This document shows, one piece after another, positions 1 through 64,000 of a stretch of DNA of 64,000 bases. Origin of the DNA: Williamsia sp. DF01-3. GTDB lineage: Bacteria > Actinomycetota > Actinomycetes > Mycobacteriales > Mycobacteriaceae. Location of the stretch: assembly GCF_023051145.1 (NCBI RefSeq), contig NZ_JALKFS010000005.1:124001-188000 (forward strand), read 5' to 3'. A program made the position numbers and the translations under genes. Every line of letters starts with the position of its first letter. Positions within the stretch are counted from its first letter, which is position 1. The notes under the pieces were generated by a model, which did not search any database, had not been told where the DNA came from, and worked only from the letters and a program-made list of their open reading frames with translations.

Positions 1-692
1 TAGGTGACGCCCAGGGCTTCCTCGTCCGGGATGGCGGGCCGGTCGTCTTCCAGATCGGCGGTAGGCACCTTGGTCCACAGACTGTCGGGTGCCCCCAGAT
101 GTTCCAGGAGCCGCGCTCCCTGCCCCTTCGTCAATCCCGAGAGGGGAACCACGTCAGCGCCGCCATCTCCGTACTTGGTGAAGAATCCGGTCACTGCCTC
201 GGCGGCATGGTCGGTGCCCACGACGATGAGGTTCAACTGGCCGGCCACGGCATACTGCACGATCATCCGCTCCCGAGCCTTGACGTTGCCACGGACCAGG
301 TCCGTGAGCTCATCGATACCCAGCGCAGCGGCGGTGGCCTTTGCCGCGGCATCGGCGGTGTCCTTGATGTTCACGCTGATCGTGCGGCTCGGCTTGATGT
401 AGTCGATAGCGGTGTCGACGTCGGCCTGGTCAGCCTGTACGCCATACGGAAGCAAGACCGCCACGAACTCGGCTGAACCTCCCGATTGGTTGATCCGGTC
501 GACTGCCAACTGACACAGGCGGCCGGCCAGCGAACTGTCCTGCCCACCACTGATACCCAAGACGAAACCGTTTGCTCCGGCGTTCTGCGCGTAGTCGACC
601 AGGAACTGCACCCGGTTCTCGACCTCCGCGGCGACATCGATGTCGGCGCGGACATCCAACTCGTTTCGGATTGTGTCTTTGAGGGAATACAT
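1..692 (-). CDS. nadE: NH3-dependent NAD+ synthetase (3' end cut by window)
   Basis: Last step of NAD synthesis: ATP-dependent amidation of nicotinic acid adenine dinucleotide in the cytoplasm. Reading from the ATG at 692, the first 230 residues are visible and the C-terminus lies outside the window. The PP-loop motif [13 protein letters not shown] lies near residue 45, and a second family block [20 protein letters not shown] lies further on, followed by the conserved PLSGLTKGQ. No glutaminase domain precedes the synthetase domain, so this is the short ammonia-dependent type. It is divergent from the PncC-like gene at 795, with about 100 bases between the two starts and an inverted repeat in that gap. 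The family call is very secure; only the missing end is unknown. Confidence 0.95.
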
Positions 693-741
693 AGCTCAAC
701 CGTAACCGGGGCAGACCACTCCCGCGAACCGAATGGCAACT

Positions 742-760
742 GTTGCAATATGTTTGCAAC
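742..760. promoter_or_regulatory. Inverted repeat, candidate operator between nadE and the pncC-like gene
   Basis: GTTGCAATATGTTTGCAAC has perfect 7-base arms around a 5-base centre. It sits in the divergent promoter region, about 50 bases upstream of nadE and 35 upstream of the CinA-like start. It is A+T-rich against a G+C-rich background, as expected of an operator. The binding protein is not known from this window. Confidence 0.5.
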
Positions 761-794
761 GGCCATCCACCATGCTCGAGGAGAGTGAAGAAAC

Positions 795-1301
795 ATGATT
801 TCCGACCCAGACGACCGCGTCCCCACCGAGGACGAGGTGCAGGAGATGTGCGAGCAACTGGCGAAGCTGGCCGGCGAGAAGGAGCTGACCATTGCCACCG
901 CGGAATCGTTGACGGCGGGCAACCTGGCATCGCAGCTCGGGCGGGCAACAGATTCCGGCGACTGGTATTGCGGTGGCGTGATCGCCTATCGCAAGGAGGT
1001 CAAGTACTCGCTGCTGAAGGTGCCCGAGGGGCCGGTCGTCAGTGAAGAAGCGGCTCTGGCGATGGCACGGAGTACGGCAGAGCTGATGGGTGCCAACCTC
1101 GCAGTTGCGGTCACCGGAGAGGCCGGACCCGAACCGCAGGAGGACAAGGAACCCGGTACGGTCTGGTTCGGCGTCTTCGACCACGGCTCCGTGGAGGCCA
1201 CAAAGCGGGTGTTCGAAGGCGACCCGCCCGACGTTCTGGCCGCCACAGTTGCTGCGTCGGTGCGCATACTCGTCGATCGGGCGAAGTCGTCCGGCGAGTA
1301 G
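795..1301 (+). CDS. CinA C-terminal family protein (PncC-type NMN deamidase)
   Basis: A 168-residue protein that is essentially one CinA C-terminal domain. Characterised stand-alone members deamidate nicotinamide mononucleotide to nicotinic acid mononucleotide in pyridine nucleotide salvage. Visible motifs are TIATAESLTAGNLAS near residues 37-50, the GGVIAY strand, and VAVTGEAGPEPQ followed by GTVWFGV. All fit the family. The start is supported by AGGAGAG about 8 bases upstream of the ATG. It lies divergent from nadE, whose pathway would consume the product after adenylation, so the pairing makes functional sense. The N-terminal molybdopterin-binding-like domain of full-length CinA is absent. 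The deamidase activity is inferred from family and context. Confidence 0.85.
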   Translation: MISDPDDRVPTEDEVQEMCEQLAKLAGEKELTIATAESLTAGNLASQLGRATDSGDWYCGGVIAYRKEVKYSLLKVPEGPVVSEEAALAMARSTAELMGANLAVAVTGEAGPEPQEDKEPGTVWFGVFDHGSVEATKRVFEGDPPDVLAATVAASVRILVDRAKSSGE

Positions 1302-1358
1302 CCGCCCGACCGGCCGTCTCCATGTTTTGGGTACGTCGGCGATGGCTATCCCAGAGCA

Positions 1359-1967
1359 ATGTCTGAACTGAGTGCCCTCGCCCTGATCTGCAGCCTCAAG
1401 CCGTCACCGGCGCCGTCGAGTACGGAGTTGCTCGCCGGACAGGTGCTCGCCCAACTCGAGACCCATGGGGTGTCGGGTTCGAAGATTCGCGTGGTGGACC
1501 ACGACGTGAAGCCCGGAGTGGAAGGCGACATGGGCGACGGCGATGAGTGGCCGGTCATCCGCGACGCGATCCGGAAAGCCGACATCCTCGTGGTGGCGAC
1601 CCCGACCTGGGTCGGTCACATGTCGAGTGTCGCCCAACGTGTCCTCGAGCGCCTGGACGCAGAACTGTCGGAAACCGACGATCAGGGGCGGCCGGCCATG
1701 GTGGGCAAGGTCGCGGTGACGGCGGTGGTCGGCAACGAAGACGGCGCACACAAGATCACAGCAGATCTCTTCCAGGGGCTGAACGACATCGGTTTCACGA
1801 TTCCGGCGCAGGGCGGAACCTATTGGAACGGTGAGGCGATGCAGGGGACGGACTACAACGACCTGGATGACACACCTGAGCCCGTGGCCACCACCACTGC
1901 CACCGTGGCGAGGAACGCGGCCCATCTGGCCGCGCAGCTGAGGTCAGCACAATACCCGCCCTACTGA
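1359..1967 (+). CDS. Flavodoxin-fold NAD(P)H-dependent reductase
   Basis: A 202-residue protein with a single flavodoxin-like fold. The N-terminal strand LALICSLKPSPAPSSTELLA resembles the FMN-phosphate loop of NADPH-dependent FMN reductases, and a central VVATPTWVGHMSS matches the conserved TP.W.G motif that contacts the flavin. A third FMN-loop candidate is VVGNEDGAHK. No signal peptide or extra domain is present. It is separated from the PncC-like gene by about 57 bases on the same strand, so co-transcription is possible. The physiological substrate cannot be read from sequence; quinone, FMN or azo-compound reduction are all known in this family. Confidence 0.8.
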   Translation: MSELSALALICSLKPSPAPSSTELLAGQVLAQLETHGVSGSKIRVVDHDVKPGVEGDMGDGDEWPVIRDAIRKADILVVATPTWVGHMSSVAQRVLERLDAELSETDDQGRPAMVGKVAVTAVVGNEDGAHKITADLFQGLNDIGFTIPAQGGTYWNGEAMQGTDYNDLDDTPEPVATTTATVARNAAHLAAQLRSAQYPPY

Positions 1968-1992
1968 CCGCCCGCCAAACGGCTTTCAAAGA

Positions 1993-2715
1993 TCAGCGGG
2001 TGTACCGCAGATAGAGAAAATCGTTGTGCGAGAGCACATGTGCCAGTTTCATCCGCCGAGGTCCATCCAGAGTGGTCCCCGGCCTCGGTGATCCACCCTG
2101 CGCGCCGGCAATCATGGGTGACACAGTCACGCACATCTCATCGATCAGGTCGTGCTCTGCCAGGGTATGCAGCAGCGACGGCCCACCCTCACACAGGATC
2201 CGCCGAAATCCACGCTCCCGCAGAGCATCTATCGCCTGCGGAAGATCCACTCGGTCGTGGCCGGCGACGATCGTCTCCTGAGCGTCATCAGGCGCACCCT
2301 CCTGGGCGGCCACCGCGGTCGTGATGAGCAACGGCCGGGGCTCGACACCGAACAACCGAGATTCCTTCGGCAGTCGCCCTTTGGAGGTGACCACCGCAAC
2401 CGGTGGCCGGCCGGTGAGACCCAGCTTGGCTTGGCGGAGCTCTATCTGTCTCTCCGTCAGGATCACTCGACCGTACGACTCCGCACGCACTGTCCCCGCT
2501 CCGACGAGCAACACATCAGCGAAAGCACGTAGATCCAGGAGCAATTGGTGGTCGGTCGGATCGGAGATCGCGGCGACGCGGCCGTCGAATGCCGCCTCGT
2601 TGTCCAGCGTGTTCACCATGTTGACGCGCACACCGTCCGGCGGATCGCTGTAGAAGTCGATCGGCGCCACCGTGTCTGTCGCCGTCAGTACGGTGACCTC
2701 AGTGTTGCTGCTCAT
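1993..2715 (-). CDS. Pyrimidine reductase family protein (RibD C-terminal fold)
   Basis: A 240-residue protein of the dihydrofolate-reductase-like RibD C-terminal family. It shows VNMVNTLDNEAAFDG near the start (substrate/nucleotide loop), LLVGAGTVRAESYG (the GA.T...D/E.. motif) and ILCEGGPSLLHTL (the EGG motif of RibD reductases). There is no deaminase domain, so it is not a complete bifunctional RibD. I chose the ATG at 2715 because the longer reading frame runs into the 3' end of ndh; this start leaves 22 bases after the ndh stop. It probably forms an operon with ndh upstream. Actinobacterial stand-alone members are often F420- or NADPH-dependent reductases of unknown substrate, so a direct riboflavin role is not assured. 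Confidence 0.8.
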   Translation of the reverse strand: MSSNTEVTVLTATDTVAPIDFYSDPPDGVRVNMVNTLDNEAAFDGRVAAISDPTDHQLLLDLRAFADVLLVGAGTVRAESYGRVILTERQIELRQAKLGLTGRPPVAVVTSKGRLPKESRLFGVEPRPLLITTAVAAQEGAPDDAQETIVAGHDRVDLPQAIDALRERGFRRILCEGGPSLLHTLAEHDLIDEMCVTVSPMIAGAQGGSPRPGTTLDGPRRMKLAHVLSHNDFLYLRYTR

Positions 2716-2737
2716 CTCACGCGATCCGACCGGCCCG

Positions 2738-4054
2738 TCATGTATACGGTTTACGAGCCGTCTCGGGATCGCCATAGGTGATCGCGCGTTCACGTCTCGA
2801 TCCGGTCGCCAGCGTGGCCGCCCAGTTCATCAGGGTGCCGGTGCGATTGCGCGCACCGGAGAGGAACGCGATGTGGATGACTCCCCACGAGAGCCAGCCC
2901 ATCATCCCGGACATGTGGAGCGGACCGGCCTGCACCAGCGCGTGATGCCGTGCGATGTACGCCGCGTTGCCCAGGTCTCGGTACTTGAACGGCCGCCTCT
3001 TCTTGGTCTTGCCCTCCACCGCGGCGGCGATCACCGCCCCGGCGTGCCGCCCACCCTGCATGGCAACCTCGGCGACGCCGGGAAGTTTGTTGCGCGACAT
3101 CATGTCTCCGACAACAAACACGTTGGGGTGGCCCGGAACGGACAGGTCCGCCTCGACTGCGATTCGCCCTGACCGGTCCTGCTCGGCGCCCAAGGCGGTG
3201 GCCAGCGTCCGTGCGAACGGTACCGCTTCCACGCCTGCCGTCCACAACACCGTTCGGGTGTCGAACCGGGTCTTGGTCTTCGGTTCGGCCTTGGTGGTGA
3301 TCTCCACGTCCGTCGCGGTCACGTCGGTGACGTGCACGCCGAGGTGAGTCTCGACGCCCACCTTGTCGAGTGTGCGCAACGCGCTGTCGCTGAGTTTGCT
3401 GTCGAACGACTCCAGGACTCGCTCACCACCGTGCAGGAGTAGCACTCGCGCCTCACCCGGGTCGATCGACCGGAACTCGTGTGTCAGTGCGCGCGTGGCC
3501 AATTCGCGGATCTGCCCGGCGAGCTCGACACCGGTCGGCCCCCCGCCCGCGACAGCGAACGTCAGCCAGGGTTTACGTTCTTCAGGCGTGGGCAGCGATT
3601 CGGCCATCTCGAAGGCGGCCACCAACTTTCGGCGGATGGTCAGCGCGTCGTCGAGAGTTTTCATACCCGGCGCCCACTGGATGTACTCCTCGTGACCGTG
3701 GTACGCCTGCTGCATTCCTGCAGCGACCACGAGGTAGTCGTACTTCAGCTCGAAGGTCGATCCGTCGAAGCGGCTCGCTGTGAGCACTCGCGCCTCGGTG
3801 TCGATGGCGTTCGCCTCGCCGAGCGCAACGTGTGCGTTGTCCTGATTGCGCAGCAGGTGCCGCAGAGGACTTGCGATGGAGCCTTCCGACAACAGGCCGG
3901 TGGCGCACTGGTACAGCAGCGGCTGGAACACGTGACTGGTGCCGCGCTCGACAACGGTCACCGCGACATCGGCGCGCTTGAGGCGCTTTGCCGCGTAGAG
4001 ACCTCCGAATCCTCCACCCACGATCAACACATGGGGCCGGCCGGGTGCAGTCAT
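2738..4054 (-). CDS. ndh: Type II NADH dehydrogenase (NDH-2)
   Basis: A 438-residue FAD enzyme that transfers electrons from NADH to menaquinone at the inner face of the membrane without pumping protons. The N-terminal FAD site is HVLIVGGGFGGLYAAKRL and the NADH site is FAVAGGGPTGVELAGQI; a C-terminal VFVVGDMMSRNKLPG is the second FAD-contact motif. The quinone-site helix QPLLYQCATGLL is present. The C-terminal region, with MMGWLSWGVIHIAFLSG, is hydrophobic and amphipathic, as expected for membrane attachment. AAGGAG lies 9 bases upstream of the ATG. Length matches mycobacterial Ndh. The RibD-like gene follows directly. Confidence 0.95.
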   Translation of the reverse strand: MTAPGRPHVLIVGGGFGGLYAAKRLKRADVAVTVVERGTSHVFQPLLYQCATGLLSEGSIASPLRHLLRNQDNAHVALGEANAIDTEARVLTASRFDGSTFELKYDYLVVAAGMQQAYHGHEEYIQWAPGMKTLDDALTIRRKLVAAFEMAESLPTPEERKPWLTFAVAGGGPTGVELAGQIRELATRALTHEFRSIDPGEARVLLLHGGERVLESFDSKLSDSALRTLDKVGVETHLGVHVTDVTATDVEITTKAEPKTKTRFDTRTVLWTAGVEAVPFARTLATALGAEQDRSGRIAVEADLSVPGHPNVFVVGDMMSRNKLPGVAEVAMQGGRHAGAVIAAAVEGKTKKRRPFKYRDLGNAAYIARHHALVQAGPLHMSGMMGWLSWGVIHIAFLSGARNRTGTLMNWAATLATGSRRERAITYGDPETARKPYT

Positions 4055-4169
4055 TCGGTGTCAACTCCTTTCGCTGCAAGACGGCGCAGCGATACCCGCT
4101 TGTTCACAACTCGAATCATGTTATGCGGTTCGGGTCATGACCGGGCCTGACTCATGGCCGCGCGCGGCG

Positions 4170-5105
4170 TCACGTCAGATAGCCGCCACCGCGTGGGAAG
4201 AAGTCTTTGCCCGCATGCTCCACACCGTCTTCGGTCCGCAGTCGTTCCACGACCAGTCCGTGGTTCTTTCCGCGGTATGCGTCGGCTCCGGCCACGATCA
4301 CCATGCCGTCCCCCTCGTGGATGAACACCCGGCCGGGGGTGCCGCCGTAGATGCCTGCCGAGACCGAGGCCTTGGTGATCCGGATGCGCTCGCCACGGAA
4401 GTGCGTGAAGGCGTTGGGGTAGGGATCCGATTGGGCGCGGACGAGGCGATCGATGTCCTCGGCGGGCCAGTTCCAGTTGATCTGGCTGTCGATGTCCGCG
4501 CGCTTGTGGAAGAAGGTGCGGTCGGCGAGGTTCTGCTGCTTCCAGACGGCTTCACCCGACTCGATGAGGTCGAGGGCCTCGATCAGGACCTCGGGGATGA
4601 TGTCGATGGTTGCGCGCACGAGATCGGTGGCCGTGTCACGAGGCCCGATCGGCACGGCCCGCTGCACCACCACATCACCGGTGTCGAGGTCGTCATCCAT
4701 GCGGTGGGCGGTCAGGCCCACCTCCTTCTCCCCGCTGATCAGCGCCCAGATGACCGGCGAGAAACCGGTGAACTTGGGCAGCAATGAGTCATGCAGGTTA
4801 AGGGTGCCGTGCGGCGGTAGATCGAAGAGTTCACGCGGTAGCCAGGTGCGCCAGTTGTTCGCGACGATGATGTCGGGCTCGGCGTGCTTGACCTGCTCGA
4901 TCAGTTCGCTGTCGGGTCGTTGCGCGAGGTGGACGGGGATGTTGTTGGCCCGGGCCAGTTCCTCGACGGAGTCCGACCAGATGGACTCGTACGAGTGCTC
5001 ACTCGGCGGGTGGGTGACGGCCAGGACCACCTCGTGATCCGACTCGATGAGTGCTTCGAGAGTCTTGTGTCCCCAGGTCTGGTAGCCAAAGGTCGCTACT
5101 CGCAT
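4170..5105 (-). CDS. N5-hydroxyornithine formyltransferase (Fmt-like)
   Basis: A 311-residue methionyl-tRNA-formyltransferase homologue. The catalytic block reads NLHDSLLPKFTGFSPVIWAL, with the family Asn/His followed by LTAHRMDDDLDTGDVV, whose LDTGD carries the catalytic Asp. A C-terminal OB-like part ends at residue 311. True tRNA formyltransferases usually lie beside def; this one sits divergent from an NRPS and an ornithine N5-monooxygenase. The likely job is therefore formylation of N5-hydroxyornithine for a hydroxamate siderophore, as known for CchA in coelichelin and Rft in rhodochelin. The start at 5105 is preceded by GAAGAGG; an upstream open frame without motifs is ignored. The shared promoter holds an iron box, so iron repression is expected. 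Confidence 0.88.
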   Translation of the reverse strand: MRVATFGYQTWGHKTLEALIESDHEVVLAVTHPPSEHSYESIWSDSVEELARANNIPVHLAQRPDSELIEQVKHAEPDIIVANNWRTWLPRELFDLPPHGTLNLHDSLLPKFTGFSPVIWALISGEKEVGLTAHRMDDDLDTGDVVVQRAVPIGPRDTATDLVRATIDIIPEVLIEALDLIESGEAVWKQQNLADRTFFHKRADIDSQINWNWPAEDIDRLVRAQSDPYPNAFTHFRGERIRITKASVSAGIYGGTPGRVFIHEGDGMVIVAGADAYRGKNHGLVVERLRTEDGVEHAGKDFFPRGGGYLT

Positions 5106-5185
5106 GAAACTGGCCTCTTCAGTCGTCGGAAGTACGTGGCGCCCGCGAGTGCACCACAAATGTGCGTTCAGCTTGACCGACAGAG

Positions 5186-5204
5186 ATAGGTTATGCAAAC
5201 CTAC
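5186..5204. promoter_or_regulatory. IdeR/DtxR-type iron box
   Basis: ATAGGTTATGCAAACCTAC matches 16 of 19 positions of the IdeR consensus TTAGGTTAGGCTAACCTAA, with perfect TAGGTT/AACCTA arms. It lies between the divergent formyltransferase (start 5105) and NRPS (start 5306), where one site could repress both operons when iron is plentiful. The regulator gene is not in this window. The motif is seen directly; the regulation follows from what is known of IdeR. Confidence 0.88.
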
Positions 5205-5305
5205 ATTCACCATTGAAGTTAGTGCAGCATTCCCTAAACTCACCCAGCGATGCAACGGGGCCTCGCCGAGTGGGTCAGCGCGCTCCGGACAGAAGAGATC
5301 CTCAG

Positions 5306-8300
5306 GTGGATTCCGCACATACCTTGACCGGGAACCCCACCCCCTCGGCGCCTTCCCCGACCACTCCAGCTGCCGGATCGGCACCGTTTGCGCTGACCGC
5401 AGCCCAACGCGGTATCTGGTTCGCCCAGCACCTGATGCCCCACACGCCCATCGTCATCGCGAACTACGCGGAGATCCATGGCCCACTCGACGTTGATCTG
5501 CTCGATGACGTGGTCCGCGCCTGCATGCACGAGATCGACTGCGGGATGCTCCGCCTCGTCGAGATCGACGGTGAGCCGTTCCAGGTGGTCGACCAGACCC
5601 TCTCGGATCGATTCGAGCGAATCGACCTGCGCGGCGAGGACGATCCCGAACTGGCCGCGCAGGAATGGATTCACGCGAACTACTCGGCGCCGATCGATCT
5701 GCTCTCCGATCGGCTGATCAAGGGTGCGGTGCTCCGCGTCGGCGACGAGCACTACCTCTGGTACTCCTGCATCCACCACATCGTCATCGACGGCTACGGC
5801 GCCATCCTGTTCATCAATCGTGCCGCCGAGATGTACACCGCAAAGCTGGCCGGACGCGAGGCCGACACCCAGGCTGTCCCTCCACTGCAGGCGCTGATCA
5901 CCTCCGAGAACGACTACCGGTCGTCCAGCCGTTTCCAGCGCGACCGCGACTACTGGCTGGCCAAGGCCGCGAATCTCCCCGAGCCGCAATCGTTGTCGCC
6001 GTTCGAATCGGCGCCCGACGTCAGACCACGGCGAGTCGGTGAGCTCCTCTCAACCGAGGTCACCCGGCAACTCGAGGCCGCTTCGACGAGATTGAAGACC
6101 TTCGAGACACCACTCTTGATCGCAACCCTCGCCGTGTACATCGCCCGAACCACCGGTTCGGCGGACGTGGTCCTGAGCCTGCCGGTGTCGGGCCGGACCA
6201 ACGCGGTGCTTCGCAAGTCCGGCGGGATGGTGTCCAACATCGTGCCCATCCGCGCGTCGATCACGCCGACGACAACAGTCGGGGACCTCGTCTCGCACAT
6301 CCAGCTCGAGCTCACCGGGGCCCTGCGCCATCAGCGCTATCGGGCCGAGGATCTGCGACGCGACCTCGGTGCAGGTGAGGACTCCCGCGGCTTCTACGGG
6401 CCGGTCATCAACATCATGAACTTCCCGTCGGACATCCGTCTGGGGCCGGTCACCGGGCGGTTCCAGATCCTGTCGACCGGTCCGGTCCACGACTTGTCGG
6501 TGAACCTCTACCCGAGTGCCGACGGCAACACCCGCGTCGACTTCGAGGCCAACCGGCACGCTTACGGAAACGATGAGCTGCGCGCACACCACCGCCGGTT
6601 CGTCACGCTCCTGCAGACGATGGCCACAGCCCCACCCGACGCTGCCGTCGACGGCTTCGATGTCTTGACAGCCGACGATCGCCGCGCGCTTGTGCCATCT
6701 CGTGGCCCGGCGGCCGTGCCTCCGGCAACGTTGAACGAAATGACAAGGGCCGCAGTGCTGACCGGCCCGGATGCCGTCGCCTTGGAGATGCACACGACGC
6801 TTACCTATCGCCAGGTGGACGCCTGGTCCGATCAACTGGCCCAAGAGCTACACGATGCCGGCGCATCCACCGAGCAGTTTGTTGCCATCGCTATGCCCCG
6901 GTCGCTCGACTCGGTGCGCAGCATGTGGGCGGTTGCCAAGACCGGTGCGGCGTTTGTCCCGGTAGATCCGCACTATCCGGCCGACCGCATCGCACACATG
7001 CTCACCGACTCGGGGGCCCGACTGGGCATCACCACCAGCGAGTTCCGCTCACAGCTACCCGACACGGTGCAGTGGCTGGTGATCGACGAACTGGAGATCG
7101 ACAGCGAGGTAACCGCGTCGACGACCGGCGCAATGGACGTCGAGGTCTCGCTGGACCATCCCGCGTACATGATCTACACCTCCGGCTCCACCGGAACCCC
7201 CAAAGGGGTTGTCATCACCCACCGCGGACTGGCAAACCTCGCCGCCGAAAGAAAACACAACTACCTCGTCGAACCCCACTCGAGATTCCTCCACAACACC
7301 TCACCCAGCTTCGACATGGCCATCGGCGAACAAATCGCCGCACTCTCCGCAGGCGCCACCCTCGTCATCTCACCCCCTGACCTGAGCCCTTCAGAGCTGA
7401 CCGATTGGATTGTCGCCAAACGGATCACCCACGCGTTGATCACCCCGACCATGCTGTCGGCGCTCGATCCGGACGCGCTGGTCTCCCTCGAGGTGCTCGG
7501 GGTCGGAGGCGAGTCGGTGACCGGTGACCTGGTGGACCGCTGGGCCGTCGGACGACAGATGCGCAACGGATACGGACCGACCGAAGCCACCGACATCGCC
7601 ACCGTCTCCATCCTGCGGGCAGACAAACCGGTGTCGATCGGTACCGCCGTGCACGGTTTCGAACTGTTGGTACTGAACGCCCGCCTACAACCTGTGCCTG
7701 CCGGTGTACCCGGCGAGCTGTATCTCGCCGGACCCGGCCTCGGCCGTGGTTACCACCGGCGACATGCGTTGACCGCAGAACGGTTCGTAGCCAATCCGTT
7801 CGGCAGCCCCGGCGATCGCATGTACCGGACCGGGGACGTCGTCAGCTGGGCTGCCGACCACCAGCTCCGCTATCACGGACGAGCCGACAGCCAGGTGAAG
7901 ATTCGTGGGCATCGAATAGAACTGGGCGAGATCGACGCGGTGCTCCGGTCCTCTCCGGATGTCCGGCACGTCCGGACAGCGGTACGCGAACTCGCCGACG
8001 GCCATCTGGCTTTGGTGTCGTATGTGGTGGGTGACCCGCGCTCGGCAGACCGTCTTCGTGAGTTGGCCGCGCGCAACCTCCCCCGCCACATGCAACCGGC
8101 GGCGGTCGTGCTGATCGACGCGCTACCACTGACCCCCACCGGCAAGTTGGACGAACGGGCGTTACCTCTACCCGAACTCACCCGTAGCGCCTACCGTGCG
8201 CCGGGTTCCGACGCCGAACGTGTTGTCGCAGCAGCGTTTGCCGAGGTGCTGAACATCGGCCAGGAGGACGTAGGGGCTGACGACAGCTTCTTCGACCTGC

Positions 8301-11300
8301 ACGGCAACTCACTGTCCGCGATGGGGGTGGTCTCCCGCGTCAATGCAGAGTTGGGCACCGGGTTGACCGTTCGCACGGTCTTCGAGAGTCCGACTGTGTC
8401 CGGCATCGCCGCGGCGGCGGGAACCACCGGGCAGACAGCGCGTCCGCCTCTGCGACGGGGCGATCGCCCCGCCCGCTTACCCTTGTCCCCGGCGCAGCAG
8501 CGCATGTGGATCCTCAACCAGTTCGACACTGCGGCTGCAACATATAATCTTCCGTTGGCCGTCCGACTGACCGGAGAACTCGATACGAGTGCCCTCACGG
8601 CAGCTGTCGATGACGTGATCCGCCGCCACGAGTCGCTGCGCACCACATTCCCGAGTGACGACGGAGGACCCAGGCAGGTGGTTCTGCCACCGACTGCGGT
8701 GTCGCTCGACCTCACCCCGCAACCGATCGAGGCCGACCATATCGCCGCGGCCGTGCTGACGCTCGCCCGTGACGGTTTCGATGTCGCGGCGGGGGTCGCC
8801 ATCCGGAGCCGGTTGCTTCGCAGCGCCGCCGACGACCACACGCTGGTACTGGTGATCCACCACATCCTCGCCGACGGCGTCTCCATGGGACCACTCGCTC
8901 GCGACGTCATGCTCGCCTACAACGCACGCACCGAAGGGCTTACGCCGAGCTGGCCCGAGCTGCCCGTCCAGTACGTGGATTTCACGCTGTGGCAACATCG
9001 TGTCCTCGGCTCGGAAAACGATCCCGATTCTGTTGCCGCACAGCAGGTCCGATACTGGCTACAAACACTCGAAGGCCTGCCCGCGGTGCTCGATCTGCCC
9101 ACCGACCGCCCACGGCCCGCCGTCGCCTCACACCGCGGAGCGTCCGTCGACTTCGAGATCAGCGGCTCGACCGGCGCCGCGCTGCGTGAACTCGCGCGAC
9201 AACGTGGTGCATCCATGTTCATGGTCGTCCACGCCGCACTGGCCACCCTCCTCGCAAGGCTGTCCGGTACCGAGGACATCGCGATCGGCACGCCGATCGC
9301 AGGTCGTGGCGAGGAACAGCTCGACGACGTCATCGGCATGTTCGTGAACACGCTTGTCCTGCGGACACAGGTGGACCTCGAAACCGGTTTTGCCGACCTT
9401 CTCACCCAGACCCGAGCCGTTGACCTCGGTGCGTACGCCCACGGTGATGTCGCATTCGAGCGTCTCGTCGACATCTTGCAACCGCCGCGCACCCAGGCGT
9501 ATTCGCCGCTGTTCCAAGTGGTTCTGAACTTCGAACCCGGGCTACCCGACAGCTTCGAGCTCCCGGGCCTCACTGTGACTCCCGTCCCCCTCGACCCAGG
9601 TATCGCCCAGTTCGAACTCGCGTTCTCCATCACCGAGCCGGCCCCGGATGACAACTGCCTGCGTGGGTCCCTGCGCTACGCAACCGACCTCTTCGATCGC
9701 CGCTCGGCACAAGATTTCGCCGACCGTCTTGTTCAGATCCTCGATGCGGTGGCCATTGACGCCGCCGCGCCCCTGGCAGACCTGCCGCTGTTGACCGCCG
9801 AGGAGAACGCGAAGCTGGTACCCGTACGCGGCCCGGCATCTGTACCGGCAGCGTCGATGGCCCAACTGATCGACACGGCCGTGCGGCAACGCCCCGACGA
9901 CGACGCGGTCATCTGGGATGGCCGTGCGCACAGTTATCAAGAGGCCGACGCCTGGGCCGACAGCTGCGCCCGAGTCCTGCAGGAACATGGTGCCGCACCA
10001 GAACGTTTCGTCGCCATCGCACTTCCCCGGTCTGCGGACTCGGTGCGCAGTATGTGGGCGGTTGCCAAGACCGGTGCGGCGTTTGTCCCGGTGGATCCGC
10101 ACTATCCGGCCGACCGCATCGCACACATGCTCACCGACTCGGGCGCCCGACTGGGCATCACCACCAGCGAGTTCCGCTCACAGCTACCCGACACGGTGCA
10201 GTGGCTGGTGATCGACAAACAGCTCGCCGCCCCCGGCGATGGCATCCCATTCGGGCCGAAACCCCAGGTCTCACCGGACCATCCCGCGTACATGATCTAC
10301 ACCTCCGGCTCCACCGGGACCCCCAAAGGTGTTGTCATCACCCACCGCGGACTGGCAAACCTCGCCGCCGAAAGAAAACACAACTACCTCGTCGAACCCC
10401 ACTCGAGATTCCTCCACAACACCTCACCCAGCTTCGACATGGCCATCGGCGAACAAATCGCCGCACTCTCCGCAGGCGCCACCCTCGTCATCTCACCCCC
10501 GCACCTGTCACCGGCTTCGCTCGGCGACTTCATCCGGTCGGAGCGAGTGACCCACGCCCTGATGACACCCACGATGCTTGCCGCGCTCGCTTCCGACGAC
10601 CTTCCCGATGTCAGGGTGCTGGGTGTCGGCGGTGAGGCAGTGTCCGCAGCGCTGGTCGACCGGTGGGCTGCCGGCCGACAGATGCGCAACGGATACGGGC
10701 CGACCGAAACCACCGACATAGCCACCGTCGGCAATCTGCGGCCGGGCGAACCGGTCACCATCGGCGCTGCAGTGCACGGATTCACGCTCCTCGTGCTCGA
10801 CGGCCGCCTCAATCCGGTCCCGGTCGGGGTGCCCGGCGAGCTCTATCTCACCGGCCCCGGCCTGGCCCGCGGCTACCACCGCAGATTCGGCCTGACAGCA
10901 GAACGGTTTGTCGCCAATCCATGTGGTGCACCGGGCGACCGGATGTACCGCACCGGCGATACGGTCGCCTGGACTGCAGAACTGGAATTGCGCTATCACG
11001 GACGCACCGACAGCCAGGTCAAGATCCGCGGACACCGCATCGAACTCGACGAGATCAACGCGGTTCTGCTGAAACATCCGGCGGTCGGACAAGCCGTCAC
11101 CGTCGGCACCGCCACCCCCACCGGCGAGCCGGCCCTGGTCTCGTATGTGGTGCCATCGACACACTCCAACCCGCCGGACACCGAGCACCTCGTGGGGTTT
11201 GTCAGCGAGTTCCTTCCCCGGCACATGGTGCCTGCCGCAATAGTCGCGGTGGCCGCCATCCCGGTCACACCGACCGGAAAGCTCGACGAACAACGCCTGC

Positions 11301-12388
11301 CCGCAGCAACTTTCGAATCTCGGACTCCGTACCGAGCTCCGAACACACATACCGAAGTCGTCGTCGCGGCTGCCTTCGCTCGATCACTCGAACGACAGCA
11401 AGTCGGCGTGCACGATGACTTCTTCGCACTCGGCGGCAACTCCCTGTCGGCCATCGCCATGGTCGGCGCGATCGGTGAGCAACTGGGCCGACGAGTCCAG
11501 CTGCAGTGGCTGTTCGCCGACCCCACCCCGATGGCGTTGGCCAGACGGATCGACCTGACCGATCCCGTTCAGGACGACGCCGCCCTCGACGTGGTGCTGC
11601 CGATCCGCCGCACCGGCTCGGCAGCACCGCTCTTCTGCATACACCCGATCATCGGATTGTCCTGGTGTTATCGACCTCTGGTGCAGCATCTGCCATTGGA
11701 TCGGCCGATCTACGGCATCCAGGTACCCGGGACCGACGACACCGAGCCACCACGGTCCATAGAGGCGACGGCCGCACGCTACGTCGCGGAGATCCGGCGT
11801 ATACAGCCCGACGGCCCTTACCATCTGCTCGGCTGGTCCCTCGGCGGCGTCCTCGCGCATGCGATGGCTGTGCTGATCGAAGAACAGGGTGGCCAAGTGG
11901 CCAGCTTGGTGATGCTGGACAGTTTTGCATCACCACCGGTGCCCGCAGCCGACGAATCCGTCCACGCGGGAGATCTGCTGGCGGGACTCGGATTCGGCGG
12001 TGCCGTACTGGAGCAACTGGGAGCAACGTCCGCAGATTCCCTCAACGACGTACTCGCGGTGATCGAGGATCTGCCACACGGCATCGAGCGTCATCAGGTT
12101 CAGCGCCTGGTCGACTTCGCCGAGCACAACAGCACACTGCTGCGGGAGCATTCACCGGGCATCTACACCGGAGACCTGTTCTTCGTCACTGCTGACGGTG
12201 ATTCGCCGGGGTCCACGGCTGCTGCCGACTCGTGGCTGTCGCATGTGAAAGGTGAGATCTCCACGCTTGCCATCCCGTTCACCCATTGGCAGATGTGCAG
12301 CCCCGCCGCGCTTCGTCTCGCCGGCCCCTTCATCGCACGTCATCTCGCCCGCCGGTCCGACGTGACACTCGTCGGCGGAGAACACTGA
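5306..12388 (+). CDS. Siderophore non-ribosomal peptide synthetase, C-A-T-C-A-T-TE
   Basis: A 2360-residue two-module synthetase. Order: condensation (HHIVIDG, His157/His158/Asp162), adenylation with [11 protein letters not shown] near 624-634, carrier (LHGNSL, phosphopantetheine Ser1002), condensation (HHILADG, His1185), adenylation (same motif near 1665), carrier (LGGNSL, Ser2046), and type I thioesterase (GWSLGG, Ser2178). The N-terminal condensation domain and the thioesterase resemble EntF, so the first domain probably takes an acyl or peptidyl group from a carrier protein made elsewhere. Both adenylation domains give the same pocket code in my hand alignment to GrsA (DMGLGGGDI), suggesting the same or very similar amino acid; hydroxy- or formylhydroxy-ornithine fits the neighbours but is inference. 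The GTG at 5306 has AGAAGAG 8 bases upstream; an upstream TTG at 5213 would add 31 residues without homology. Confidence 0.92.
6911..7087 (+). repeat. Adenylation-domain direct repeat, tract 1, copy A
   Basis: This 177-base stretch of the first adenylation domain differs at only 3 positions from 10040-10216 in the second. Flanking DNA of the two domains is far less similar. Confidence 0.9.
7154..7377 (+). repeat. Adenylation-domain direct repeat, tract 2, copy A
   Basis: This 224-base stretch, covering the ATP-binding YTSGSTG motif to the FDMAIGE pocket region, differs at only 2 positions from 10277-10500. Similarity stops abruptly at 7378. Confidence 0.9.
10040..10216 (+). repeat. Adenylation-domain direct repeat, tract 1, copy B
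   Basis: Second copy of the tract at 6911-7087, in module 2, in the same reading frame (offset 3129 bases). Confidence 0.9.
10277..10500 (+). repeat. Adenylation-domain direct repeat, tract 2, copy B
   Basis: Second copy of the tract at 7154-7377, in module 2 (offset 3123 bases). The 6-base change in offset between tracts shows a two-codon length difference in the unshared linker. Confidence 0.9.
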
Positions 12389-12389
12389 C

Positions 12390-14099
12390 ATGAGGCCTCG
12401 GCACACACGGTCCGGTGCAACCATTCTCCGCGACAGTGTGCGAAGCAACGCCCCGCTGCTGGCCGGCGCAGCACTTCTGCTGTGCCTCCATCAGGCCTGT
12501 GAGGTTGCGGTCCCCGTGCTGATCGGCGTGATCATCGACCGGGCGGTGACCAACGGCGATCTTGGTTCTCTCGCCACCGGAATCACCTGGCTCGCCGCGG
12601 TGTTCGTGGCGCTGACGATCTGCTACCGACTGGGCGCACGGCTCGCGATGCGTGCCGCCCTCGATCAGGCGCATCGGCTACGTGTTCAGGCCACCCGCCG
12701 TGTGCTCGACCGCGCGATGCTGGACACCGATCTGCGTAGCGGGGAACTGATGGCGGTGGCGGGCACCGATACAGACGAAACCGCGGCACTGCTCCGGTAC
12801 CTGCCACAGGCAGCGGGTGCCCTGGCCGCCGTCGCGGTGTGCGGCGGCGCGCTGCTGGTCATCGACATCCCACTCGGACTGGCCGTGTTCGTCGGCGTTC
12901 CGGTGCTGCTGCTCGGATTACAGCTCACCGCACCAGGTTTGACGCGACAGATGATCACTCAGCAACAGGGCGTGGCCGAGACGTCGGGATCAGCGGCAGA
13001 CCTCATCGCCGGCCTGAGACCGCTGCGCGGTATCGGGGCCGAGGAAGCGGCCGCGTCGCGCTACCAGACGTCGAGCCAAGATGCGCTGGTTGCGATGCGG
13101 CGCGCAGCGCGTGGGCAGGGCATGTTCATGGGGGCGGCCGCAGGAATCAGCGCGATCCTCGCGGTGGGCGTCGCCACGGCTGCCGGATGGTTCGCGCTCA
13201 GTGGCCGGATCAGCGTCGGCGAGCTCGTGACCGTGCTGGGGATCGCGCAGTTCTTCCTCGAGCCCCTCGCCGTGCTCTCGATGTTGCCAGGAAAGGTGTC
13301 GACCGCCCGCGCATCAGCCGAACGACTCGCGCTCATCTCAGACGCCGACGTGGTGAAGTCCCGGGCGACCATGCCGCTCGGACCCGGACCCCACGGCATC
13401 GAGTTCCGGGGCGTCGAGTACGACAGCCTGCGCGGCCTCGACCTCATCGTGAAACCCGGTGAATGCGTGGGCATCGTCGCCACCAGCGCCCACGACGCCC
13501 ACGCGATACTCGCCCTGATGTCCGGCGTTGCCACACGGTCGGCGGGTGGCGTTTGGGTGTCGAACGTGCCCGCCGAATGCACCGACACATCCGAACGGCC
13601 GCGACCGCTGCTGATCGCTCCGCATGCGACTGACCTCTTCACAGGATCCGTCATGGACAACCTCCGCGCCGGTGACGACAACCTCCACCCCAGCGCGGTC
13701 GCCGAGGTGTTACGGGCGGTGGCCGGTGAAGACGTGGCCGCCGCCCACACGAACGGTCTCGATCACGTGGTCGCGGACCGTGGTTACTCCCTGTCGGGAG
13801 GGCAGCGACAGCGATTGGCACTTGTCCGCGCGCTGCTCGCCGACCCCGCTGTACTGGTCTTGCACGACCCCACCACATCGATCGACGCCGTCACCGAACG
13901 CACTGTGGCGCACCATGTCCATCGTCTTCGGCATCAGCGACGGGCCGACCGCACCACTGTTGTGATCACCAGCAGCCCAACCCTGCTGTCGGTGATGGAC
14001 CGTGTTGTGCTCGTCGACGGAGGCCGGGCCGAACGCGACGGCGCGCACGCCGATCTGACCGCCATGGACAACCGGTACCGCGAGGCGGTCCTGCGATGA
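12390..14099 (+). CDS. ABC transporter, fused TMD-NBD, ATPase site degenerate
   Basis: A 569-residue type IV ABC half-transporter with about six N-terminal membrane helices, then a nucleotide-binding domain. The domain is abnormal. The Walker A position reads GIVATSAHDAH (361-371) with no GxxGxGK[ST]. The Walker B Asp is His492, followed by Asp493 where the catalytic Glu belongs, and the H-loop His is Ser528. By contrast the signature LSGGQRQR (468-475) is intact. It starts one base after the NRPS stop and overlaps the next ABC gene by ATGA, so the two probably form a heterodimer in which this half donates only the signature motif. Likely role: export (or uptake) of the siderophore; no siderophore-interacting domain of the IrtA type is present. 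Confidence 0.88.
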   Translation: MRPRHTRSGATILRDSVRSNAPLLAGAALLLCLHQACEVAVPVLIGVIIDRAVTNGDLGSLATGITWLAAVFVALTICYRLGARLAMRAALDQAHRLRVQATRRVLDRAMLDTDLRSGELMAVAGTDTDETAALLRYLPQAAGALAAVAVCGGALLVIDIPLGLAVFVGVPVLLLGLQLTAPGLTRQMITQQQGVAETSGSAADLIAGLRPLRGIGAEEAAASRYQTSSQDALVAMRRAARGQGMFMGAAAGISAILAVGVATAAGWFALSGRISVGELVTVLGIAQFFLEPLAVLSMLPGKVSTARASAERLALISDADVVKSRATMPLGPGPHGIEFRGVEYDSLRGLDLIVKPGECVGIVATSAHDAHAILALMSGVATRSAGGVWVSNVPAECTDTSERPRPLLIAPHATDLFTGSVMDNLRAGDDNLHPSAVAEVLRAVAGEDVAAAHTNGLDHVVADRGYSLSGGQRQRLALVRALLADPAVLVLHDPTTSIDAVTERTVAHHVHRLRHQRRADRTTVVITSSPTLLSVMDRVVLVDGGRAERDGAHADLTAMDNRYREAVLR

Positions 14100-15916
14100 C
14101 TCCTGAGTTGCACGAGGAAACTCGGGTCCTCCCGGTCGCTACCGGACGACAGACCAGGTCGTGGCTCGCCGCTGCCCTGGCCCACCATCGCGCGGCGGTG
14201 GCCCGTGTCATCGCCGTATCCGCCCTTGCCGCAATCGCATCGGTGACTCCGGCGTTGGCCCTGGGAGTGCTGGTCGATCGTGTGGTCGCCGGTGCCGGTA
14301 CCTCCGTCCTGTTGTCCATCGCCGCGGTTGCCGCTGCCGCCGCGCTGGTCGGCGGAGTGGCTGCGGGACTGTCGGTCTACTCCGTGGCCTCTCTGGGGGC
14401 CGGACTGCTTGCCGACCTCCGTGAGAGCGTGGTCCGGCGGGCGCTCCGCATGCCCACCCGGGTGATCGAAGAAACCGGGCGGGGCGACCTGCTGTCGCGC
14501 GTCACCAATGACGTTGCGGCCGTAACCAAAGCCGTGATCACCGTGCTGCCCACCGTGGTGATCGCGACCATCCTCACCGCGGTGAGCATCGCCACGATGG
14601 TGGGTCTCGACTGGCGCCTCGGCCTCGCGGGTGCTGCCGCCTTGCCGCTCTACGGGCTGGCTCTGCACTGGTACCTGCCTCGGTCGTCCCCGCGCTACGC
14701 TGCCGAACGGCGTGCAGTCGGCGAGCGCTCCCAGGCCATGGTGGAAAGTTTCACCGGCCTTCGCACCGTGCACGCGTACGGACTCGAGGCATCGCAGGCG
14801 AGCATCGTCGAGACCAAGTCCGCTGCGGCCCGCGACATCTCCATTGCCGCATTCACGGTGTTCACCCGCATGGTCGGCCGGGTCAACCGTGCCGAGTTCG
14901 TCGGTCTGGCAGCAGTTCTGGTGGTGGGCTTCATGCTCGTCGAGGACGGTGCCGTGTCGGTGGGTGCAACGACAGCCGCCGCGCTGCTGTTCCATCGCCT
15001 CTTCAATCCGATCGGCATGATCCTGTACAGCTTCGCCGACCTCCAGCTCGCAGCGGCCGGCCTGTCCCGGCTGATCGGCGTGGCCATCTCGACCGACGTC
15101 GATTCCGACGCCCCCGCCGACACCCAGATCGACAACACGCTGATCGGCGGCGCGACACCTCGGGAAGGCACCGTCGAAGTGCGCGCCGTTCATTTCGGCT
15201 ACGACGCACGCCGGCCCGTTCTTCGGGGGATCGATCTTCGCATCGAGGCGGGCACCCGAGTGGCGCTGATCGGAGCGAGTGGCGCGGGCAAGTCGACGCT
15301 GGCGGCCATGGTCGCCGGAAACCTCACCCCGACATCGGGATCGGTGATGATCGGCGGCGTCCCGTTGGACACGTTGCCTACCGACGTCGTCCGGCAACAC
15401 GTGGCCACCGTCAGTCAAGAGGTCCATGTCTTCGCCGGACCACTGATCGACGATCTCCGTCTGGCCAGGCCGTCGGCCGGCACGGCCGAGGTCTGTGCCG
15501 CGCTCGACACCATCGGGGCACTCGAGTGGGTCCGCGAGCTGCCCGGTGGTCTGGACACAGTGGTTGGCGAGGGCGGCCATCAGCTCACCGATGCGCAGGC
15601 TCAGCAGATAGCACTCGCCCGGCTGGTCCTGGTGGACCCGCCGATCGCCGTACTCGATGAGGCCACCGCCGAGGCGGGCAGTCTCGGCGCACGAGATCTG
15701 GAGCGCTCGGCGGCTGCTGCCACGGCCGGACGAACGACGTTGGTGGTGGCGCACCGGCTCAGTCAGGCGATGCAGTGCGACGAGGTGGTCGTGCTCGATC
15801 GCGGCACGGTCATCGAACAGGGAACGCCGGCTCAACTGCTGGCTTCTGAAGGACTTTTCGCCCGGATGTGGGCGGCATGGACGATCCAAGGACACGGAAG
15901 GGACGCGGAGCAATGA
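14096..15916 (+). CDS. ABC transporter, fused TMD-NBD, catalytic half
   Basis: A 606-residue type IV ABC half-transporter with an N-terminal membrane domain of about six helices. Walker A is canonical (GASGAGKS, 393-400), Walker B ends in Asp521-Glu522 (VLDEAT), and the H-loop His553 is present. The signature is altered to LTDAQ (497-501) in place of LSGGQ. This is the exact complement of the preceding protein, which keeps LSGGQ but lacks Walker A and B. It begins within the stop of the previous gene (ATGA), consistent with translational coupling and equal dosage. Together they would have one complete ATP site (this Walker A/B plus the partner's signature). Siderophore transport is inferred from the operon. 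Confidence 0.9.
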   Translation: MTPELHEETRVLPVATGRQTRSWLAAALAHHRAAVARVIAVSALAAIASVTPALALGVLVDRVVAGAGTSVLLSIAAVAAAAALVGGVAAGLSVYSVASLGAGLLADLRESVVRRALRMPTRVIEETGRGDLLSRVTNDVAAVTKAVITVLPTVVIATILTAVSIATMVGLDWRLGLAGAAALPLYGLALHWYLPRSSPRYAAERRAVGERSQAMVESFTGLRTVHAYGLEASQASIVETKSAAARDISIAAFTVFTRMVGRVNRAEFVGLAAVLVVGFMLVEDGAVSVGATTAAALLFHRLFNPIGMILYSFADLQLAAAGLSRLIGVAISTDVDSDAPADTQIDNTLIGGATPREGTVEVRAVHFGYDARRPVLRGIDLRIEAGTRVALIGASGAGKSTLAAMVAGNLTPTSGSVMIGGVPLDTLPTDVVRQHVATVSQEVHVFAGPLIDDLRLARPSAGTAEVCAALDTIGALEWVRELPGGLDTVVGEGGHQLTDAQAQQIALARLVLVDPPIAVLDEATAEAGSLGARDLERSAAAATAGRTTLVVAHRLSQAMQCDEVVVLDRGTVIEQGTPAQLLASEGLFARMWAAWTIQGHGRDAEQ

Positions 15917-17217
15917 ATGACCACAACACGGAGGTCGTCGACGTCCTCGGAATCGGTTTCGGTCCGTCGAACCTCGCACTCGCCATTGCAGTGGAGGAAC
16001 TGAACTCCGGACTGGACCCAGACCAGCGGATCACCGCCCGATTCGTGGAGGGCAAAGAACAGTTCCGCTGGCACCCCGGAATGCTGTTGCCTCGCACGAC
16101 GATGCAGGTGTCATTCCTCAAAGACCTGGCGACACAACGCAACGTTCGCAGCGAGTACACCTTCCTGAACTATCTCGCGGAGGTGAACAGGCTCACGGAG
16201 TTCGTCAACTTCCAGACCTTCTTTCCTACCCGTCACGAGTTCCACGACTACCTGGAATGGGCGGCTCGCAAGGTCGATGCCGACGTCTCGTACGGCACCC
16301 GGGCTGTGCTCATCGAGAACTCCGGAGACTGCTTCGAGATCCACGTGGAAGGGCGGCACGCGGGGATCGTCAGGGCCCGCAACATCGTTGTCGCAGCCGG
16401 GTTGGTGGCCAGGCTCCCCCTCGGGATCACAGCGTCGCAGCGGGTCTTCCACAACCACCAACTACTGCCACACCTCGCCGAGTTGCCCGAGCCCACCGCC
16501 AACAGTTTCCTGGTGATCGGCGCCGGCCAAAGCGCAGCCGAGGTCGCGGAGTACCTGCACACCAACTATCCCGGTGCGGAAGTACACGCGGTGTTCGCCA
16601 AGTACGGATACACGCCCGCCGACGACAGTCCCTATGCGAACCGGATCTTTGATCCCAACGCGGTCAACGACTTCCACTCGTCGGCTCCCGAGTTCCGCCG
16701 TCGGCTGCAGAACTATCACCGCAGCACCAACTACTCAGCGGTGGACCTCCCGCTCATCGAGGAGTTGTACGCCCGCGAATACGACGAACGAGTGCGCGGC
16801 CAACGGCGCCTGTTCGTCCACGGCGCCTCCGAGGTGACCCAGGTGGTCGAATCGGACACCGACGTGACGGTGACCGTTCGTCACGAGCCGACAGGCCTCA
16901 CCGAGGACATCGTCTGTGATGCGGTGGTGTGCGCCACCGGTTTCGATCCGCTCGACCTCAAGGAGATCTTGGGGGATCTGACGGACAGCGTGGCCTACGA
17001 CGCTGCCGGCCCCCAGGTCGCTCGCGATTACCGCCTCATCACCACCTCACCCCTGCCCGGCGGGATCTTCTTGCAGGGCGGAACCGAACACACGCACGGC
17101 ATCTCGTCGTCACTGCTGTCGAACATCGCCGTTCGCACCGGGGAGATCGTGAAGTCCGTGGCCCGCGACCGCAAAGGCGAGGCGGTGTCGACACTTTCGC
17201 GCGGGAGGCTGGGCTAG
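15913..17217 (+). CDS. L-ornithine N5-monooxygenase (SidA/PvdA family)
   Basis: A 434-residue FAD- and NADPH-dependent N-hydroxylating monooxygenase that converts ornithine to N5-hydroxyornithine for hydroxamate siderophores. FAD motif GIGFGPSNLALA near residues 13-24; the WHPGMLLP and QVSFLKDL blocks are family signatures; the NADPH motif is VIGAGQSAAEVAEYL; the C-terminal VCATGFDPLDL is the ATGF motif. The ATG at 15913 overlaps the preceding ABC stop (ATGA), with GGAG just upstream. Together with the formyltransferase it supplies the hydroxamate building block for the NRPS. Lysine as substrate (IucD type) cannot be excluded but fits the formyltransferase context less well. Confidence 0.93.
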   Translation: MNDHNTEVVDVLGIGFGPSNLALAIAVEELNSGLDPDQRITARFVEGKEQFRWHPGMLLPRTTMQVSFLKDLATQRNVRSEYTFLNYLAEVNRLTEFVNFQTFFPTRHEFHDYLEWAARKVDADVSYGTRAVLIENSGDCFEIHVEGRHAGIVRARNIVVAAGLVARLPLGITASQRVFHNHQLLPHLAELPEPTANSFLVIGAGQSAAEVAEYLHTNYPGAEVHAVFAKYGYTPADDSPYANRIFDPNAVNDFHSSAPEFRRRLQNYHRSTNYSAVDLPLIEELYAREYDERVRGQRRLFVHGASEVTQVVESDTDVTVTVRHEPTGLTEDIVCDAVVCATGFDPLDLKEILGDLTDSVAYDAAGPQVARDYRLITTSPLPGGIFLQGGTEHTHGISSSLLSNIAVRTGEIVKSVARDRKGEAVSTLSRGRLG

Positions 17218-17627
17218 GTCTGGTCAGGCAGGGGCCGGGCAGCCACCGCCTCGACCTCGAACAGGATGTCCGGCATTGCAAGTCCTGCAACTCCGATGAC
17301 CGTTTGCGTGGGCGGTGCGGCGCCGCTGCCCTGCACTGCCTGGCCTATCACCCCGAGTTTCTCGAAGTCGGGATCCACCACATAGGTCCTGAGTTGGACA
17401 ACGTTGCCGAGATCGAGTCCGTGGGCGGCGAGAGCGACACCGAGGTTGCTGAAGGCCTGCTTCACCTGTCCGGCGAAGTCTGGCGAGGTGACCATGCCGT
17501 CCGGGCCCGATCCGTATTGGCCCGCGACGAACACCAGCTCTGCGCCGGACGGAACGCTCGCAGTGTGGCTGTACCCGAACGGAACCGGGTCATGCAGCCC
17601 CTCGGGGTTGACGATGGTGTGGGACAT
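17214..17627 (-). CDS. RidA/YjgF family protein
   Basis: A 137-residue Rid-family protein. RidA proper hydrolyses reactive enamines/imines released by PLP enzymes. Family strands are visible (ELVFVAGQYG, then NVVQLRTYVV, then PDILFEVEAVAA). The position of the catalytic Arg of RidA (R105 in E. coli) appears to be occupied by Met in GLAMPDILFE, so it may belong to a Rid subfamily without imine deaminase activity. It overlaps the monooxygenase stop tail to tail by 4 bases. It lies 30 bases downstream of a TetR gene on the same strand, probably in one transcript. Confidence 0.85.
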   Translation of the reverse strand: MSHTIVNPEGLHDPVPFGYSHTASVPSGAELVFVAGQYGSGPDGMVTSPDFAGQVKQAFSNLGVALAAHGLDLGNVVQLRTYVVDPDFEKLGVIGQAVQGSGAAPPTQTVIGVAGLAMPDILFEVEAVAARPLPDQT

Positions 17628-17657
17628 GACTTCACCTGTTTCTCATCGAGACGTCCT

Positions 17658-18287
17658 TCAGACGTCGGTCGGGTTGTGCTCTGTTGTGTTGAGGGCGAAT
17701 GCAAGTTGAGCGAGAACCACCTCGCGGTAGTCAGCGTCCGTTGGTGACAGATGTTCGAGCACAACCGGATACAACAGACCGACGATGTTCGCCACCACCA
17801 CCTCGATGATGGCGTCCGCGCCGAAGCGGGGGCGGAAGTCACCCGCATCGATCCCGCGCCGGACAGCATCGGCGAAGGGCTTGCGGTACTGCTCTGCGAG
17901 CGTGGCGGCATGTTGCTGCAGTTCGACATCGTGCGCGGCAGCGGTCCAGAATTCCATCAGCATTCGCCAGGTGGCAACGTCCGTGGCCAGGCCGCGGTCG
18001 ACCATCGCTACGAGCTGCTCCCACGGATCGTCGAATCGTGCCGCGAACTCGTTCATTGCTTCCACCGCAATGGAAGTGGCACGATCGAAGGCTTCGATCA
18101 GCATGTCCTCACGGGAGCCGAAATAGCCCTGCAGCGTGCTCACCGCCACACCCGACGCGACGGCGACGTCGGTGTAGCGGGTACCGCCGTACCCGCGGTC
18201 CGCGAGTGTCGCGATCACCTGGTCGAGCACGGCCGTGCGCCTCGAACCGCCCGCTCGGCGGCTGCGACCCGGTTTAGTTTCACTCAT
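17658..18287 (-). CDS. TetR-family transcriptional regulator
   Basis: A 209-residue regulator. The N-terminal helix-turn-helix is typical (residues ~20-65, [20 protein letters not shown], then [12 protein letters not shown]), with a divergent ligand-binding C-terminus. A perfect 10-base inverted repeat lies immediately upstream of its start (18291-18314), so it probably represses itself, the RidA gene behind it, and possibly the divergent flavoprotein at 18392. A few basic residues precede the HTH ([11 protein letters not shown]). The inducer is unknown. Confidence 0.9.
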
Positions 18288-18290
18288 GTT

Positions 18291-18314
18291 CGTACCGTAT
18301 CACCATACGGTACG
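18291..18314. promoter_or_regulatory. TetR-type operator (10-bp inverted repeat)
   Basis: CGTACCGTAT and its exact complement ATACGGTACG are separated by CACC. The site starts 3 bases upstream of the TetR ATG and lies within the 104-base gap to the divergent flavoprotein gene. Arm length, symmetry and position are those of an autoregulatory TetR operator; binding itself is inferred. Confidence 0.8.
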
Positions 18315-18391
18315 AAGATTCCAGAGCGCCTCGTCCGCCGACCTGGCCGAACAGTCTCGCCGGCACGGTAGCGATGCGTCAGACTGTCACC

Positions 18392-19495
18392 ATGACCGTG
18401 ACCGTCGATTGCCTGGTCATCGGCGCAGGTGTGGTCGGCTTGGCTGTCGCGAGGCGCCTGGCCCTGGGCGGGCGGGACGTGGTGCTGATCGACGAGGCGG
18501 ATGCGATCGGCACACAGACGAGCTCGCGCAATTCCGAGGTGATCCACGCCGGCATCTATTACCCGCGGGGCAGCGCCAAAGCCCGGCACTGTGTGGTCGG
18601 TCGGCAGATGTTGTACCGCTACTGCAACGACCGGGGCATCGATCACCGGCGGATCGGCAAGCTCATCGTCGCCACTGATTCCGACCAGCTCGCCCGCCTC
18701 GACGCGATCGCGGCTGCGGCGGCCGTAAACGGGGTCGACGACCTTCGGCTACTGAGTGGGGACGACCTGGCCTCGATCGAACCCGGGCTCGACTGTGCGG
18801 GCGCGCTCCACTCCCCGTCGACAGGCATCATCGACAGCCACGGACTGATGAGGGCCCTGCATCGCGATGCCGAAGACGCCGGTGCGACAACCGCTCTGCG
18901 CACCAAGATGACGCGCGGGCACATCGGGCGCGGGCAGCTCGCCATCGAGCTAGACGGCACAGCGATCAGCTGCAGAAACGTGGTGAACGCCGCCGGGCTC
19001 GGCGCCTGGGATGTCGCACGAGGCATCGAAGGTCTACCACCAGAGACCATCCCGAGGCGATTTCTGGCGAAGGGCAACTACTTTGTTCTCGACAGCGGCC
19101 GAGTTCCGTTCTCGCAGTTGGTCTATCCCGTACCTGTCGGCGGCGGTCTCGGCGTACACCTCACACTGGACCTCACCGGCCAGGCACGGTTCGGCCCGGA
19201 CGTCCAGTGGACCGACCACATCGACTACCACGTCGACGCCGCCAGAGCAGATCAGTTCTACGCAGCGATCCGGCGTTACTGGCCCGGCCTGCCGGACGAC
19301 TCACTGGTACCCGCCTACTGCGGAATCAGGCCCAAATTGTCTGGCCCAGGCGACGGGGACAGCGACTTCCTCATCCAAGGCCCCGCCGCACACGGGACGC
19401 CCGGACTGGTGAATCTGTTCGGCATCGAATCACCCGGCCTGACGTCCTGCCTGTCGATCGCAGAGGCTGTGGCGTCGATCGTGGATGATCGCTAG
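18392..19495 (+). CDS. FAD-dependent oxidoreductase, L-2-hydroxyglutarate oxidase-like
   Basis: A 367-residue DAO-family flavoprotein. The dinucleotide motif [17 protein letters not shown] is at the N-terminus. The L2HGDH/LhgO signature [15 protein letters not shown] follows at about residue 45, with KGNYF, YPVP and GIRPKL blocks further on. LhgO oxidises L-2-hydroxyglutarate to 2-oxoglutarate with electrons going to the quinone pool; this activity is inferred from the blocks. I chose the ATG at 18392 because it puts the Rossmann motif at the N-terminus; 18374 would add six residues. It is divergent from the TetR gene and shares its operator region. It ends overlapping the stop of the gene opposite. 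Confidence 0.85.
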
Positions 19496-20028
19496 AGAAT
19501 TCGGTCGTTGTCCGGATCGTCGGGATTTTCCGGTTCCTCGGGCGGGGGTTCGACCGGACGGCGCAGGTTCGCGATCGTCGCGTCGATATCGGCGAGCGCC
19601 TTCGTCTTCGACGCGTAGAAGATCTCGCCGGGAAGCAACTCGAGCCAGCGCACCGACCACCCGATGTCGCGCAACGTGTCGCTGCTCTTCTCCGGCATCG
19701 CCGCGGCAGCGATGAGTCGGTCATCGAGCTCGAACACCGCATCGTCGAGGCGTCCTCGTGCGGCCAGGAGTTCGTCGTCACTGCGCAGCGAAGGGTTCTC
19801 GTACACCAGGCCCATCGCGTAGCGGATACGTCGGTGCAGGACAGCCTCTGGCACCGTGGCTGTGGTCCATTCGGCGGGCGCCCGCCCAGGCTTGCCCGGG
19901 ACCAGGTCGGTGGAGCGGGCAAACCGTCGCACCCGCTTGTTGGAGTCGTAGGCGAACCACAGGCCCCCGAGCAGCATCAGCACGGCGACGACCACCGCGG
20001 CGACGACGATCAGCCACGCCACATCCAT
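19492..20028 (-). CDS. Hypothetical single-pass membrane protein
   Basis: A 178-residue protein I cannot assign to a named family. One N-terminal membrane helix (residues ~4-26, [20 protein letters not shown]) is followed by a basic stretch (NKRVRRFAR), a helical cytoplasmic domain, and an acidic Pro-rich tail ([15 protein letters not shown]). The ATG at 20028 has a good GAGGGGG ribosome site 3 bases before it; a GTG codon sits directly upstream. It is convergent with the flavoprotein gene, overlapping by 4 bases. It is probably a conserved actinobacterial membrane protein of unknown role. Confidence 0.75.
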
Positions 20029-20179
20029 CACCCCCTCGACCCAACGATCACAACCTTCTGGCCCACGTTAGTTCAGGCACGGGCGTGGCCGGGGACCGCC
20101 CGTCCGCGTCATCGCACGCCGGCCACATCTACGCGAGGCCGCCACCAACCCGCTTCGACGCCCGTGGCACGGTGAAGCA

Positions 20180-20968
20180 ATGTCTGTCTGGGAAGTGGTC
20201 GCGATCCTGATCGCCGGCGTGGGCGCCGGAGCGATCAACGCGGTGGTCGGCAGCGGAACACTCATCACGTTCCCCACCCTGGTTGCGTTCGGGTTCGCCC
20301 CGGTGACCGCGACGATGACCAACGCCGTGGGGTTGGTGGCCGGTGGCGTATCGGGGACGTGGGGCTACCGGCGTGAACTGCGCGGACAGTGGCCGCGGCT
20401 GCGGTGGCAGATCCCCGCCTCGTTCGTCGGAGCACTCATCGGCAGCTGGCTGCTGCTGCACCTACCGGAAAAGGCATTCGAGACGATTGTCCCGGTGCTC
20501 CTCGTCCTCGCCCTGGCACTGGTGATCTTTCAGCCCAGGATCCAGCGTTGGACAGCCTCTCGGATGGCCTCGGCACCCGTCGACGACAACAACGACACTG
20601 TGCTCAGTCCCACGCGCCTGGCGCTGGTCACCGGGGCGACACTGCTCGTCGGTGTCTATGGCGGTTACTTCACTGCGGCACAAGGCATTTTGTTGATGGG
20701 CGCGATGGGCGTACTCGTCTCCGACAACCTGCAACGCCTCAATGCCGCCAAGAACCTGCTCTCCCTCATCGTGAATGTCGTCGCCGCGGTCACCTACACC
20801 ATCGTTGCGTTCGACCGAATCAACTGGGCCGCTGCCGGTCTCATCGCCATCGGCTCGCTCCTCGGTGGAGTGATCGGCGCCAAGTACGGCCGGAAGTTGT
20901 CACCGTCGGCGTTGCGGGGCGTGATCGTCCTGGTCGGCCTGATCGGTTTGTGGCGACTGCTCGTCTGA
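20180..20968 (+). CDS. TauE/SafE-family permease
   Basis: A 262-residue integral membrane protein with about eight predicted helices and the two internal family repeats. The first repeat starts VGAGAINAVVGSGTLITFPTL and the second has VGVYGGYFTAAQGILLMG, both with the Gly-rich half-helices of TauE/SafE. The family exports or imports sulfite, sulfoacetate or other organosulfur anions, but substrates differ widely and none is indicated by the neighbours. It stands alone, about 150 bases from the divergent membrane protein gene. Confidence 0.9.
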   Translation: MSVWEVVAILIAGVGAGAINAVVGSGTLITFPTLVAFGFAPVTATMTNAVGLVAGGVSGTWGYRRELRGQWPRLRWQIPASFVGALIGSWLLLHLPEKAFETIVPVLLVLALALVIFQPRIQRWTASRMASAPVDDNNDTVLSPTRLALVTGATLLVGVYGGYFTAAQGILLMGAMGVLVSDNLQRLNAAKNLLSLIVNVVAAVTYTIVAFDRINWAAAGLIAIGSLLGGVIGAKYGRKLSPSALRGVIVLVGLIGLWRLLV

Positions 20969-21019
20969 CCTGTAGTTGGTTGCTCCGGGCCCGAGGCCAC
21001 GAGCGCACAGCTGCAGCGC

Positions 21020-21427
21020 TCAGGGCAGTACCGCGGTGGCCTCCACCTCGACCAGCAGATCAGGCTCGCCCAGGGACGCAACACCCAGGAGCGTGATGGG
21101 TTTGGTGGGGTCCACCCCCAGCTTCGCCGCCGCGCGGCCAACGCCTTCACCCAGGAGCGGGAACTTCTCTTCGCTCCAATCCACTACGTAGACAGTCAGT
21201 TTGGCGACGTCGTCGAAGGTGCCACCCACTGCGGCCAGTCCCGTGGCGATGTTGAGGTACGCCTGCTCCACCTGTGCGGCGAGGTCGCCCTCCCCCACAG
21301 GTTTGCCATCGGCATCGCGAGCGACCTGCCCCGCGAGGAACACCATCCGGGATCCGGTGGCAACCGAGAGTTGCCGATACACATCGGGTTTCGGCAAGCC
21401 ATCAGGGTTCATCAGTGTCACGGGCAT
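21020..21427 (-). CDS. RidA/YjgF family protein (second copy in window)
   Basis: A 135-residue Rid-family protein with the MVFLAGQVARDADG strand, KLTVYVVDWSEEK and a C-terminal GEPDLLVEVEATAVLP. The RidA active-site Arg position seems to be Glu here (SLGEPDLLVE), again suggesting a non-deaminase Rid subgroup. AAGGAGA lies 7 bases upstream of the start. It is divergent from a TetR gene 50 bases away. It is similar in kind to, but clearly different in sequence from, the RidA protein at 17214. Confidence 0.85.
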   Translation of the reverse strand: MPVTLMNPDGLPKPDVYRQLSVATGSRMVFLAGQVARDADGKPVGEGDLAAQVEQAYLNIATGLAAVGGTFDDVAKLTVYVVDWSEEKFPLLGEGVGRAAAKLGVDPTKPITLLGVASLGEPDLLVEVEATAVLP

Positions 21428-21476
21428 GGCAATCTCCTTCTCGAGGTCCTGCGGTCCCTCAAACCATAGCAGTGTT

Positions 21477-22112
21477 ATGTATTGTGGAGAAGTGGTCAGA
21501 AGAAGAGATCCGGCAGTACGTGCCCTGTTGGTCGAGCGCGCAGCGGTGATGTTGGGTCAGCGCGAATCCATCACCCTGCGCGCGCTCGTCGACGGGACAG
21601 GTGTTTCGACGATGGCGGTGTACACCTACTTCGGCGGGATGGACGGCCTGCGGATGGCAGTGCGGCAGGAGGGGTTCACCCGGCTGGAGGCACTTCTGCA
21701 AGAGGTCCCGGTCACCCGCGACCCGGTCAAAGACCTTGTGGCACTGTCTGCGGCGTACGTCACCAATGCGGCACACAACCCCGACCTCTACCGGGTGATG
21801 TTCGAAGACGGCATCGCACTGGAAGATCCCGCTGCCGCCGACAACACCTTGGAGCATCTCGTGCAGGCCGTGGCGCGATCCCGACAGCATGGACGGGTGC
21901 GTGATGACGTCGACCCACTCGATCTTGCGACGCAATGCTGGATGGTTGGGCACGGACTGGTGTCGCTGGTGGTCACCGGACCGCTGCCGCCGCAGGCAAT
22001 CCATCACGGTGCGGCGATGCTCACCTCGCTGCTGACCGGTGCAGGCGACGCAGCGGACACGTGCAAGCGGTCGGTGCGACTGGGATGGAAACCCAACATC
22101 CCCGGCATCTGA
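21477..22112 (+). CDS. TetR-family transcriptional regulator
   Basis: A 211-residue regulator. The HTH spans roughly residues 25-60, with ITLRALVDGTGVSTMAVYTY, a classic recognition-helix region, followed by a C-terminal ligand domain of the type containing HNPDLYRVMFE. The ATG at 21477 has a poor ribosome site; a GTG at 21492 is a possible alternative start that would remove five residues. It is divergent from the second RidA gene, which it likely controls from the short gap between them. Confidence 0.85.
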   Translation: MYCGEVVRRRDPAVRALLVERAAVMLGQRESITLRALVDGTGVSTMAVYTYFGGMDGLRMAVRQEGFTRLEALLQEVPVTRDPVKDLVALSAAYVTNAAHNPDLYRVMFEDGIALEDPAAADNTLEHLVQAVARSRQHGRVRDDVDPLDLATQCWMVGHGLVSLVVTGPLPPQAIHHGAAMLTSLLTGAGDAADTCKRSVRLGWKPNIPGI

Positions 22113-22147
22113 CCAACACGGCGCACACTCTCCGACTCCAGCGACTT

Positions 22148-22353
22148 CCTCCGACTGCAACCGGAGGAACTGACCGCAATCGGAGGAACTGCCCCCACGG
22201 CCACACAACCTCCGACTGCAACCGGAGCCTGAGCGCTGGGTAGCGCACACCCTCCGGTTCCGGCGACAACCTCCGACTGCAACCGGAGCATCTGACCGCA
22301 ATCGGAGGAACTACCCCCACGGCCACACAACCTCCGACTGCAACCGGAGCCTG
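22148..22353. repeat. Noncoding repeat block with short hairpins
   Basis: An 84-base unit at 22148-22231 recurs at 22270-22353 with only a few changes (spacing 122 bases). Within and between the copies, CTCCGACTGCAACCGGAG, whose ends CTCCG/CGGAG are inverted, occurs four times, with related CGCAATCGGAGGAACT elements between. No reading frame with family features crosses the block. Repeats of this kind at gene ends are common in related genomes, but this exact unit I do not recognise. Confidence 0.8.
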
Positions 22354-22365
22354 CGGACAAACCAA

Positions 22366-22400
22366 CTCGGCCCCACCATTTCTGTATTGGTGGGGCCGAG
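22366..22400. terminator. Bidirectional hairpin terminator candidate
   Basis: CTCGGCCCCACCA pairs perfectly with TGGTGGGGCCGAG across a 9-base loop. It lies between the TetR gene (+) and the convergent acetate symporter (-), and is followed by a weak T run (TCTTTC) on the + side. It is a strong stem but not a textbook U-tract. Confidence 0.7.
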
Positions 22401-22525
22401 TCTTTCGGAGGATGTGGCCGCGGTTGTTCTGGACTGCCGACGAGCGAGCGCAGCGATGTGAGGAGAAGGGAAGAACTACCGCCTGATGGCCACGTCCGAC
22501 AAAGCGAGCGGAGCGAGCAGAAGGA

Positions 22526-24160
22526 TCAGTGCGACACTGCCTTCTCGACGCCCACTCCGGTCAGCGATCGAACTTCCATCTCGGCCTGCTTGGCAGCGTT
22601 CTCCTTGCGACGGCCGCCGATGTAGGTGCCGATCACCGCGAGCAGGAAGCCGGCCGGGATCGACACGATGCCCGGGTTCGACATCGGGAAGAGGTCGAAG
22701 TTGGCGTCGGGGAACATCGAGGTCGGCTTGCCCGACACCGCAGGTGAGATCACGATGAGCGCGATGCAGGTGAGAAGACCGCCGTAGATGCTGAACAGTG
22801 CGCCGGTGGTGTTGAACCGCTTCCAGAACAGCGAGAACAGCAACGTCGGCAGGTTGGCCGACGCGGCGACCGCGAAAGCGAGAGCCACCAGGAAGGCGAT
22901 GTTCTGCCCCATGGCCGCGATACCCAGGACGATGGAGACCACGCCGATCACGACCACGGTGATTCGTGAGACACGGACCTGTTGTTCCTCGGTGGCGTTG
23001 CCGCGCTTGATGACACTGGCGTAGATGTCGTGGGCAAACGATGCCGACGCAGTGATCGCCAGGCCGGCCACCACGGCGAGGATCGTCGCGAAGGCGACCG
23101 CCGAGATCACCGCCAGGAAGATGGTTCCGCCGAGTTCGAACGCCAGCAACGGTGCCGCCGAGTTCTCCTTGCCCGGCGCCGCGAGGATCTTGTCCGGTCC
23201 CACCGACTTGGCGGCTCCGTAACCCAGCACCAGGGTGAACAGGTAGAACGCGCCGATCAGGGCGATTGCCCAGGTGACCGAGCGACGAGCTTCCTTGGCG
23301 GTCGGCACTGTGTAGAAACGCATCAACACGTGGGGCAAGCCTGCGGTACCGAGGACCAGGGCGATGCCCAACGAGATGAAGTCGAGCTTGGACATGTCAC
23401 TGATGCCGTACTTGGCGCCCGGCGCGGCGATGTCACGACCGGCGACGGCTTCGCTTGCCGAACCACTCACGGTGGCTTGGGCATCGGCGATCAACTGCGA
23501 GAAGTTGCCCTTCACGGCGAACAGCACCAGGAAGAACATCACGCCGGCGCCGGCGATCAACAGCACCGCCTTGACCATCTGGACGTAGGTGGTGCCTTTC
23601 ATGCCGCCGATGAGGACGTAGGCGATCATCAGCACACCGACGACTGCGACGACGACGCCCTGGCCGAACTTGCCGTCGATGTTGAGCAGCAGCGCCACGA
23701 GTCCACCGGCACCGGCCATTTGGGCGAGCAGGTAGAACAACGAGACAGTCAGCGTCGACAGTGCGGCAGCCATCCGCACGGGGCGCTCCTGAAGCCGGAA
23801 ACTCAACACGTCGGCCATCGTGAAACGGCCTGTGTTGCGGAGCAATTCGGCAACGAGAAGCAGAGCGACCAGCCACGCGACGAGGAAGCCCACCGAGTAG
23901 AGGAAGCCGTCATAGCCGTAAACCGCGATGGCACCGGCGATCCCGAGGAACGACGCGGCCGACAGATAGTCACCGGCGATCGCGAAGCCGTTCTGCGGTC
24001 CGGAGAACTGGCCGCCACCGGTGTAGAAGTCAGAAGCCTTCTTGGTGGTCTTGCTTGCGCGGATCACGATCGTCATGGTGATGACAACAAACGCCACGAA
24101 GATGGCGATGTTCAGCGCGGGGTTGCCGACAGAGGCGGCGCCTGCAGCGAGCGAGGTCAT
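22526..24160 (-). CDS. Cation/acetate symporter (SSS family, ActP-like)
   Basis: A 544-residue sodium/solute symporter with about 13 predicted helices. ActP/MctC-type blocks are present: FYTGGGQFSGPQNGFAIAGD near the first helix, LIGGMKGTTYVQMVKAVLL, and GLPHVLMRFYTVPTAKEARR. The family takes up acetate, propionate or pyruvate with a cation. The start overlaps the stop of the DUF485 gene (ATGA), the usual YjcH-ActP arrangement. This strongly suggests the two are made and work together. Exact substrate is inferred. Confidence 0.93.
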   Translation of the reverse strand: MTSLAAGAASVGNPALNIAIFVAFVVITMTIVIRASKTTKKASDFYTGGGQFSGPQNGFAIAGDYLSAASFLGIAGAIAVYGYDGFLYSVGFLVAWLVALLLVAELLRNTGRFTMADVLSFRLQERPVRMAAALSTLTVSLFYLLAQMAGAGGLVALLLNIDGKFGQGVVVAVVGVLMIAYVLIGGMKGTTYVQMVKAVLLIAGAGVMFFLVLFAVKGNFSQLIADAQATVSGSASEAVAGRDIAAPGAKYGISDMSKLDFISLGIALVLGTAGLPHVLMRFYTVPTAKEARRSVTWAIALIGAFYLFTLVLGYGAAKSVGPDKILAAPGKENSAAPLLAFELGGTIFLAVISAVAFATILAVVAGLAITASASFAHDIYASVIKRGNATEEQQVRVSRITVVVIGVVSIVLGIAAMGQNIAFLVALAFAVAASANLPTLLFSLFWKRFNTTGALFSIYGGLLTCIALIVISPAVSGKPTSMFPDANFDLFPMSNPGIVSIPAGFLLAVIGTYIGGRRKENAAKQAEMEVRSLTGVGVEKAVSH

Positions 24161-24519
24161 TTGAGCGGCCCTTCCAGCTCGTCGCGGATCGCGGCAGCGC
24201 GGGGATCGAGGTCACGGTTGGCGAACCGGACGTAGATGGCAGTGATCACAAACGTCGACACGAACTGACCCAGACCGAGGATGATGCCCAGGTTGATGTT
24301 CCCCCAGACCTTGGTGGCCATGAAGTCGCTCGCGTATGTCGCGAGCAGGACATAGAGCATGTACCAGGCGAGGAAAAAGGCCGTCAGCGGGAAGACGAAG
24401 ACGCGTAGGCGGCGACGCAGGTCCTGGAACTCAGGGCTGGCCTGCATGTCGATGAATGCCTGCGCGTCCGGCGCGGGTCGCTGTGGCGACGCCTCCGGGC
24501 TCAGGTCGGATGTGGTCAT
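24157..24519 (-). CDS. DUF485 small membrane protein (YjcH-like)
   Basis: A 120-residue protein with a soluble N-terminus and two membrane helices (about residues 42-64 and 78-100). The segment FQDLRRRLRVFVFPLTAFFL followed by WYMLYVLLATYA is typical of DUF485. Homologues are almost always encoded directly before acetate permeases, as here, and are thought to assist them. It is the first gene of a two-gene operon with the symporter at 22526. Confidence 0.92.
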   Translation of the reverse strand: MTTSDLSPEASPQRPAPDAQAFIDMQASPEFQDLRRRLRVFVFPLTAFFLAWYMLYVLLATYASDFMATKVWGNINLGIILGLGQFVSTFVITAIYVRFANRDLDPRAAAIRDELEGPLK

Positions 24520-24657
24520 GACGACTCCTGGGGTGAAGGGAAAAGCTCGTATCGGACATTAGTGAGATGCCGGTCACAGCAGAAGGATGTGGCCGCAGTC
24601 ACACGGCGAGCTGTCGAACTGTGCGATGAACGGTCGGTTGAGCGCGACGAACGGCAC

Positions 24658-26421
24658 CTACTCCGGCCGCAGATTCGCCTCTCGGTCCTTCCCGACACCA
24701 AGGCGTTCGGGCGCATGGAGCCTGGTGAGCAGTCGGCCGACATCGGCTGGGATCTGGTGCGGGGTGAGCTTGCTGAACAGCACCATCGAAGCGAACGCGA
24801 GGGGCACACTCACCGCTGCGGGATAGCCGATGATCGTGGCGATCCAGCCTTCCTGCAGGACATCGGCCATGCCCGTGATCGACGTGGCCAGCGCCGCACC
24901 CCCGGCGACCACCCCGCCGACGATCAGCCCCGCTGCGGCGCCTGCCGCCGTCAGGCCACGCCACCAGATGCCGAGAACCAGCAGTGGACACAGGGTCGAC
25001 GCGGCCACTGCGAACACCAGGCCCACCGTGCGCGACAGATCGATCGACGTCACGGCCACCGCGAGGAGCAACGGCACCAATCCGGCGAGCAGCGAGGCGA
25101 TCCGGAAGTCCCGTACCCGACCACGCAAGACATCGGTACTCAGCACGCCGGCCACACTCACCAGCAGCCCCGACGAGGTGGACAAGAACGCCGCGATCGC
25201 TCCCGCGGCCACCAGCGCGGCCAGGAGTTGTCCGCCCAGCCCGGACACCACCGATCCAGGAAGGAGCAGCACCGCGGCGTCGGATGCACCGGTGATCAGC
25301 AGTTGCGGCACCCACAGCCGAGCGAATGCGCCGAGCAGGGTGGGGAACAGATAGAACACCGCCAGTAGGCCCACCACCGCCAGTGAGGTCGCGCGGGCGG
25401 CCCGCCCATCGGGGTTTGTGTAGAAGCGGACCAGGACATGCGGCAATCCCATGGTGCCGAGGAAGATGCCGATGATCAGTGAATACACCTGATACATCGG
25501 GTGGTCGCCCCCGAATCCCCATCCGGGAGTGGCCCATTGATCGTGCGTGGCCGGCGCACCCGACACCACCGGTACGGCCGCACCCGGCGCCAGCACCAAT
25601 GACGTACCGGCACTGACGTCATGGTCGCCGGCGGTCAGCCTGATCGGGCCGCTCACCTCCCCACCGTCGACCGTGCCGTGCGCGGTGACCCAGAGGTCGC
25701 TGTTGACCTGCACCACCACGTCGGTGGTGACGTCGACGGTGGTCTGTTCGGCGACGGTGGGAGGGGCGGCCGACCCCAATTCCTGGTCTTCTCCGTAGAA
25801 GTGGATCGCCAGCACGATCGCAGGTATCGCGATGGCCGTGAGTTTGAGCCAGTACTGAAATGCCTGGACGAAGGTGATCGACCGCATCCCGCCGCCGATC
25901 ACGTTGGCGATCACGATGACCCCGACCAGCACTGCCCCCACCCACGGCGACGTACCGAGCAAGATGTTCAGGGTCAGCCCGGCACCCTGGAGCTGAGGGA
26001 CCATGTAGAGGATGCAGATCAACACCACCACGCCGGTTGCGAGCTTGCGCAACAGTGTTGATCCGAGCCGGAATTCGGCGAAGTCGGGGACGGTGTAGGC
26101 CCCTGATCGCCGCAGTGGTGCCGCGACGAACAACAGCAGTCCGACGTAGCCTGCGGTGAATCCGATCGGATACCACAGTGCGTCGGTTCCGTACTTCGCG
26201 ATCAGGCCCGCCACACCCAGAAAGGATGCAGCCGAGAGGTATTCACCGGAGATCGCGGCGGCGTTCCAGTTCGGCCCGACACTGCGGGAGGCAACCAGGA
26301 AGTCAGAAGTGGTGCGGGCCAGCCGTACTCCGTACGTCCCGATCGCCACGGTCGCCACCGCCGCGGCGATCAGCGCCAGCAAGGTCGCAGTCGGTACCGA
26401 TTGTCCGGTGATGGTCTCCAT
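24658..26421 (-). CDS. Sodium/solute symporter with large extracytoplasmic insert
   Basis: A 587-residue SSS-family transporter related to ActP: LVASRSVGPNWNAAAISGEY, VIGGGMRSITFVQAFQYWLK and GLPHVLVRFYTNPDG are all recognisable. Unlike the neighbouring ActP it carries about 100 extra residues (~208-310) between two helices. These are rich in Val, Thr, Asp and Gly and look like a beta-type domain outside the membrane. It is last in an operon of sensor kinase, LytTR regulator, small membrane protein and this symporter. Monocarboxylate uptake under control of its own sensor is the natural reading, but the substrate is not shown. Confidence 0.9.
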   Translation of the reverse strand: METITGQSVPTATLLALIAAAVATVAIGTYGVRLARTTSDFLVASRSVGPNWNAAAISGEYLSAASFLGVAGLIAKYGTDALWYPIGFTAGYVGLLLFVAAPLRRSGAYTVPDFAEFRLGSTLLRKLATGVVVLICILYMVPQLQGAGLTLNILLGTSPWVGAVLVGVIVIANVIGGGMRSITFVQAFQYWLKLTAIAIPAIVLAIHFYGEDQELGSAAPPTVAEQTTVDVTTDVVVQVNSDLWVTAHGTVDGGEVSGPIRLTAGDHDVSAGTSLVLAPGAAVPVVSGAPATHDQWATPGWGFGGDHPMYQVYSLIIGIFLGTMGLPHVLVRFYTNPDGRAARATSLAVVGLLAVFYLFPTLLGAFARLWVPQLLITGASDAAVLLLPGSVVSGLGGQLLAALVAAGAIAAFLSTSSGLLVSVAGVLSTDVLRGRVRDFRIASLLAGLVPLLLAVAVTSIDLSRTVGLVFAVAASTLCPLLVLGIWWRGLTAAGAAAGLIVGGVVAGGAALATSITGMADVLQEGWIATIIGYPAAVSVPLAFASMVLFSKLTPHQIPADVGRLLTRLHAPERLGVGKDREANLRPE

Positions 26422-26430
26422 GGCGGACGG

Positions 26431-26808
26431 TCAATCGTCGACCAGGTCGGCGAACTCTTGTTCGTTGCGGTCGGCGAGCCGGTTGTACATCCACGAGACC
26501 CCGAGCAGCACCGGGTAGACACCCACTCCCAGAACCAGCCAGGGCAGCCGGATCCCCCACACGGTCACCTCGGACAGATCGGGAAAAACCGCCCACAGCA
26601 ACGGGATCGCACACAACATCGCCACAGTGAACCCGGCGAGCCGCAAAGCCAGTCCCAGCTGCGCCCGCATCAACCCGCGGATGAGGGCGTCACCGACCTC
26701 GGTCTGCTCTTGCACCTCCACCCGGGACCGGACCCGGCGGGCTCCGCGCCGCTTGGCGAGTACCACCCGCTCACGGGGCCGCGGCTGCCCCTCGGCGGGC
26801 GACGTCAC
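26431..26808 (-). CDS. Small two-helix membrane partner of the symporter
   Basis: A 125-residue protein: a basic soluble N-terminus (VVLAKRRGARRVRSRVEV), then two hydrophobic helices around residues 55-75 and 84-103, and an acidic end. The GTG at 26808 overlaps the stop of the LytTR regulator (GTGA), and its own stop lies 9 bases before the symporter start. A longer open frame upstream overlaps the regulator and is not needed. Size, topology and position parallel the DUF485-ActP pair, so an accessory role in the symporter is likely, but the sequence is too divergent for me to assign DUF485. Confidence 0.75.
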   Translation of the reverse strand: MTSPAEGQPRPRERVVLAKRRGARRVRSRVEVQEQTEVGDALIRGLMRAQLGLALRLAGFTVAMLCAIPLLWAVFPDLSEVTVWGIRLPWLVLGVGVYPVLLGVSWMYNRLADRNEQEFADLVDD

Positions 26809-27641
26809 GGCGCGTTCCGGGTCTGCCGGGGAATCCGGACCAGACGGTCCTTCAGCTCGCGGGTGTGCCGACGACTGACGGGGAGTTCGACCGGCCGCCC
26901 GTCCCGGACCGAACGCAGGCACACCACGGTCCCGGACCCCACCGTGCGGATGCCGGTGACCAGAGGCAAGGCCACGAGATAGGACCGGTGGACACGCAGG
27001 AATCCGGCGTCGCGCCAACGATCCTCGAGAGTGGAGATGGGGATGCGGACCAGGTGCGAACCGGTGGCGGTGTGCAACCGGGCGTAGTCGCCGTCGGCCT
27101 CCACCCAGTTCACCGTCGATCGGGGCACCAGCGTGGTGGTCCCGCCCATCTCGACCGGGATCACCTCATCGGTGTCGCCGTTCGCCGCAGAGTCCGGCCG
27201 GGAAGCTGCGGGGGTCGATGGCCCACGCTGCTCCCTGTGCTCGAGCACCCGGCGGACGGCCTCCGCCAGCCGCTGCGCGCGCAGTGGTTTGAGCAGATAG
27301 TCGACGGCCCCGAGATCGAACGCCCGGACGGCGCGGTCCTCGTGAGCGGTCACGAACACCACGGCCGGCGGGTGCGCGAACGCGGCCAGCACACCCGCTA
27401 GCTCTAGTCCGTCGAGTCCGGGCATGTTGATGTCGAGAAACACCGCGTCGATCGCTCCCGGTCGATCCTTGATCAATCTCAGGGCAGTGGTGGCATCGCC
27501 CGCTGTCAGCACTTCCCCGACGGCCTCCTGGGCACGCAAGAGGTAGCTGAGCTCGTCGAGCGCGGGCCATTCGTCGTCCACGGCGAGCACGGTCAGCGCA
27601 TGCCGGCCCGGTCGTCCTGAACTGTTCGGTGTCTGCGTCAC
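26805..27641 (-). CDS. LytTR-family response regulator
   Basis: A 278-residue two-component regulator. The receiver domain (1-130) has the acidic pair Asp22-Asp23, phosphoacceptor Asp70 in FLDINMPGLDG, the TAHED switch region and the LLKP lysine. A variable linker precedes a LytTR DNA-binding domain (~165-265) with VEADGDYARLHT and the FLRVHRSYLV motif. LytTR regulators bind pairs of direct repeats and usually control a gene next door; here the likely targets are the co-transcribed membrane protein and symporter. The kinase gene lies 43 bases upstream. Confidence 0.93.
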   Translation of the reverse strand: MTQTPNSSGRPGRHALTVLAVDDEWPALDELSYLLRAQEAVGEVLTAGDATTALRLIKDRPGAIDAVFLDINMPGLDGLELAGVLAAFAHPPAVVFVTAHEDRAVRAFDLGAVDYLLKPLRAQRLAEAVRRVLEHREQRGPSTPAASRPDSAANGDTDEVIPVEMGGTTTLVPRSTVNWVEADGDYARLHTATGSHLVRIPISTLEDRWRDAGFLRVHRSYLVALPLVTGIRTVGSGTVVCLRSVRDGRPVELPVSRRHTRELKDRLVRIPRQTRNAP

Positions 27642-27684
27642 AACGCATCCATCGTGCCACGCACACCGGTCCGCGCGGCTCTTC

Positions 27685-28887
27685 TCACGCGGAGATGCCC
27701 GGCCGGAATTTCGGCACCCTCATGCTCACCTTGGTTCCCGCTCCCGGCGCGGTCTCGACCACCAGACCGTAATCGTTGCCGAATGCTGCCCGTAGCCGGT
27801 CATCGACGTTGGCCAAACCCACGTGTGCGGACTCGGTCGCGGTCGCGGTGGCACCGGACACGATGGCGTCGAGGTCACCCGATCGCAGCAGATCCGGGTC
27901 CATTCCCACCCCATTGTCCTCGACACTGATCACGCAGTCGGTGCCTTCGTCGGCGGCGACGATGATCACCGTGCCACCGTCGGGTTTGCTCGAGATACCG
28001 TGCCGTACAGCGTTTTCCACCAGCGGTTGCAGGGCAAGGAAGGGCAGCACCACGTTGAGCACCTCGGGGGCCACCTGGAGGCGGACCTGCAGTGCGCTGC
28101 CGAAACGAGCCCGCTCCAGGGTGAGGTAGCGATCGATGTTCCGGAGTTCGTCGGCGAGCACGGTGTATTCACCTGCCGACCGGAAGGAGTACCGGGTGAA
28201 GTCCGCGAACTCGAGGATCAGCTCGCGCGCCTGATCGGGATCGGTGCGCACGAAGGACGCGACCGTGTTCAGTGCGTTGTAGATGAAGTGTGGACTGATC
28301 TGTGCGCGCAGAGCCCGCACCTCGGCGCGGTCGAGCCGGGCCCGCGAGGCGTCGAGTTCGGCCAGTTCGATCTGGCTCCCCGCATATCGGGCGACCTCCG
28401 TGATCGCCGACAACATGCCCGGCCCCGGCTGGATGCGCGTCACCACCCCCATCACCCCCACCGACGCGGAATCCTCCAGCAGCAGCGGCTGCACGATGAG
28501 CGCGCGCACCCCGGGCTCGTCGAGGTCGGGAGCTTTGATGAGGATGCGGCGACCTTCGTCGGCGGCGCGCACCGCAGCCTGGGCAAAGGTGTCGGTCAGC
28601 GCTTCATGTGGTCCCGTCCAGGCCAGGAGCGTTCCGTCTGCGTCGGCGAGACCGAGGGCATCCGCAGACGTCAGCTCCCGTAGATGCGGCGCAGCTTCGG
28701 CCGCCGAATCGGCGCCCAGGCCGCGGCGTAACGGGACAGCCGCGAGTGAAGCCGTGTGAAGTGTCGCGTGAACGACGCGTTCGGCGGGAGTGGTCAGCGT
28801 CGGCCGGGTGCGCACGCGCAGGGCCAGTACTGCCACCACGACGAGCAGGACGGCGATGACCGCGAGGGTGAGCGCGATGCCGGACAT
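27685..28887 (-). CDS. LytS/YehU-type sensor histidine kinase
   Basis: A 400-residue membrane kinase with one N-terminal helix (residues 3-22), a GAF-like sensory region (~65-185), and the HisKA-type block QISPHFIYNALNT, whose His is the phosphoacceptor. It then has a HATPase domain with ALQPLVENAVRHGI (N box) and VEDNGVGMD (G1 box). In contrast to true LytS it lacks the 5TM domain, so it probably senses through the GAF-like region. It pairs with the LytTR regulator downstream, in an operon that ends with the symporter. Confidence 0.92.
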   Translation of the reverse strand: MSGIALTLAVIAVLLVVVAVLALRVRTRPTLTTPAERVVHATLHTASLAAVPLRRGLGADSAAEAAPHLRELTSADALGLADADGTLLAWTGPHEALTDTFAQAAVRAADEGRRILIKAPDLDEPGVRALIVQPLLLEDSASVGVMGVVTRIQPGPGMLSAITEVARYAGSQIELAELDASRARLDRAEVRALRAQISPHFIYNALNTVASFVRTDPDQARELILEFADFTRYSFRSAGEYTVLADELRNIDRYLTLERARFGSALQVRLQVAPEVLNVVLPFLALQPLVENAVRHGISSKPDGGTVIIVAADEGTDCVISVEDNGVGMDPDLLRSGDLDAIVSGATATATESAHVGLANVDDRLRAAFGNDYGLVVETAPGAGTKVSMRVPKFRPGISA

Positions 28888-28914
28888 CAGCGGGTCATCA
28901 CGCTCGCGACCCGA

Positions 28915-29211
28915 CTAGCGGTCGCCGAGGGCGTATGCGGCAGCGGAGGTTGCCGCCGTGACGGTCAGCACCGACGGCCACGCGCCGATCTTCTTGGCGA
29001 GAGGATGGGAGGCCCCGAATGCGAACAGATAGCCACCGAGAAGCGGGGCCGCCACGGCAGGTCCCTTGGTCTGCCACCACTGGGCGGTGCTCCAGGCGCC
29101 GGCCGCGGCCAGGACGACCCCGCCGAGTTCGCGGCGTCCTGAGTACCTGGCGGCGGCAAAGCCACCGATGAGTCCGGCAGCGACAACAGGTGCGGTGTAG
29201 GTGGAAGTCAC
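28915..29211 (-). CDS. Hypothetical small membrane protein
   Basis: A 98-residue hydrophobic protein rich in Ala and Gly with three to four predicted helices (e.g. APVVAAGLIGGFAAARY and VVLAAAGAWSTAQWW). I recognise no named domain. I placed the start at the GTG 29211, since the longer frame runs into the regulator gene upstream; the ribosome site is weak in either case. It follows the HTH regulator at 29222 on the same strand. Confidence 0.65.
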   Translation of the reverse strand: MTSTYTAPVVAAGLIGGFAAARYSGRRELGGVVLAAAGAWSTAQWWQTKGPAVAAPLLGGYLFAFGASHPLAKKIGAWPSVLTVTAATSAAAYALGDR

Positions 29212-29221
29212 ACCAGCGACT

Positions 29222-30061
29222 CTAACTGCTGAGCGACTGGGTTCCGATGACACCGAGAAGGTCCAGTCGCTCCCTGGCCTCGGTGCCGGGCTGTGGGAAG
29301 TAGACCAGCAAATGCTGGTCCTCCTTCTGCGTCACGAGCGTCTCGCACAACAGCGCGATCTCGCCGACCTCCGGGTGGATGAACCGTTTGAGAGCACTGG
29401 TCCGCGTGGCCACGTGGTGCTCGGACCACAAAGCCGCGAACTCGTCACTGGCTGTGTGAAGGGCGCCGACCAGCTCGGTGACGGTGGCGTCGTCGCCACG
29501 TTTGGCCGCGATCGCTCGCAGATCGCTGACGTGTTTGTGGCTCATCCGAGCCCAGTCCTCGGAATTGAACCGCTCCCTCGTCGCGGGGTCGGTGAACCAG
29601 CGCCAGGTGTGGAAGCGGTCCAGACCCGTGACCGTCGACTGATCGCCGACCAGCAGCAGGTTCATCCGGTTCTGGGCCAGCGTCTCGCCGAGGTCGGAGA
29701 TCACGCACGCCGGGATGTCGTCGAGTTTGTCGAGGAGGTGCAGCAGGCCCGGACCCACGTGGGAGTCGCCGCCGATACGCGGGGGCGGAGCATGCCCGCA
29801 CAACAGATAGAGATGGTCGCGTTCGTCATCGGTGAGCCGCAGCGCCCGAGCCATCGAGGCGACGATCTGGGTTGAAGGATGTGGACCACGAGATTGCTCG
29901 AGCCGGGTGTAGTAGTCGGTGGACATCCCGGCCAGCACGGCGACCTCGTCGCGACGCAGGCCTGGCGTGCGGCGGCGCACGCCCTCGGGCAACCCGACAT
30001 CGCGCGGCACCAGGGCGGCGCGTCGTCGGCGCAGGAAGTCGGCCAGCTCGGCGCGATCCAT
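29222..30061 (-). CDS. Helix-turn-helix regulator (XRE N-terminus, MmyB-like ligand domain)
   Basis: A 279-residue regulator with an N-terminal XRE HTH (about residues 30-70, LRRDEVAVLAGMSTDYYTRL) and a C-terminal MmyB-like domain containing the family segments RFHTWRWFTDP and IHPEVGEIAL. I took the ATG at 30061, where the typical N-terminus MDRAELADFLRRRR begins; GTG codons upstream to 30082 are alternatives. It is divergent from an aldo/keto reductase gene, an arrangement often seen for this family, and likely controls it. Confidence 0.88.
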   Translation of the reverse strand: MDRAELADFLRRRRAALVPRDVGLPEGVRRRTPGLRRDEVAVLAGMSTDYYTRLEQSRGPHPSTQIVASMARALRLTDDERDHLYLLCGHAPPPRIGGDSHVGPGLLHLLDKLDDIPACVISDLGETLAQNRMNLLLVGDQSTVTGLDRFHTWRWFTDPATRERFNSEDWARMSHKHVSDLRAIAAKRGDDATVTELVGALHTASDEFAALWSEHHVATRTSALKRFIHPEVGEIALLCETLVTQKEDQHLLVYFPQPGTEARERLDLLGVIGTQSLSS

Positions 30062-30174
30062 TCGTTGACTCACATCCACCACTGTGCCGTTCGCGCGCCA
30101 CCTGAACCAGGGATCGGCCGTCCCCCGATGACCGGTCTCTGCCGCCGGGTCGGCAACCGGCCGAAGGTGAATGC

Positions 30175-31176
30175 ATGAACATTCAACAGGTAACCCTTGG
30201 AAAAACTGGTCCCACGGTCTCGCGCATCGGCCTCGGTGCGATGGGCATGTCCGGCGTCTACGGCCCCAGCGATGACGCCGAGTCGATCGCCACCATCCAT
30301 GCCGCCATCGACGCCGGCGTCAACCTCATCGACACGGGCGACTTCTACGGCATGGGGCACAACGAGATGCTGATCGGCCGGGCACTGCGAGACCGTAGCC
30401 GCGACGACGTGCAGCTCAGCGTGAAGTTCGGCGCACTTCGCTCCCCCGACAACGGGTGGGGTGGCTTCGACGGACGACCGGAGGCGGTGAAGAACTTCCT
30501 CGCCTACACATTGACGCGCCTCGGGGTCGACCACATCGACATCTACCGCCCGGCCCGGCTTGATCCCGCGGTGCCGATCGAGGACACGGTCGGCGCCATC
30601 GCCGAGATGGTGCAGGCCGGGTACGTGCGGCACATCGGGTTGTCGGAGCTGGGCAGCGAGACGATCCGTCGCGCGGCAGCCGTGCATCCGATCGCCGATC
30701 TGCAGATCGAATACGCGCTCGTCTCCCGGGGTATCGAAGCCGACATCCTGCCGACCGCGCGCGAGCTCGGGATCGGGATCACGGCATACGGAGTGTTGTC
30801 GCGGGGCCTGCTCAGTGACAGCGTCTCGTCGGCGAGCACCTTCGCCGCCGACGACTTCCGTGCGCACAGCCCGCGGTTCCAAGGTGACAACCTCGCGAGA
30901 AACCTGACGCTGGTCGACACCCTGGGCACCATCGCAAAGGAACGTGGGGTGACGGTGGCGCAGCTCGCCATCGCATGGGTGCTTGCCCAGGGCGACGACA
31001 TCGTGCCGGTCATCGGGGCCCGAAAAGTGGTTCGGCTACACGAGACCGTTGCGGCTCTCGACATCCATCTCACTGCCGACGAACTGGCCACCATCGAATC
31101 GGCGGTTCCGCCCGATGCGGTCGCCGGCGATCGGTATGCCGAGGCACAGATGGCCATGCTCGACAGCGAGCGCTGA
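30175..31176 (+). CDS. Aldo/keto reductase
   Basis: A 333-residue NADPH-dependent oxidoreductase with a TIM-barrel fold. The catalytic tetrad region is visible: NLIDTGDFYGMGHNE (Asp, Tyr), LSVKFG (Lys) and HIDIYRPARLDP, where the usual His position is replaced by Arg or Pro. The C-terminal cofactor motif reads VIGARKVVRLHE. It is closest in style to AKR13-type/YajO-like reductases. It is divergent from the XRE/MmyB-like regulator, 113 bases away. The substrate is unknown; aldehyde detoxification is common for this group. Confidence 0.9.
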   Translation: MNIQQVTLGKTGPTVSRIGLGAMGMSGVYGPSDDAESIATIHAAIDAGVNLIDTGDFYGMGHNEMLIGRALRDRSRDDVQLSVKFGALRSPDNGWGGFDGRPEAVKNFLAYTLTRLGVDHIDIYRPARLDPAVPIEDTVGAIAEMVQAGYVRHIGLSELGSETIRRAAAVHPIADLQIEYALVSRGIEADILPTARELGIGITAYGVLSRGLLSDSVSSASTFAADDFRAHSPRFQGDNLARNLTLVDTLGTIAKERGVTVAQLAIAWVLAQGDDIVPVIGARKVVRLHETVAALDIHLTADELATIESAVPPDAVAGDRYAEAQMAMLDSER

Positions 31177-31194
31177 TCTCGCGACCTCACCGAT

Positions 31195-31260
31195 CCATGC
31201 AGGTTTTGTGTTTGCCCGCAGGCACTGCAACGCCGGCATTCGAACACAAAGCCTGCATGG
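31195..31260. repeat. 20-base inverted repeat after the aldo/keto reductase
   Basis: Arms CCATGCAGGTTTTGTGTTTG (31195-31214) and CGAACACAAAGCCTGCATGG (31241-31260) match at 18 of 20 positions with a 26-base loop. The segment lies in the noncoding gap before the phospholipase gene. It may act as a terminator, but its length and sequence look more like a dispersed palindromic element. No second copy was seen in this window. Confidence 0.75.
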
Positions 31261-31414
31261 GTAGCGCAGAAGGGTCGTTGACCGGCGCCGACGCCATCGC
31301 GGAGACTGACCACCCTCACAACCCTCGCGCCGCTGGTCAGCGCCGCCGAATGGATGAGTCCAACGGGACCATGTACTTTTAGCATCGCTATTCATCGAAG
31401 AAGTCGAGGACTCA

Positions 31415-32899
31415 GTGACCGAAGACAGCCGCGTGCTGGTTCCCGGCGACACCTGCTGGCAGATCGCTCGAGCCGATCGCCTCGCTTGCATCATCGATGC
31501 CGCCGACTATTTCTTTCACGCCAAGTCAGCGATGCTCGAGGCGCGCCATCGGATCATTCTGATCGGCTGGGATTTCGACACCCGCATCAAGCTCGAGCCG
31601 GGCGGCCAAACCCTCGAAGGCCCCAATCGTCTGGGCGACTTTCTCAAGTGGTTGCCGAAGCACCGGCCCGGCCTCGACATCCACCTGCTGAAGTGGAATC
31701 TCGGCGCCCTGACCGCGATGACCCGGGGAATGGCCCCGATCTTCATCGAGAACTGGCTGACCGACGAAAGCCTGCACTTCGAACTCGACGGTGCGCACCC
31801 CGTGGGGGCCGCACATCACCAGAAGATATTGGTGATCGACGACCAGCTGGCGTTCTGCGGCGGCATCGACATGACGGTCGACCGGTGGGACACCTCAGAC
31901 CACAAGGACAGCAACGACTTCCGGACCAAACCCAGCGGAAAGTCCTACGGCCCATGGCATGACGCGACCACTGCCGTCGATGGGGATGCCGCACGAGCGA
32001 TCGGCGAGATGGCCCGCGACCGGTGGAAGGCCGCGACCGGGACAACGCTCGAGCAGATAGCCGGTGATTCCGAGGGTGACCAGTGGCCCAAGGGGCTGGT
32101 CCCCACGCTGGAGTCGGTGGACGTGGCCGTTGCACGCACACTGCCGGAGATCCCGGGCCGCGACGAGGTGCGGGAGATCGAGGCGCTCTACCTGGCGGCC
32201 ATCGCGAGCGCGCGGCGTTATCTCTATATCGAGAGCCAGTATCTGGCATCACGGACCATCGCCGAAGCGATGGCCGAGCGTCTCGGCGAGTCCGACGGAC
32301 CCGAGATCATGGTGGTGCTGCCGCGCAACGCCGAAGGCTGGCTCGGACAGCAGACCATGGACGGCGCCCGCCACCGACTGCTCAAGCTCCTGTGGAATGC
32401 GGACGTGCACAACCGTTTCCGTGCGTTCCATCCCGTGACCACCGGCGGTGAGCCGATCTACGTCCACGCCAAGATCCTGATCATGGACGACAGCATCCTG
32501 CGGGTCGGCTCGTCCAACCTCAACAACCGCTCGCTCGGTTTCGACAGTGAATGCGACCTCGCCGTCGAGATCCGCGATGACGATGCCACCGCCGATGAAC
32601 ACCGGGCAAGCATTCGACACGTTCGCGATCGCCTCCTCGGCGAGCACCTGGACGTCGGGACCGAGGGCTTCATGGACGCGCTCGGGAAACACAAATCGCT
32701 GGTGGCCACCGTCGATGCGCTTCGCGGAGAAGGCAAGACGCTGGTGGAGTTCGACCGGGAGGCCATCGACGGCGAGGAGCACCCCCTCGCCGAGAACGAG
32801 CTGATGGATCCAGAGCAGGCACCCTCGTCCCTGTTCCAGCGAACGTACCGGGAACTCGCCCGCAGACGCTCGGCTCGACGCCAATCTGCTCACGGCTGA
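31415..32899 (+). CDS. Phospholipase D-family protein (two HKD motifs)
   Basis: A 494-residue phospholipase D superfamily member. First catalytic motif: GAAHHQKILVIDDQ with FCGGIDMTVDRWD; second: VHAKILIMDDSILRVGSSN followed by NRSLGFDSE, together forming the double HxK(x)4D active site. No signal peptide or membrane helix is evident, unlike cardiolipin synthases of the Cls type. This cytoplasmic type occurs widely in Actinobacteria and may act on phospholipid head groups or as a transphosphatidylase. The GTG start has weak upstream signals. It stands alone, convergent with the acyl-CoA dehydrogenase gene. Confidence 0.88.
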   Translation: MTEDSRVLVPGDTCWQIARADRLACIIDAADYFFHAKSAMLEARHRIILIGWDFDTRIKLEPGGQTLEGPNRLGDFLKWLPKHRPGLDIHLLKWNLGALTAMTRGMAPIFIENWLTDESLHFELDGAHPVGAAHHQKILVIDDQLAFCGGIDMTVDRWDTSDHKDSNDFRTKPSGKSYGPWHDATTAVDGDAARAIGEMARDRWKAATGTTLEQIAGDSEGDQWPKGLVPTLESVDVAVARTLPEIPGRDEVREIEALYLAAIASARRYLYIESQYLASRTIAEAMAERLGESDGPEIMVVLPRNAEGWLGQQTMDGARHRLLKLLWNADVHNRFRAFHPVTTGGEPIYVHAKILIMDDSILRVGSSNLNNRSLGFDSECDLAVEIRDDDATADEHRASIRHVRDRLLGEHLDVGTEGFMDALGKHKSLVATVDALRGEGKTLVEFDREAIDGEEHPLAENELMDPEQAPSSLFQRTYRELARRRSARRQSAHG

Positions 32900-32924
32900 A
32901 CGGCTTACGCGTCCGACAGGTAAT

Positions 32925-34115
32925 TCACAGGGCGTACGTGCGCATCACACCCTTGCTGATGATGGTCTTCTGGATCTCGCTGGTGCCTTCACCGATGAGC
33001 AGGAACGGCGCCTCTCGCATCAGACGCTCGATCTCGTATTCCTTCGAGTAGCCGTACCCGCCGTGGATACGGAAACTGGCCTGGGTCACCTCGGAGCAGT
33101 ACTCACTCGTCAGGTACTTGGCCATACCGGCCGCGACGTCGTTGCGTTCTCCCGAGTCCTTGAGCCGCGCAGCGTTGGTCATCATCAGGTGCGCTGCCTC
33201 GACCTTGGTGGCCATCTCCGCCAGCGAGAACGCGATGGCTTGATGCTGCGCGATGGGTTTGCCGAAAGTACTGCGTTCCTGGGCGTAGCGCGCGGCGAGT
33301 TCAAACGCGCGTAACGCGACACCGCATGCGCGGGCAGACACGTTGACGCGACCGACCTCTATGCCGTCCATCATGTGCCGGAAACCCTGGCCGGGGCTGC
33401 CGCCGAGGACCATGTCCGACGAGATCCGGTAGTCGTCGAAGAAGAGCTCGGTGGTGTCGATGCCCCGATAGCCCATCTTCTCGATCTTCCCGGGGATCGT
33501 GAGTCCCGGCGCCACCTCGCCGAATCCTACGGGCTTTTCGACCAGGAACGTGGTGAGGTTCTCGTGCGCCTTCGCCGACCCTTCGTCGGTGCGCACCAGA
33601 ACCGCGACGAGGGTAGAACTTCCACCGTTGGTGAGCCACATCTTCTGTCCGTTGACCAGATAGTCGTCGCCGTCGCGTGTGGCGCGGGTTCGGATTGCAG
33701 CCACGTCCGACCCCAGTTCGGGCTCTGACATCGAAAAGGCGCCGCGCACTTGCCCTGTCGCCATCCGCGGCAGAAAGTGCGACTTCTGTTCGGCAGTGCC
33801 GTGCTGCCGGATCATGTACGCCACGATGAAGTGGGTGTTGAGCACACCCGACACACTCATCCACCCGCGCGCCAGCTCTTCGACACACAGGGCGTAGGTC
33901 AGCAGCGACTCACCGAGTCCCCCGTACTCCTCGGGGATCATCAACCCGAACAGTCCCATGTCGCTCATCGTGTCGACCAGAGCCTGAGGGTAGGTGTCGG
34001 AGTGTTCGAGTTCCTGGGCGTTCGGGATCACCTCCTTCTCCACGAAACCGCGCACCGTGGAAAGGATTTCCTTCTGCACGTCGGTGAGGCCTGGGGTTTG
34101 CGCGAGTCGGGTCAT
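32925..34115 (-). CDS. Acyl-CoA dehydrogenase
   Basis: A 396-residue flavoprotein that introduces the alpha-beta double bond in an acyl-CoA thioester. The FAD signature FSMSEPELGSDVAAIRTRA is present, as is the C-terminal HGGYGYSKEYEIERLMREA motif; the catalytic Glu is presumably in IGEGTSEIQ, as in short/branched-chain types. The ATG at 34115 overlaps the stop of the CaiB gene (ATGA); an open frame extending upstream is the wrong frame for CaiB and is ignored. With the CaiB transferase it forms a small acyl-CoA activation and oxidation operon. Confidence 0.93.
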   Translation of the reverse strand: MTRLAQTPGLTDVQKEILSTVRGFVEKEVIPNAQELEHSDTYPQALVDTMSDMGLFGLMIPEEYGGLGESLLTYALCVEELARGWMSVSGVLNTHFIVAYMIRQHGTAEQKSHFLPRMATGQVRGAFSMSEPELGSDVAAIRTRATRDGDDYLVNGQKMWLTNGGSSTLVAVLVRTDEGSAKAHENLTTFLVEKPVGFGEVAPGLTIPGKIEKMGYRGIDTTELFFDDYRISSDMVLGGSPGQGFRHMMDGIEVGRVNVSARACGVALRAFELAARYAQERSTFGKPIAQHQAIAFSLAEMATKVEAAHLMMTNAARLKDSGERNDVAAGMAKYLTSEYCSEVTQASFRIHGGYGYSKEYEIERLMREAPFLLIGEGTSEIQKTIISKGVMRTYAL

Positions 34116-35344
34116 TCGGTGTCCTTCGTGGTCGGTCGAGTGGTTGCGCGCACCACGCCGCGGTTGTGGAGGTCGTCGATCTGCGCGTCGGTGAGGTTCA
34201 GGTACTCCGACAGCACGTGTGCCGTATCGTCGCCGTTGGCCGGTGCGGGACGGGCGGGTGGATGTGCGCCCTCGAACGTCATCGGCGTGGTGGGTGCCAG
34301 ATAGCTGCCGATGCGCGGCTGCTCGACCAGGCCGAACATGGGGTTGTCCATTACCTTTGGGTCGCAGGCAACCTGCGCGAAGGTGCGGTAGCGCTCGTAC
34401 ACCACCGACGTCTCCGCCAGGGCTGCTTCCGCTTCGTCGGCGTGCCGTTCGGCGAACCACACCCCGAACAAACCGTCGAGTACCCGGCGATGACGGTAGC
34501 GGTCGCCATCTTTCGTGAAGTCCACGCGCAGTGCAGTTTCCACCGCTCTGACCGCATCGGCAGTTCCGGTGACCTCGGCGAGGTCGCGGAAGTGCCGCGG
34601 CGTGATGGCAACCACCATGAGCCGCTCACCATCGGCTGTCGAGAAGTCGCAACCGTACGTGCCATAGATCCCGTTACCCACCCTTGGTCGATCGTCGCCG
34701 CCGAGCTGCGCCTCGGCCAGGTATCCGAGATGCCCAGTGGTGGCCAACGCGACATCCTCCAGCGGCAGCACCACCCGTGCACCGGCACCGGTCTCGGATC
34801 GACGGATCACCGCCGCGGTCACCGACAGCGCCGCGTACAGACCGCATGCCACATCCCATGCCGGCAACACGTGGTTCACCGGGCCCGCCGTGGTCGATGG
34901 GCCGGTGACAAGCGGAAAACCCGTGGCCGCGTTGACCGTGTAGTCGAGGGCACCCGAACCGTCGGCGCGGCCGAGGACCTGAACGTGGATGAGATCAGGA
35001 CGGATCGCGGCGAGGGAATCGTAGTCGAGCCAATCTCGTCCGGCCGCATTCGTCACGAGCACACCGGCTTCGGTGATGAGATCACGGATCAGTGCGACCG
35101 CCTCGGGGTCGCGGAAGTCGACCGCGACCGATCGTTTGCCCTTGTTCAGATTCGCCCAGTAGATGGACTCGCCTTCGTCGGTGACCGGCCAACGATGGTA
35201 GTCGGCAGCGCCGCCGATCGGGTCGACTCGGATGACCTCGGCGCCAAGTGCTTCCAGTGTCATTCCCGCGAGAGGGGCGGCGACGAAGCTGGACACCTCC
35301 ACGATCCGCAGCCCCTTCAGTGGCGAGGTCGGCACGTCGGTCAC
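34112..35344 (-). CDS. CaiB/BaiF-family CoA transferase
   Basis: A 410-residue type III CoA transferase. Family blocks: GLRIVEVSSFVAAPLAGMTL at the N-terminus, EVIRVDPIGGAADYHRW, and WANLNKGKRSVAVD. The catalytic Asp usually lies in a LPGYD-like block; here the equivalent is around HVLPAWDVACGLYA. The family moves CoA between organic acids, activating a carboxylate without ATP. The GTG at 35344 gives the expected N-terminus; nine upstream codons are also open. It is coupled by ATGA overlap to the acyl-CoA dehydrogenase, so its acyl-CoA product is probably the substrate of that enzyme. Confidence 0.9.
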   Translation of the reverse strand: MTDVPTSPLKGLRIVEVSSFVAAPLAGMTLEALGAEVIRVDPIGGAADYHRWPVTDEGESIYWANLNKGKRSVAVDFRDPEAVALIRDLITEAGVLVTNAAGRDWLDYDSLAAIRPDLIHVQVLGRADGSGALDYTVNAATGFPLVTGPSTTAGPVNHVLPAWDVACGLYAALSVTAAVIRRSETGAGARVVLPLEDVALATTGHLGYLAEAQLGGDDRPRVGNGIYGTYGCDFSTADGERLMVVAITPRHFRDLAEVTGTADAVRAVETALRVDFTKDGDRYRHRRVLDGLFGVWFAERHADEAEAALAETSVVYERYRTFAQVACDPKVMDNPMFGLVEQPRIGSYLAPTTPMTFEGAHPPARPAPANGDDTAHVLSEYLNLTDAQIDDLHNRGVVRATTRPTTKDTE

Positions 35345-35479
35345 CGCAGGCGGTCCACGGGATGCAGGCAAATGGTCATGGGAACACCCTGCCCGGCATC
35401 GGCCCGAACGTCCATATGCACCGACCCACCATGTTTTCGGCCTTCAGCGTGCATGATGGATCCGCTGAGAGGAGCCGGT

Positions 35480-36694
35480 GTGCGCGATGTGGTGATCTGT
35501 GAACCGATTCGGACCCCGATCGGTCGGTATGGCGGAATGTTCAAGTCGCTGACCGCCGTCGATCTCGGTGTTGCCGCCATGACCGGCCTGATCCATCGCA
35601 CCGGCATCGCACCCGACCTGATCGAAGACGTGATCCTGGGCCACTGCAACGGCAACAGTGAAGCCCCTGCAATCGGCCGCGTGGTGGCCCTCGACGCCGG
35701 CCTACCGGTGACCGTGCCGGGAATGCACGTCGACCGCCGGTGCGGATCAGGTCTGCAGGCCGTCATCCAGGCTGCTTTCCAGGTGGGCAACGGCGACAAC
35801 GAACTCGTGGTCGCCGGTGGCACCGAATCGATGAGCAACGCATCGTTCTACTCGGTCGACATGCGCTGGGGCGCCGCGCGAACGGGCGTCCGGATGCACG
35901 ACAGTCTCGTCCGCGCCCGGTCCACGGCTGGTGGCAGGCACCACCCGGTGCCCGGCGGCATGATTGAAACTGCCGAGAATCTGCGCCGCAGGTACGGCAT
36001 CAGCCGCATCGAACAGGACCAGCTCGCGGTGACTTCTCATGCACGCGCCGTGGCGGCACAGCAGGACGGCGTCCTGGCCGAAGAGATCATCCCGGTCGGT
36101 GTCTCGGTTCGCGGCGGCGGCGAGAAGGTGATCGACACCGACGAACATCCACGTGCCGACGTCACCATGGAGAAGCTCGGTGCATTGCGTCCGATCATGG
36201 CTGCTGACGACCCCGATGCCACCGTCACCGCAGGCAACGCCAGCGGACAGAACGATGCGGCTTCGCTCTGCGTGGTGACCACTCCCGAGAAGGCGGCCGC
36301 GCTCGGCCTCGATCCGCTGGTCCGGCTGGTGTCGTGGGGAATTGCCGGCGTGGCGCCGGAAGTGATGGGCATCGGTCCCGTCCCGGCGACCGAGAAGGCG
36401 CTGGCCAAGGCGGGATTGACGATGTCCGACATCGATCTGATCGAACTCAACGAGGCTTTCGCGGCCCAGGCCCTCGCCGTGATGCGGGAGTGGGGGTTTG
36501 GTGCCGGTGACCTCGACCGCACCAACGTTCACGGCTCCGGGATCTCGCTCGGTCACCCGGTCGGCGCGACGGGCGGGCGGATGCTTGCCTCCCTCGCCCG
36601 GGAGATGCGCCGCAGAGGCGCGCGATACGGGCTGGAGACCATGTGCATCGGCGGCGGTCAGGGTTTGGCCGCGGTGTTCGAGATTGTTCGCTGA
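35480..36694 (+). CDS. Thiolase (acetyl-CoA C-acyltransferase)
   Basis: A 404-residue thiolase. Active-site residues: Cys in VDRRCGSGLQAV, NEAFAAQ, His in SLGHPVGATG, and a second Cys in MCIGGGQG. It condenses or cleaves 3-ketoacyl-CoA in fatty acid or side-chain degradation. GAGAGGAG ends five bases before the GTG at 35480, and the N-terminus RDVVICEPIRTPIGRYGG is exactly that of thiolases; longer upstream frames lack support. It is divergent from the CaiB operon and may serve the same catabolic route. Confidence 0.95.
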   Translation: MRDVVICEPIRTPIGRYGGMFKSLTAVDLGVAAMTGLIHRTGIAPDLIEDVILGHCNGNSEAPAIGRVVALDAGLPVTVPGMHVDRRCGSGLQAVIQAAFQVGNGDNELVVAGGTESMSNASFYSVDMRWGAARTGVRMHDSLVRARSTAGGRHHPVPGGMIETAENLRRRYGISRIEQDQLAVTSHARAVAAQQDGVLAEEIIPVGVSVRGGGEKVIDTDEHPRADVTMEKLGALRPIMAADDPDATVTAGNASGQNDAASLCVVTTPEKAAALGLDPLVRLVSWGIAGVAPEVMGIGPVPATEKALAKAGLTMSDIDLIELNEAFAAQALAVMREWGFGAGDLDRTNVHGSGISLGHPVGATGGRMLASLAREMRRRGARYGLETMCIGGGQGLAAVFEIVR

Positions 36695-36717
36695 GGTCGT
36701 TCCGCACGACGCCCGAG

Positions 36718-37386
36718 TCACAAGTTGCTGCCGGCCACCCAGCCCTCCTCCGCCAGCACCCTCGACAAGGCGACGGTTGCGCAAGGAGGCTCGGTGACGC
36801 CGAATCGTGGGCAGCGGGCTCGCAATTCGTTGTGCAAGTGCTGTTGTGGTGTCACCCCGAACGGTTCCTCGCCCGGTGGTGCGATCACACCCCACAGCGA
36901 GACGTACACCTCGGCGGTACCGACTCTGAGCCCGGCGATGTCGCACTCGATCTCGACGCGGCGGTAGTTGGGCTCGGTGCGGTCGACGGCGCTCAGCTGC
37001 TCCGGCGTCAACATCGTCATCACCACCGAGATCGGTGGGCCGGGGCGACCGAACGGGGCCGCGGGGATGAATCCGGCGACGCTGCGGTGAGCACTGTGGC
37101 CGACCGAGATGTCGCTGACGGCGCCACGGAGAAAGGGAACACACCCATCGACCTCCGCAAGCTTTCGCCTCATCACTGCCGCACAGGCATTTGAACCCAC
37201 CGCGACCACCGGCCGGCGTTGCGACAGTTCAGGTTTCGCCGCCCTGCGCAGTTCGCGCTCGGTGTCCTCGACCGTGGCAAGCTGTCGGTACTCGTCGCCT
37301 ACGAGCACGCCGGTGCCGGCGACAGCTCGGCCGGGGTACTCCATGGGCCGGGCCGTCAGATCGTCGTCACCCTCGGGCACCGGCAC
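36718..37386 (-). CDS. Hypothetical protein, possible gamma-glutamylcyclotransferase-like fold
   Basis: A 222-residue soluble protein I cannot place firmly. The segment VVAVGSNACAAVMRRKL resembles the YGSN phosphate-like loop of gamma-glutamylcyclotransferase-like proteins, and VVMTMLTPEQLSAVDRTEPN resembles their conserved L(T/S)..(E/Q)L...D.yE region. The catalytic Glu is not convincingly identified. No membrane or secretion signal. It is convergent with the thiolase gene, 23 bases apart. The GTG start at 37386 is the longest; an ATG at 37344 is possible. Confidence 0.55.
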   Translation of the reverse strand: MPVPEGDDDLTARPMEYPGRAVAGTGVLVGDEYRQLATVEDTERELRRAAKPELSQRRPVVAVGSNACAAVMRRKLAEVDGCVPFLRGAVSDISVGHSAHRSVAGFIPAAPFGRPGPPISVVMTMLTPEQLSAVDRTEPNYRRVEIECDIAGLRVGTAEVYVSLWGVIAPPGEEPFGVTPQQHLHNELRARCPRFGVTEPPCATVALSRVLAEEGWVAGSNL

Positions 37387-37410
37387 ATGATACCGACGCC
37401 CAAACGCAGG

Positions 37411-37884
37411 TCAGCGATTACGCCGCCAGATCGCGGCCGACAGAACCGTGGCGAAAGCGCACCACGCGGCGTATGGAACCAGCGCCGCTGAAGCAATCGG
37501 CGACCCTGGCTGCGCGCGCCGAACGAGGTCAACACAGCTCAGCGTGAGGGCAGCTGCGGTCGCGGTCGCAGCGTCGAGACGGTGCGCTTTGAAGAAGACC
37601 CAGGTCCAGGATCCGTTGAGGACAAGATTCAGGTACAGCGCTCGTTCGAAGGCAGCCGCGTCGATGTGCCGACCCTGCTCATGTAGCCGGTCGACCACCA
37701 CCGCCGAGCTGATGGCGACATCGCTGTAGAGCGCGGTCCATACGATCGGGAACGCGACGGACGGTGGCTGGAACGGTGGCTTCGACAGCTTGCGGTACCA
37801 GCGGGTGTTCACATCTTGCGACGCCAGCGCGCCGATGCCGGCTGCCAGACCTGCGGCGGCGGATGTCTTGACCAGTGAGCGCAT
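37411..37884 (-). CDS. TspO/MBR-family membrane protein
   Basis: A 157-residue protein with about five predicted helices. Hallmarks: WYRKLSKPPFQPPSVAFPIVW near residues 27-47, then a NLVLNGSWTWVFFK helix. Bacterial TspO binds porphyrins and responds to stress; its molecular role is unsettled. The ATG at 37884 starts just before the first helix. It lies 24 bases downstream of the GGCT-like gene start on the same strand, so the two may be co-transcribed. Confidence 0.88.
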   Translation of the reverse strand: MRSLVKTSAAAGLAAGIGALASQDVNTRWYRKLSKPPFQPPSVAFPIVWTALYSDVAISSAVVVDRLHEQGRHIDAAAFERALYLNLVLNGSWTWVFFKAHRLDAATATAAALTLSCVDLVRRAQPGSPIASAALVPYAAWCAFATVLSAAIWRRNR

Positions 37885-37967
37885 ATCGGGCCCCTCTTCG
37901 ACGACTCTGCCAACGGTACGTCCCCGGTTCGCAGGTCCGAAGGGTTTCGCGTGACCGGAACGGGCTG

Positions 37968-38396
37968 TCAGCGCTCCTCGCGCCGACGGCGCCGCCATTC
38001 CAGATCGGCGTCCCGCCGCTGCTGTTCAGCTCGTTCGCGGCAGCGCTGCAAGAACTCCGCGTCCGCGACGGGGTCTTGCGGGACGAACCGGCCCTTGCGG
38101 TCATATTCAGGAAACAATGACCCGGCACCGCGGTCGGCGGGCCGGCGACGATTGCGGGCGCGGGGGCGACCGCTGAGAAACCACACCACGGGTCCGACAA
38201 ACGGAAGGATGATCACCAACAGCAGCCAGCCCCACCGCGGCATGCCTTTCGGCTCACCTTCACCGCCGACGATGTCGACAAGCGAGGCGATCATCAAGAT
38301 CAGCACGATGAGTGTCACGTAGGGCATGTACGGCCCCCACCAATACATCCCCCACCAGTACGGGTAGTACAACGGCACACTCGCCCCCTCGGTCAC
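37968..38396 (-). CDS. PLD nuclease N-terminal (PLDc_N) membrane protein
   Basis: A 142-residue protein with an aromatic N-terminus (LYYPYWWGMYWWGPYM), two membrane helices (~25-45 and ~56-74) with the PLDc_N pattern RWGWLLLVIILPFVGPVVWF, and a charged, arginine-rich cytoplasmic tail containing a VPQDPVADAEFLQR segment. PLDc_N is normally the membrane anchor of cardiolipin synthases, but here no HKD domain follows. The function is unknown. GTG start at 38396. Confidence 0.75.
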   Translation of the reverse strand: MTEGASVPLYYPYWWGMYWWGPYMPYVTLIVLILMIASLVDIVGGEGEPKGMPRWGWLLLVIILPFVGPVVWFLSGRPRARNRRRPADRGAGSLFPEYDRKGRFVPQDPVADAEFLQRCRERAEQQRRDADLEWRRRRREER

Positions 38397-38502
38397 ATGG
38401 TCGGCGCAACTCTCTCACGATGGTCGGAGCGCGGATAGACACTGAGCGATGGACATCTCCGGCGATAAGCAATTTCTGTCGATCGATAGGCTGGTCGGGT
38501 AA

Positions 38503-39897
<1,395 letters not shown>

Positions 39898-39948
39898 AGA
39901 TCGGCGAAACCGGCACCCCGCCCGGGGTGATCATGGAGGATCAGGTTC

Positions 39949-40845
39949 GTGCAGGTCGGAATGACGTTGCCGGTGATGGAACCGGATCTCGATGCAACTG
40001 TTCTCAAGCAATGGGCGAAAGCCGTTGACGATGGGCCTTTTTCGTCCATCTGTTGGGGCGAGCGCATGGCTTTCGACAACCCCGACAGTCTCACGATGCT
40101 CGGTGCGGTTGCGGCGTGGACCGACCGGGTGCAACTGGTCACCACGGTGATCGTGCCCCAGCTCCACGACCCGGTCATGCTGGCGAAGGCGCTCGCAACG
40201 GGCGACATGCTCTCCGGCGGGCGGTTGACGGTCGGACTCGGGGTAGGCGGACGGCACGAGGACTATCGAGCAGTCGGCGCCGACCCGAAGAGTCAGACCA
40301 TCCGCGGCATGGCCGACCGCGTCGCGATCATGAAACGGGTGTGGGCCGGCGAACGGATCACCGATTCGGTACTCCCCGTTGGCCCCTCACCCGAGCAGGA
40401 CGGTGGACCTCGGCTGATGGTGGGAACCATCGGCCCGAAAACGGTTCGCTCTGCGGCGCATTGGGCCGAGGGCTTGGCCGGGACCACGCTTGACCTGGAC
40501 GTCGACAAGCAGACAGAGTTGTTCGACGTCGCCACCACCTCGTGGGCGGAGGCAGGCAAAAAACCACCGCATCTGGCGACATCCTTCTGGTTCGCACTCG
40601 GCGACCCCGAACCCGCCCGTGCGCAGATCCACCATCACCTACGTCGGTACATGAACTGGATACCTGCCGACTTCGTCGACGCCATCGCTCCCACCACAGG
40701 CTTGGCGGGCGACGAGAATCAGCTTGCCGAGGTTCTGGCGAAGTTCGCTGCCATCGGCACCGACGAAATCCACCTCATCCCGACCAGTTCAGACCTCAGC
40801 CAACTCAGGCGGGTTGCGGACGTGGTCGAGACATTTCGCGGTTAG
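39949..40845 (+). CDS. LLM-class (F420-dependent type) oxidoreductase
   Basis: A 298-residue luciferase-like monooxygenase-fold protein. The LLM features are VGMTLPVMEPD at the N-terminus, VQLVTTVIVPQLHDPVMLAK and the LSGGRLTVGLGVGGRHEDY turn, where a nearby His is typical of F420-binding members. FMN use cannot be excluded. Common actinobacterial enzymes of this class act on unknown small molecules. The GTG start at 39949 follows GGAGG by about 10 bases; an ATG four codons later is an alternative. It lies 51 bases after gdhA and may be co-transcribed. Confidence 0.87.
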   Translation: MQVGMTLPVMEPDLDATVLKQWAKAVDDGPFSSICWGERMAFDNPDSLTMLGAVAAWTDRVQLVTTVIVPQLHDPVMLAKALATGDMLSGGRLTVGLGVGGRHEDYRAVGADPKSQTIRGMADRVAIMKRVWAGERITDSVLPVGPSPEQDGGPRLMVGTIGPKTVRSAAHWAEGLAGTTLDLDVDKQTELFDVATTSWAEAGKKPPHLATSFWFALGDPEPARAQIHHHLRRYMNWIPADFVDAIAPTTGLAGDENQLAEVLAKFAAIGTDEIHLIPTSSDLSQLRRVADVVETFRG

Positions 40846-40953
40846 CCCGATCCGGGAAGCTCGCCCACACGGCTCGATCGAACAGACGTCATTCACTTGG
40901 ACCACCTTTGTTCGGTCGGTAACACGGCGGCCGGGATTCTTCGATAAAGACAA

Positions 40954-40988
40954 AACAATCGCATTGCATTTCCGCTTTTGCGATTGTT
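40954..40988. promoter_or_regulatory. Inverted repeat in the leader of the secreted protein gene
   Basis: AACAATCGCA and TGCGATTGTT form a perfect 10-base inverted repeat with a 15-base loop, ending 50 bases before the ATG at 41039. The region is A+T-rich for this genome. It could be a 5' mRNA stem, a terminator of the upstream LLM gene (100 bases away), or an operator; the sequence alone does not decide. Confidence 0.5.
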
Positions 40989-41038
40989 CGACGAAATCAA
41001 GATCCGTTTGAAAATCCCGAACAGCGTGGAGGTCAGAA

Positions 41039-41539
41039 ATGCGATTTGTAAAACAATGTGTGGCAGCAGCAGGGGCCGCGACGACAGCGCTTGCCATCTC
41101 GGTGGCGACCGCGCCGGCCGCAGGTGCCGCTCCAATCGGACCGACGCTCACCGCAGCGCCGGTCACCGTCTACCAGATTCCGGCAATCGGGTTGCAGATC
41201 AGTGGCCTTCTCACCGGCGGCCCTCTCCTGGCATCGGTCCAGGCAAGTGCACAAGCCCCCGGACTCACCACATTCTCCGCCCCTGCGAGCCCGGTGACAT
41301 GTTCGACCACTGCAGCAGGCGCACTCGTACAGATCAACTACATCAATCTCTCCACCGGCATTCGCGGGAGCAGCACGGTCAAACCCTGCCGCTACTTCCT
41401 TGATCCCGCCCCCACGCACCAGACGGTGAACACCGGATCGGGGCCGGTTGCCTTCACGGTTTCGTTGAAGGGATCGTCCGCTTACCCGAATGCGGGCCAA
41501 CCCTCCCTGCCGGGCGGTGGCGGATTCGTCGCGCCGTGA
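41039..41539 (+). CDS. Hypothetical secreted protein
   Basis: A 166-residue exported protein. A classic signal peptide (basic MRFVKQ, hydrophobic AAAGAATTALAISVATAPAA, cleavage near AGAA-PIG) precedes a mature domain with two cysteines (VTCSTT and KPCRYF) that could form a disulfide. The C-terminus is Pro/Gly-rich (LPGGGGFVAP). GGAGG lies seven bases before the ATG. I recognise no domain; small two-cysteine secreted proteins like this are common in Gordonia and Rhodococcus. Confidence 0.75.
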   Translation: MRFVKQCVAAAGAATTALAISVATAPAAGAAPIGPTLTAAPVTVYQIPAIGLQISGLLTGGPLLASVQASAQAPGLTTFSAPASPVTCSTTAAGALVQINYINLSTGIRGSSTVKPCRYFLDPAPTHQTVNTGSGPVAFTVSLKGSSAYPNAGQPSLPGGGGFVAP

Positions 41540-41757
41540 CCGATTGAGACCGGCAGAGGTGCGCGCCGGCGCCGCGGTTGCACATCCGGGGCGCACCTCG
41601 ACCGCCGTTACCTGTCCGTTACCGTTCGTCACGATTGCGCGCCGAAGCTCGTTGCGCATTGCTTGGGTGAGCGCAACTTTCTAGTGTTCAGACAGAGCCA
41701 CCAACCTGACGCCCGAGTTTGCGTGGATTCGGCGTATCGAACGAGAAAGGCAGAACA

Positions 41758-42150
41758 ATGAGCACAGATTTCCTGGCAACCGAGTTCTCCGACCACGAAT
41801 GGCCGTTCGAGATCAGTGTCGAATCGTTCACCGACGCTCACGCAGTCGTCCGGGTGAGTGGCAACGCCGACATGGTCACCTCTCCGCAGTTGTTGGCGGT
41901 GATCAATGCAGCAATGACCAATTACTCAGAGGTGGTACTCGACCTGTCTCAGGTGAACTTCTTTTCCTCTGCCGCCATCGATGTGGTGCTCGATGCGTAC
42001 GCTCGCCGGCCCGACAGCTTCAGGGTCTTCGCACCGGTTCGGCCGGCCCGTCAGGTGCTCGAGCTGTTCGCCGACGAGCGCCTCCTCACCGAAGCACCCG
42101 CTCCGGTCGTCGACATCCGCCGCGCCCCCGGCCTACAGGACGCGTCCTGA
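41758..42150 (+). CDS. STAS-domain protein (anti-sigma factor antagonist type)
   Basis: A 130-residue single STAS domain. The core strand VVRVSGNADMVTSPQLL and the loop VVLDLSQVNFFSSAAIDVV match anti-anti-sigma factors, with the phosphorylatable Ser in the FFSSAA loop. Such proteins bind an anti-sigma kinase and free a sigma factor. Here no kinase, phosphatase or sigma gene lies next to it, so its partners are elsewhere. AGAAAGG stands 8 bases before the ATG at 41758. Confidence 0.87.
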   Translation: MSTDFLATEFSDHEWPFEISVESFTDAHAVVRVSGNADMVTSPQLLAVINAAMTNYSEVVLDLSQVNFFSSAAIDVVLDAYARRPDSFRVFAPVRPARQVLELFADERLLTEAPAPVVDIRRAPGLQDAS

Positions 42151-42161
42151 TCGCTGCGGGT

Positions 42162-43247
42162 TCACAGCTTGAAACGGCCCGCCATGCCCCGCAAGGGCAT
42201 GTCGGCGCTCGTGAGGATTCCTGGCCGCGCTTTGACCACCGAACGGATCGAGTTCAGCGCAGGCAAACCTGTGACGGTCATGCCGATGGATGCGAAATCC
42301 TCGGGGTTGTCAAGCCGCACTCCCGGTTTCGGAAAGATCATGTGCTTGCTGTAGATGTTCGGGTCGCCCTGGATATGGGTGATGTAGCAACCCTTGATAT
42401 CCCAGCTGGGCGCGGTGTGCGGTGTCATCTGCCATTCCAGGTGTGACTCCACTCGCGGCACACCGTCCACCATGCCCTGGTACTTGATGTAATTGGCGCC
42501 CAGCGAACCCTTCGGCATCTGATACCACCCCAGGTCCACGTCTTTGGTGCACGCACCGAGCTCATAGGAGAACTTGACCTCGTCCAGCTTCAGATCAAAA
42601 CAGTCGGCCATCATGTAGACGCTGTCGGAGAACACTCTCGTGTACTTCTCCAGTGATCCGGGGATCGACGGGTCGTCGATGGGACGTCCGTACCCGACCT
42701 CTTTCCACGTCTCCACCGAGTGGTGGCACGACACATCCACGGATTCGATGACCGTCACGTTTTCGATGTCTGCCACATCGGCGGAGTGCACGACTCCGAG
42801 GATCTGGCACAGTCCCGGGTTCATACCGGTGCCATAGAAGGTGGAACCTCCACGCTGACAGGCGGCTTCGAGCACTTCGGTGGTCTTCTTACCGGACGGG
42901 TGCGGATGGTTCTGATTTCTGTGGTGCCCCGTGATCCAGTCGGCCGTGGTGACGATGTTGATGCCGGCTTCGAGCACACGCTCGTATAGCTCTTCGTCCG
43001 GGAACACCCCGTGAAAGGTCAACACATCCGGCTTCACAGCGATGATGTCGTCCACCGACCCGGTGGCGATGACCCCGTTTGGCGCCAGGCCCGCTATCTC
43101 GCCCGCGTCCCGGCCCACCTTCTCCGGGGTGTAGCAGTGCAAGCCGATCAGCTCGAGGTCGGGATGACTTGCGATCCGCTTGATCATCTCGGTTCCCACA
43201 TTTCCTGTGGCCACCTGGAATACGCGAATCTTCTCAGCAGTACTCAT
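42162..43247 (-). CDS. NAD(P)-dependent dehydrogenase, DapB/DAP-dehydrogenase-like
   Basis: A 361-residue Rossmann-fold oxidoreductase. The N-terminus has VFQVATGNVGTEMIKRI, the family's GNVG nucleotide motif, followed by a DapB-like arrangement (ELIGLHCYTPEKVGRDAGEI). The central and C-terminal parts (TGMNPGLCQILG and WDIKGCYITHIQGDPN) match actinobacterial amine-dehydrogenase-like proteins. The ATG at 43247 has GGGAGAC upstream. It is downstream of, and on the same strand as, the Rieske oxygenase gene with 63 bases between, probably in one operon. Substrate unknown. Confidence 0.8.
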   Translation of the reverse strand: MSTAEKIRVFQVATGNVGTEMIKRIASHPDLELIGLHCYTPEKVGRDAGEIAGLAPNGVIATGSVDDIIAVKPDVLTFHGVFPDEELYERVLEAGINIVTTADWITGHHRNQNHPHPSGKKTTEVLEAACQRGGSTFYGTGMNPGLCQILGVVHSADVADIENVTVIESVDVSCHHSVETWKEVGYGRPIDDPSIPGSLEKYTRVFSDSVYMMADCFDLKLDEVKFSYELGACTKDVDLGWYQMPKGSLGANYIKYQGMVDGVPRVESHLEWQMTPHTAPSWDIKGCYITHIQGDPNIYSKHMIFPKPGVRLDNPEDFASIGMTVTGLPALNSIRSVVKARPGILTSADMPLRGMAGRFKL

Positions 43248-43310
43248 GTGTTGTCTCCCTGTTGATCTCGGCTTTTGTACCGATCTTCGGACCGGCGGTT
43301 CGACCACCGA

Positions 43311-44339
43311 TCACGATGTGGCCTCGACTGTCGACGTGTGAGTGTGGGTGCGGTTCTGCTCATCTGGATAGAACTGCGCGGCCCAGGCGCGCAGGGCTCG
43401 AAAGCCCTCGAACTCCCTGCGCGAGAGGGCCGGTGGGTCGGAGTACCGCTGGTGCGCCCAGATGTTGATGTCGGCCGCGAACTGTTCGATGATGTAGTTC
43501 GCCATCGTCTTCGCGTAATCGTTCATCTCGGCGGACTGGTCACCGGGCTTGCGCCCGATCCACACCGTGAACCGGACATCGGACGTGCTGTCGTCGACGG
43601 GCGTCACCGCGGACAGAGTGCGGTTGTCGACCATGCCCCAGCTCTTGGTGACCGCCACGCCGAGTCCCCCGTTGATGGCCTCCACCCCGCTGCTGACATC
43701 GTCTTCGGAGACCGCATCGTCGAAGGCCACCGTGAAGTCGACATACGAGACCGGCTCGTCGAAATCCTGCCGGGTGAACTCCGGGATGAACGGCGTTTTG
43801 TGCACGAACTTGAAATGGGCGAAGTCCACGCCGTTTTCCATGATGTATTGCGGATGCAGTTCGAGCCGCTCGCGGTAGAGGACACCGACGGGGAACGATG
43901 GGTAATAGTCGTCCGCGCTCTTGCCGTCGTCGAAGTCGGCGAACACATCCGGAACATCGAAGTAAGGGGCTCGACCCTCCACGTCGTGCCAGATCCAGAT
44001 GGATTCGTTGCGCTCTACGACGGGGTAACTGCGGATCCGCCGGCCCTTGTTCGGATGGTTCTCGTAGGGAATGCAGACGTTCCGGCCTTCGGAGTTCCAT
44101 TCCCATCCGTGAAACGGGCAGACCAGGTTCTCGCCCTCCACATGTCCGCCGTAGCCGAGGTGGGCGCCGAGATGTTCGCAGTACGCGTCGAAGACCGCCA
44201 CCTGGCCCGACGTAGTTCGCCATGCCACCATCTCGCGGCCGAAATACGTCATCCGGTGGACTTCGCGCACGGTGACCTCAGCCGACCAAGCCACCTGAAA
44301 CCAGCCGGTGGGCTTCATGGACAGTGTGGGTTTGGCCAC
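43311..44339 (-). CDS. Rieske non-heme iron oxygenase (KshA-like)
   Basis: A 342-residue oxygenase terminal component. Rieske [2Fe-2S] ligands: CEHLGAHLGYGG and CPFHGWEW (Cys-x-His and Cys-x2-His). The catalytic domain has the mononuclear iron region ENGVDFAHFKFVH with the spaced His residues typical of the 3-ketosteroid 9alpha-hydroxylase group. The GTG at 44339 follows GGAGG by 6 bases. It needs a ferredoxin reductase; none is adjacent, but a KshB-like reductase is encoded at 56593. It is divergent from a TetR gene. A steroid or other cyclic substrate is plausible, not shown. Confidence 0.9.
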   Translation of the reverse strand: MAKPTLSMKPTGWFQVAWSAEVTVREVHRMTYFGREMVAWRTTSGQVAVFDAYCEHLGAHLGYGGHVEGENLVCPFHGWEWNSEGRNVCIPYENHPNKGRRIRSYPVVERNESIWIWHDVEGRAPYFDVPDVFADFDDGKSADDYYPSFPVGVLYRERLELHPQYIMENGVDFAHFKFVHKTPFIPEFTRQDFDEPVSYVDFTVAFDDAVSEDDVSSGVEAINGGLGVAVTKSWGMVDNRTLSAVTPVDDSTSDVRFTVWIGRKPGDQSAEMNDYAKTMANYIIEQFAADINIWAHQRYSDPPALSRREFEGFRALRAWAAQFYPDEQNRTHTHTSTVEATS

Positions 44340-44519
44340 TCCGAACCTCCGCGTTTTCTCAATTACGTTGTGCCGCAGTCGACGCCGAGTAGCCACTCGG
44401 ATGGACCACGCACCCTGCGGCGGCCGCGCTGACCACAACCGTAGAACCATCTGTGAAACTTGTAAAGAGGGTTCTTTGAAAGTGGGCGTCGCGGCTGACA
44501 CCGACTACCATCAGCTGTC

Positions 44520-45140
44520 ATGACCGAAGTGGCGGCGCCGAGCAGGCGGGCGAACAAGCGAGGAATCGCCACCCGCGAGAGCATGATCAAGTCCGCGATC
44601 ACCGCGTTGGCAACGGGCGACCCCGGCGCCGTGTCGGGAAACCGGATCGCCCGCGACATCGGGGCCACCTGGGGCGTGGTGAAGTACCAGTTCGGCGACA
44701 TCGACGGGTTGTGGGCCGCCGTACTCCGCTACACCGCCGAGCAACGTGGCGATCTGCCCGCGAACGTCAAACCGGGAGGAACCCTCGAAGAACGGGTGAC
44801 CGGGTTGGTGGAGGCAATGTACGTCGGGCTGCGATCGCCGGAATCGCTGGCGATCGAGACACTGCGCGCGGCCCTGCCCCGCGAACGCACCGAACTCGAG
44901 CGCGACTTCCCCCTCACCGCAGCCGAGCTCGCCTCGTGGAAACCGCGCTGGGACAACGCTTGTGAGCGTGCGTTCGCGGACCTGGGTGTGGATCCGGTGC
45001 GGATCCGGCAGATGGCCGCGCTGATCCCGGCAGCCATGCGCGGCATCACCTCGGAGCGAACCCTGGGAACGTACGGCGACCTCGACGATGCCCGCGACGG
45101 CTTGGTCAACGCCATCATCGCCTATCTGGATTCGCAGTAG
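44520..45140 (+). CDS. TetR-family transcriptional regulator
   Basis: A 206-residue regulator with an N-terminal HTH (about residues 18-62) in which the recognition helix DIGATWGVVKYQFGD is visible; the C-terminal ligand domain includes MYVGLRSPESLAIET. It is divergent from the Rieske oxygenase gene with a 180-base gap that contains the AAAGAgggtTCTTT dyad, a weak operator candidate. Probable role: control of the oxygenase/dehydrogenase operon. Confidence 0.85.
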   Translation: MTEVAAPSRRANKRGIATRESMIKSAITALATGDPGAVSGNRIARDIGATWGVVKYQFGDIDGLWAAVLRYTAEQRGDLPANVKPGGTLEERVTGLVEAMYVGLRSPESLAIETLRAALPRERTELERDFPLTAAELASWKPRWDNACERAFADLGVDPVRIRQMAALIPAAMRGITSERTLGTYGDLDDARDGLVNAIIAYLDSQ

Positions 45141-45275
45141 CCGCTGAAAACCTCTCTAGCGAATGGCTTTCCCAAACACGGAATGAATGATCGTTATTTC
45201 GTTGCAGTGCATCATGTTTCGTGAACAGTCGTCGAACTCACTCCGCGGTCGCGGGACCGGTGTTTTAATATCACC

Positions 45276-46604
45276 ATGTCATTTGGTGGTCGGACTCTTG
45301 CCCTGCGTGTCGTCGCCGCAGTAGGTCTCCTCGTCGGATCGTTGGCGCTGTCGGGCATCCCTGCCGCGCAGGCGGATCCGGGGCCCGGGTCCCCGCTTCC
45401 GTCGGCCGACCCCTTCTACAGCTACGACGGGTCGCTCACCGACATCACGCCGGGCACGGTACTGCGGAGCCGACCGATGACTTTTCGGACGCCCACGCTC
45501 GACACCCCGATCACCGGTAGCCAGGTCCTCTACCGCACAACCGATCAGCAAGGCAGAGGTGCTGTCACCGTCGCAACAGTGCTGCGGCCGCTGGTGCCCG
45601 GACCGACGAAGCTGATCTCGTACCACATGGCGTACGACGCCCTCGGTTCTCAGTGCGATCCGTCGTACACACTCAGCGGCGGGTCATCCAGTCCCATCGC
45701 CGAGGCGGAGCAAGCAGTGATCGCCGGATACCTGGCCGCCGGATACACCGTGGTCGCCCCCGACTACGAGGGTGAAAATCTGGAGTGGACCATCGGACGC
45801 CAGTCCGGCTATGCCGCGCTCGACGGTGTCCGGGCTGCTGAGGCTTTCTTGAAGCTGCCGGTCTCCACCCCGGTGGGCCTGCTCGGGTACTCGGGCGGTT
45901 CGGTACCCACCCAGTGGGGTGCCGAGGTGGCACCGAAGTACGCGCCCGAACTGAACATCATCGGCGTTGCGGCAGGCGGATTGCCCGTCGACCTCGCCCA
46001 CAACCTCCCCTACATCAGTGGTGGCACCCAGTGGGCGGGCGTGATCCCCGCGCTGATCGTCGCCTACCAGCGCGCCTACGACCTCGACACCAGCAAGTTC
46101 ATCTCCGACTACGGCCAGCAGCTGATGCAAACGGTCAGTTCGGAATGCATCGCCAACTTCGCCGGAGACTATCCCGGTCTGACGGACGCCCAGATGGTGA
46201 AGGCTCCCTACACTTCGCTGCTCCAGGTGCCGCAGGTCGTCGGCGCGATCGACGACAACATCATGGGTAGCCAGGGAACCCCGAAGGCGCCATTGTTCCT
46301 GGCTGTCGGGCATGCCGACCCCATCGGCGACACCATCATGGTCACCGACGACGTGGTCGGACTGGCACACGAATACTGCGGCCGCGGAGTCGATGTCACC
46401 TACGCGCAGTACAACGGCCTCACGCACCAGGAATCGTTCCCACCGTTCGAGGCACAGGGCTTCGAGTACCTGACCGAGCGGTTTGCGGGTATCCCAACCC
46501 GTAGCAACTGCGCCAGCATTCCCCCGGTAACAGCCTCGCGCCCACACCGATTCCCTGACCACTCCATCCGGCTCAGTCCAGCAGCTCTGGCGAGACGGGT
46601 TTGA
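45276..46604 (+). CDS. Secreted lipase (LIP family, PF03583 type)
   Basis: A 442-residue exported alpha/beta-hydrolase. Signal peptide: basic GGRTLALRVV, a hydrophobic core LLVGSLALSGIPAAQA, cleavage near AQA-DPG. The nucleophile elbow is GLLGYSGGSVP; VGHADPIGDTI and GLTHQES carry the likely Asp and His of the triad. This family hydrolyses triacylglycerols or other esters outside the cell. The C-terminus ends in a short basic LSPAALARRV tail. It is separated by 135 bases from the TetR gene. Confidence 0.9.
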   Translation: MSFGGRTLALRVVAAVGLLVGSLALSGIPAAQADPGPGSPLPSADPFYSYDGSLTDITPGTVLRSRPMTFRTPTLDTPITGSQVLYRTTDQQGRGAVTVATVLRPLVPGPTKLISYHMAYDALGSQCDPSYTLSGGSSSPIAEAEQAVIAGYLAAGYTVVAPDYEGENLEWTIGRQSGYAALDGVRAAEAFLKLPVSTPVGLLGYSGGSVPTQWGAEVAPKYAPELNIIGVAAGGLPVDLAHNLPYISGGTQWAGVIPALIVAYQRAYDLDTSKFISDYGQQLMQTVSSECIANFAGDYPGLTDAQMVKAPYTSLLQVPQVVGAIDDNIMGSQGTPKAPLFLAVGHADPIGDTIMVTDDVVGLAHEYCGRGVDVTYAQYNGLTHQESFPPFEAQGFEYLTERFAGIPTRSNCASIPPVTASRPHRFPDHSIRLSPAALARRV

Positions 46605-46633
46605 ATCCGCGGTGTTCTGGCTACGTCCTACCC

Positions 46634-47038
46634 ATGCGCTTGGGTTTCCGACATCGAATGCCGACTGTGGAACTCGCCATGTCGTTGCCGTCGGATGCGG
46701 TGTGGGACGTCCTGGTGGACTTGACGTCGTGGCCGAAGTGGGGCCCGACGGTTGCCGGTGCTGAACTCGATGAGCCCGGGCCGCTGAAGCTGGGGGCCCG
46801 CGGCAAGGTGTGGACACCGGTTGGCGTGCCGCTCCCCTTCGAGATCAACGAGTTCATCGACGGCCGTGTATGGGCTTGGCGGGTGGCAGGTGTGCCCGCC
46901 ACCCGGCACGAGGTGATCCCGACACGGGGCGGCTGCGTGCTCAGCATGGCTGTGCCGGTGTGGGCGCCGGCCTACTTGAGCATCATGGCGATCGCGGTGC
47001 CTCGGATCGAGCGTCTCGCCGCCGAGCGCCTCGTCTGA
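46634..47038 (+). CDS. SRPBCC (START/Bet v1-like) family protein
   Basis: A 134-residue single SRPBCC domain: PSDAVWDVLVDLTSWPKWGP is the characteristic first-helix segment, and the strand FEINEFIDGRVWAWRVAG follows. These proteins bind hydrophobic ligands or act as cyclase/dehydratase-like enzymes. The ATG at 46634 starts just before the first strand. No functional link to the preceding lipase is shown beyond a 29-base gap on the same strand. Confidence 0.8.
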   Translation: MRLGFRHRMPTVELAMSLPSDAVWDVLVDLTSWPKWGPTVAGAELDEPGPLKLGARGKVWTPVGVPLPFEINEFIDGRVWAWRVAGVPATRHEVIPTRGGCVLSMAVPVWAPAYLSIMAIAVPRIERLAAERLV

Positions 47039-47183
47039 CGCACACATCCACAGCCGTTGGGACACGCTCTGTTTCGCTGCCGTTCACACGGGTGCAGATC
47101 GGATCATCCGGCACTAGTTTTCGTCCTCGTGCGCTGAGAAGACAACTTCTGCCCACCCGATGTGGTCACGGTACGTTTCCTGA

Positions 47184-48057
47184 GTGAGTAACTCGTTCCT
47201 GGCGGTCGTGTGCGCGATCGGCGCCGCTCTGTGTATCGCGGTGGGCACGGTGATCCGACAGCGATCGGCGTCGGTGATCAGCGATGAAGACGTGGGCGCG
47301 CTCGGGCCGATCACCACACTCGTTCGCAGACCGGAGTGGTGGCTGGGCACATTGGTCGGGTTCGGTGGTTACGGCCTCCAGGCGGTTGCTCTGGGGCTCG
47401 GATCGCTTCTACTTGTGCAGCCCCTTCTCGTATTGTCGTTGCTGTTCGCCCTACCACTGGGGGCGAGATTCTCCGGTCGTACCGTCCGGCCACTGGACTG
47501 GGCCTGGGCAGCGGCGTTGACCCTGTCCGTCGCCGTACTCGTTGTCGTGGGCGACCCACGCCCCGGTGTCGAACGCGCCGAGACGCAGCACTGGATCATC
47601 ATCTGCGCCATCGGTTTACCGTTTGTCGCCGCGTGTGTCCTGCTGTCGCGAACCGGATCCAGGTCACGGCGTGCGCTACTTCTGGGACTCGCCGGAGGCT
47701 GCACTCTTCGGCGTTGCAGCAGTGCTGACCAAAGGGGTTGTCCATCTCGTCGGGCGCGGCCCCGTTGCGCTGCTCACGTCCGTGGAGCCCTACGCGCTGA
47801 TCGTTGTGGCGGTGATCGCTATTTCACTGCAGCAGTCGGCTTTTCAGGTCGGCGCATTGCAGGCCTCGCTCCCGGCCACCACGGTGATGGAACCGATGGT
47901 CGCCTCACTGCTGGGCTTTGTTGTGCTCGGTGAGTACCTGCATGCCGACAAGGCAGTGGCCGCGATCCTGGCGATCGCGCTCGTCGCCACGGTCGCCGCT
48001 GCAATTGCATTGGCCCGAAGTGCCGCCGACAGTGAGGAGATGGTCGTCGCAAAGTAG
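47184..48057 (+). pseudogene. DMT-family (EamA-like) permease split by a one-base frameshift
   Basis: A ten-helix-type permease of the DMT superfamily interrupted at 47700. The first part (47184 to about 47699) encodes helices 1-5 and ends in LLLGLAGG; the coding then continues one frame over, ALFGVAAVLTKGVVHL at 47701-47748, to the stop at 48057. Deleting the single T at 47700 restores a continuous 290-residue protein of the usual length. The frame change lies between two intact halves with no other damage, so it is either a recent mutation or a sequencing/assembly error. Without correction the + frame continues to 47933 with a meaningless tail. Confidence 0.85.
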
Positions 48058-48124
48058 AGAGACTGATTCGAGTCGGCTAGGTCCGACGTGATCGTGCAGA
48101 TGAAACTCAGGACAGAGGAGCACT

Positions 48125-48511
48125 ATGTCGAAATCACCCACCACCAATGACATCTGGCGGCGCCGATCTCTCATGGTCACGTTCGTTGCGGCCTTGGTGA
48201 CCCAGAACGCCATCGCAATTCCCTACGTCCGCGAGAACGGCCCGAAGTCGGTACTGGACTTCTTCATCGGAGACATCCACAAGACAACGCCGGGCCGCTT
48301 CGCAATGGTCGACCTCATGTACGTGGTCGTCGGATTCCATATCTGGGCATTCTCGGAAGCGAAGAAGCTCCACATCATCCGATGGTGGGTCGCTTCATTT
48401 GTCCTCACCTTCGGGGTGGGCATCGCGACTGCGATCCCCTTCTTCCTGCTCGCACGGGATCGCGCTGTCGAGCGCCGCGGATCCGACCACCAGGTCGTAA
48501 GCGCCATGTAG
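48125..48511 (+). CDS. DUF2834-type small membrane protein
   Basis: A 128-residue protein with about three predicted helices (SLMVTFVAALVTQNAIAIPY; VDLMYVVVGFHIWAFSEA; FVLTFGVGIATAIPFFLLAR). The pattern MYVVVGFHIWAFSEAKKL fits DUF2834. The function is unknown. An AGAGGAG site lies six bases before the ATG. It is separated by 67 bases from the broken DMT permease. Confidence 0.8.
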   Translation: MSKSPTTNDIWRRRSLMVTFVAALVTQNAIAIPYVRENGPKSVLDFFIGDIHKTTPGRFAMVDLMYVVVGFHIWAFSEAKKLHIIRWWVASFVLTFGVGIATAIPFFLLARDRAVERRGSDHQVVSAM

Positions 48512-48603
48512 TGCAAGCGGCCCTGTAGCCATCTGGGCAAGATGGCCCGCGTGCTGGCCTTATCGCCATGGCTGCCGTAGCGTCCGCAACGGGGAGGAAG
48601 TGG

Positions 48604-49944
48604 ATGAACGAGCAGGAATCGTCACGCGCGAAGCAGGCATGGACCTACGCGTTGATCATGTTGTCCGTCGTAGCGCTGGTGATCGCGGTGGCCGGCCTTC
48701 TGAGGCCATCGCCGGATCCAGAGTTGACCACGGTGCCAACAACATCGACTCCGGAGCCCGATCCGGGTGCGCCTGTGGACGTCGACATCGTGGAAGAACC
48801 CGTGGACCCGACCGCACCTATACCTGGATGCGAGACGGTCGAAGAACCAGGCGAGGCTGAGTACACCTCGAGCTTCTCGATCGTTGAAGACAGCTACGAC
48901 AACCCCAAATTCCCCTGGTTCAACGGCCCGAAGGCGACCGCGATGTCGAACGCTGCGGTCGCGTCGCTGCCCCCAACTGCCGAAATTGAGTTCGCGAGCC
49001 CGGAGCGATCGCTTGTGTTCCAGCCGATATCTGACTTCGGTGACGCGCAACCAGAGCCGAAAGGCTATACCTACGCTTCTGCCGCGTTGGTCAACGGCGA
49101 CGCCAAAGGCAGCGTCTTCCTACAGGTGCAGAAGAACTCCGACCCGATTCCCGCATGTGTGGCGGGCTATCTCGATGAGCGTCGCACCACGGCTGAGGGC
49201 GTCGTGGTCGATGTGCAAGACACGTGGCGCGAAGTGGACAAGGTTCGAACGTTGACAAGATCCGCACACGCGTACGTGTCCGACCAATCATGGATTCACG
49301 CAGCCGCCTATGACAATTCCGGCGACGGACAATTCGAGCAAACCGGCAAGGTTCCCCTGACGATCGACGACCTGGTGCGAATCGTCACCGACCCTCGACT
49401 TCGCGTCAGTACCCCCGCACCACCGGGCACACCTCCGCCGCCAGAAGGTTGTCGCCACTCCTTTGGCTCGGACGGTGACGTGAACGCCCCACGTATTGAT
49501 CGCGAGCAGGCGCAGAGGCTGGATTCTGTGCTCGCCACCATCGATCTCGCTGGGCCGCGCCTGAACCCGTTGCAACCGGGCGGGTCCGCAGATGATGTTC
49601 TGTGCTCGGACAACCCGGACGCGAAGGACGGTGCAGGGCTCTATATCTCGATCACCGGCGGCCAGCCACTTCCCACTCCCGAACGCCCCGTTCCCGGGTC
49701 CAGTGGCCAGCGAGAGATGCGGACGCTTCCCGACGGGACCGTCGTGCAGACGCAGCAGTCCTCCGGTTCGGTCTCGACGACGAGCAGTCCCGACAACTCG
49801 CAGAGGGAGACGACCAACTCCGTCGAAGTGACGCGTCCCGGCGGAACTCAAATCTCCGTCAGTTCCAGCGCCGCCGTACCCAATTCGCCGCTCTCCTTGG
49901 AAGAGCTCGAATCGATCGCACTCACAGACGGATTGGAGCTGTAG
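48604..49944 (+). CDS. Hypothetical membrane-anchored secreted protein
   Basis: A 446-residue protein with one N-terminal membrane helix (residues ~14-36, TYALIMLSVVALVIAVAG), then a Pro/Thr/Glu-rich linker and a large extracellular part with three cysteines visible at PGCETV, ACVAGY and EGCRHS. The C-terminal 100 residues are rich in Ser/Thr and include many repeats of SS and TTS. No enzyme motif is recognised. The ATG at 48604 has a GGGGAGGA site 6 bases upstream. The next gene begins two bases after its stop, so the two form an operon, probably a membrane-envelope pair. Confidence 0.75.
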   Translation: MNEQESSRAKQAWTYALIMLSVVALVIAVAGLLRPSPDPELTTVPTTSTPEPDPGAPVDVDIVEEPVDPTAPIPGCETVEEPGEAEYTSSFSIVEDSYDNPKFPWFNGPKATAMSNAAVASLPPTAEIEFASPERSLVFQPISDFGDAQPEPKGYTYASAALVNGDAKGSVFLQVQKNSDPIPACVAGYLDERRTTAEGVVVDVQDTWREVDKVRTLTRSAHAYVSDQSWIHAAAYDNSGDGQFEQTGKVPLTIDDLVRIVTDPRLRVSTPAPPGTPPPPEGCRHSFGSDGDVNAPRIDREQAQRLDSVLATIDLAGPRLNPLQPGGSADDVLCSDNPDAKDGAGLYISITGGQPLPTPERPVPGSSGQREMRTLPDGTVVQTQQSSGSVSTTSSPDNSQRETTNSVEVTRPGGTQISVSSSAAVPNSPLSLEELESIALTDGLEL

Positions 49945-49946
49945 CC

Positions 49947-51323
49947 GTGCCCAACAGGAGTACCCGGGCGCTTATCGCGGCCGCCGCAGCCGCCGTCGTG
50001 ACAGTCACCGCAGCGGCGACCGTGGTGGCCAACCAGGGTCCGACGTCGGTCAAGAAGATCACCGGAACAAACGAGCAGGCGCCAGGGCTCGCGTGGTCCC
50101 TCGATGCCGCCGAGTACCTCGGCCGTCCGTTCGCAGACTTCTCTGACCCGCGCGGGGGATCGTCGTACATGTCCGGCACTCCCGGATTCATCCTGGCAGC
50201 AGACACTCTCGTGACCATTGTCGGCATTCCGACCGACAGGTACGTCCTCGACGAGGCCGTGATGATCGGTGTCGACCCCGAAAACGGTTCTGTCCGCTGG
50301 CAATCTCCCGCCGCGGATCTCGAGCAATGCAGCGCGCAGCCGATCAAGGGAAAGATCTACTGCTACGCACAAACCGATGGCCACTCGATCGTCACGTACG
50401 ACGTCAAGTCGGGTGCCTCAGAGAGGCGTTCCGGCGAGGAATACGTATTCGGTCTCACGACCACCGCCGACACCCTGTACATCATCGAAGGCAGCCCCGA
50501 AGACGGCGAGGTCCGGGTCCATTCGGGCAACTTCGACGACGTCTCTGCCAACTGGACGCAGAAATTTGACGTCAGCGGCGGATGGGAGGAGGTGTACCAG
50601 TCGGGCGTACTGACCGTGGCCGACGAGGTCGGGCTCGTGCGGATGGGTGTCTCTATGGCGCAGTTCGACGCCGATTCCGGCAACCTGTTGTGGGGCAGCG
50701 GCGAGAGCTGCGTCTCCAGCGCGACCCTCGAGTCCGGAGGTGTTGTGGTGCAATCGAACAGCGGGTGTGGGTCCGGCGACACCGAGTCCGAGCAGGTTCT
50801 GCGGGGCCCGGACGGCAAGGTGCTCGCGACGGCACAGAGTCCGGAAGCGCAGCGTCCGACATACGATCACGCCGTCGACGCCGAAGCCCCCGTCCTGCTC
50901 GGTGATTCCGCGTACGACCGCACCACCGGCGAACGCCTCTGGACCAACCCGGATCTCATCGCTGGGCAGTCGGGAATCATCTCTGCGGTTGTCGGGAACA
51001 TGGCCTACCTGAGCGATTCGGCGAGTTCGAGCGCGATGGGCGTCGACCTGCGAACAGGAAAGCAGATGTGGCGCACCCCAACCGACGGTTCTTTCACCCC
51101 GCTCTCGGCCGGCGGCGGGCTGCTCCTTGGGTCCGGCTTGGTCGCCGGGGCCGAGGCGCTGGTGGCGGTCGACATCGGTACCGGCGAGATGGTGTGGACA
51201 GCGCCATTTGTGGCCATCGACGCAGATCCCGAGACGTTCCGTTCGGGCCGTGCCATGACACCGTACGACAACGGGTGGATCTATTCCTCGGACCGCCGGA
51301 TGATCGGTCTCACTCCGCTCTGA
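49947..51323 (+). CDS. Exported PQQ-like beta-propeller protein
   Basis: A 458-residue protein with an uncleaved or signal-type N-terminal helix (ALIAAAAAAVVTVTAAATVV) and a mature domain of WD/PQQ-like blades: GVDPENGSVRWQSPAAD, YDVKSGASERRSG, FDADSGNLLWGSGE, VDLRTGKQMWRTPT and VDIGTGEMVWTAP, i.e. at least five repeats ending in W or R-x-W. No catalytic motif for quinoprotein dehydrogenases is visible, so a binding or scaffold role is more likely. GGAG lies 8 bases before the GTG start. Encoded immediately after the preceding membrane-anchored protein. Confidence 0.8.
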   Translation: MPNRSTRALIAAAAAAVVTVTAAATVVANQGPTSVKKITGTNEQAPGLAWSLDAAEYLGRPFADFSDPRGGSSYMSGTPGFILAADTLVTIVGIPTDRYVLDEAVMIGVDPENGSVRWQSPAADLEQCSAQPIKGKIYCYAQTDGHSIVTYDVKSGASERRSGEEYVFGLTTTADTLYIIEGSPEDGEVRVHSGNFDDVSANWTQKFDVSGGWEEVYQSGVLTVADEVGLVRMGVSMAQFDADSGNLLWGSGESCVSSATLESGGVVVQSNSGCGSGDTESEQVLRGPDGKVLATAQSPEAQRPTYDHAVDAEAPVLLGDSAYDRTTGERLWTNPDLIAGQSGIISAVVGNMAYLSDSASSSAMGVDLRTGKQMWRTPTDGSFTPLSAGGGLLLGSGLVAGAEALVAVDIGTGEMVWTAPFVAIDADPETFRSGRAMTPYDNGWIYSSDRRMIGLTPL

Positions 51324-51393
51324 CGCGAAGTATGACTATTGTGGCCGTCGCACTTGTTGACGGTGCGAGCACGCAACGTGGCAGGCTGGTGCT

Positions 51394-52008
51394 GTGGCTG
51401 AACTCCTGTTGGTGAGCCGATGGTTGTCGGCGGTACCGGGCTTCCTGACGGCCCGAACCGGTCCTGGCGCCACAATCGGGTTTGTACCGACCGCATCGTC
51501 GATCTACGTCGACCGCGCCTGGGTGGACTTCGATCGAACAACTCTCCACGAACAGGGCTGGCATACAGTCGAACTCGACATCGAGGCCATGACAGCTATC
51601 GACCTCGCGAAGTCTCTGGAGACGGTTGATGCGGTCTTCGTCTCCGGCGGCAACGTCTTCCACTTGCTCGAGGTGTTGCGGCGCACGGGTTTCGCGGACG
51701 TTCTCACCGAACACGTCGAGGCCGGTCTCCCCTACATCGGAGCCAGTGCAGGTGCGTGCGTCATCGGCGCAGATATCGAGCCGCTTGCCCTCCTCGACGA
51801 CCCAGCCGAGGCGCGCAGTCTTGACTCCACAACCGGGCTCGGCTGGATTGACGAAGTCATCGTGCCCCACGCCGACGGCATTGTGTCGGGTCGGGCGATC
51901 ATCGACGAACTCAGACACCGATTCGGTGGGCAGTTCACACTGCGACTACTCGCCGACGACCAGGCCTTGCTGGTCTCGGGCAGTTCCCGCTCCGTGGTTC
52001 CATCCTGA
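51394..52008 (+). CDS. Peptidase S51-like (dipeptidase E family)
   Basis: A 204-residue protein of the class I glutamine-amidotransferase-like fold. The nucleophile elbow is YIGASAGACVIG (Ser in GASAG), preceded by VDAVFVSGGNVFHLL, the conserved block of S51 peptidases, and followed by VPHADGIVS, where the His of the dyad is expected. PepE cleaves Asp-X dipeptides, but homologues of this short type have varied activity. It lies 70 bases after the propeller gene and is convergent with the monooxygenase operon. Confidence 0.85.
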   Translation: MAELLLVSRWLSAVPGFLTARTGPGATIGFVPTASSIYVDRAWVDFDRTTLHEQGWHTVELDIEAMTAIDLAKSLETVDAVFVSGGNVFHLLEVLRRTGFADVLTEHVEAGLPYIGASAGACVIGADIEPLALLDDPAEARSLDSTTGLGWIDEVIVPHADGIVSGRAIIDELRHRFGGQFTLRLLADDQALLVSGSSRSVVPS

Positions 52009-52046
52009 CGGCGCAGCTTTCGCGCCAGCTTCCGCCGGATATACAA

Positions 52047-52086
52047 ACGAGGGAAGTGACGCGGTTCTCCGCATCACTCCCCTCGT
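52047..52086. terminator. Bidirectional terminator hairpin between PepE and monooxygenase genes
   Basis: ACGAGGGAAGTGA (52047-52059) pairs with TCACTCCCCTCGT (52074-52086), with one mismatch, across a 14-base loop. It lies between two convergent genes. No long T run follows on either side. Confidence 0.65.
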
Positions 52087-52135
52087 GTACCCCTGCAGCG
52101 GTGAGGCTTTCAGGTCGCTTGTTTGGCCGTGGGAA

Positions 52136-53641
52136 TCAACTGGTCCCAGCCAGAACAGCGTCATCTACGCCGATCGTGTTCGCGGCGGTGATCGAATAGT
52201 CCGGCAAGACAACCGTGTCGAGTTGCTTGACGTACTGCGTGGCGAAACCGGGGTACATGGTGGCGTTGAAGCCGTCTTCGGTGAGATACCAGCTCGAGCA
52301 GCCCGAGTTCCACGTGGTCTTGGTCAACCGTTGTTGCAGCTCCTCGTTGTACTGCGCCTGCACGTCTGCGCGGACGTCGAGGACGAAGTTCTGGTTCACT
52401 GCGGTGGCGATGGCGTCGACGATGTAGTCGATCTGGGCTTCCATATACACCAGTGCCGAGCTGTGTCCCGGGCCGGAGTTCGGTCCGAAGGTGAAGTACA
52501 TGTTCGGGTATCCCGAGACGGCCACGGACTTGTAGGCGTATGCCCCTGCGCTCCATTCCTCAGCAAGGACGCGGCCGCCGCGTCCGGTGATCGGAATGGG
52601 TGTGCCCGCCTTGGATACATCGAATCCGGTCGCGAAAACGATTGCGTCGAACTGGTGCTCGATCCCCTCGACGGTGCGGATCCCCTTCTCGGAGATACTG
52701 GCGATCGGCCAGGTCACCAAGGTGCAGTTGTCCTTCTGCAGAGCCGGGTAGTACTGACTGGTCATCAGCAACCGCTTGCATCCGGCCCGGAACTCGGGCG
52801 TGAGCTGACGGCGCATCCATGGATCACGCACCTGGGTGCGCAGGTGCAGCTTGGACACTCCCTCGACAACGCGGGTCAACGGCGACTTCCACACCACACC
52901 CAAGGCGACGGATTCGTGGCCCCAGAACCAGGCTTTGCGGGCCAGCGACTGCGTGAACGGCAGGCGCCGATACACCTCGCGGGTCACCGGCCGTGTGCTG
53001 AGGTTGGTGCGCGGAAGAACCCACCCGGGTGTGCGCTGAAAGACCTTGACCGAGTCCGCCACACGGACCAGTTCCGGTACGATCTGCACCCCGCTCGCGC
53101 CGGTGCCCACCACGGCAACCTTCTTGCCCGCGAAGTCGTAGTCATGATTCCACCGGGCGCTGTGGATCTTCTCGCCCTCGTAAGTTTCGATACCGCGGAT
53201 CTTCGGGAGACTCACGTTGGCAAGGGGACCCGACGCCATGACTACCGCGCGAGCGAAGACCGGCTCGCGGTCATCGATGGTGACCTCCCACAGCGACGAG
53301 TCCTCGTGCCAGGTCAGGTCGGCCACGTTGTGTTCGAACCGGAAATACTGGCCCAGCTCGAACTTGTCGATCATCGAATCGACGTAGGCGAGGATCTCTT
53401 CGCTGCCGGAGTAGGTGTGCGACCAGTCCGGATTCGGCGCGAAACTGTAGGAGTACAGGCGTGATGGAATGTCGCACGCTGCACCGGGATACGTGTTGTC
53501 GCGCCACGTGCCCCCTGGGCGCGTACCACGCTCGAAGATGGCGATGTCTGTGATCCCGCGTTGCTTGAGCCGGATCGCCGCGCCGACGCCGGCGAACCCG
53601 CCGCCGATGACGGCAACGGACAACACTTCACGGCCGCTCAT
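52136..53641 (-). CDS. Flavin-containing (Baeyer-Villiger-type) monooxygenase, MymA-like
   Basis: A 501-residue FAD/NADPH monooxygenase. FAD motif SVAVIGGGFAGVGAAIRL, NADPH motif KKVAVVGTGASGVQIVPEL, and the fingerprint YEGEKIHSARWNHD (variant of FxGxxxHxxxW). The C-terminal ATGFDVS motif is present. The operon order (hydrolase, SDR, diiron-like protein, then this) resembles the mymA operon of Mycobacterium tuberculosis, where Rv3083 is the monooxygenase. The ATG overlaps the stop of the gene before it. Substrate unknown. Confidence 0.93.
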   Translation of the reverse strand: MSGREVLSVAVIGGGFAGVGAAIRLKQRGITDIAIFERGTRPGGTWRDNTYPGAACDIPSRLYSYSFAPNPDWSHTYSGSEEILAYVDSMIDKFELGQYFRFEHNVADLTWHEDSSLWEVTIDDREPVFARAVVMASGPLANVSLPKIRGIETYEGEKIHSARWNHDYDFAGKKVAVVGTGASGVQIVPELVRVADSVKVFQRTPGWVLPRTNLSTRPVTREVYRRLPFTQSLARKAWFWGHESVALGVVWKSPLTRVVEGVSKLHLRTQVRDPWMRRQLTPEFRAGCKRLLMTSQYYPALQKDNCTLVTWPIASISEKGIRTVEGIEHQFDAIVFATGFDVSKAGTPIPITGRGGRVLAEEWSAGAYAYKSVAVSGYPNMYFTFGPNSGPGHSSALVYMEAQIDYIVDAIATAVNQNFVLDVRADVQAQYNEELQQRLTKTTWNSGCSSWYLTEDGFNATMYPGFATQYVKQLDTVVLPDYSITAANTIGVDDAVLAGTS

Positions 53642-54564
53642 GCGACGGGCTCGTAGGTCAGTTCCTTCGACCAGGTGGGCTGGGCGCGGAGCAGGCGTTT
53701 GGGGTACTTGGCGGTCAGGGTGACCATCGAATCGGCGAAACGGTGGTACGGGTGGTCGCGGTTGATCACGACCGATCCGTGCCAGCTGATGAAGCGGTAC
53801 ATCGGCAGGCGATTGGGGAAGGGGGTGCGCTCACCGACCTTCTTGAATCGCTTCATGGCGGTGTAGAGACGCTCCTCGTCGACACCCATCGCAACGATGT
53901 TGTCGCGCATCTTGTTCAGCAACGGGATGTAACGCAGGGTGCCGATGATCAGCGACGGGTGCATCCAGGCGCCGACGGTCTCGACGATGATCTTGCGCAT
54001 CTTCGCATGACCCAGAAGCTCGATGACCTCGAAATCAACTGCGAGATGCCGTGACTCGTCAGCATTGATGCGTTTGAACACCTCTTGGCAGACCGGGTCG
54101 TCGATCTCGTCGACGATGAACTTCACCAGCGCACCGTCGAGAGCCACCTCGAGCATGGGAATCACTGTGCCGAGCACGGCCAGTGGGGTCTGGTCGGAGT
54201 ACTTGTCCAGCCAGTCGATGATGAGTTTGACGTTGACGTTCGGCTGAGGGATCTCATCGTTCTCGAGCATCCCCCACCGGCGCATCAGCGCGAGTTCGGC
54301 GTTGGCGTGCTTTTGTTCCTCAGCATGAAAGTGGCGGTAGATGTCTCGGAGGGTCTCGGTCGGGGCCTTGCGCGCCATGGCCGCGAAGCCGCGGGCACCG
54401 ACGTTCTCGATCCACATCAGATCCGACATGAACGGCTTGAGTTTGGCGTGCAATTCAGGGCTGATCAACTCCGCGCCCGGTGCGTCCCAGTCGATGTCGG
54501 CGAGGGCCCACTGACGGTCTTTGATCTTGTCCAGCATGGCATCGAAATCGAAGTTCGTTGTCAT
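53638..54564 (-). CDS. Ferritin-like metal-dependent hydrolase family protein (PF10118 type)
   Basis: A 308-residue helical protein with metal-binding motifs of the diiron type: RHFHAEEQKHANAELALM (Glu, His and Glu-x2-His) and INADESRHLAVDFEVIELLG (Glu-x2-His). Homologues are annotated as metal-dependent hydrolases, but the EX2H pairs suggest an oxygenase-like diiron site. The ATG at 54564 has AGGA upstream at the usual distance; a GTG six bases earlier (54570) would overlap the preceding stop by GTGA. It is third in the operon, with both ends overlapping or nearly touching its neighbours. Confidence 0.8.
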   Translation of the reverse strand: MTTNFDFDAMLDKIKDRQWALADIDWDAPGAELISPELHAKLKPFMSDLMWIENVGARGFAAMARKAPTETLRDIYRHFHAEEQKHANAELALMRRWGMLENDEIPQPNVNVKLIIDWLDKYSDQTPLAVLGTVIPMLEVALDGALVKFIVDEIDDPVCQEVFKRINADESRHLAVDFEVIELLGHAKMRKIIVETVGAWMHPSLIIGTLRYIPLLNKMRDNIVAMGVDEERLYTAMKRFKKVGERTPFPNRLPMYRFISWHGSVVINRDHPYHRFADSMVTLTAKYPKRLLRAQPTWSKELTYEPVA

Positions 54565-54566
54565 CG

Positions 54567-55439
54567 TCACTTTCCTGTCGTTGAAACGGATTGAAGCTCA
54601 CTGTGCGGCGCCGGCTCGTTCGGGATAAGTCGATTGAGCAGCCCCGCACCGCGGGCATAGAGGGCTGGAGTGAGTCGCTTGGCCAGCCAGATCGCTTTGG
54701 CATCAAGCTGTGGAACGACGTAGAGGCGGCCCTTGTCGAAGGCGTCGAGCGTGCCGACGGCGACACGCTCGGGCGAGAACCCGGTCCACCGCATCAGGTT
54801 CTGCGCAAGTTGCGACGACTTCGCGGTGATACGGCCGTCCACGGCGACGTTGGTCTTGACGAAGGTCGGGCACAAAACGCTCACGCGCACACCAGTTCCC
54901 GACAACTCCGCCGCCAAGGTTTCCGACAGCGACATGACACCGGCCTTGCCGACGCTGTAGGGGCCCATGGTCGGCGCGGCGGCGAACCCCGCAGCGGAGG
55001 CGACGTTGATGACACCTCCACGTCCGGCCGCGCGCAGTTGCGGAATGAACGTTTCACACCCGTGGATGACACCCCACAGATTGATGCTCAACGCCCAATT
55101 CCAGTTGTCCAAACCGATGCTGCCCACCGGTTGCCCGCCGATGCCGACGCCGGCGTTGTTGATCACCACCGTTGGGGCACCACCGAATTCGAGTTCGGCG
55201 AACAGGGCGAGATCCTCCACCTGCGATCGATCGGCAACGTCGCACTGCACTGCGTAGCCGCGGCCGGCAAGGAGGCGAACGGTTTCCTCGGCCCGTTCGA
55301 GTGAGATGTCGGCGCACACGACGCGGCCTCCGCGCCGGGCGAGCTCGATGGCAAAGGCGCGGCCGATACCGCTTCCCGCGCCGGTCACCACGGCATCGGC
55401 GCCGTAGGACGGTGGCGGGGTCGAACGGAATCCGAACAT
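54567..55439 (-). CDS. Short-chain dehydrogenase/reductase
   Basis: A 290-residue classical SDR. The cofactor motif GADAVVTGAGSGIGRAFAI, NNAGVGI, catalytic Ser in VINVASAAGFAA, and Tyr-x3-Lys in PYSVGKAGV are all visible. The N-terminal SADH/Rv3085-like arrangement and C-terminal KRLTPALYARG tail fit the mymA-operon dehydrogenase. The ATG at 55439 lies 16 bases after the stop of the hydrolase gene. Oxidation of an alcohol or ketone in the same route as the monooxygenase is likely. Confidence 0.92.
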   Translation of the reverse strand: MFGFRSTPPPSYGADAVVTGAGSGIGRAFAIELARRGGRVVCADISLERAEETVRLLAGRGYAVQCDVADRSQVEDLALFAELEFGGAPTVVINNAGVGIGGQPVGSIGLDNWNWALSINLWGVIHGCETFIPQLRAAGRGGVINVASAAGFAAAPTMGPYSVGKAGVMSLSETLAAELSGTGVRVSVLCPTFVKTNVAVDGRITAKSSQLAQNLMRWTGFSPERVAVGTLDAFDKGRLYVVPQLDAKAIWLAKRLTPALYARGAGLLNRLIPNEPAPHSELQSVSTTGK

Positions 55440-55455
55440 GATTTCTCGATTTCTG

Positions 55456-56460
55456 TTAGTGGGCGGAACGGTCTTTGGAGGCTGCGCTGTGGCTGAGCTC
55501 GGTACGGAGGAACTGTGCTGCCCGCCGCAACGCCGGCGCCGCCTCCGGAGACACGCGATCAAGCGCTTGGAAGACATGCATCTGATCGGGCCAGATCTCA
55601 AGCGTGCATGTACCCGCGTTGGCTTCGACGAGATCACGCAGATATTCGGCGTCAGCGACCAACATCTCGGCGCCGCCCGCCTGCACCAGGAAGGGCGGCA
55701 GCACTGTTCCGGCCTCCACCGCCAGTCGCAGACGCGGGATATCGGGTTCCTGACCGGTTGTGTAGAGCGTGGTGAGGGCCCGCGCACCGGCGGCCGAGAT
55801 CATCGGATCGCGCCGTACGCGCTCGCGGCGCTCGGCCAAATCGAAGGTCAGGTCGATCAAGGGGGAGAACAGCACCACCGCGGCAGGCTGGGGTACAGAG
55901 CGCCGCGCGTTGTCGATGACCAGGTCCAACGCGAGGTGCCCGCCCGCGGAGTCTCCCGCGACGACGATGTTGCCGGGGTCGTAGCCACGCTCCAGCAGCC
56001 ACCGATACGCCCGCTCGATGTCGTCCGCGGCAGACGGAAACGGATGCTCGGGTGCGAGTCGGTACTCCACCACGAACACCGGCAGGCCCGCTTCACGCGA
56101 AAGTCGCGATGCCAGGCCACGGTGCGTGCGCGCCGAACAGATCGCATAGGCGCTGCCGTGCAGATACAACACCACCCCGGCGGCCTCGCCCGCGTCATTC
56201 TCGTCCGGCAACCCGGGTTTCGTGGCATCCACCCACTCCCCGACGACACCGTCGTCGCTGACCGCTGTGACCCTGGTTCCGCGCAACCGGCTGCCGCACA
56301 AACGCATTGCAACTTCGACGAGAACCCGCGCGACCTGCACGCCACCCTTGTCGTACGGAAGCCGCGACGCGACCGGACGCAGCGTCGCCGCCGTCAACCG
56401 GGCAGCACACCGGGACCGCAGGGATCCTCGCAATGGCACGACCGCGCCTCTCGTTGTCAT
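55456..56460 (-). CDS. Alpha/beta hydrolase (HSL/LipR-like)
   Basis: A 334-residue hydrolase with the HSL-family oxyanion segment VVLYLHGSAYAICSART (HGG-like) and nucleophile elbow VVAGDSAGGHLAL; the catalytic His is probably in WPDQMHVFQAL and the Asp in the preceding strand. LipR (Rv3084) is the equivalent gene next to the monooxygenase in the mymA operon. The ATG at 56460 gives a normal length; the longer open frame upstream overlaps the promoter and the divergent gene and is not used. First gene of the operon. Confidence 0.9.
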   Translation of the reverse strand: MTTRGAVVPLRGSLRSRCAARLTAATLRPVASRLPYDKGGVQVARVLVEVAMRLCGSRLRGTRVTAVSDDGVVGEWVDATKPGLPDENDAGEAAGVVLYLHGSAYAICSARTHRGLASRLSREAGLPVFVVEYRLAPEHPFPSAADDIERAYRWLLERGYDPGNIVVAGDSAGGHLALDLVIDNARRSVPQPAAVVLFSPLIDLTFDLAERRERVRRDPMISAAGARALTTLYTTGQEPDIPRLRLAVEAGTVLPPFLVQAGGAEMLVADAEYLRDLVEANAGTCTLEIWPDQMHVFQALDRVSPEAAPALRRAAQFLRTELSHSAASKDRSAH

Positions 56461-56485
56461 AACGACAGCATCATCGGAAACTGTG

Positions 56486-56499
56486 CCATTTGTCAATGG
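56486..56499. promoter_or_regulatory. Short inverted repeat in the divergent promoter
   Basis: CCATTTGTCAATGG (5-base arms, 4-base centre) extends with TG/TA imperfectly on both sides. It lies between the divergent hydrolase operon and the reductase gene, at the point where an operator would control both. The regulator is not identified; the AraC-type VirS seen beside the mycobacterial mymA operon is absent here. Confidence 0.5.
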
Positions 56500-56592
56500 T
56501 ACGGTTTGTTCACGCAGTTCGAACGCACTTCGCTCCACGGAACAGGCCTGCCAGGGTCGGCCGAGTGCAGACAGTCCACGAAAGGATGACTC

Positions 56593-57657
56593 TTGACGAT
56601 CGATTCGGCCGGCGACACGGCCACCAGCGCACGAACCCTTCGTCTGCAAGTCGAGAACGTCATCGAGGAAACATCCGACGCCGTGACCCTCGTCTTCTCC
56701 ACTCCCGACACCGACCGTCTTGGGCCGTTCGACTATCGGCCCGGACAATTCCTCACCCTGGAGATCCCGCATGAGGAGGACCGCTCCGTCGCGCGTTGTT
56801 ACTCGCTGTCGAGCAGCCCCGACTGCGACGATCGGCCGGCAATCTCGGTCAAACGCACCCCGGGCGGTTACGCGTCCAATTGGCTCTGCGACAACGCCAC
56901 AGTCGGCATGACCCTGTCGGCGCTGAGGCCTGCGGGGTCTTTTGTGCCGTCACGGTGGGACAGGCCACTCGTTCTCGTCGCGGCCGGCAGTGGCATCACC
57001 CCGGTGCTGTCCATCCTCAAAACCGCGCTGGAAGTCCACCGGGCGCGGGTTGTGCTGGTCTACGCGAACAGATCGACAGAATCGGTGATGTTCGCGAGCA
57101 CCCTGGCCGACCTACTCCAGCGTTATCCGACGCGCCTAGAGGTGATCCACTGGTTCGAGTCCGACCACGGTTTGCCGACCGCCGCCGGGCTGCGCAACCT
57201 GGTAACCCCATCGCCCGATTCGGATGCATACCTCTGCGGCCCTGCGGTATTCATGGATCTCGCGCATGAAGCCCTCGTCGCCGCGGGACTCTCCCCCGAT
57301 GCCATTCGTCGAGAGGTCTTCACCTCCATCCAGGCCAACCCGTTCCATACCTCGGTCGCCGATCCCCCGTCCGCGACGGACGTGGGTACGCCTGTCACCG
57401 CAGAGGTCGAAGGGGAGGACTACACGTTCCGCTGCCCGCCCGACACCGTTCTCCTCGACGCGATGCTCGACAACGGTATCGACGCCCCCTTCGTGTGCCG
57501 CGAAGGAAACTGCGGCGCATGCGCTTTCACCCTCAAAGCCGGCGAAGTCGAGATGCGTGTCAACGACACGCTCGACGATTACGAGATAGGCAAAGGCATG
57601 CGGCTTGCATGCCAGTCCGTGCCTGTTTCCGACAGTCTCGACATCGTCATCGAGTAG
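56593..57657 (+). CDS. Ferredoxin-NADP reductase with C-terminal 2Fe-2S (KshB-like)
   Basis: A 354-residue two-part electron carrier: a flavin domain (RCYSLSSSP, FAD/FMN site; SGITPVLSILKTAL, NAD-binding) followed by a plant-type 2Fe-2S domain with CREGNCGACAFTL and a last Cys in LACQS. Order and length are those of phenol/steroid hydroxylase reductases such as KshB. The TTG at 56593 has AAAGGA six bases upstream, so I take it as the real start. It is divergent from the mymA-like operon and is the obvious electron donor candidate for the Rieske oxygenase at 43311, 12 kb away. Confidence 0.9.
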   Translation: MTIDSAGDTATSARTLRLQVENVIEETSDAVTLVFSTPDTDRLGPFDYRPGQFLTLEIPHEEDRSVARCYSLSSSPDCDDRPAISVKRTPGGYASNWLCDNATVGMTLSALRPAGSFVPSRWDRPLVLVAAGSGITPVLSILKTALEVHRARVVLVYANRSTESVMFASTLADLLQRYPTRLEVIHWFESDHGLPTAAGLRNLVTPSPDSDAYLCGPAVFMDLAHEALVAAGLSPDAIRREVFTSIQANPFHTSVADPPSATDVGTPVTAEVEGEDYTFRCPPDTVLLDAMLDNGIDAPFVCREGNCGACAFTLKAGEVEMRVNDTLDDYEIGKGMRLACQSVPVSDSLDIVIE

Positions 57658-57970
57658 GCAGTTCGACACTCATCGAATCTCGTACTCGGGGTACTGCAGG
57701 TCGTAAGCCTGTGTGGCATGGGCGATGCCGACTCGGTGGTCGAGTGATTAGCCGGCCGACGCCTTGACTAGGTGGGTCAGGCTCTGAACTTCGCAGAGAA
57801 CAACATGCACGTGCGCAATGCAGTTCCACAGGAACGATTCCACCGATCCAACACGTGCGAAATCGGTCCGCGCTAGCTCGTTTGGCAGTAGTTGCTTATC
57901 GCGTCGGGTTGTCCACCCCTCCTCTTCGATCCGGAATAGTCACCAACTATCAGCCCGAGGTGGAACTACC
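57658..57970. other. Intergenic stretch, nothing recognised
   Basis: A 313-base gap between the reductase and the DUF6308-like gene. No reading frame with family features, no RNA gene and no strong hairpin could be identified. It marks the left edge of the lower-G+C patch. Confidence 0.6.
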
Positions 57971-58654
57971 TCAAAACCGTCCACGACCGATCGTCGCGAC
58001 ACGATTGTCCCGGCCGACCAGCCAGACGATCACGTCGAAGCAACGGATGACGCTGATATCTGATCCGATGTCCGCACGCTCACGAATGGTCTCGATGTGG
58101 CGGTGCAAAGCGTGTCCGTCGGCGGCGAGCTGATGGCGCAGGGTCCGGTAGAAGTCGCCGCGGTGAGGGTGGGTGAGCACGTCTTTGACCACCGTGTCGA
58201 TGACTGGCAGTAGCCGGGGGCGTTTGCGGGCGAGGAGTTTGCTCGTTGTTACTGGCCCCACGCCAGCGGTCCGGATCAGTTTCCACAGTTGCTCACCGTG
58301 CCGCAGGTGCTCGTCGTCGAGGTTGACCAGGTCCAGGTCGTGTGGCAGAGCAGCTAGTACGTCGTTGAGGTGGTGCTGGCCGGGATGGAGGATGCGCAGT
58401 GCGGCCGCGGCGGGGACGTCGACGCTGAGCATGCTGACGGCGACCATATCGGCGGCGGTGAAGCGGTCTACGACATGCGGTGCATCTCCCCCACCGTCGA
58501 ATCGTTCGAACATCGAACCAGTGAAGTTTGGCTGCCCCTCGGTGCCGATGTCAAAGTAGCGGCGCAGCAGGGCGGCCGCCTGATCGCTGCGCTGTCCCTG
58601 GAGCACCTCGGGAATCGCCCATGCTGCAATTGTCCTGCGCCACAGCGTAACCAC
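57971..58654 (-). CDS. DUF6308-like protein
   Basis: A 227-residue protein whose conserved part contains FTAADMVAVSMLSVDVPAAA, then TSKLLARKRPRLLPVIDTVV and a C-terminal IRCFDVIVWLVG. This matches my memory of the DUF6308 family of Actinobacteria; no function is known. I placed the start at the GTG 58654, just before the first conserved block; the frame stays open upstream to 59122, but codon usage and sequence there look noncoding. It lies alone between two gaps. Confidence 0.65.
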   Translation of the reverse strand: MVTLWRRTIAAWAIPEVLQGQRSDQAAALLRRYFDIGTEGQPNFTGSMFERFDGGGDAPHVVDRFTAADMVAVSMLSVDVPAAAALRILHPGQHHLNDVLAALPHDLDLVNLDDEHLRHGEQLWKLIRTAGVGPVTTSKLLARKRPRLLPVIDTVVKDVLTHPHRGDFYRTLRHQLAADGHALHRHIETIRERADIGSDISVIRCFDVIVWLVGRDNRVATIGRGRF

Positions 58655-59103
58655 TGCGCCGAGATCGCCGGGGTTCTTTGGCTCTCCCCGCAAAGAAACA
58701 GGACCGTCCACGCGATAAGCCGCCCTTGTTTCAGGTGGCTGCCTCTGACGGCGATCAGGGAATTCACGCTGGTACCGCTGTCGTGATCTGCGATAAAGCT
58801 GGTCAGTGCAGCACCTTGAGGGCGTTGACGTAATTGCCGGCCGGCTGAAGTCATGCCGACCAATCAAATTGAAACCGCCAGGTTCACATTGTTGATCGAG
58901 GCCGGTCGAGCAGGGCCTCGACGAAGATTTGTGCGTAACACAGGGCAGTCGGTCGTCGAGCGATGTTGTAAAGGCGGAAGCTCCGGCGCAAAGATCGTCA
59001 AAGACCCAAGACCAACGGAGGTCATCCGTCTGTGCTGCCCGGTCAGGCAGGCGTAGCGGCAGGCCCACGCCACGCCGTGACGGCCACCGTCGGTGTGTGA
59101 CAC
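58655..59103. other. Gap with no recognised gene
   Basis: About 450 bases between the DUF6308-like gene and the lipoprotein gene. Short frames exist on both strands but lack ribosome sites and family motifs. One short stem (TTCTTTG/CAAAGAA at 58674-58697) is visible. The stretch may be a decayed gene or mobile-element remnant; I cannot show which. Confidence 0.5.
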
Positions 59104-60636
59104 CTATCCGCACAGGTTCCATGCTTGTCGGCCGTTAATCAAAAGTTTGCGGTAGGCCGTTGCACCGTCGCAGTCACCGACGTCGGTCGCGGTGAGCTGG
59201 ACCGGGCCTCCGCTCTCGGGCGAGCCAGCAGGCGCGCACATCTGTCCCTGCCCTGTCGCTTCCATGCCACCCCAAGTGGACCAGGTTATGTTGCTGATTG
59301 TGTTGGCACACAGCGAGTTCAACGAGACTGTAGTGGGCCTAGCCGTGCCGTACCCGACGGAGTATTGGTTGTCGGAGCTCCCGAGCACGACGTTGTCACT
59401 ATTGACGGTGGTAGGGGTTTGGCTGGTCGGTGTGTTTCGCGTCTGATTGGTGATGGTCCACGTTGCCGTGGTGGGGGTTTTACCGACCACCTCACCTATG
59501 TAGGCGCCGAACGCGACCCCGGTCTTACCAATGACCAGGCGTATCACTGCGGCGCCGAGCCCTTGAGCGCATGAGACCAGATCTGCTCCTAGGCGGTCTA
59601 CACCGGCGTCTGATCGGGTGCCGGCGCACTTAATGAGCTCGCGACCTATGTCCAATCCTTTGAAAACGTTCTTCAGCGGGCCTTGTTGCAGCGCTTCCTC
59701 GTAGGCCCAGGCGCTCAGGGCGATCGCGTCCATTTTCGGGTTTCGGGTCAAAGTGCCGGTGCGAGGGCCTCGCTCGTACTGGCCGAAATCCATCCGGACG
59801 GTGTCCCCTGGACCGGCGACGTCGGTGGTGTTGACGGACTCGTCGTAGAAGTCTCGCAAATACTCGTTTGCCGAACCAGTTTCCGTGAATACGAGGTTCA
59901 GCGGGCGGGGGTCGGCGGAGAGTCGCCAGGCATACGGCGAGTTGATGGTGATTTCAACACTTGTGCTCGGTTCCATTGCATTCGACCCCGGGGTGTTCGA
60001 GATGCACGTCCACGCGATGTCGCCTTCCACCGCGGTGACGGTCTTGATCAGGTTGGGGTACGTCAACGGTTTACCGACGCAGTTTGGTTTCGGTGAACCC
60101 GTTCCCAAGATGGGTTTCACAAACTCGGTGAGCTGCTTATTCAGCTTGTCTGGCTTCAACCAGGCAAACATGTCCCAGCTCAGGTGACCGAGATCGGCTA
60201 CGACAGTGTCGCCCTCGACACGGGCTTCAACCATGTCGACACTGCCGTCTGCACTGCGCGACACAACCACTGGCACTGCGCCCTCGGGGCGATCCGCGTC
60301 CTCCGGCAGCCGGTAGGTCAGCTGCAGCGGTGCGCCCGGCTGGCGCTCACCGTCTAGGGCAATCTGCACGGTAGGTGACAAGGGGTCGAGCCACGACACC
60401 CCTTCCGGCAGGACCACCTGCTCAGAAGGAACATCGTCGACCACACTCAGTTTTGAGCCTTGCCCAACCCCGGGCGGACCTGCAACCGTGAAATCGTTCA
60501 GGACAATCTCGACACCATCGCCGTTCACCGACGCTTCTAGCCGGTGAGCGGACGACTCACCGCCACTGCTCGAACAACCCACAATCAGACCGGCAACGAC
60601 GGTAAAGATCGCGACAGCGCCGCCAGACATTCGCAT
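59104..60636 (-). CDS. Hypothetical lipoprotein
   Basis: A 510-residue exported lipoprotein: signal MRMSGGAVAIFTVVAGLIVG followed by Cys-Ser-Ser, i.e. a lipobox with the acylated Cys. The mature part begins with a Ser/Gly-rich linker (SSGGESSAHR), then a domain with QLTYRLPEDADRPEGAVPVV, a middle portion with two paired cysteines (KPNCVGKP, AWTCISN) and a C-terminal domain ending in a Cys two residues from the end (AWNLCG). No named domain is recognised. I took the ATG at 60636 with GAGAGAA upstream; a GTG at 60651 is possible. It lies in a low-G+C patch with a membrane protein and a TIR protein. Confidence 0.75.
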   Translation of the reverse strand: MRMSGGAVAIFTVVAGLIVGCSSSGGESSAHRLEASVNGDGVEIVLNDFTVAGPPGVGQGSKLSVVDDVPSEQVVLPEGVSWLDPLSPTVQIALDGERQPGAPLQLTYRLPEDADRPEGAVPVVVSRSADGSVDMVEARVEGDTVVADLGHLSWDMFAWLKPDKLNKQLTEFVKPILGTGSPKPNCVGKPLTYPNLIKTVTAVEGDIAWTCISNTPGSNAMEPSTSVEITINSPYAWRLSADPRPLNLVFTETGSANEYLRDFYDESVNTTDVAGPGDTVRMDFGQYERGPRTGTLTRNPKMDAIALSAWAYEEALQQGPLKNVFKGLDIGRELIKCAGTRSDAGVDRLGADLVSCAQGLGAAVIRLVIGKTGVAFGAYIGEVVGKTPTTATWTITNQTRNTPTSQTPTTVNSDNVVLGSSDNQYSVGYGTARPTTVSLNSLCANTISNITWSTWGGMEATGQGQMCAPAGSPESGGPVQLTATDVGDCDGATAYRKLLINGRQAWNLCG

Positions 60637-60847
60637 GGCAGATTCTCTCACGCGCGACGAGCATGTACTGCAAGACAGGAAGATTCATGTGTTCGGCCGA
60701 CGGCACCCAAATGTCAACCAAATCTTTTCGCTGCTGCTCTCAACTAGGTTTGTCCAACCATAGTCTTTCCACGCCGCAGCGGCGTGTGGTCGTGCCATCC
60801 GACCGCTGCACCCAGCACGGTAGCTGGCGAAGGTCTGTCTCGCCCGC

Positions 60848-61798
60848 CTACCCGCCGGCCGGAGCAGCTGAGCTACCCGCCGATGAAGACGCTACATTCG
60901 TTCGGAATGTGTCTCGCAGCTCATCGAGTTCGGGCGCTTTCGTCGACTGAAACGCGTAGATCGTTTCGAGCGTCTCGAGATTCTCCTGGGAGCACGCTGG
61001 ATCAAGAACCCCGTCAAGGTTCGTCTCGATAGCTCTGTGGTTTCCGACTATGGTATAGCTTCCGGCGTCAAGTTCTTTGCCGCCCTCGGCAACCAGAATA
61101 AAGTGCGCTCCGAGCACGTACGGCGTGTTATAGAAAGTTTCGATATCGGGGCCGATTGTGAGCGCCATCCGATCCACAGCCCCCGGTTTCGTCTCAAATC
61201 GAACGTCGTGGTCGTGTTTTCCAAGTATCACTTGGCCGGTGGTGGGATCTGTGGGAATCCTGAATGTGTACTCGGCAGTGATCCCAGCAGGCCCGGCACC
61301 AGACCGAGTGCAGTCTCGCAAGACCTCAAAGTGCTTGACGTCCGCAATTACCTTGGTGATAAGAGATGGCTGTCCGCCACTATTCTTGAGCGTTAGGTCG
61401 ATCGGGTTGGCCTTAAATTCCCCAACGGGTATGTCCAGGTTTACCTTCTTGGCCGCGCGATCGTAACCAACCGCTCTTACTTGTTCCGGGCCGCCTATGG
61501 AGGTCATTGCGACCTCGAGATCAGCGGCAGCGCTCTGCGTGGATTGATAGATCTGGAAGCCGGAGATCACTACGCCAACAACGCCAATTAAAGCTCCGAG
61601 CGTTGTCCACAGTGGATGCTTGACGAATGTCGATGTCGCACGCCGGATGCCTCGCGATGGTTGCGGCTCAGGCGGCTGCCAACCACCGAAGTCCCAGCCA
61701 TCGGGAGCGGGGCCCCATTCAGGTAAGGGCGTCCAGTCCGGCCCCGGCGTCCAGCCAGAAGGCGGGGTGGGCCAGTTGGGAGGTGCGTTAAATGACAT
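60848..61798 (-). CDS. Membrane protein with Pro/Trp-rich N-terminus
   Basis: A 316-residue protein. The first 48 residues are a PPxW-type repeat (NWPTPPSGWTPGPDWTPLPEW and onward), a feature of several actinobacterial membrane proteins. A basic stretch (RGIRRATSTFVKH) then precedes one membrane helix (residues ~66-86, LGALIGVVGVVISGFQIY). The remaining 220 residues are extracytoplasmic with two cysteines (RDCTRSG, DPACSQ) and no recognisable enzyme motif. Base composition is low for the genome; 61021-61080, counted by hand, is 50% G+C. Function unknown. Confidence 0.75.
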   Translation of the reverse strand: MSFNAPPNWPTPPSGWTPGPDWTPLPEWGPAPDGWDFGGWQPPEPQPSRGIRRATSTFVKHPLWTTLGALIGVVGVVISGFQIYQSTQSAAADLEVAMTSIGGPEQVRAVGYDRAAKKVNLDIPVGEFKANPIDLTLKNSGGQPSLITKVIADVKHFEVLRDCTRSGAGPAGITAEYTFRIPTDPTTGQVILGKHDHDVRFETKPGAVDRMALTIGPDIETFYNTPYVLGAHFILVAEGGKELDAGSYTIVGNHRAIETNLDGVLDPACSQENLETLETIYAFQSTKAPELDELRDTFRTNVASSSAGSSAAPAGG

Positions 61799-62252
61799 AG
61801 CAACCCTCTCCGGGTGGGGACGCGCCTATTCTTGCATGCAGTTCCATATGATCGCTGGGTTCACCGCTCGAATGCCAGTTAATCGAACCCCCTAGGCCTC
61901 GCTTCATACGTTTGGTTGATGCGCGCTGACGGTCGACTAGTTTCGCTAACATTCGATCTCGATCGTAATGAAGGGCTAACGCGCTAGCACCCGGAGGAGG
62001 GCGAGGTCGCCGACCTCAATTAAGTGGACACGTCCACCCGAAAGATGGGCCGCGTCGAGCACTTTTGCGACACAGCATGGCAACGCTGGTGAAGGGCGTC
62101 GCAGCCCGCGCTAAACCGGTTCTAGCAGCATCCGACCGACTTTGAACGTTTCGACAGACCTTACTGTCGGGTCCACGCAACCACCGACAAGCCGCCGTTG
62201 TGTCAGGTCGAGCGCTGGCCCCCTCGGCTGCGGCCGCCAGGGCTTTCAGCGG
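61799..62252. other. Noncoding gap with possible mobile-element debris
   Basis: A 454-base gap of mixed composition between the membrane protein and TIR genes. A GTGGACACGTCCAC dyad near 62034 recalls the left end of some IS elements, but no transposase frame, terminal repeat pair or direct repeat supports it. No tRNA-like fold was found. Confidence 0.4.
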
Positions 62253-63089
62253 CTATTCGCGGACCGCTTCTGCCAGTGCTGCGGCGATCTCGTCTACCGT
62301 CATGATTGCAGTATTAAGTGCGAGGATGCCGGCAAGCAGGGGCGAGTGCCGCATCACCTCGTCCTTTGACACGTGGTGCCACACGGGGAGAACAAGGTTT
62401 TCACCTGTACCCATTTTCTTGCCGAAGAGCGCATCCAACTCTGCATTCGTCCACTGTTTGGCGAAGAAGTCGGGCGAGATGATCACTACTCCGAAGCGGG
62501 AGTTGGAAATCCCCTCTTCGATGCTTTGCCGGATCGAATGCCCAACCTTGATCCGGATCTCGTCGAACCACACATTAAGGTCAAGCGCTTCCAAGGCGTC
62601 CTTGAGCGGACGCGCGATCTCGTCCTTGTCCTCGCTCGCATGGGAGAGAAACACATCGTGCTCCGGGCGCTGGTTCCGAATCAACGGAGTAGTGGCGCCG
62701 ACACGGCTCGGTAGTGGGGTTGCGAATTGCGTGGCGGCAAGGTCAGTCGTGCGAGCGAGTTCTTGCAACTTGCGCTCCCGCGATCGTTCCCGAACCGCTC
62801 GTTCCTTCTCGACCTTCCCTAGAGCGGCGTTAACCTTGACCTCTGTGGCCGCGAGTTTCTTTTCCAGATCGGCGCGTTTCTTCTCCGCGTCGTTGGCTGC
62901 TTTTGTCAGGCGCTCAGCATCGGCGCGTTTACTCTTCTGCGTCGCGGGGCTTTTGGACTTGTCTGCTGCCTGTCCGGCGGCAAGTGCCTTCTTCCGCTTG
63001 TCGGCGACGGTGCTCGACGCTGCGCCGATGTCTTTCCTGAGGCGTTCGGCATCTGCTCTGTACCGCTTGAGATCTGACTCCGCGCTCAT
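62253..63089 (-). CDS. Coiled-coil TIR-domain protein
   Basis: A 278-residue protein. Residues 1-115 are a highly charged helical region (LRKD, KKRADLEKKLAATEV, KERAVRERSRERKLQEL) of the coiled-coil type. A TIR domain follows (144-265): HDVFLSHASEDKDEIARPLK (first strand and helix), WFDEI, GVVIISPDFFAKQWTNAEL. Glu217 in WTNAEL is where the catalytic Glu of NAD-cleaving TIR domains lies. Known bacterial TIR proteins act in phage defence as NADases or signal makers, or as effectors; whether this one does is not shown. No Thoeris-like partner (ThsA) is adjacent. It lies between noncoding gaps, close to dnaB. Confidence 0.85.
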   Translation of the reverse strand: MSAESDLKRYRADAERLRKDIGAASSTVADKRKKALAAGQAADKSKSPATQKSKRADAERLTKAANDAEKKRADLEKKLAATEVKVNAALGKVEKERAVRERSRERKLQELARTTDLAATQFATPLPSRVGATTPLIRNQRPEHDVFLSHASEDKDEIARPLKDALEALDLNVWFDEIRIKVGHSIRQSIEEGISNSRFGVVIISPDFFAKQWTNAELDALFGKKMGTGENLVLPVWHHVSKDEVMRHSPLLAGILALNTAIMTVDEIAAALAEAVRE

Positions 63090-63217
63090 GTGAGGACCTC
63101 GTATCTGATCGAACTAGCTGCGTCGCCTCGACGGAGTATGAGGTTACAGCGCGCCTACGACGTGAAGTGACACCAACGTTCGATTGCCCGAGAACGCACG
63201 GCTGTAACGTACATAAC

Positions 63218-63237
63218 CTGTGGGTATCAACCCGCAG
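63218..63237. terminator. Hairpin, candidate dnaB terminator
   Basis: CTGTGGGT and ACCCGCAG form an 8-base stem (one G-T pair) with a 4-base loop, about 90 bases past the dnaB stop on the minus strand. No T run. Confidence 0.5.
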
Positions 63238-63326
63238 TGATTGACCGCGGATCGAGCCGTACGGACTCGACCAAGCATGCGAACCGACATCGCTGGCCCA
63301 GGAGCACCTCCCCCGACACCAACCGC

Positions 63327-64000
63327 TCAGCCGCGCGCCATATCCACGAACCGGCTCAAATGCAGTTGGTGCGCAACGGTAATCGTCGACGTGGGACCGT
63401 TACGGTGCTTACCCAGGATGATGTCGGCTTCGCCGGCTCGAGGGTCATCGCGCTCGAATGCGTCGGGGCGGTGCAGCAGGATGACCATGTCGGCGTCCTG
63501 CTCCAGCGAACCGGACTCACGGAGGTCGGACACCTGTGGGCGCTTGTCGGTACGTTGCTCGGGACCACGGTTCAGCTGACTGATGGCGACCACCGGAACC
63601 TCGAGCTCCTTGGCGAGCAGCTTGATGCTTCGCGAGAACTCGGAGACTTCCTGCTGGCGCGATTCGACCTTCTTGCCGGACGACATCAGCTGCATGTAGT
63701 CGATGACCACGAGTTTGAGATCATGACGCTGCTTCAAACGCCTTGCCTTGGCACGGATTTCCATCATCGTGAGGTTGGGCGAGTCGTCGATGAACAACGG
63801 CGCCTCGGAGATTTCACCCATACGGCGAGCCAAGCGGGTCCAGTCGTCATCGCTCATCCGACCCGAGCGCATGTCGCCGAGTTTGATCTTCGCTTCGGCC
63901 GAGAGCAACCGCATCACGATCTCGGTTTTGCTCATTTCCAAAGAGAACATGGCGCTGGTCATTTGGTGCTTGATGGAGCACGACCGCAAAAAATCCATAG
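63327..64000 (-). CDS. dnaB: Replicative DNA helicase DnaB, C-terminal part (5' end outside)
   Basis: The visible part is 224 codons of the helicase ATPase domain, running off the window end. Motifs: FSLEMSKTEIVMRLL, the region after Walker A; LKLVVIDYMQLMSSGKK (Walker B, typical DnaB VIDYLQLM); AISQLNRGPEQRTDKRP with the Gln sensor and the Arg finger region; and the DMVILLHRPDAFE ending. No intein is seen in the visible part. The Walker A lysine lies outside the window. It is a housekeeping anchor for the right edge of the accessory patch. Confidence 0.96.
   Translation of the reverse strand, partial: MDFLRSCSIKHQMTSAMFSLEMSKTEIVMRLLSAEAKIKLGDMRSGRMSDDDWTRLARRMGEISEAPLFIDDSPNLTMMEIRAKARRLKQRHDLKLVVIDYMQLMSSGKKVESRQQEVSEFSRSIKLLAKELEVPVVAISQLNRGPEQRTDKRPQVSDLRESGSLEQDADMVILLHRPDAFERDDPRAGEADIILGKHRNGPTSTITVAHQLHLSRFVDMARG

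Follow-up and report, generated by a model that had tools for sequence, protein, structure and literature searches.

The window analysed here, a 64,000-nucleotide stretch of DNA from Williamsia sp. DF01-3, contains two adjacent half-transporter genes, which we term half A and half B, whose ATPase motifs are complementary, and this complementarity is conserved across relatives in which A is co-inherited with B. Half A is under purifying selection, and the pair stands within a siderophore cluster. We infer that A and B probably form an obligate heterodimeric siderophore exporter with one ATP site, the second site having been rebuilt as a nucleotide-free contact.

Half A (positions 12390..14099, + strand, 569 aa) and half B (14096..15916, + strand, 606 aa) overlap at the A stop and B start (ATGA). 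ABC_membrane and ABC_tran were matched in one chain in each half, above the Pfam cut-offs, which is the arrangement of ABCB-type (type IV) transporters, and no other Pfam domain was found in either half (A searched at E up to 0.001). The ABC_tran domain of half A is degenerate, while that of half B has an intact P-loop and is without LSGGQ. Alignment of the motifs (all on the + strand) places ATSAHDAHA (364-372, 13479..13505) at the Walker A position of A, with neither the lysine nor the glycine loop of the canonical GxxGxGKST. The truncated A-loop of A, IEFRGVEYDSL (337-347, 13398..13430), has lost the adenine-stacking Tyr by deletion, as the column of B Tyr369 (15200..15202; Tyr in 92/92 B representatives) is a gap in 91/92 A representatives. 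The Q-loop position reads APHATDLF (410-417, 13617..13640), without Gln and with a His412 whose conservation among 65 core representatives is 97%, and the H-loop position reads VITSSPT (525-531, 13962..13982), without His and with a conserved SP. In the Walker B/D-loop segment VLVLHDPTTSIDAVT (488-502, 13851..13895), which appears as VLVLHDPTTSID in the aligned motif comparison, Asp is replaced by His492 and the catalytic Glu by Asp493, and the D-loop Asp499 is retained. The signature LSGGQRQR (468-475, 13791..13814) is intact and belongs to the consensus site.

Half B is nearly the converse. Its Walker A GASGAGKST (393-401, 15272..15298, with Lys399), Q-loop VSQEVHVF (439-446, 15410..15433) and H-loop VVAHRLS (550-556, 15743..15763) are intact, and its signature is lost, reading LTDAQAQQ (497-504, 15584..15607). 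The segment IAVLDEATAEAGSLG (517-531, 15644..15688; VLDEATAEAGSLG in the aligned motif comparison) keeps the LDE of Walker B and has lost the D-loop Asp (AEAGS). A first-pass annotation of this DNA had listed the missing Walker A Lys, Walker B Asp (His), catalytic Glu (Asp) and H-loop His of A together with its retained LSGGQ, and the alignment bears out every one of these residue calls. It had also described B as complete except for LTDAQ; the motif residues and LTDAQ were read correctly, but the D-loop Asp is gone as well, so LSGGQ is not the only loss in B. The missing Q-loop Gln and the A-loop deletion of A had likewise escaped notice, as had this D-loop loss in B.

Judged from sequence, the heterodimer would hold exactly one complete ATP site, as the first-pass annotation had proposed, and this applies to the window pair and to 145 of the 151 pairs in our set (137 tandem, 13 split and the window pair). 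Homodimers, which that annotation had raised as the alternative, would contain no complete site as either A-A or B-B. All 145 pairs combine a P-loop-less A with a P-loop-bearing B: the Walker A Lys, Q-loop Gln and H-loop His are each found in 0 of the A halves, while SGG and the D-loop Asp are found in 145, and the B halves have Q, D, E and H in 145 and SGG in 0. The six remaining pairs comprise four standard heterodimers (L086, L092, with a B sequence that is cut short, L104 and L109), one wrong pairing (L101) and one B-B tandem (L156). Pairing required a partner stop 1300-2400 bases downstream and an ORF free of X. An apparent A-B fusion ORF of 1154 aa (L125) holds an X run from an assembly gap and is thus no real fusion; it was excluded before pairs were counted.

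The exact motif pattern of the window was found in 65/98 representatives after dereplication at 80%. Because SLSGGQRQR was among the peptide patterns with which 80 of the loci were found (78 of them yielding a pair), the retention of SGG in those A halves is partly by construction. A pattern-independent set of 72 pairs, comprising the window pair and 71 from whole-protein searches that were hand-picked for spread from longer match lists, contains the exact pattern in 64 and a P-loop-less A with an SGG-less B in 71. A whole-profile search yielded 30 further A genes, three from genomes already used (one of these being the window's own), and all 30 are without Lys, Gln and His and with SGG. Recognisable NBD motifs accompany 13 of the 14 ABC_membrane matches in the source genome, and the P-loop is absent only from two A-type halves.

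Seven of the nine Walker A columns of A are more variable than the NBD median, while the replacements at its Q-loop, Walker B and H-loop positions, and the AEAGS columns of B, are near-fixed. A forms one clade and B forms one clade (SH-aLRT 100, quick tree search), the P-loop-bearing relatives that might have pointed to a local error branch outside the A clade, and the splits of the two clades match. The A and B distances are correlated (Mantel r 0.955, 0/2000 permutations as high), a value that still includes shared species history. Coupling of the Walker B Asp loss in A to the D-loop loss in B was unsupported by the 3 independent contrasts available. The loss of motifs in A, for which the first-pass annotation had recommended an alignment of orthologues, is conserved, old and family-wide rather than local.

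The window pair lies within an NRPS/N-monooxygenase operon with a formyltransferase gene adjoining, the composition of a hydroxamate siderophore cluster. The NRPS (5213..12388, + strand, start uncertain), with two Condensation, two AMP-binding, PP-binding and Thioesterase matches, has its stop 1 base ahead of the half A ATG, and the L-lysine/L-ornithine N-monooxygenase (15913..17217, + strand) has an ATG that overlaps the half B stop. The formyltransferase (4170..5081, - strand) is a candidate for hydroxamate tailoring, and a FecCD query found no match within the 64-kb window. Four markers (NRPS-type, formyltransferase, N-monooxygenase and FecCD matches) were sought within the fetched stretches of 118 relatives' loci; at least one was present in 92 and none in 26. 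FecCD was matched in 38, and an NRPS-type match was absent from 45. The NRPS queries for tblastn were a single adenylation domain and a single condensation domain from the window, so that some of the matches may be other AMP-binding enzymes. Beside A in two of three inspected marker-less loci is a trehalose-phosphate synthase gene, so that siderophore export need not be a property of every member. IucA/IucC synthetase was considered as a hidden siderophore gene of the marker-less loci and rejected, as it was present in 2/12 genomes tested and away from A. Matches in the order formyltransferase, A, B, NRPS were found in 16/20 fetched loci of the genus Mycobacterium. Where A has no B next to it, B is encoded on the same strand 10.6-11.1 kb upstream, in 13/13 cases (10 Streptomyces, 2 Lentzea and G153), so these A halves are not the orphans they might be taken for, and a long ORF lies between B and A in the four split loci inspected. 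On plasmids, 7 records related to A were found, as were 3 related to the A-type half from Corynebacterium, and no TetAB record is among them. The best NCBIfam match of the Corynebacterium flavescens (L080) A-type half is TetAB (NF000506/NF000103), which we take to be from Corynebacterium striatum, scoring 142.8 bits where the cut-off is 1025, a resemblance by profile score only.

Judged by gene order, relatives of the pair occupy exochelin-like (ExiT) and coelichelin-like (CchGI) loci. CchG and CchI (SCO0491 and SCO0493), with SCO0492 between them, which we take to be the NRPS, resemble from their layout the split pairs with B 10.6-11.1 kb upstream of A; their halves flank the NRPS, whereas those of the window are adjacent. 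The CchGI ABC complex of Streptomyces coelicolor is described as the presumed coelichelin exporter (PMC12161575). In Mycobacterium smegmatis, MSMEG_0017 and MSMEG_0018 are both named ExiT and are listed between FxbA/FxuB and FxbB/FxbC (PMC8371482), and these consecutive ExiT tags parallel, in gene order only, the A-B tandem beside formyltransferase and NRPS genes. A transposon screen did not score ExiT as required in a mycobactin-deficient strain, for which its authors suggest rescue by neighbouring colonies as a possible reason (PMC6684656). We found no published account of the present motif pattern in ExiT or CchGI in the portions of the open-access PMC literature consulted.

TM287/288, TmrAB, BmrCD, TAP and MsRv1273c/72c are ABCB-type heterodimers too, and in each a consensus site is combined with a non-consensus one. 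Both the A and B profiles have the half-length chains 3qf4 and 5mkk among their top matches, by small margins; we take 3qf4_A and 5mkk to be TM287/288 and TmrAB. The window family shares with such transporters two distinct, co-inherited halves and, as far as motifs can tell, a consensus and a non-consensus site, but not the retention of Walker A in the degenerate site, its Lys being found in 0/145 A halves and its A-loop Tyr column gapped in 91/92. The TM287/288-type precedents cited in the first-pass annotation are thus apt only in part: nucleotide is described in the degenerate sites of TM287/288 and MsRv1273c/72c (PMC7756269, PMC12038006), whereas the window pair is without P-loop and A-loop there, and Pdr5 of the fungal PDR family is the closer precedent for the extent of motif change. 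As described in PMC7756269, the motifs of one Pdr5 site are all altered, the changes being shared between both NBDs: Walker A Lys to Cys, an altered Walker B, H-loop His to Tyr and an NBD2 signature of LNVEQ. That account gives the Walker A change for Lys alone, and Pdr5 is an ABCG-like single four-domain chain in NBD-TMD order, whereas the window pair consists of TMD-NBD halves.

The extent of motif loss in A could be read as a decayed gene or a sequencing error, a reading that is refuted by the same loss in 17/17 aligned A sequences (window included), 145/151 pairs and 30/30 further A genes, and by a dN/dS of 0.09-0.12 for half A against three 96% relatives. We think it unlikely that the pair is an ordinary degenerate-site heterodimer in which ATP remains at the second site as a clamp: half A has lost the glycine loop, the Lys and the A-loop Tyr, and most of its Walker A columns drift, whereas Pdr5 and ABCG5/G8 retain the remainder of the Walker A loop. 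The degenerate-site ATP of MsRv1273c/72c lies in the Walker A groove (PMC12038006), and the change described in Pdr5 and ABCG5/G8 is of the Walker A Lys (PMC7756269). MgATP is nevertheless reported as retained in the degenerate sites of TM287/288, MRP1 and CFTR (PMC7756269), as is ATP in that of MsRv1273c/72c (PMC12038006). The strong conservation of the residues that replace Walker B, the Q-loop and the H-loop in A also suits a clamp, since it implies that the second site does something.

Uptake of a ferric siderophore, as by IrtAB or YbtPQ, importers with an exporter fold, would suit the siderophore clusters in which the pair is located, the inclusion of IrtB among the PDB matches of A and the lack of a FecCD match in the 64-kb window, and is nonetheless improbable. 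The mycobacterial importer IrtAB is, like the inferred pair, a heterodimeric ABC transporter of exporter fold that acts on siderophores, but its ATP complex is described with two ATP molecules and one of its halves with a siderophore-interaction domain, SID (PMC10246721), whereas the window pair is predicted to have one intact site and Pfam finds no such domain in A or B. Inactivation of ExiT is reported to give an exochelin-negative phenotype (PMC7527721), CchGI is the presumed exporter alongside an importer, CchCDEF (PMC12161575), and a separate FecCD importer match was found in 38/118 relatives' loci. Still more doubtful is a chief role in anchoring the NRPS to the membrane, with transport secondary, of the kind proposed for CesCD in cereulide synthesis. 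The pair genes are tightly coupled to the NRPS, split loci have a B-NRPS-A layout, and the exochelin-negative phenotype of ExiT loss has been discussed as halted synthesis (PMC7527721); however, the complete ATP site kept in 145/151 pairs argues for ATP-driven work, and an NRPS-type match is absent from the fetched stretch of 45/118 loci.

The preferred reading is that A and B assemble as an obligate heterodimeric type IV exporter, the cargo of which would be the hydroxamate siderophore made by the adjoining NRPS, N-monooxygenase and formyltransferase genes. ATP would be bound and hydrolysed at a single composite site comprising Walker A, Walker B and the A-, Q- and H-loops of B together with the signature and D-loop of A. 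The second site would set the truncated A-loop, the absent P-loop and the conserved H-D-P-T-T and S-P of A against the LTxAQ and AEAGS of B. The loss of P-loop and A-loop suggests, strongly though indirectly, that this degenerate site would be without bound nucleotide, and it may act as a dimer contact that is fixed or independent of nucleotide. To a broader proposal we give an even chance: that a large clade of actinobacterial ABC exporters consumes one ATP in each cycle, the second site having been dismantled first in the P-loop and A-, Q- and H-loops of A and the signature of B, then in Walker B of A and the D-loop of B, and being now a nucleotide-free, permanently engaged protein-protein hinge.

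The functional advantages of a degenerate site in ABC exporters have been called unclear (PMC7756269), one proposed idea being that the ATP within it acts as glue (PMC12038006). A family whose second site is an implausible place for ATP would separate the requirement that the site hold ATP from the requirement that the dimer stay closed on that side and, if the broader proposal is true, a retained ATP clamp in the degenerate site would be dispensable for ABC export. For siderophore exporters such as ExiT and CchGI the finding would supply a feature at the level of mechanism, and it would give a graded series for the evolution of asymmetry, from the standard heterodimer, through loss of the P-loop with Walker B kept, to loss of all. 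Related actinobacterial pairs with one workable ATP site may help explain the purpose of the second.

Genes A (12390-14099), whose product lacks the P-loop, and B (14096-15916), whose product retains it, are arranged head to tail, and each encodes an ABC_membrane and an ABC_tran domain. The two overlap at ATGA, A starts 1 base after the NRPS stop, and the monooxygenase ATG overlaps the stop of B; the NRPS, A, B and monooxygenase genes are thus tightly coupled. The first-pass annotation had described complementary losses, with A missing the Walker A Lys, Walker B Asp (His), catalytic Glu (Asp) and H-loop His while keeping LSGGQ, and B possessing all of these but carrying LTDAQ in place of LSGGQ. 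Alignment bears out these residue calls and extends them, as A is also missing the Q-loop Gln (APHA) and, via a deletion, the A-loop Tyr, and B is missing the D-loop Asp (AEAGS) in addition to LSGGQ.

The same annotation had proposed aligning orthologues to see whether the motif loss is conserved, and it is: A lacks and B carries the P-loop pattern in 145 of 151 pairs. Of the 17 A sequences aligned first, that of the window among them, none has the Walker A Lys and all have LSGGQRQR. The larger collection drew on 80 named loci and on regions hand-picked out of longer hit lists (40 from the window's family, 8 others and 20 from the Mycobacterium genus). It comprises 137 tandem pairs, 13 whose halves lie about 11 kb apart, and the window pair. 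Among the 145 pairs (74 from the 80 named loci, 70 found by whole-genome searches, and the window's own), A never possesses the Walker A Lys, Q-loop Gln or H-loop His, retains the Walker B Asp in 22 and the catalytic Glu in 39, and always keeps SGG and the D-loop Asp. B possesses the Gln, Asp, Glu and His in every pair, SGG in none, and the D-loop Asp in 27. Of the six pairs outside this set, four are standard heterodimers in which both halves have a P-loop, one is a wrong pairing and one a B-B tandem. The exact motif pattern of the window occurs in 102 of 151 pairs, or 65 of 98 after 80% dereplication.

The 80 named loci were retrieved via patterns containing SLSGGQRQR. Among the 72 pairs (window included) retrieved without such patterns, 64 have the exact window pattern, seven depart from it solely in retaining the catalytic Glu (5) or the D-loop Asp (2), and the remaining one is the B-B tandem. 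A whole-profile search for A, with a query built from A's own family, covered 394 genomes and 138 genera of the class and gave hits in 77 genomes and 30 genera (E up to 1e-100). In each of the 30 A genes fetched from it, the Lys, Gln and His are missing and SGG is intact; 3 of the 30, one being the window's own, came from genomes already used. The window's genome contains 14 ABC_membrane matches, one showing no NBD motifs; 11 of the 13 NBD-bearing matches keep the P-loop, which is missing only from A and from the A-type half of a second pair. This second A/B pair (L151; C5, about 5038-5042 kb) shows the same complementary losses and adjoins other NRPS and N-monooxygenase matches, perhaps marking a second siderophore cluster in this genome.

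By sequence, an A-A homodimer would be without nucleotide-binding motifs and a B-B homodimer would be missing both signatures, while A-B would have exactly one complete site, as the first-pass annotation had held, which would make an A-B heterodimer driven by a single ATP site the simplest working machine. Degenerate sites are described as having comparable MgATP affinity, with AMP-PNP occupying that of TM287/288 (PMC7756269), and the degenerate site of MsRv1273c/72c is described as holding ATP bound through Walker A (PMC12038006). Whereas these transporters retain nucleotide in the second site, the A/B family lacks the P-loop in its entirety as well as the A-loop Tyr. This loss exceeds even that of Pdr5, the most altered of the described degenerate-site cases compared, for which PMC7756269 lists Cys replacing the Walker A Lys, Tyr replacing the His, an altered Walker B and LNVEQ. 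In profile searches of the PDB, the best 60 matches listed are all other ABC transporters.

Decay of A is ruled out by its dN/dS of 0.09-0.12 against three close relatives (0.12-0.135 for the NBD) and by near-fixed replacement residues. Among 65 core representatives, the Q-loop His of A is present in 97%, the Walker B His, Asp and Pro in 91%, 100% and 98%, and Ser and Pro at the H-loop position in 98% each, while the B D-loop replacement is similarly near-fixed (Ala-Gly-Ser 100%, Glu 91%). In the same representatives, 7 of 9 Walker A columns of A are more variable than the NBD median. At the position of B's A-loop Tyr, which all of 92 B representatives have, 91 of 92 A representatives show a gap. 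Taken together, the dN/dS, drifting Walker A, near-fixed replacements and A-loop gap suggest that the A-side site has been rebuilt and is nucleotide-free, not that it is decaying.

In unrooted trees from a quick search with motif columns removed, 35 P-loop-less A rows group in one clade and so do their 35 B partners (SH-aLRT 100 each); the two clades divide identically, into 8 + 27 and then 10 + 17 rows, the weaker branches being the 10-row ones (94 and 82). Distances within A and B correlate with r 0.955, a value reached by 0 of 2000 permutations (largest 0.374) and to which shared species history contributes. The 8-row side, made up of four Streptomyces rows and single rows titled Propionibacteriales, Frankiaceae, Phycicoccus and Cellulomonas, has lost the P-loop, Q, H and signature, yet retains Walker B LDE in 3 of 4 Streptomyces A rows and the D-loop Asp in 8 of 8 B rows; some rows on the 27-row side also retain Walker B or the D-loop Asp. 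For this unrooted tree, the most economical order would place loss of the P-loop, A-side loops and B signature first, and of Walker B and the D-loop later.

Within at most about 10 kb on each side, 92 of 118 main-group loci carry at least one of four siderophore markers (NRPS-type 73, formyltransferase 42, FecCD 38, N-monooxygenase 29). No FecCD match was found within the 64-kb window, and thus no FecCD-type importer is seen in its cluster. The two NRPS adenylation domains there (6839-7384 and 9968-10507) share stretches of near-identical DNA (98% over 242 nt and 88% over 253 nt) at a spacing of 3123-3129, which suggests gene conversion or recent duplication, and the two modules may have the same residue as substrate. 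A tandem repeat at 22121-22353 has 1.9 copies of a 122-bp unit (91% matches) with 61- and 19-bp sub-periods. L101 (Streptomyces niveiscabiei) has three consecutive ABC half-transporter ORFs, of which the first carries a P-loop and ISAGQ and the next two are an A/B pair. In L156 the A-B pair is followed in tandem by a further B-type ORF, which is shorter (468 aa).

A side group of 24 loci (L082, L084, L085, L090, L091 and others), mostly Streptomyces, has none of the four markers in the fetched stretch; its P-loop-less A often has an intact Walker B, and in many loci the opposite strand encodes a third ABC half. The markers are likewise absent from the fetched stretch of 26 of 118 main-group loci, and in two (L132, L135) of three such loci examined the pair adjoins a trehalose-6-phosphate synthase gene; because of these loci, a siderophore role need not hold for every family member.

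Of 297 genomes from the genus to which the Mycolicibacterium neoaurum genome belongs, 28 have A (E up to 1e-50); formyltransferase and NRPS matches adjoin A-B in 16 of 20 fetched loci, and the motif split is found in all 20. In all 13 genomes where B does not adjoin A, it is found on the strand of A, 10.6-11.1 kb upstream, with a long ORF between them in all four loci inspected. This layout presumably matches the CchG-NRPS-CchI order. CchGI is described as the presumed coelichelin exporter (PMC12161575), and MSMEG_0017 and MSMEG_0018 are both listed as ExiT, ahead of FxbB/FxbC (PMC8371482). Together with the gene context, these ExiT and CchGI accounts point to siderophore export as the probable function of the pair.
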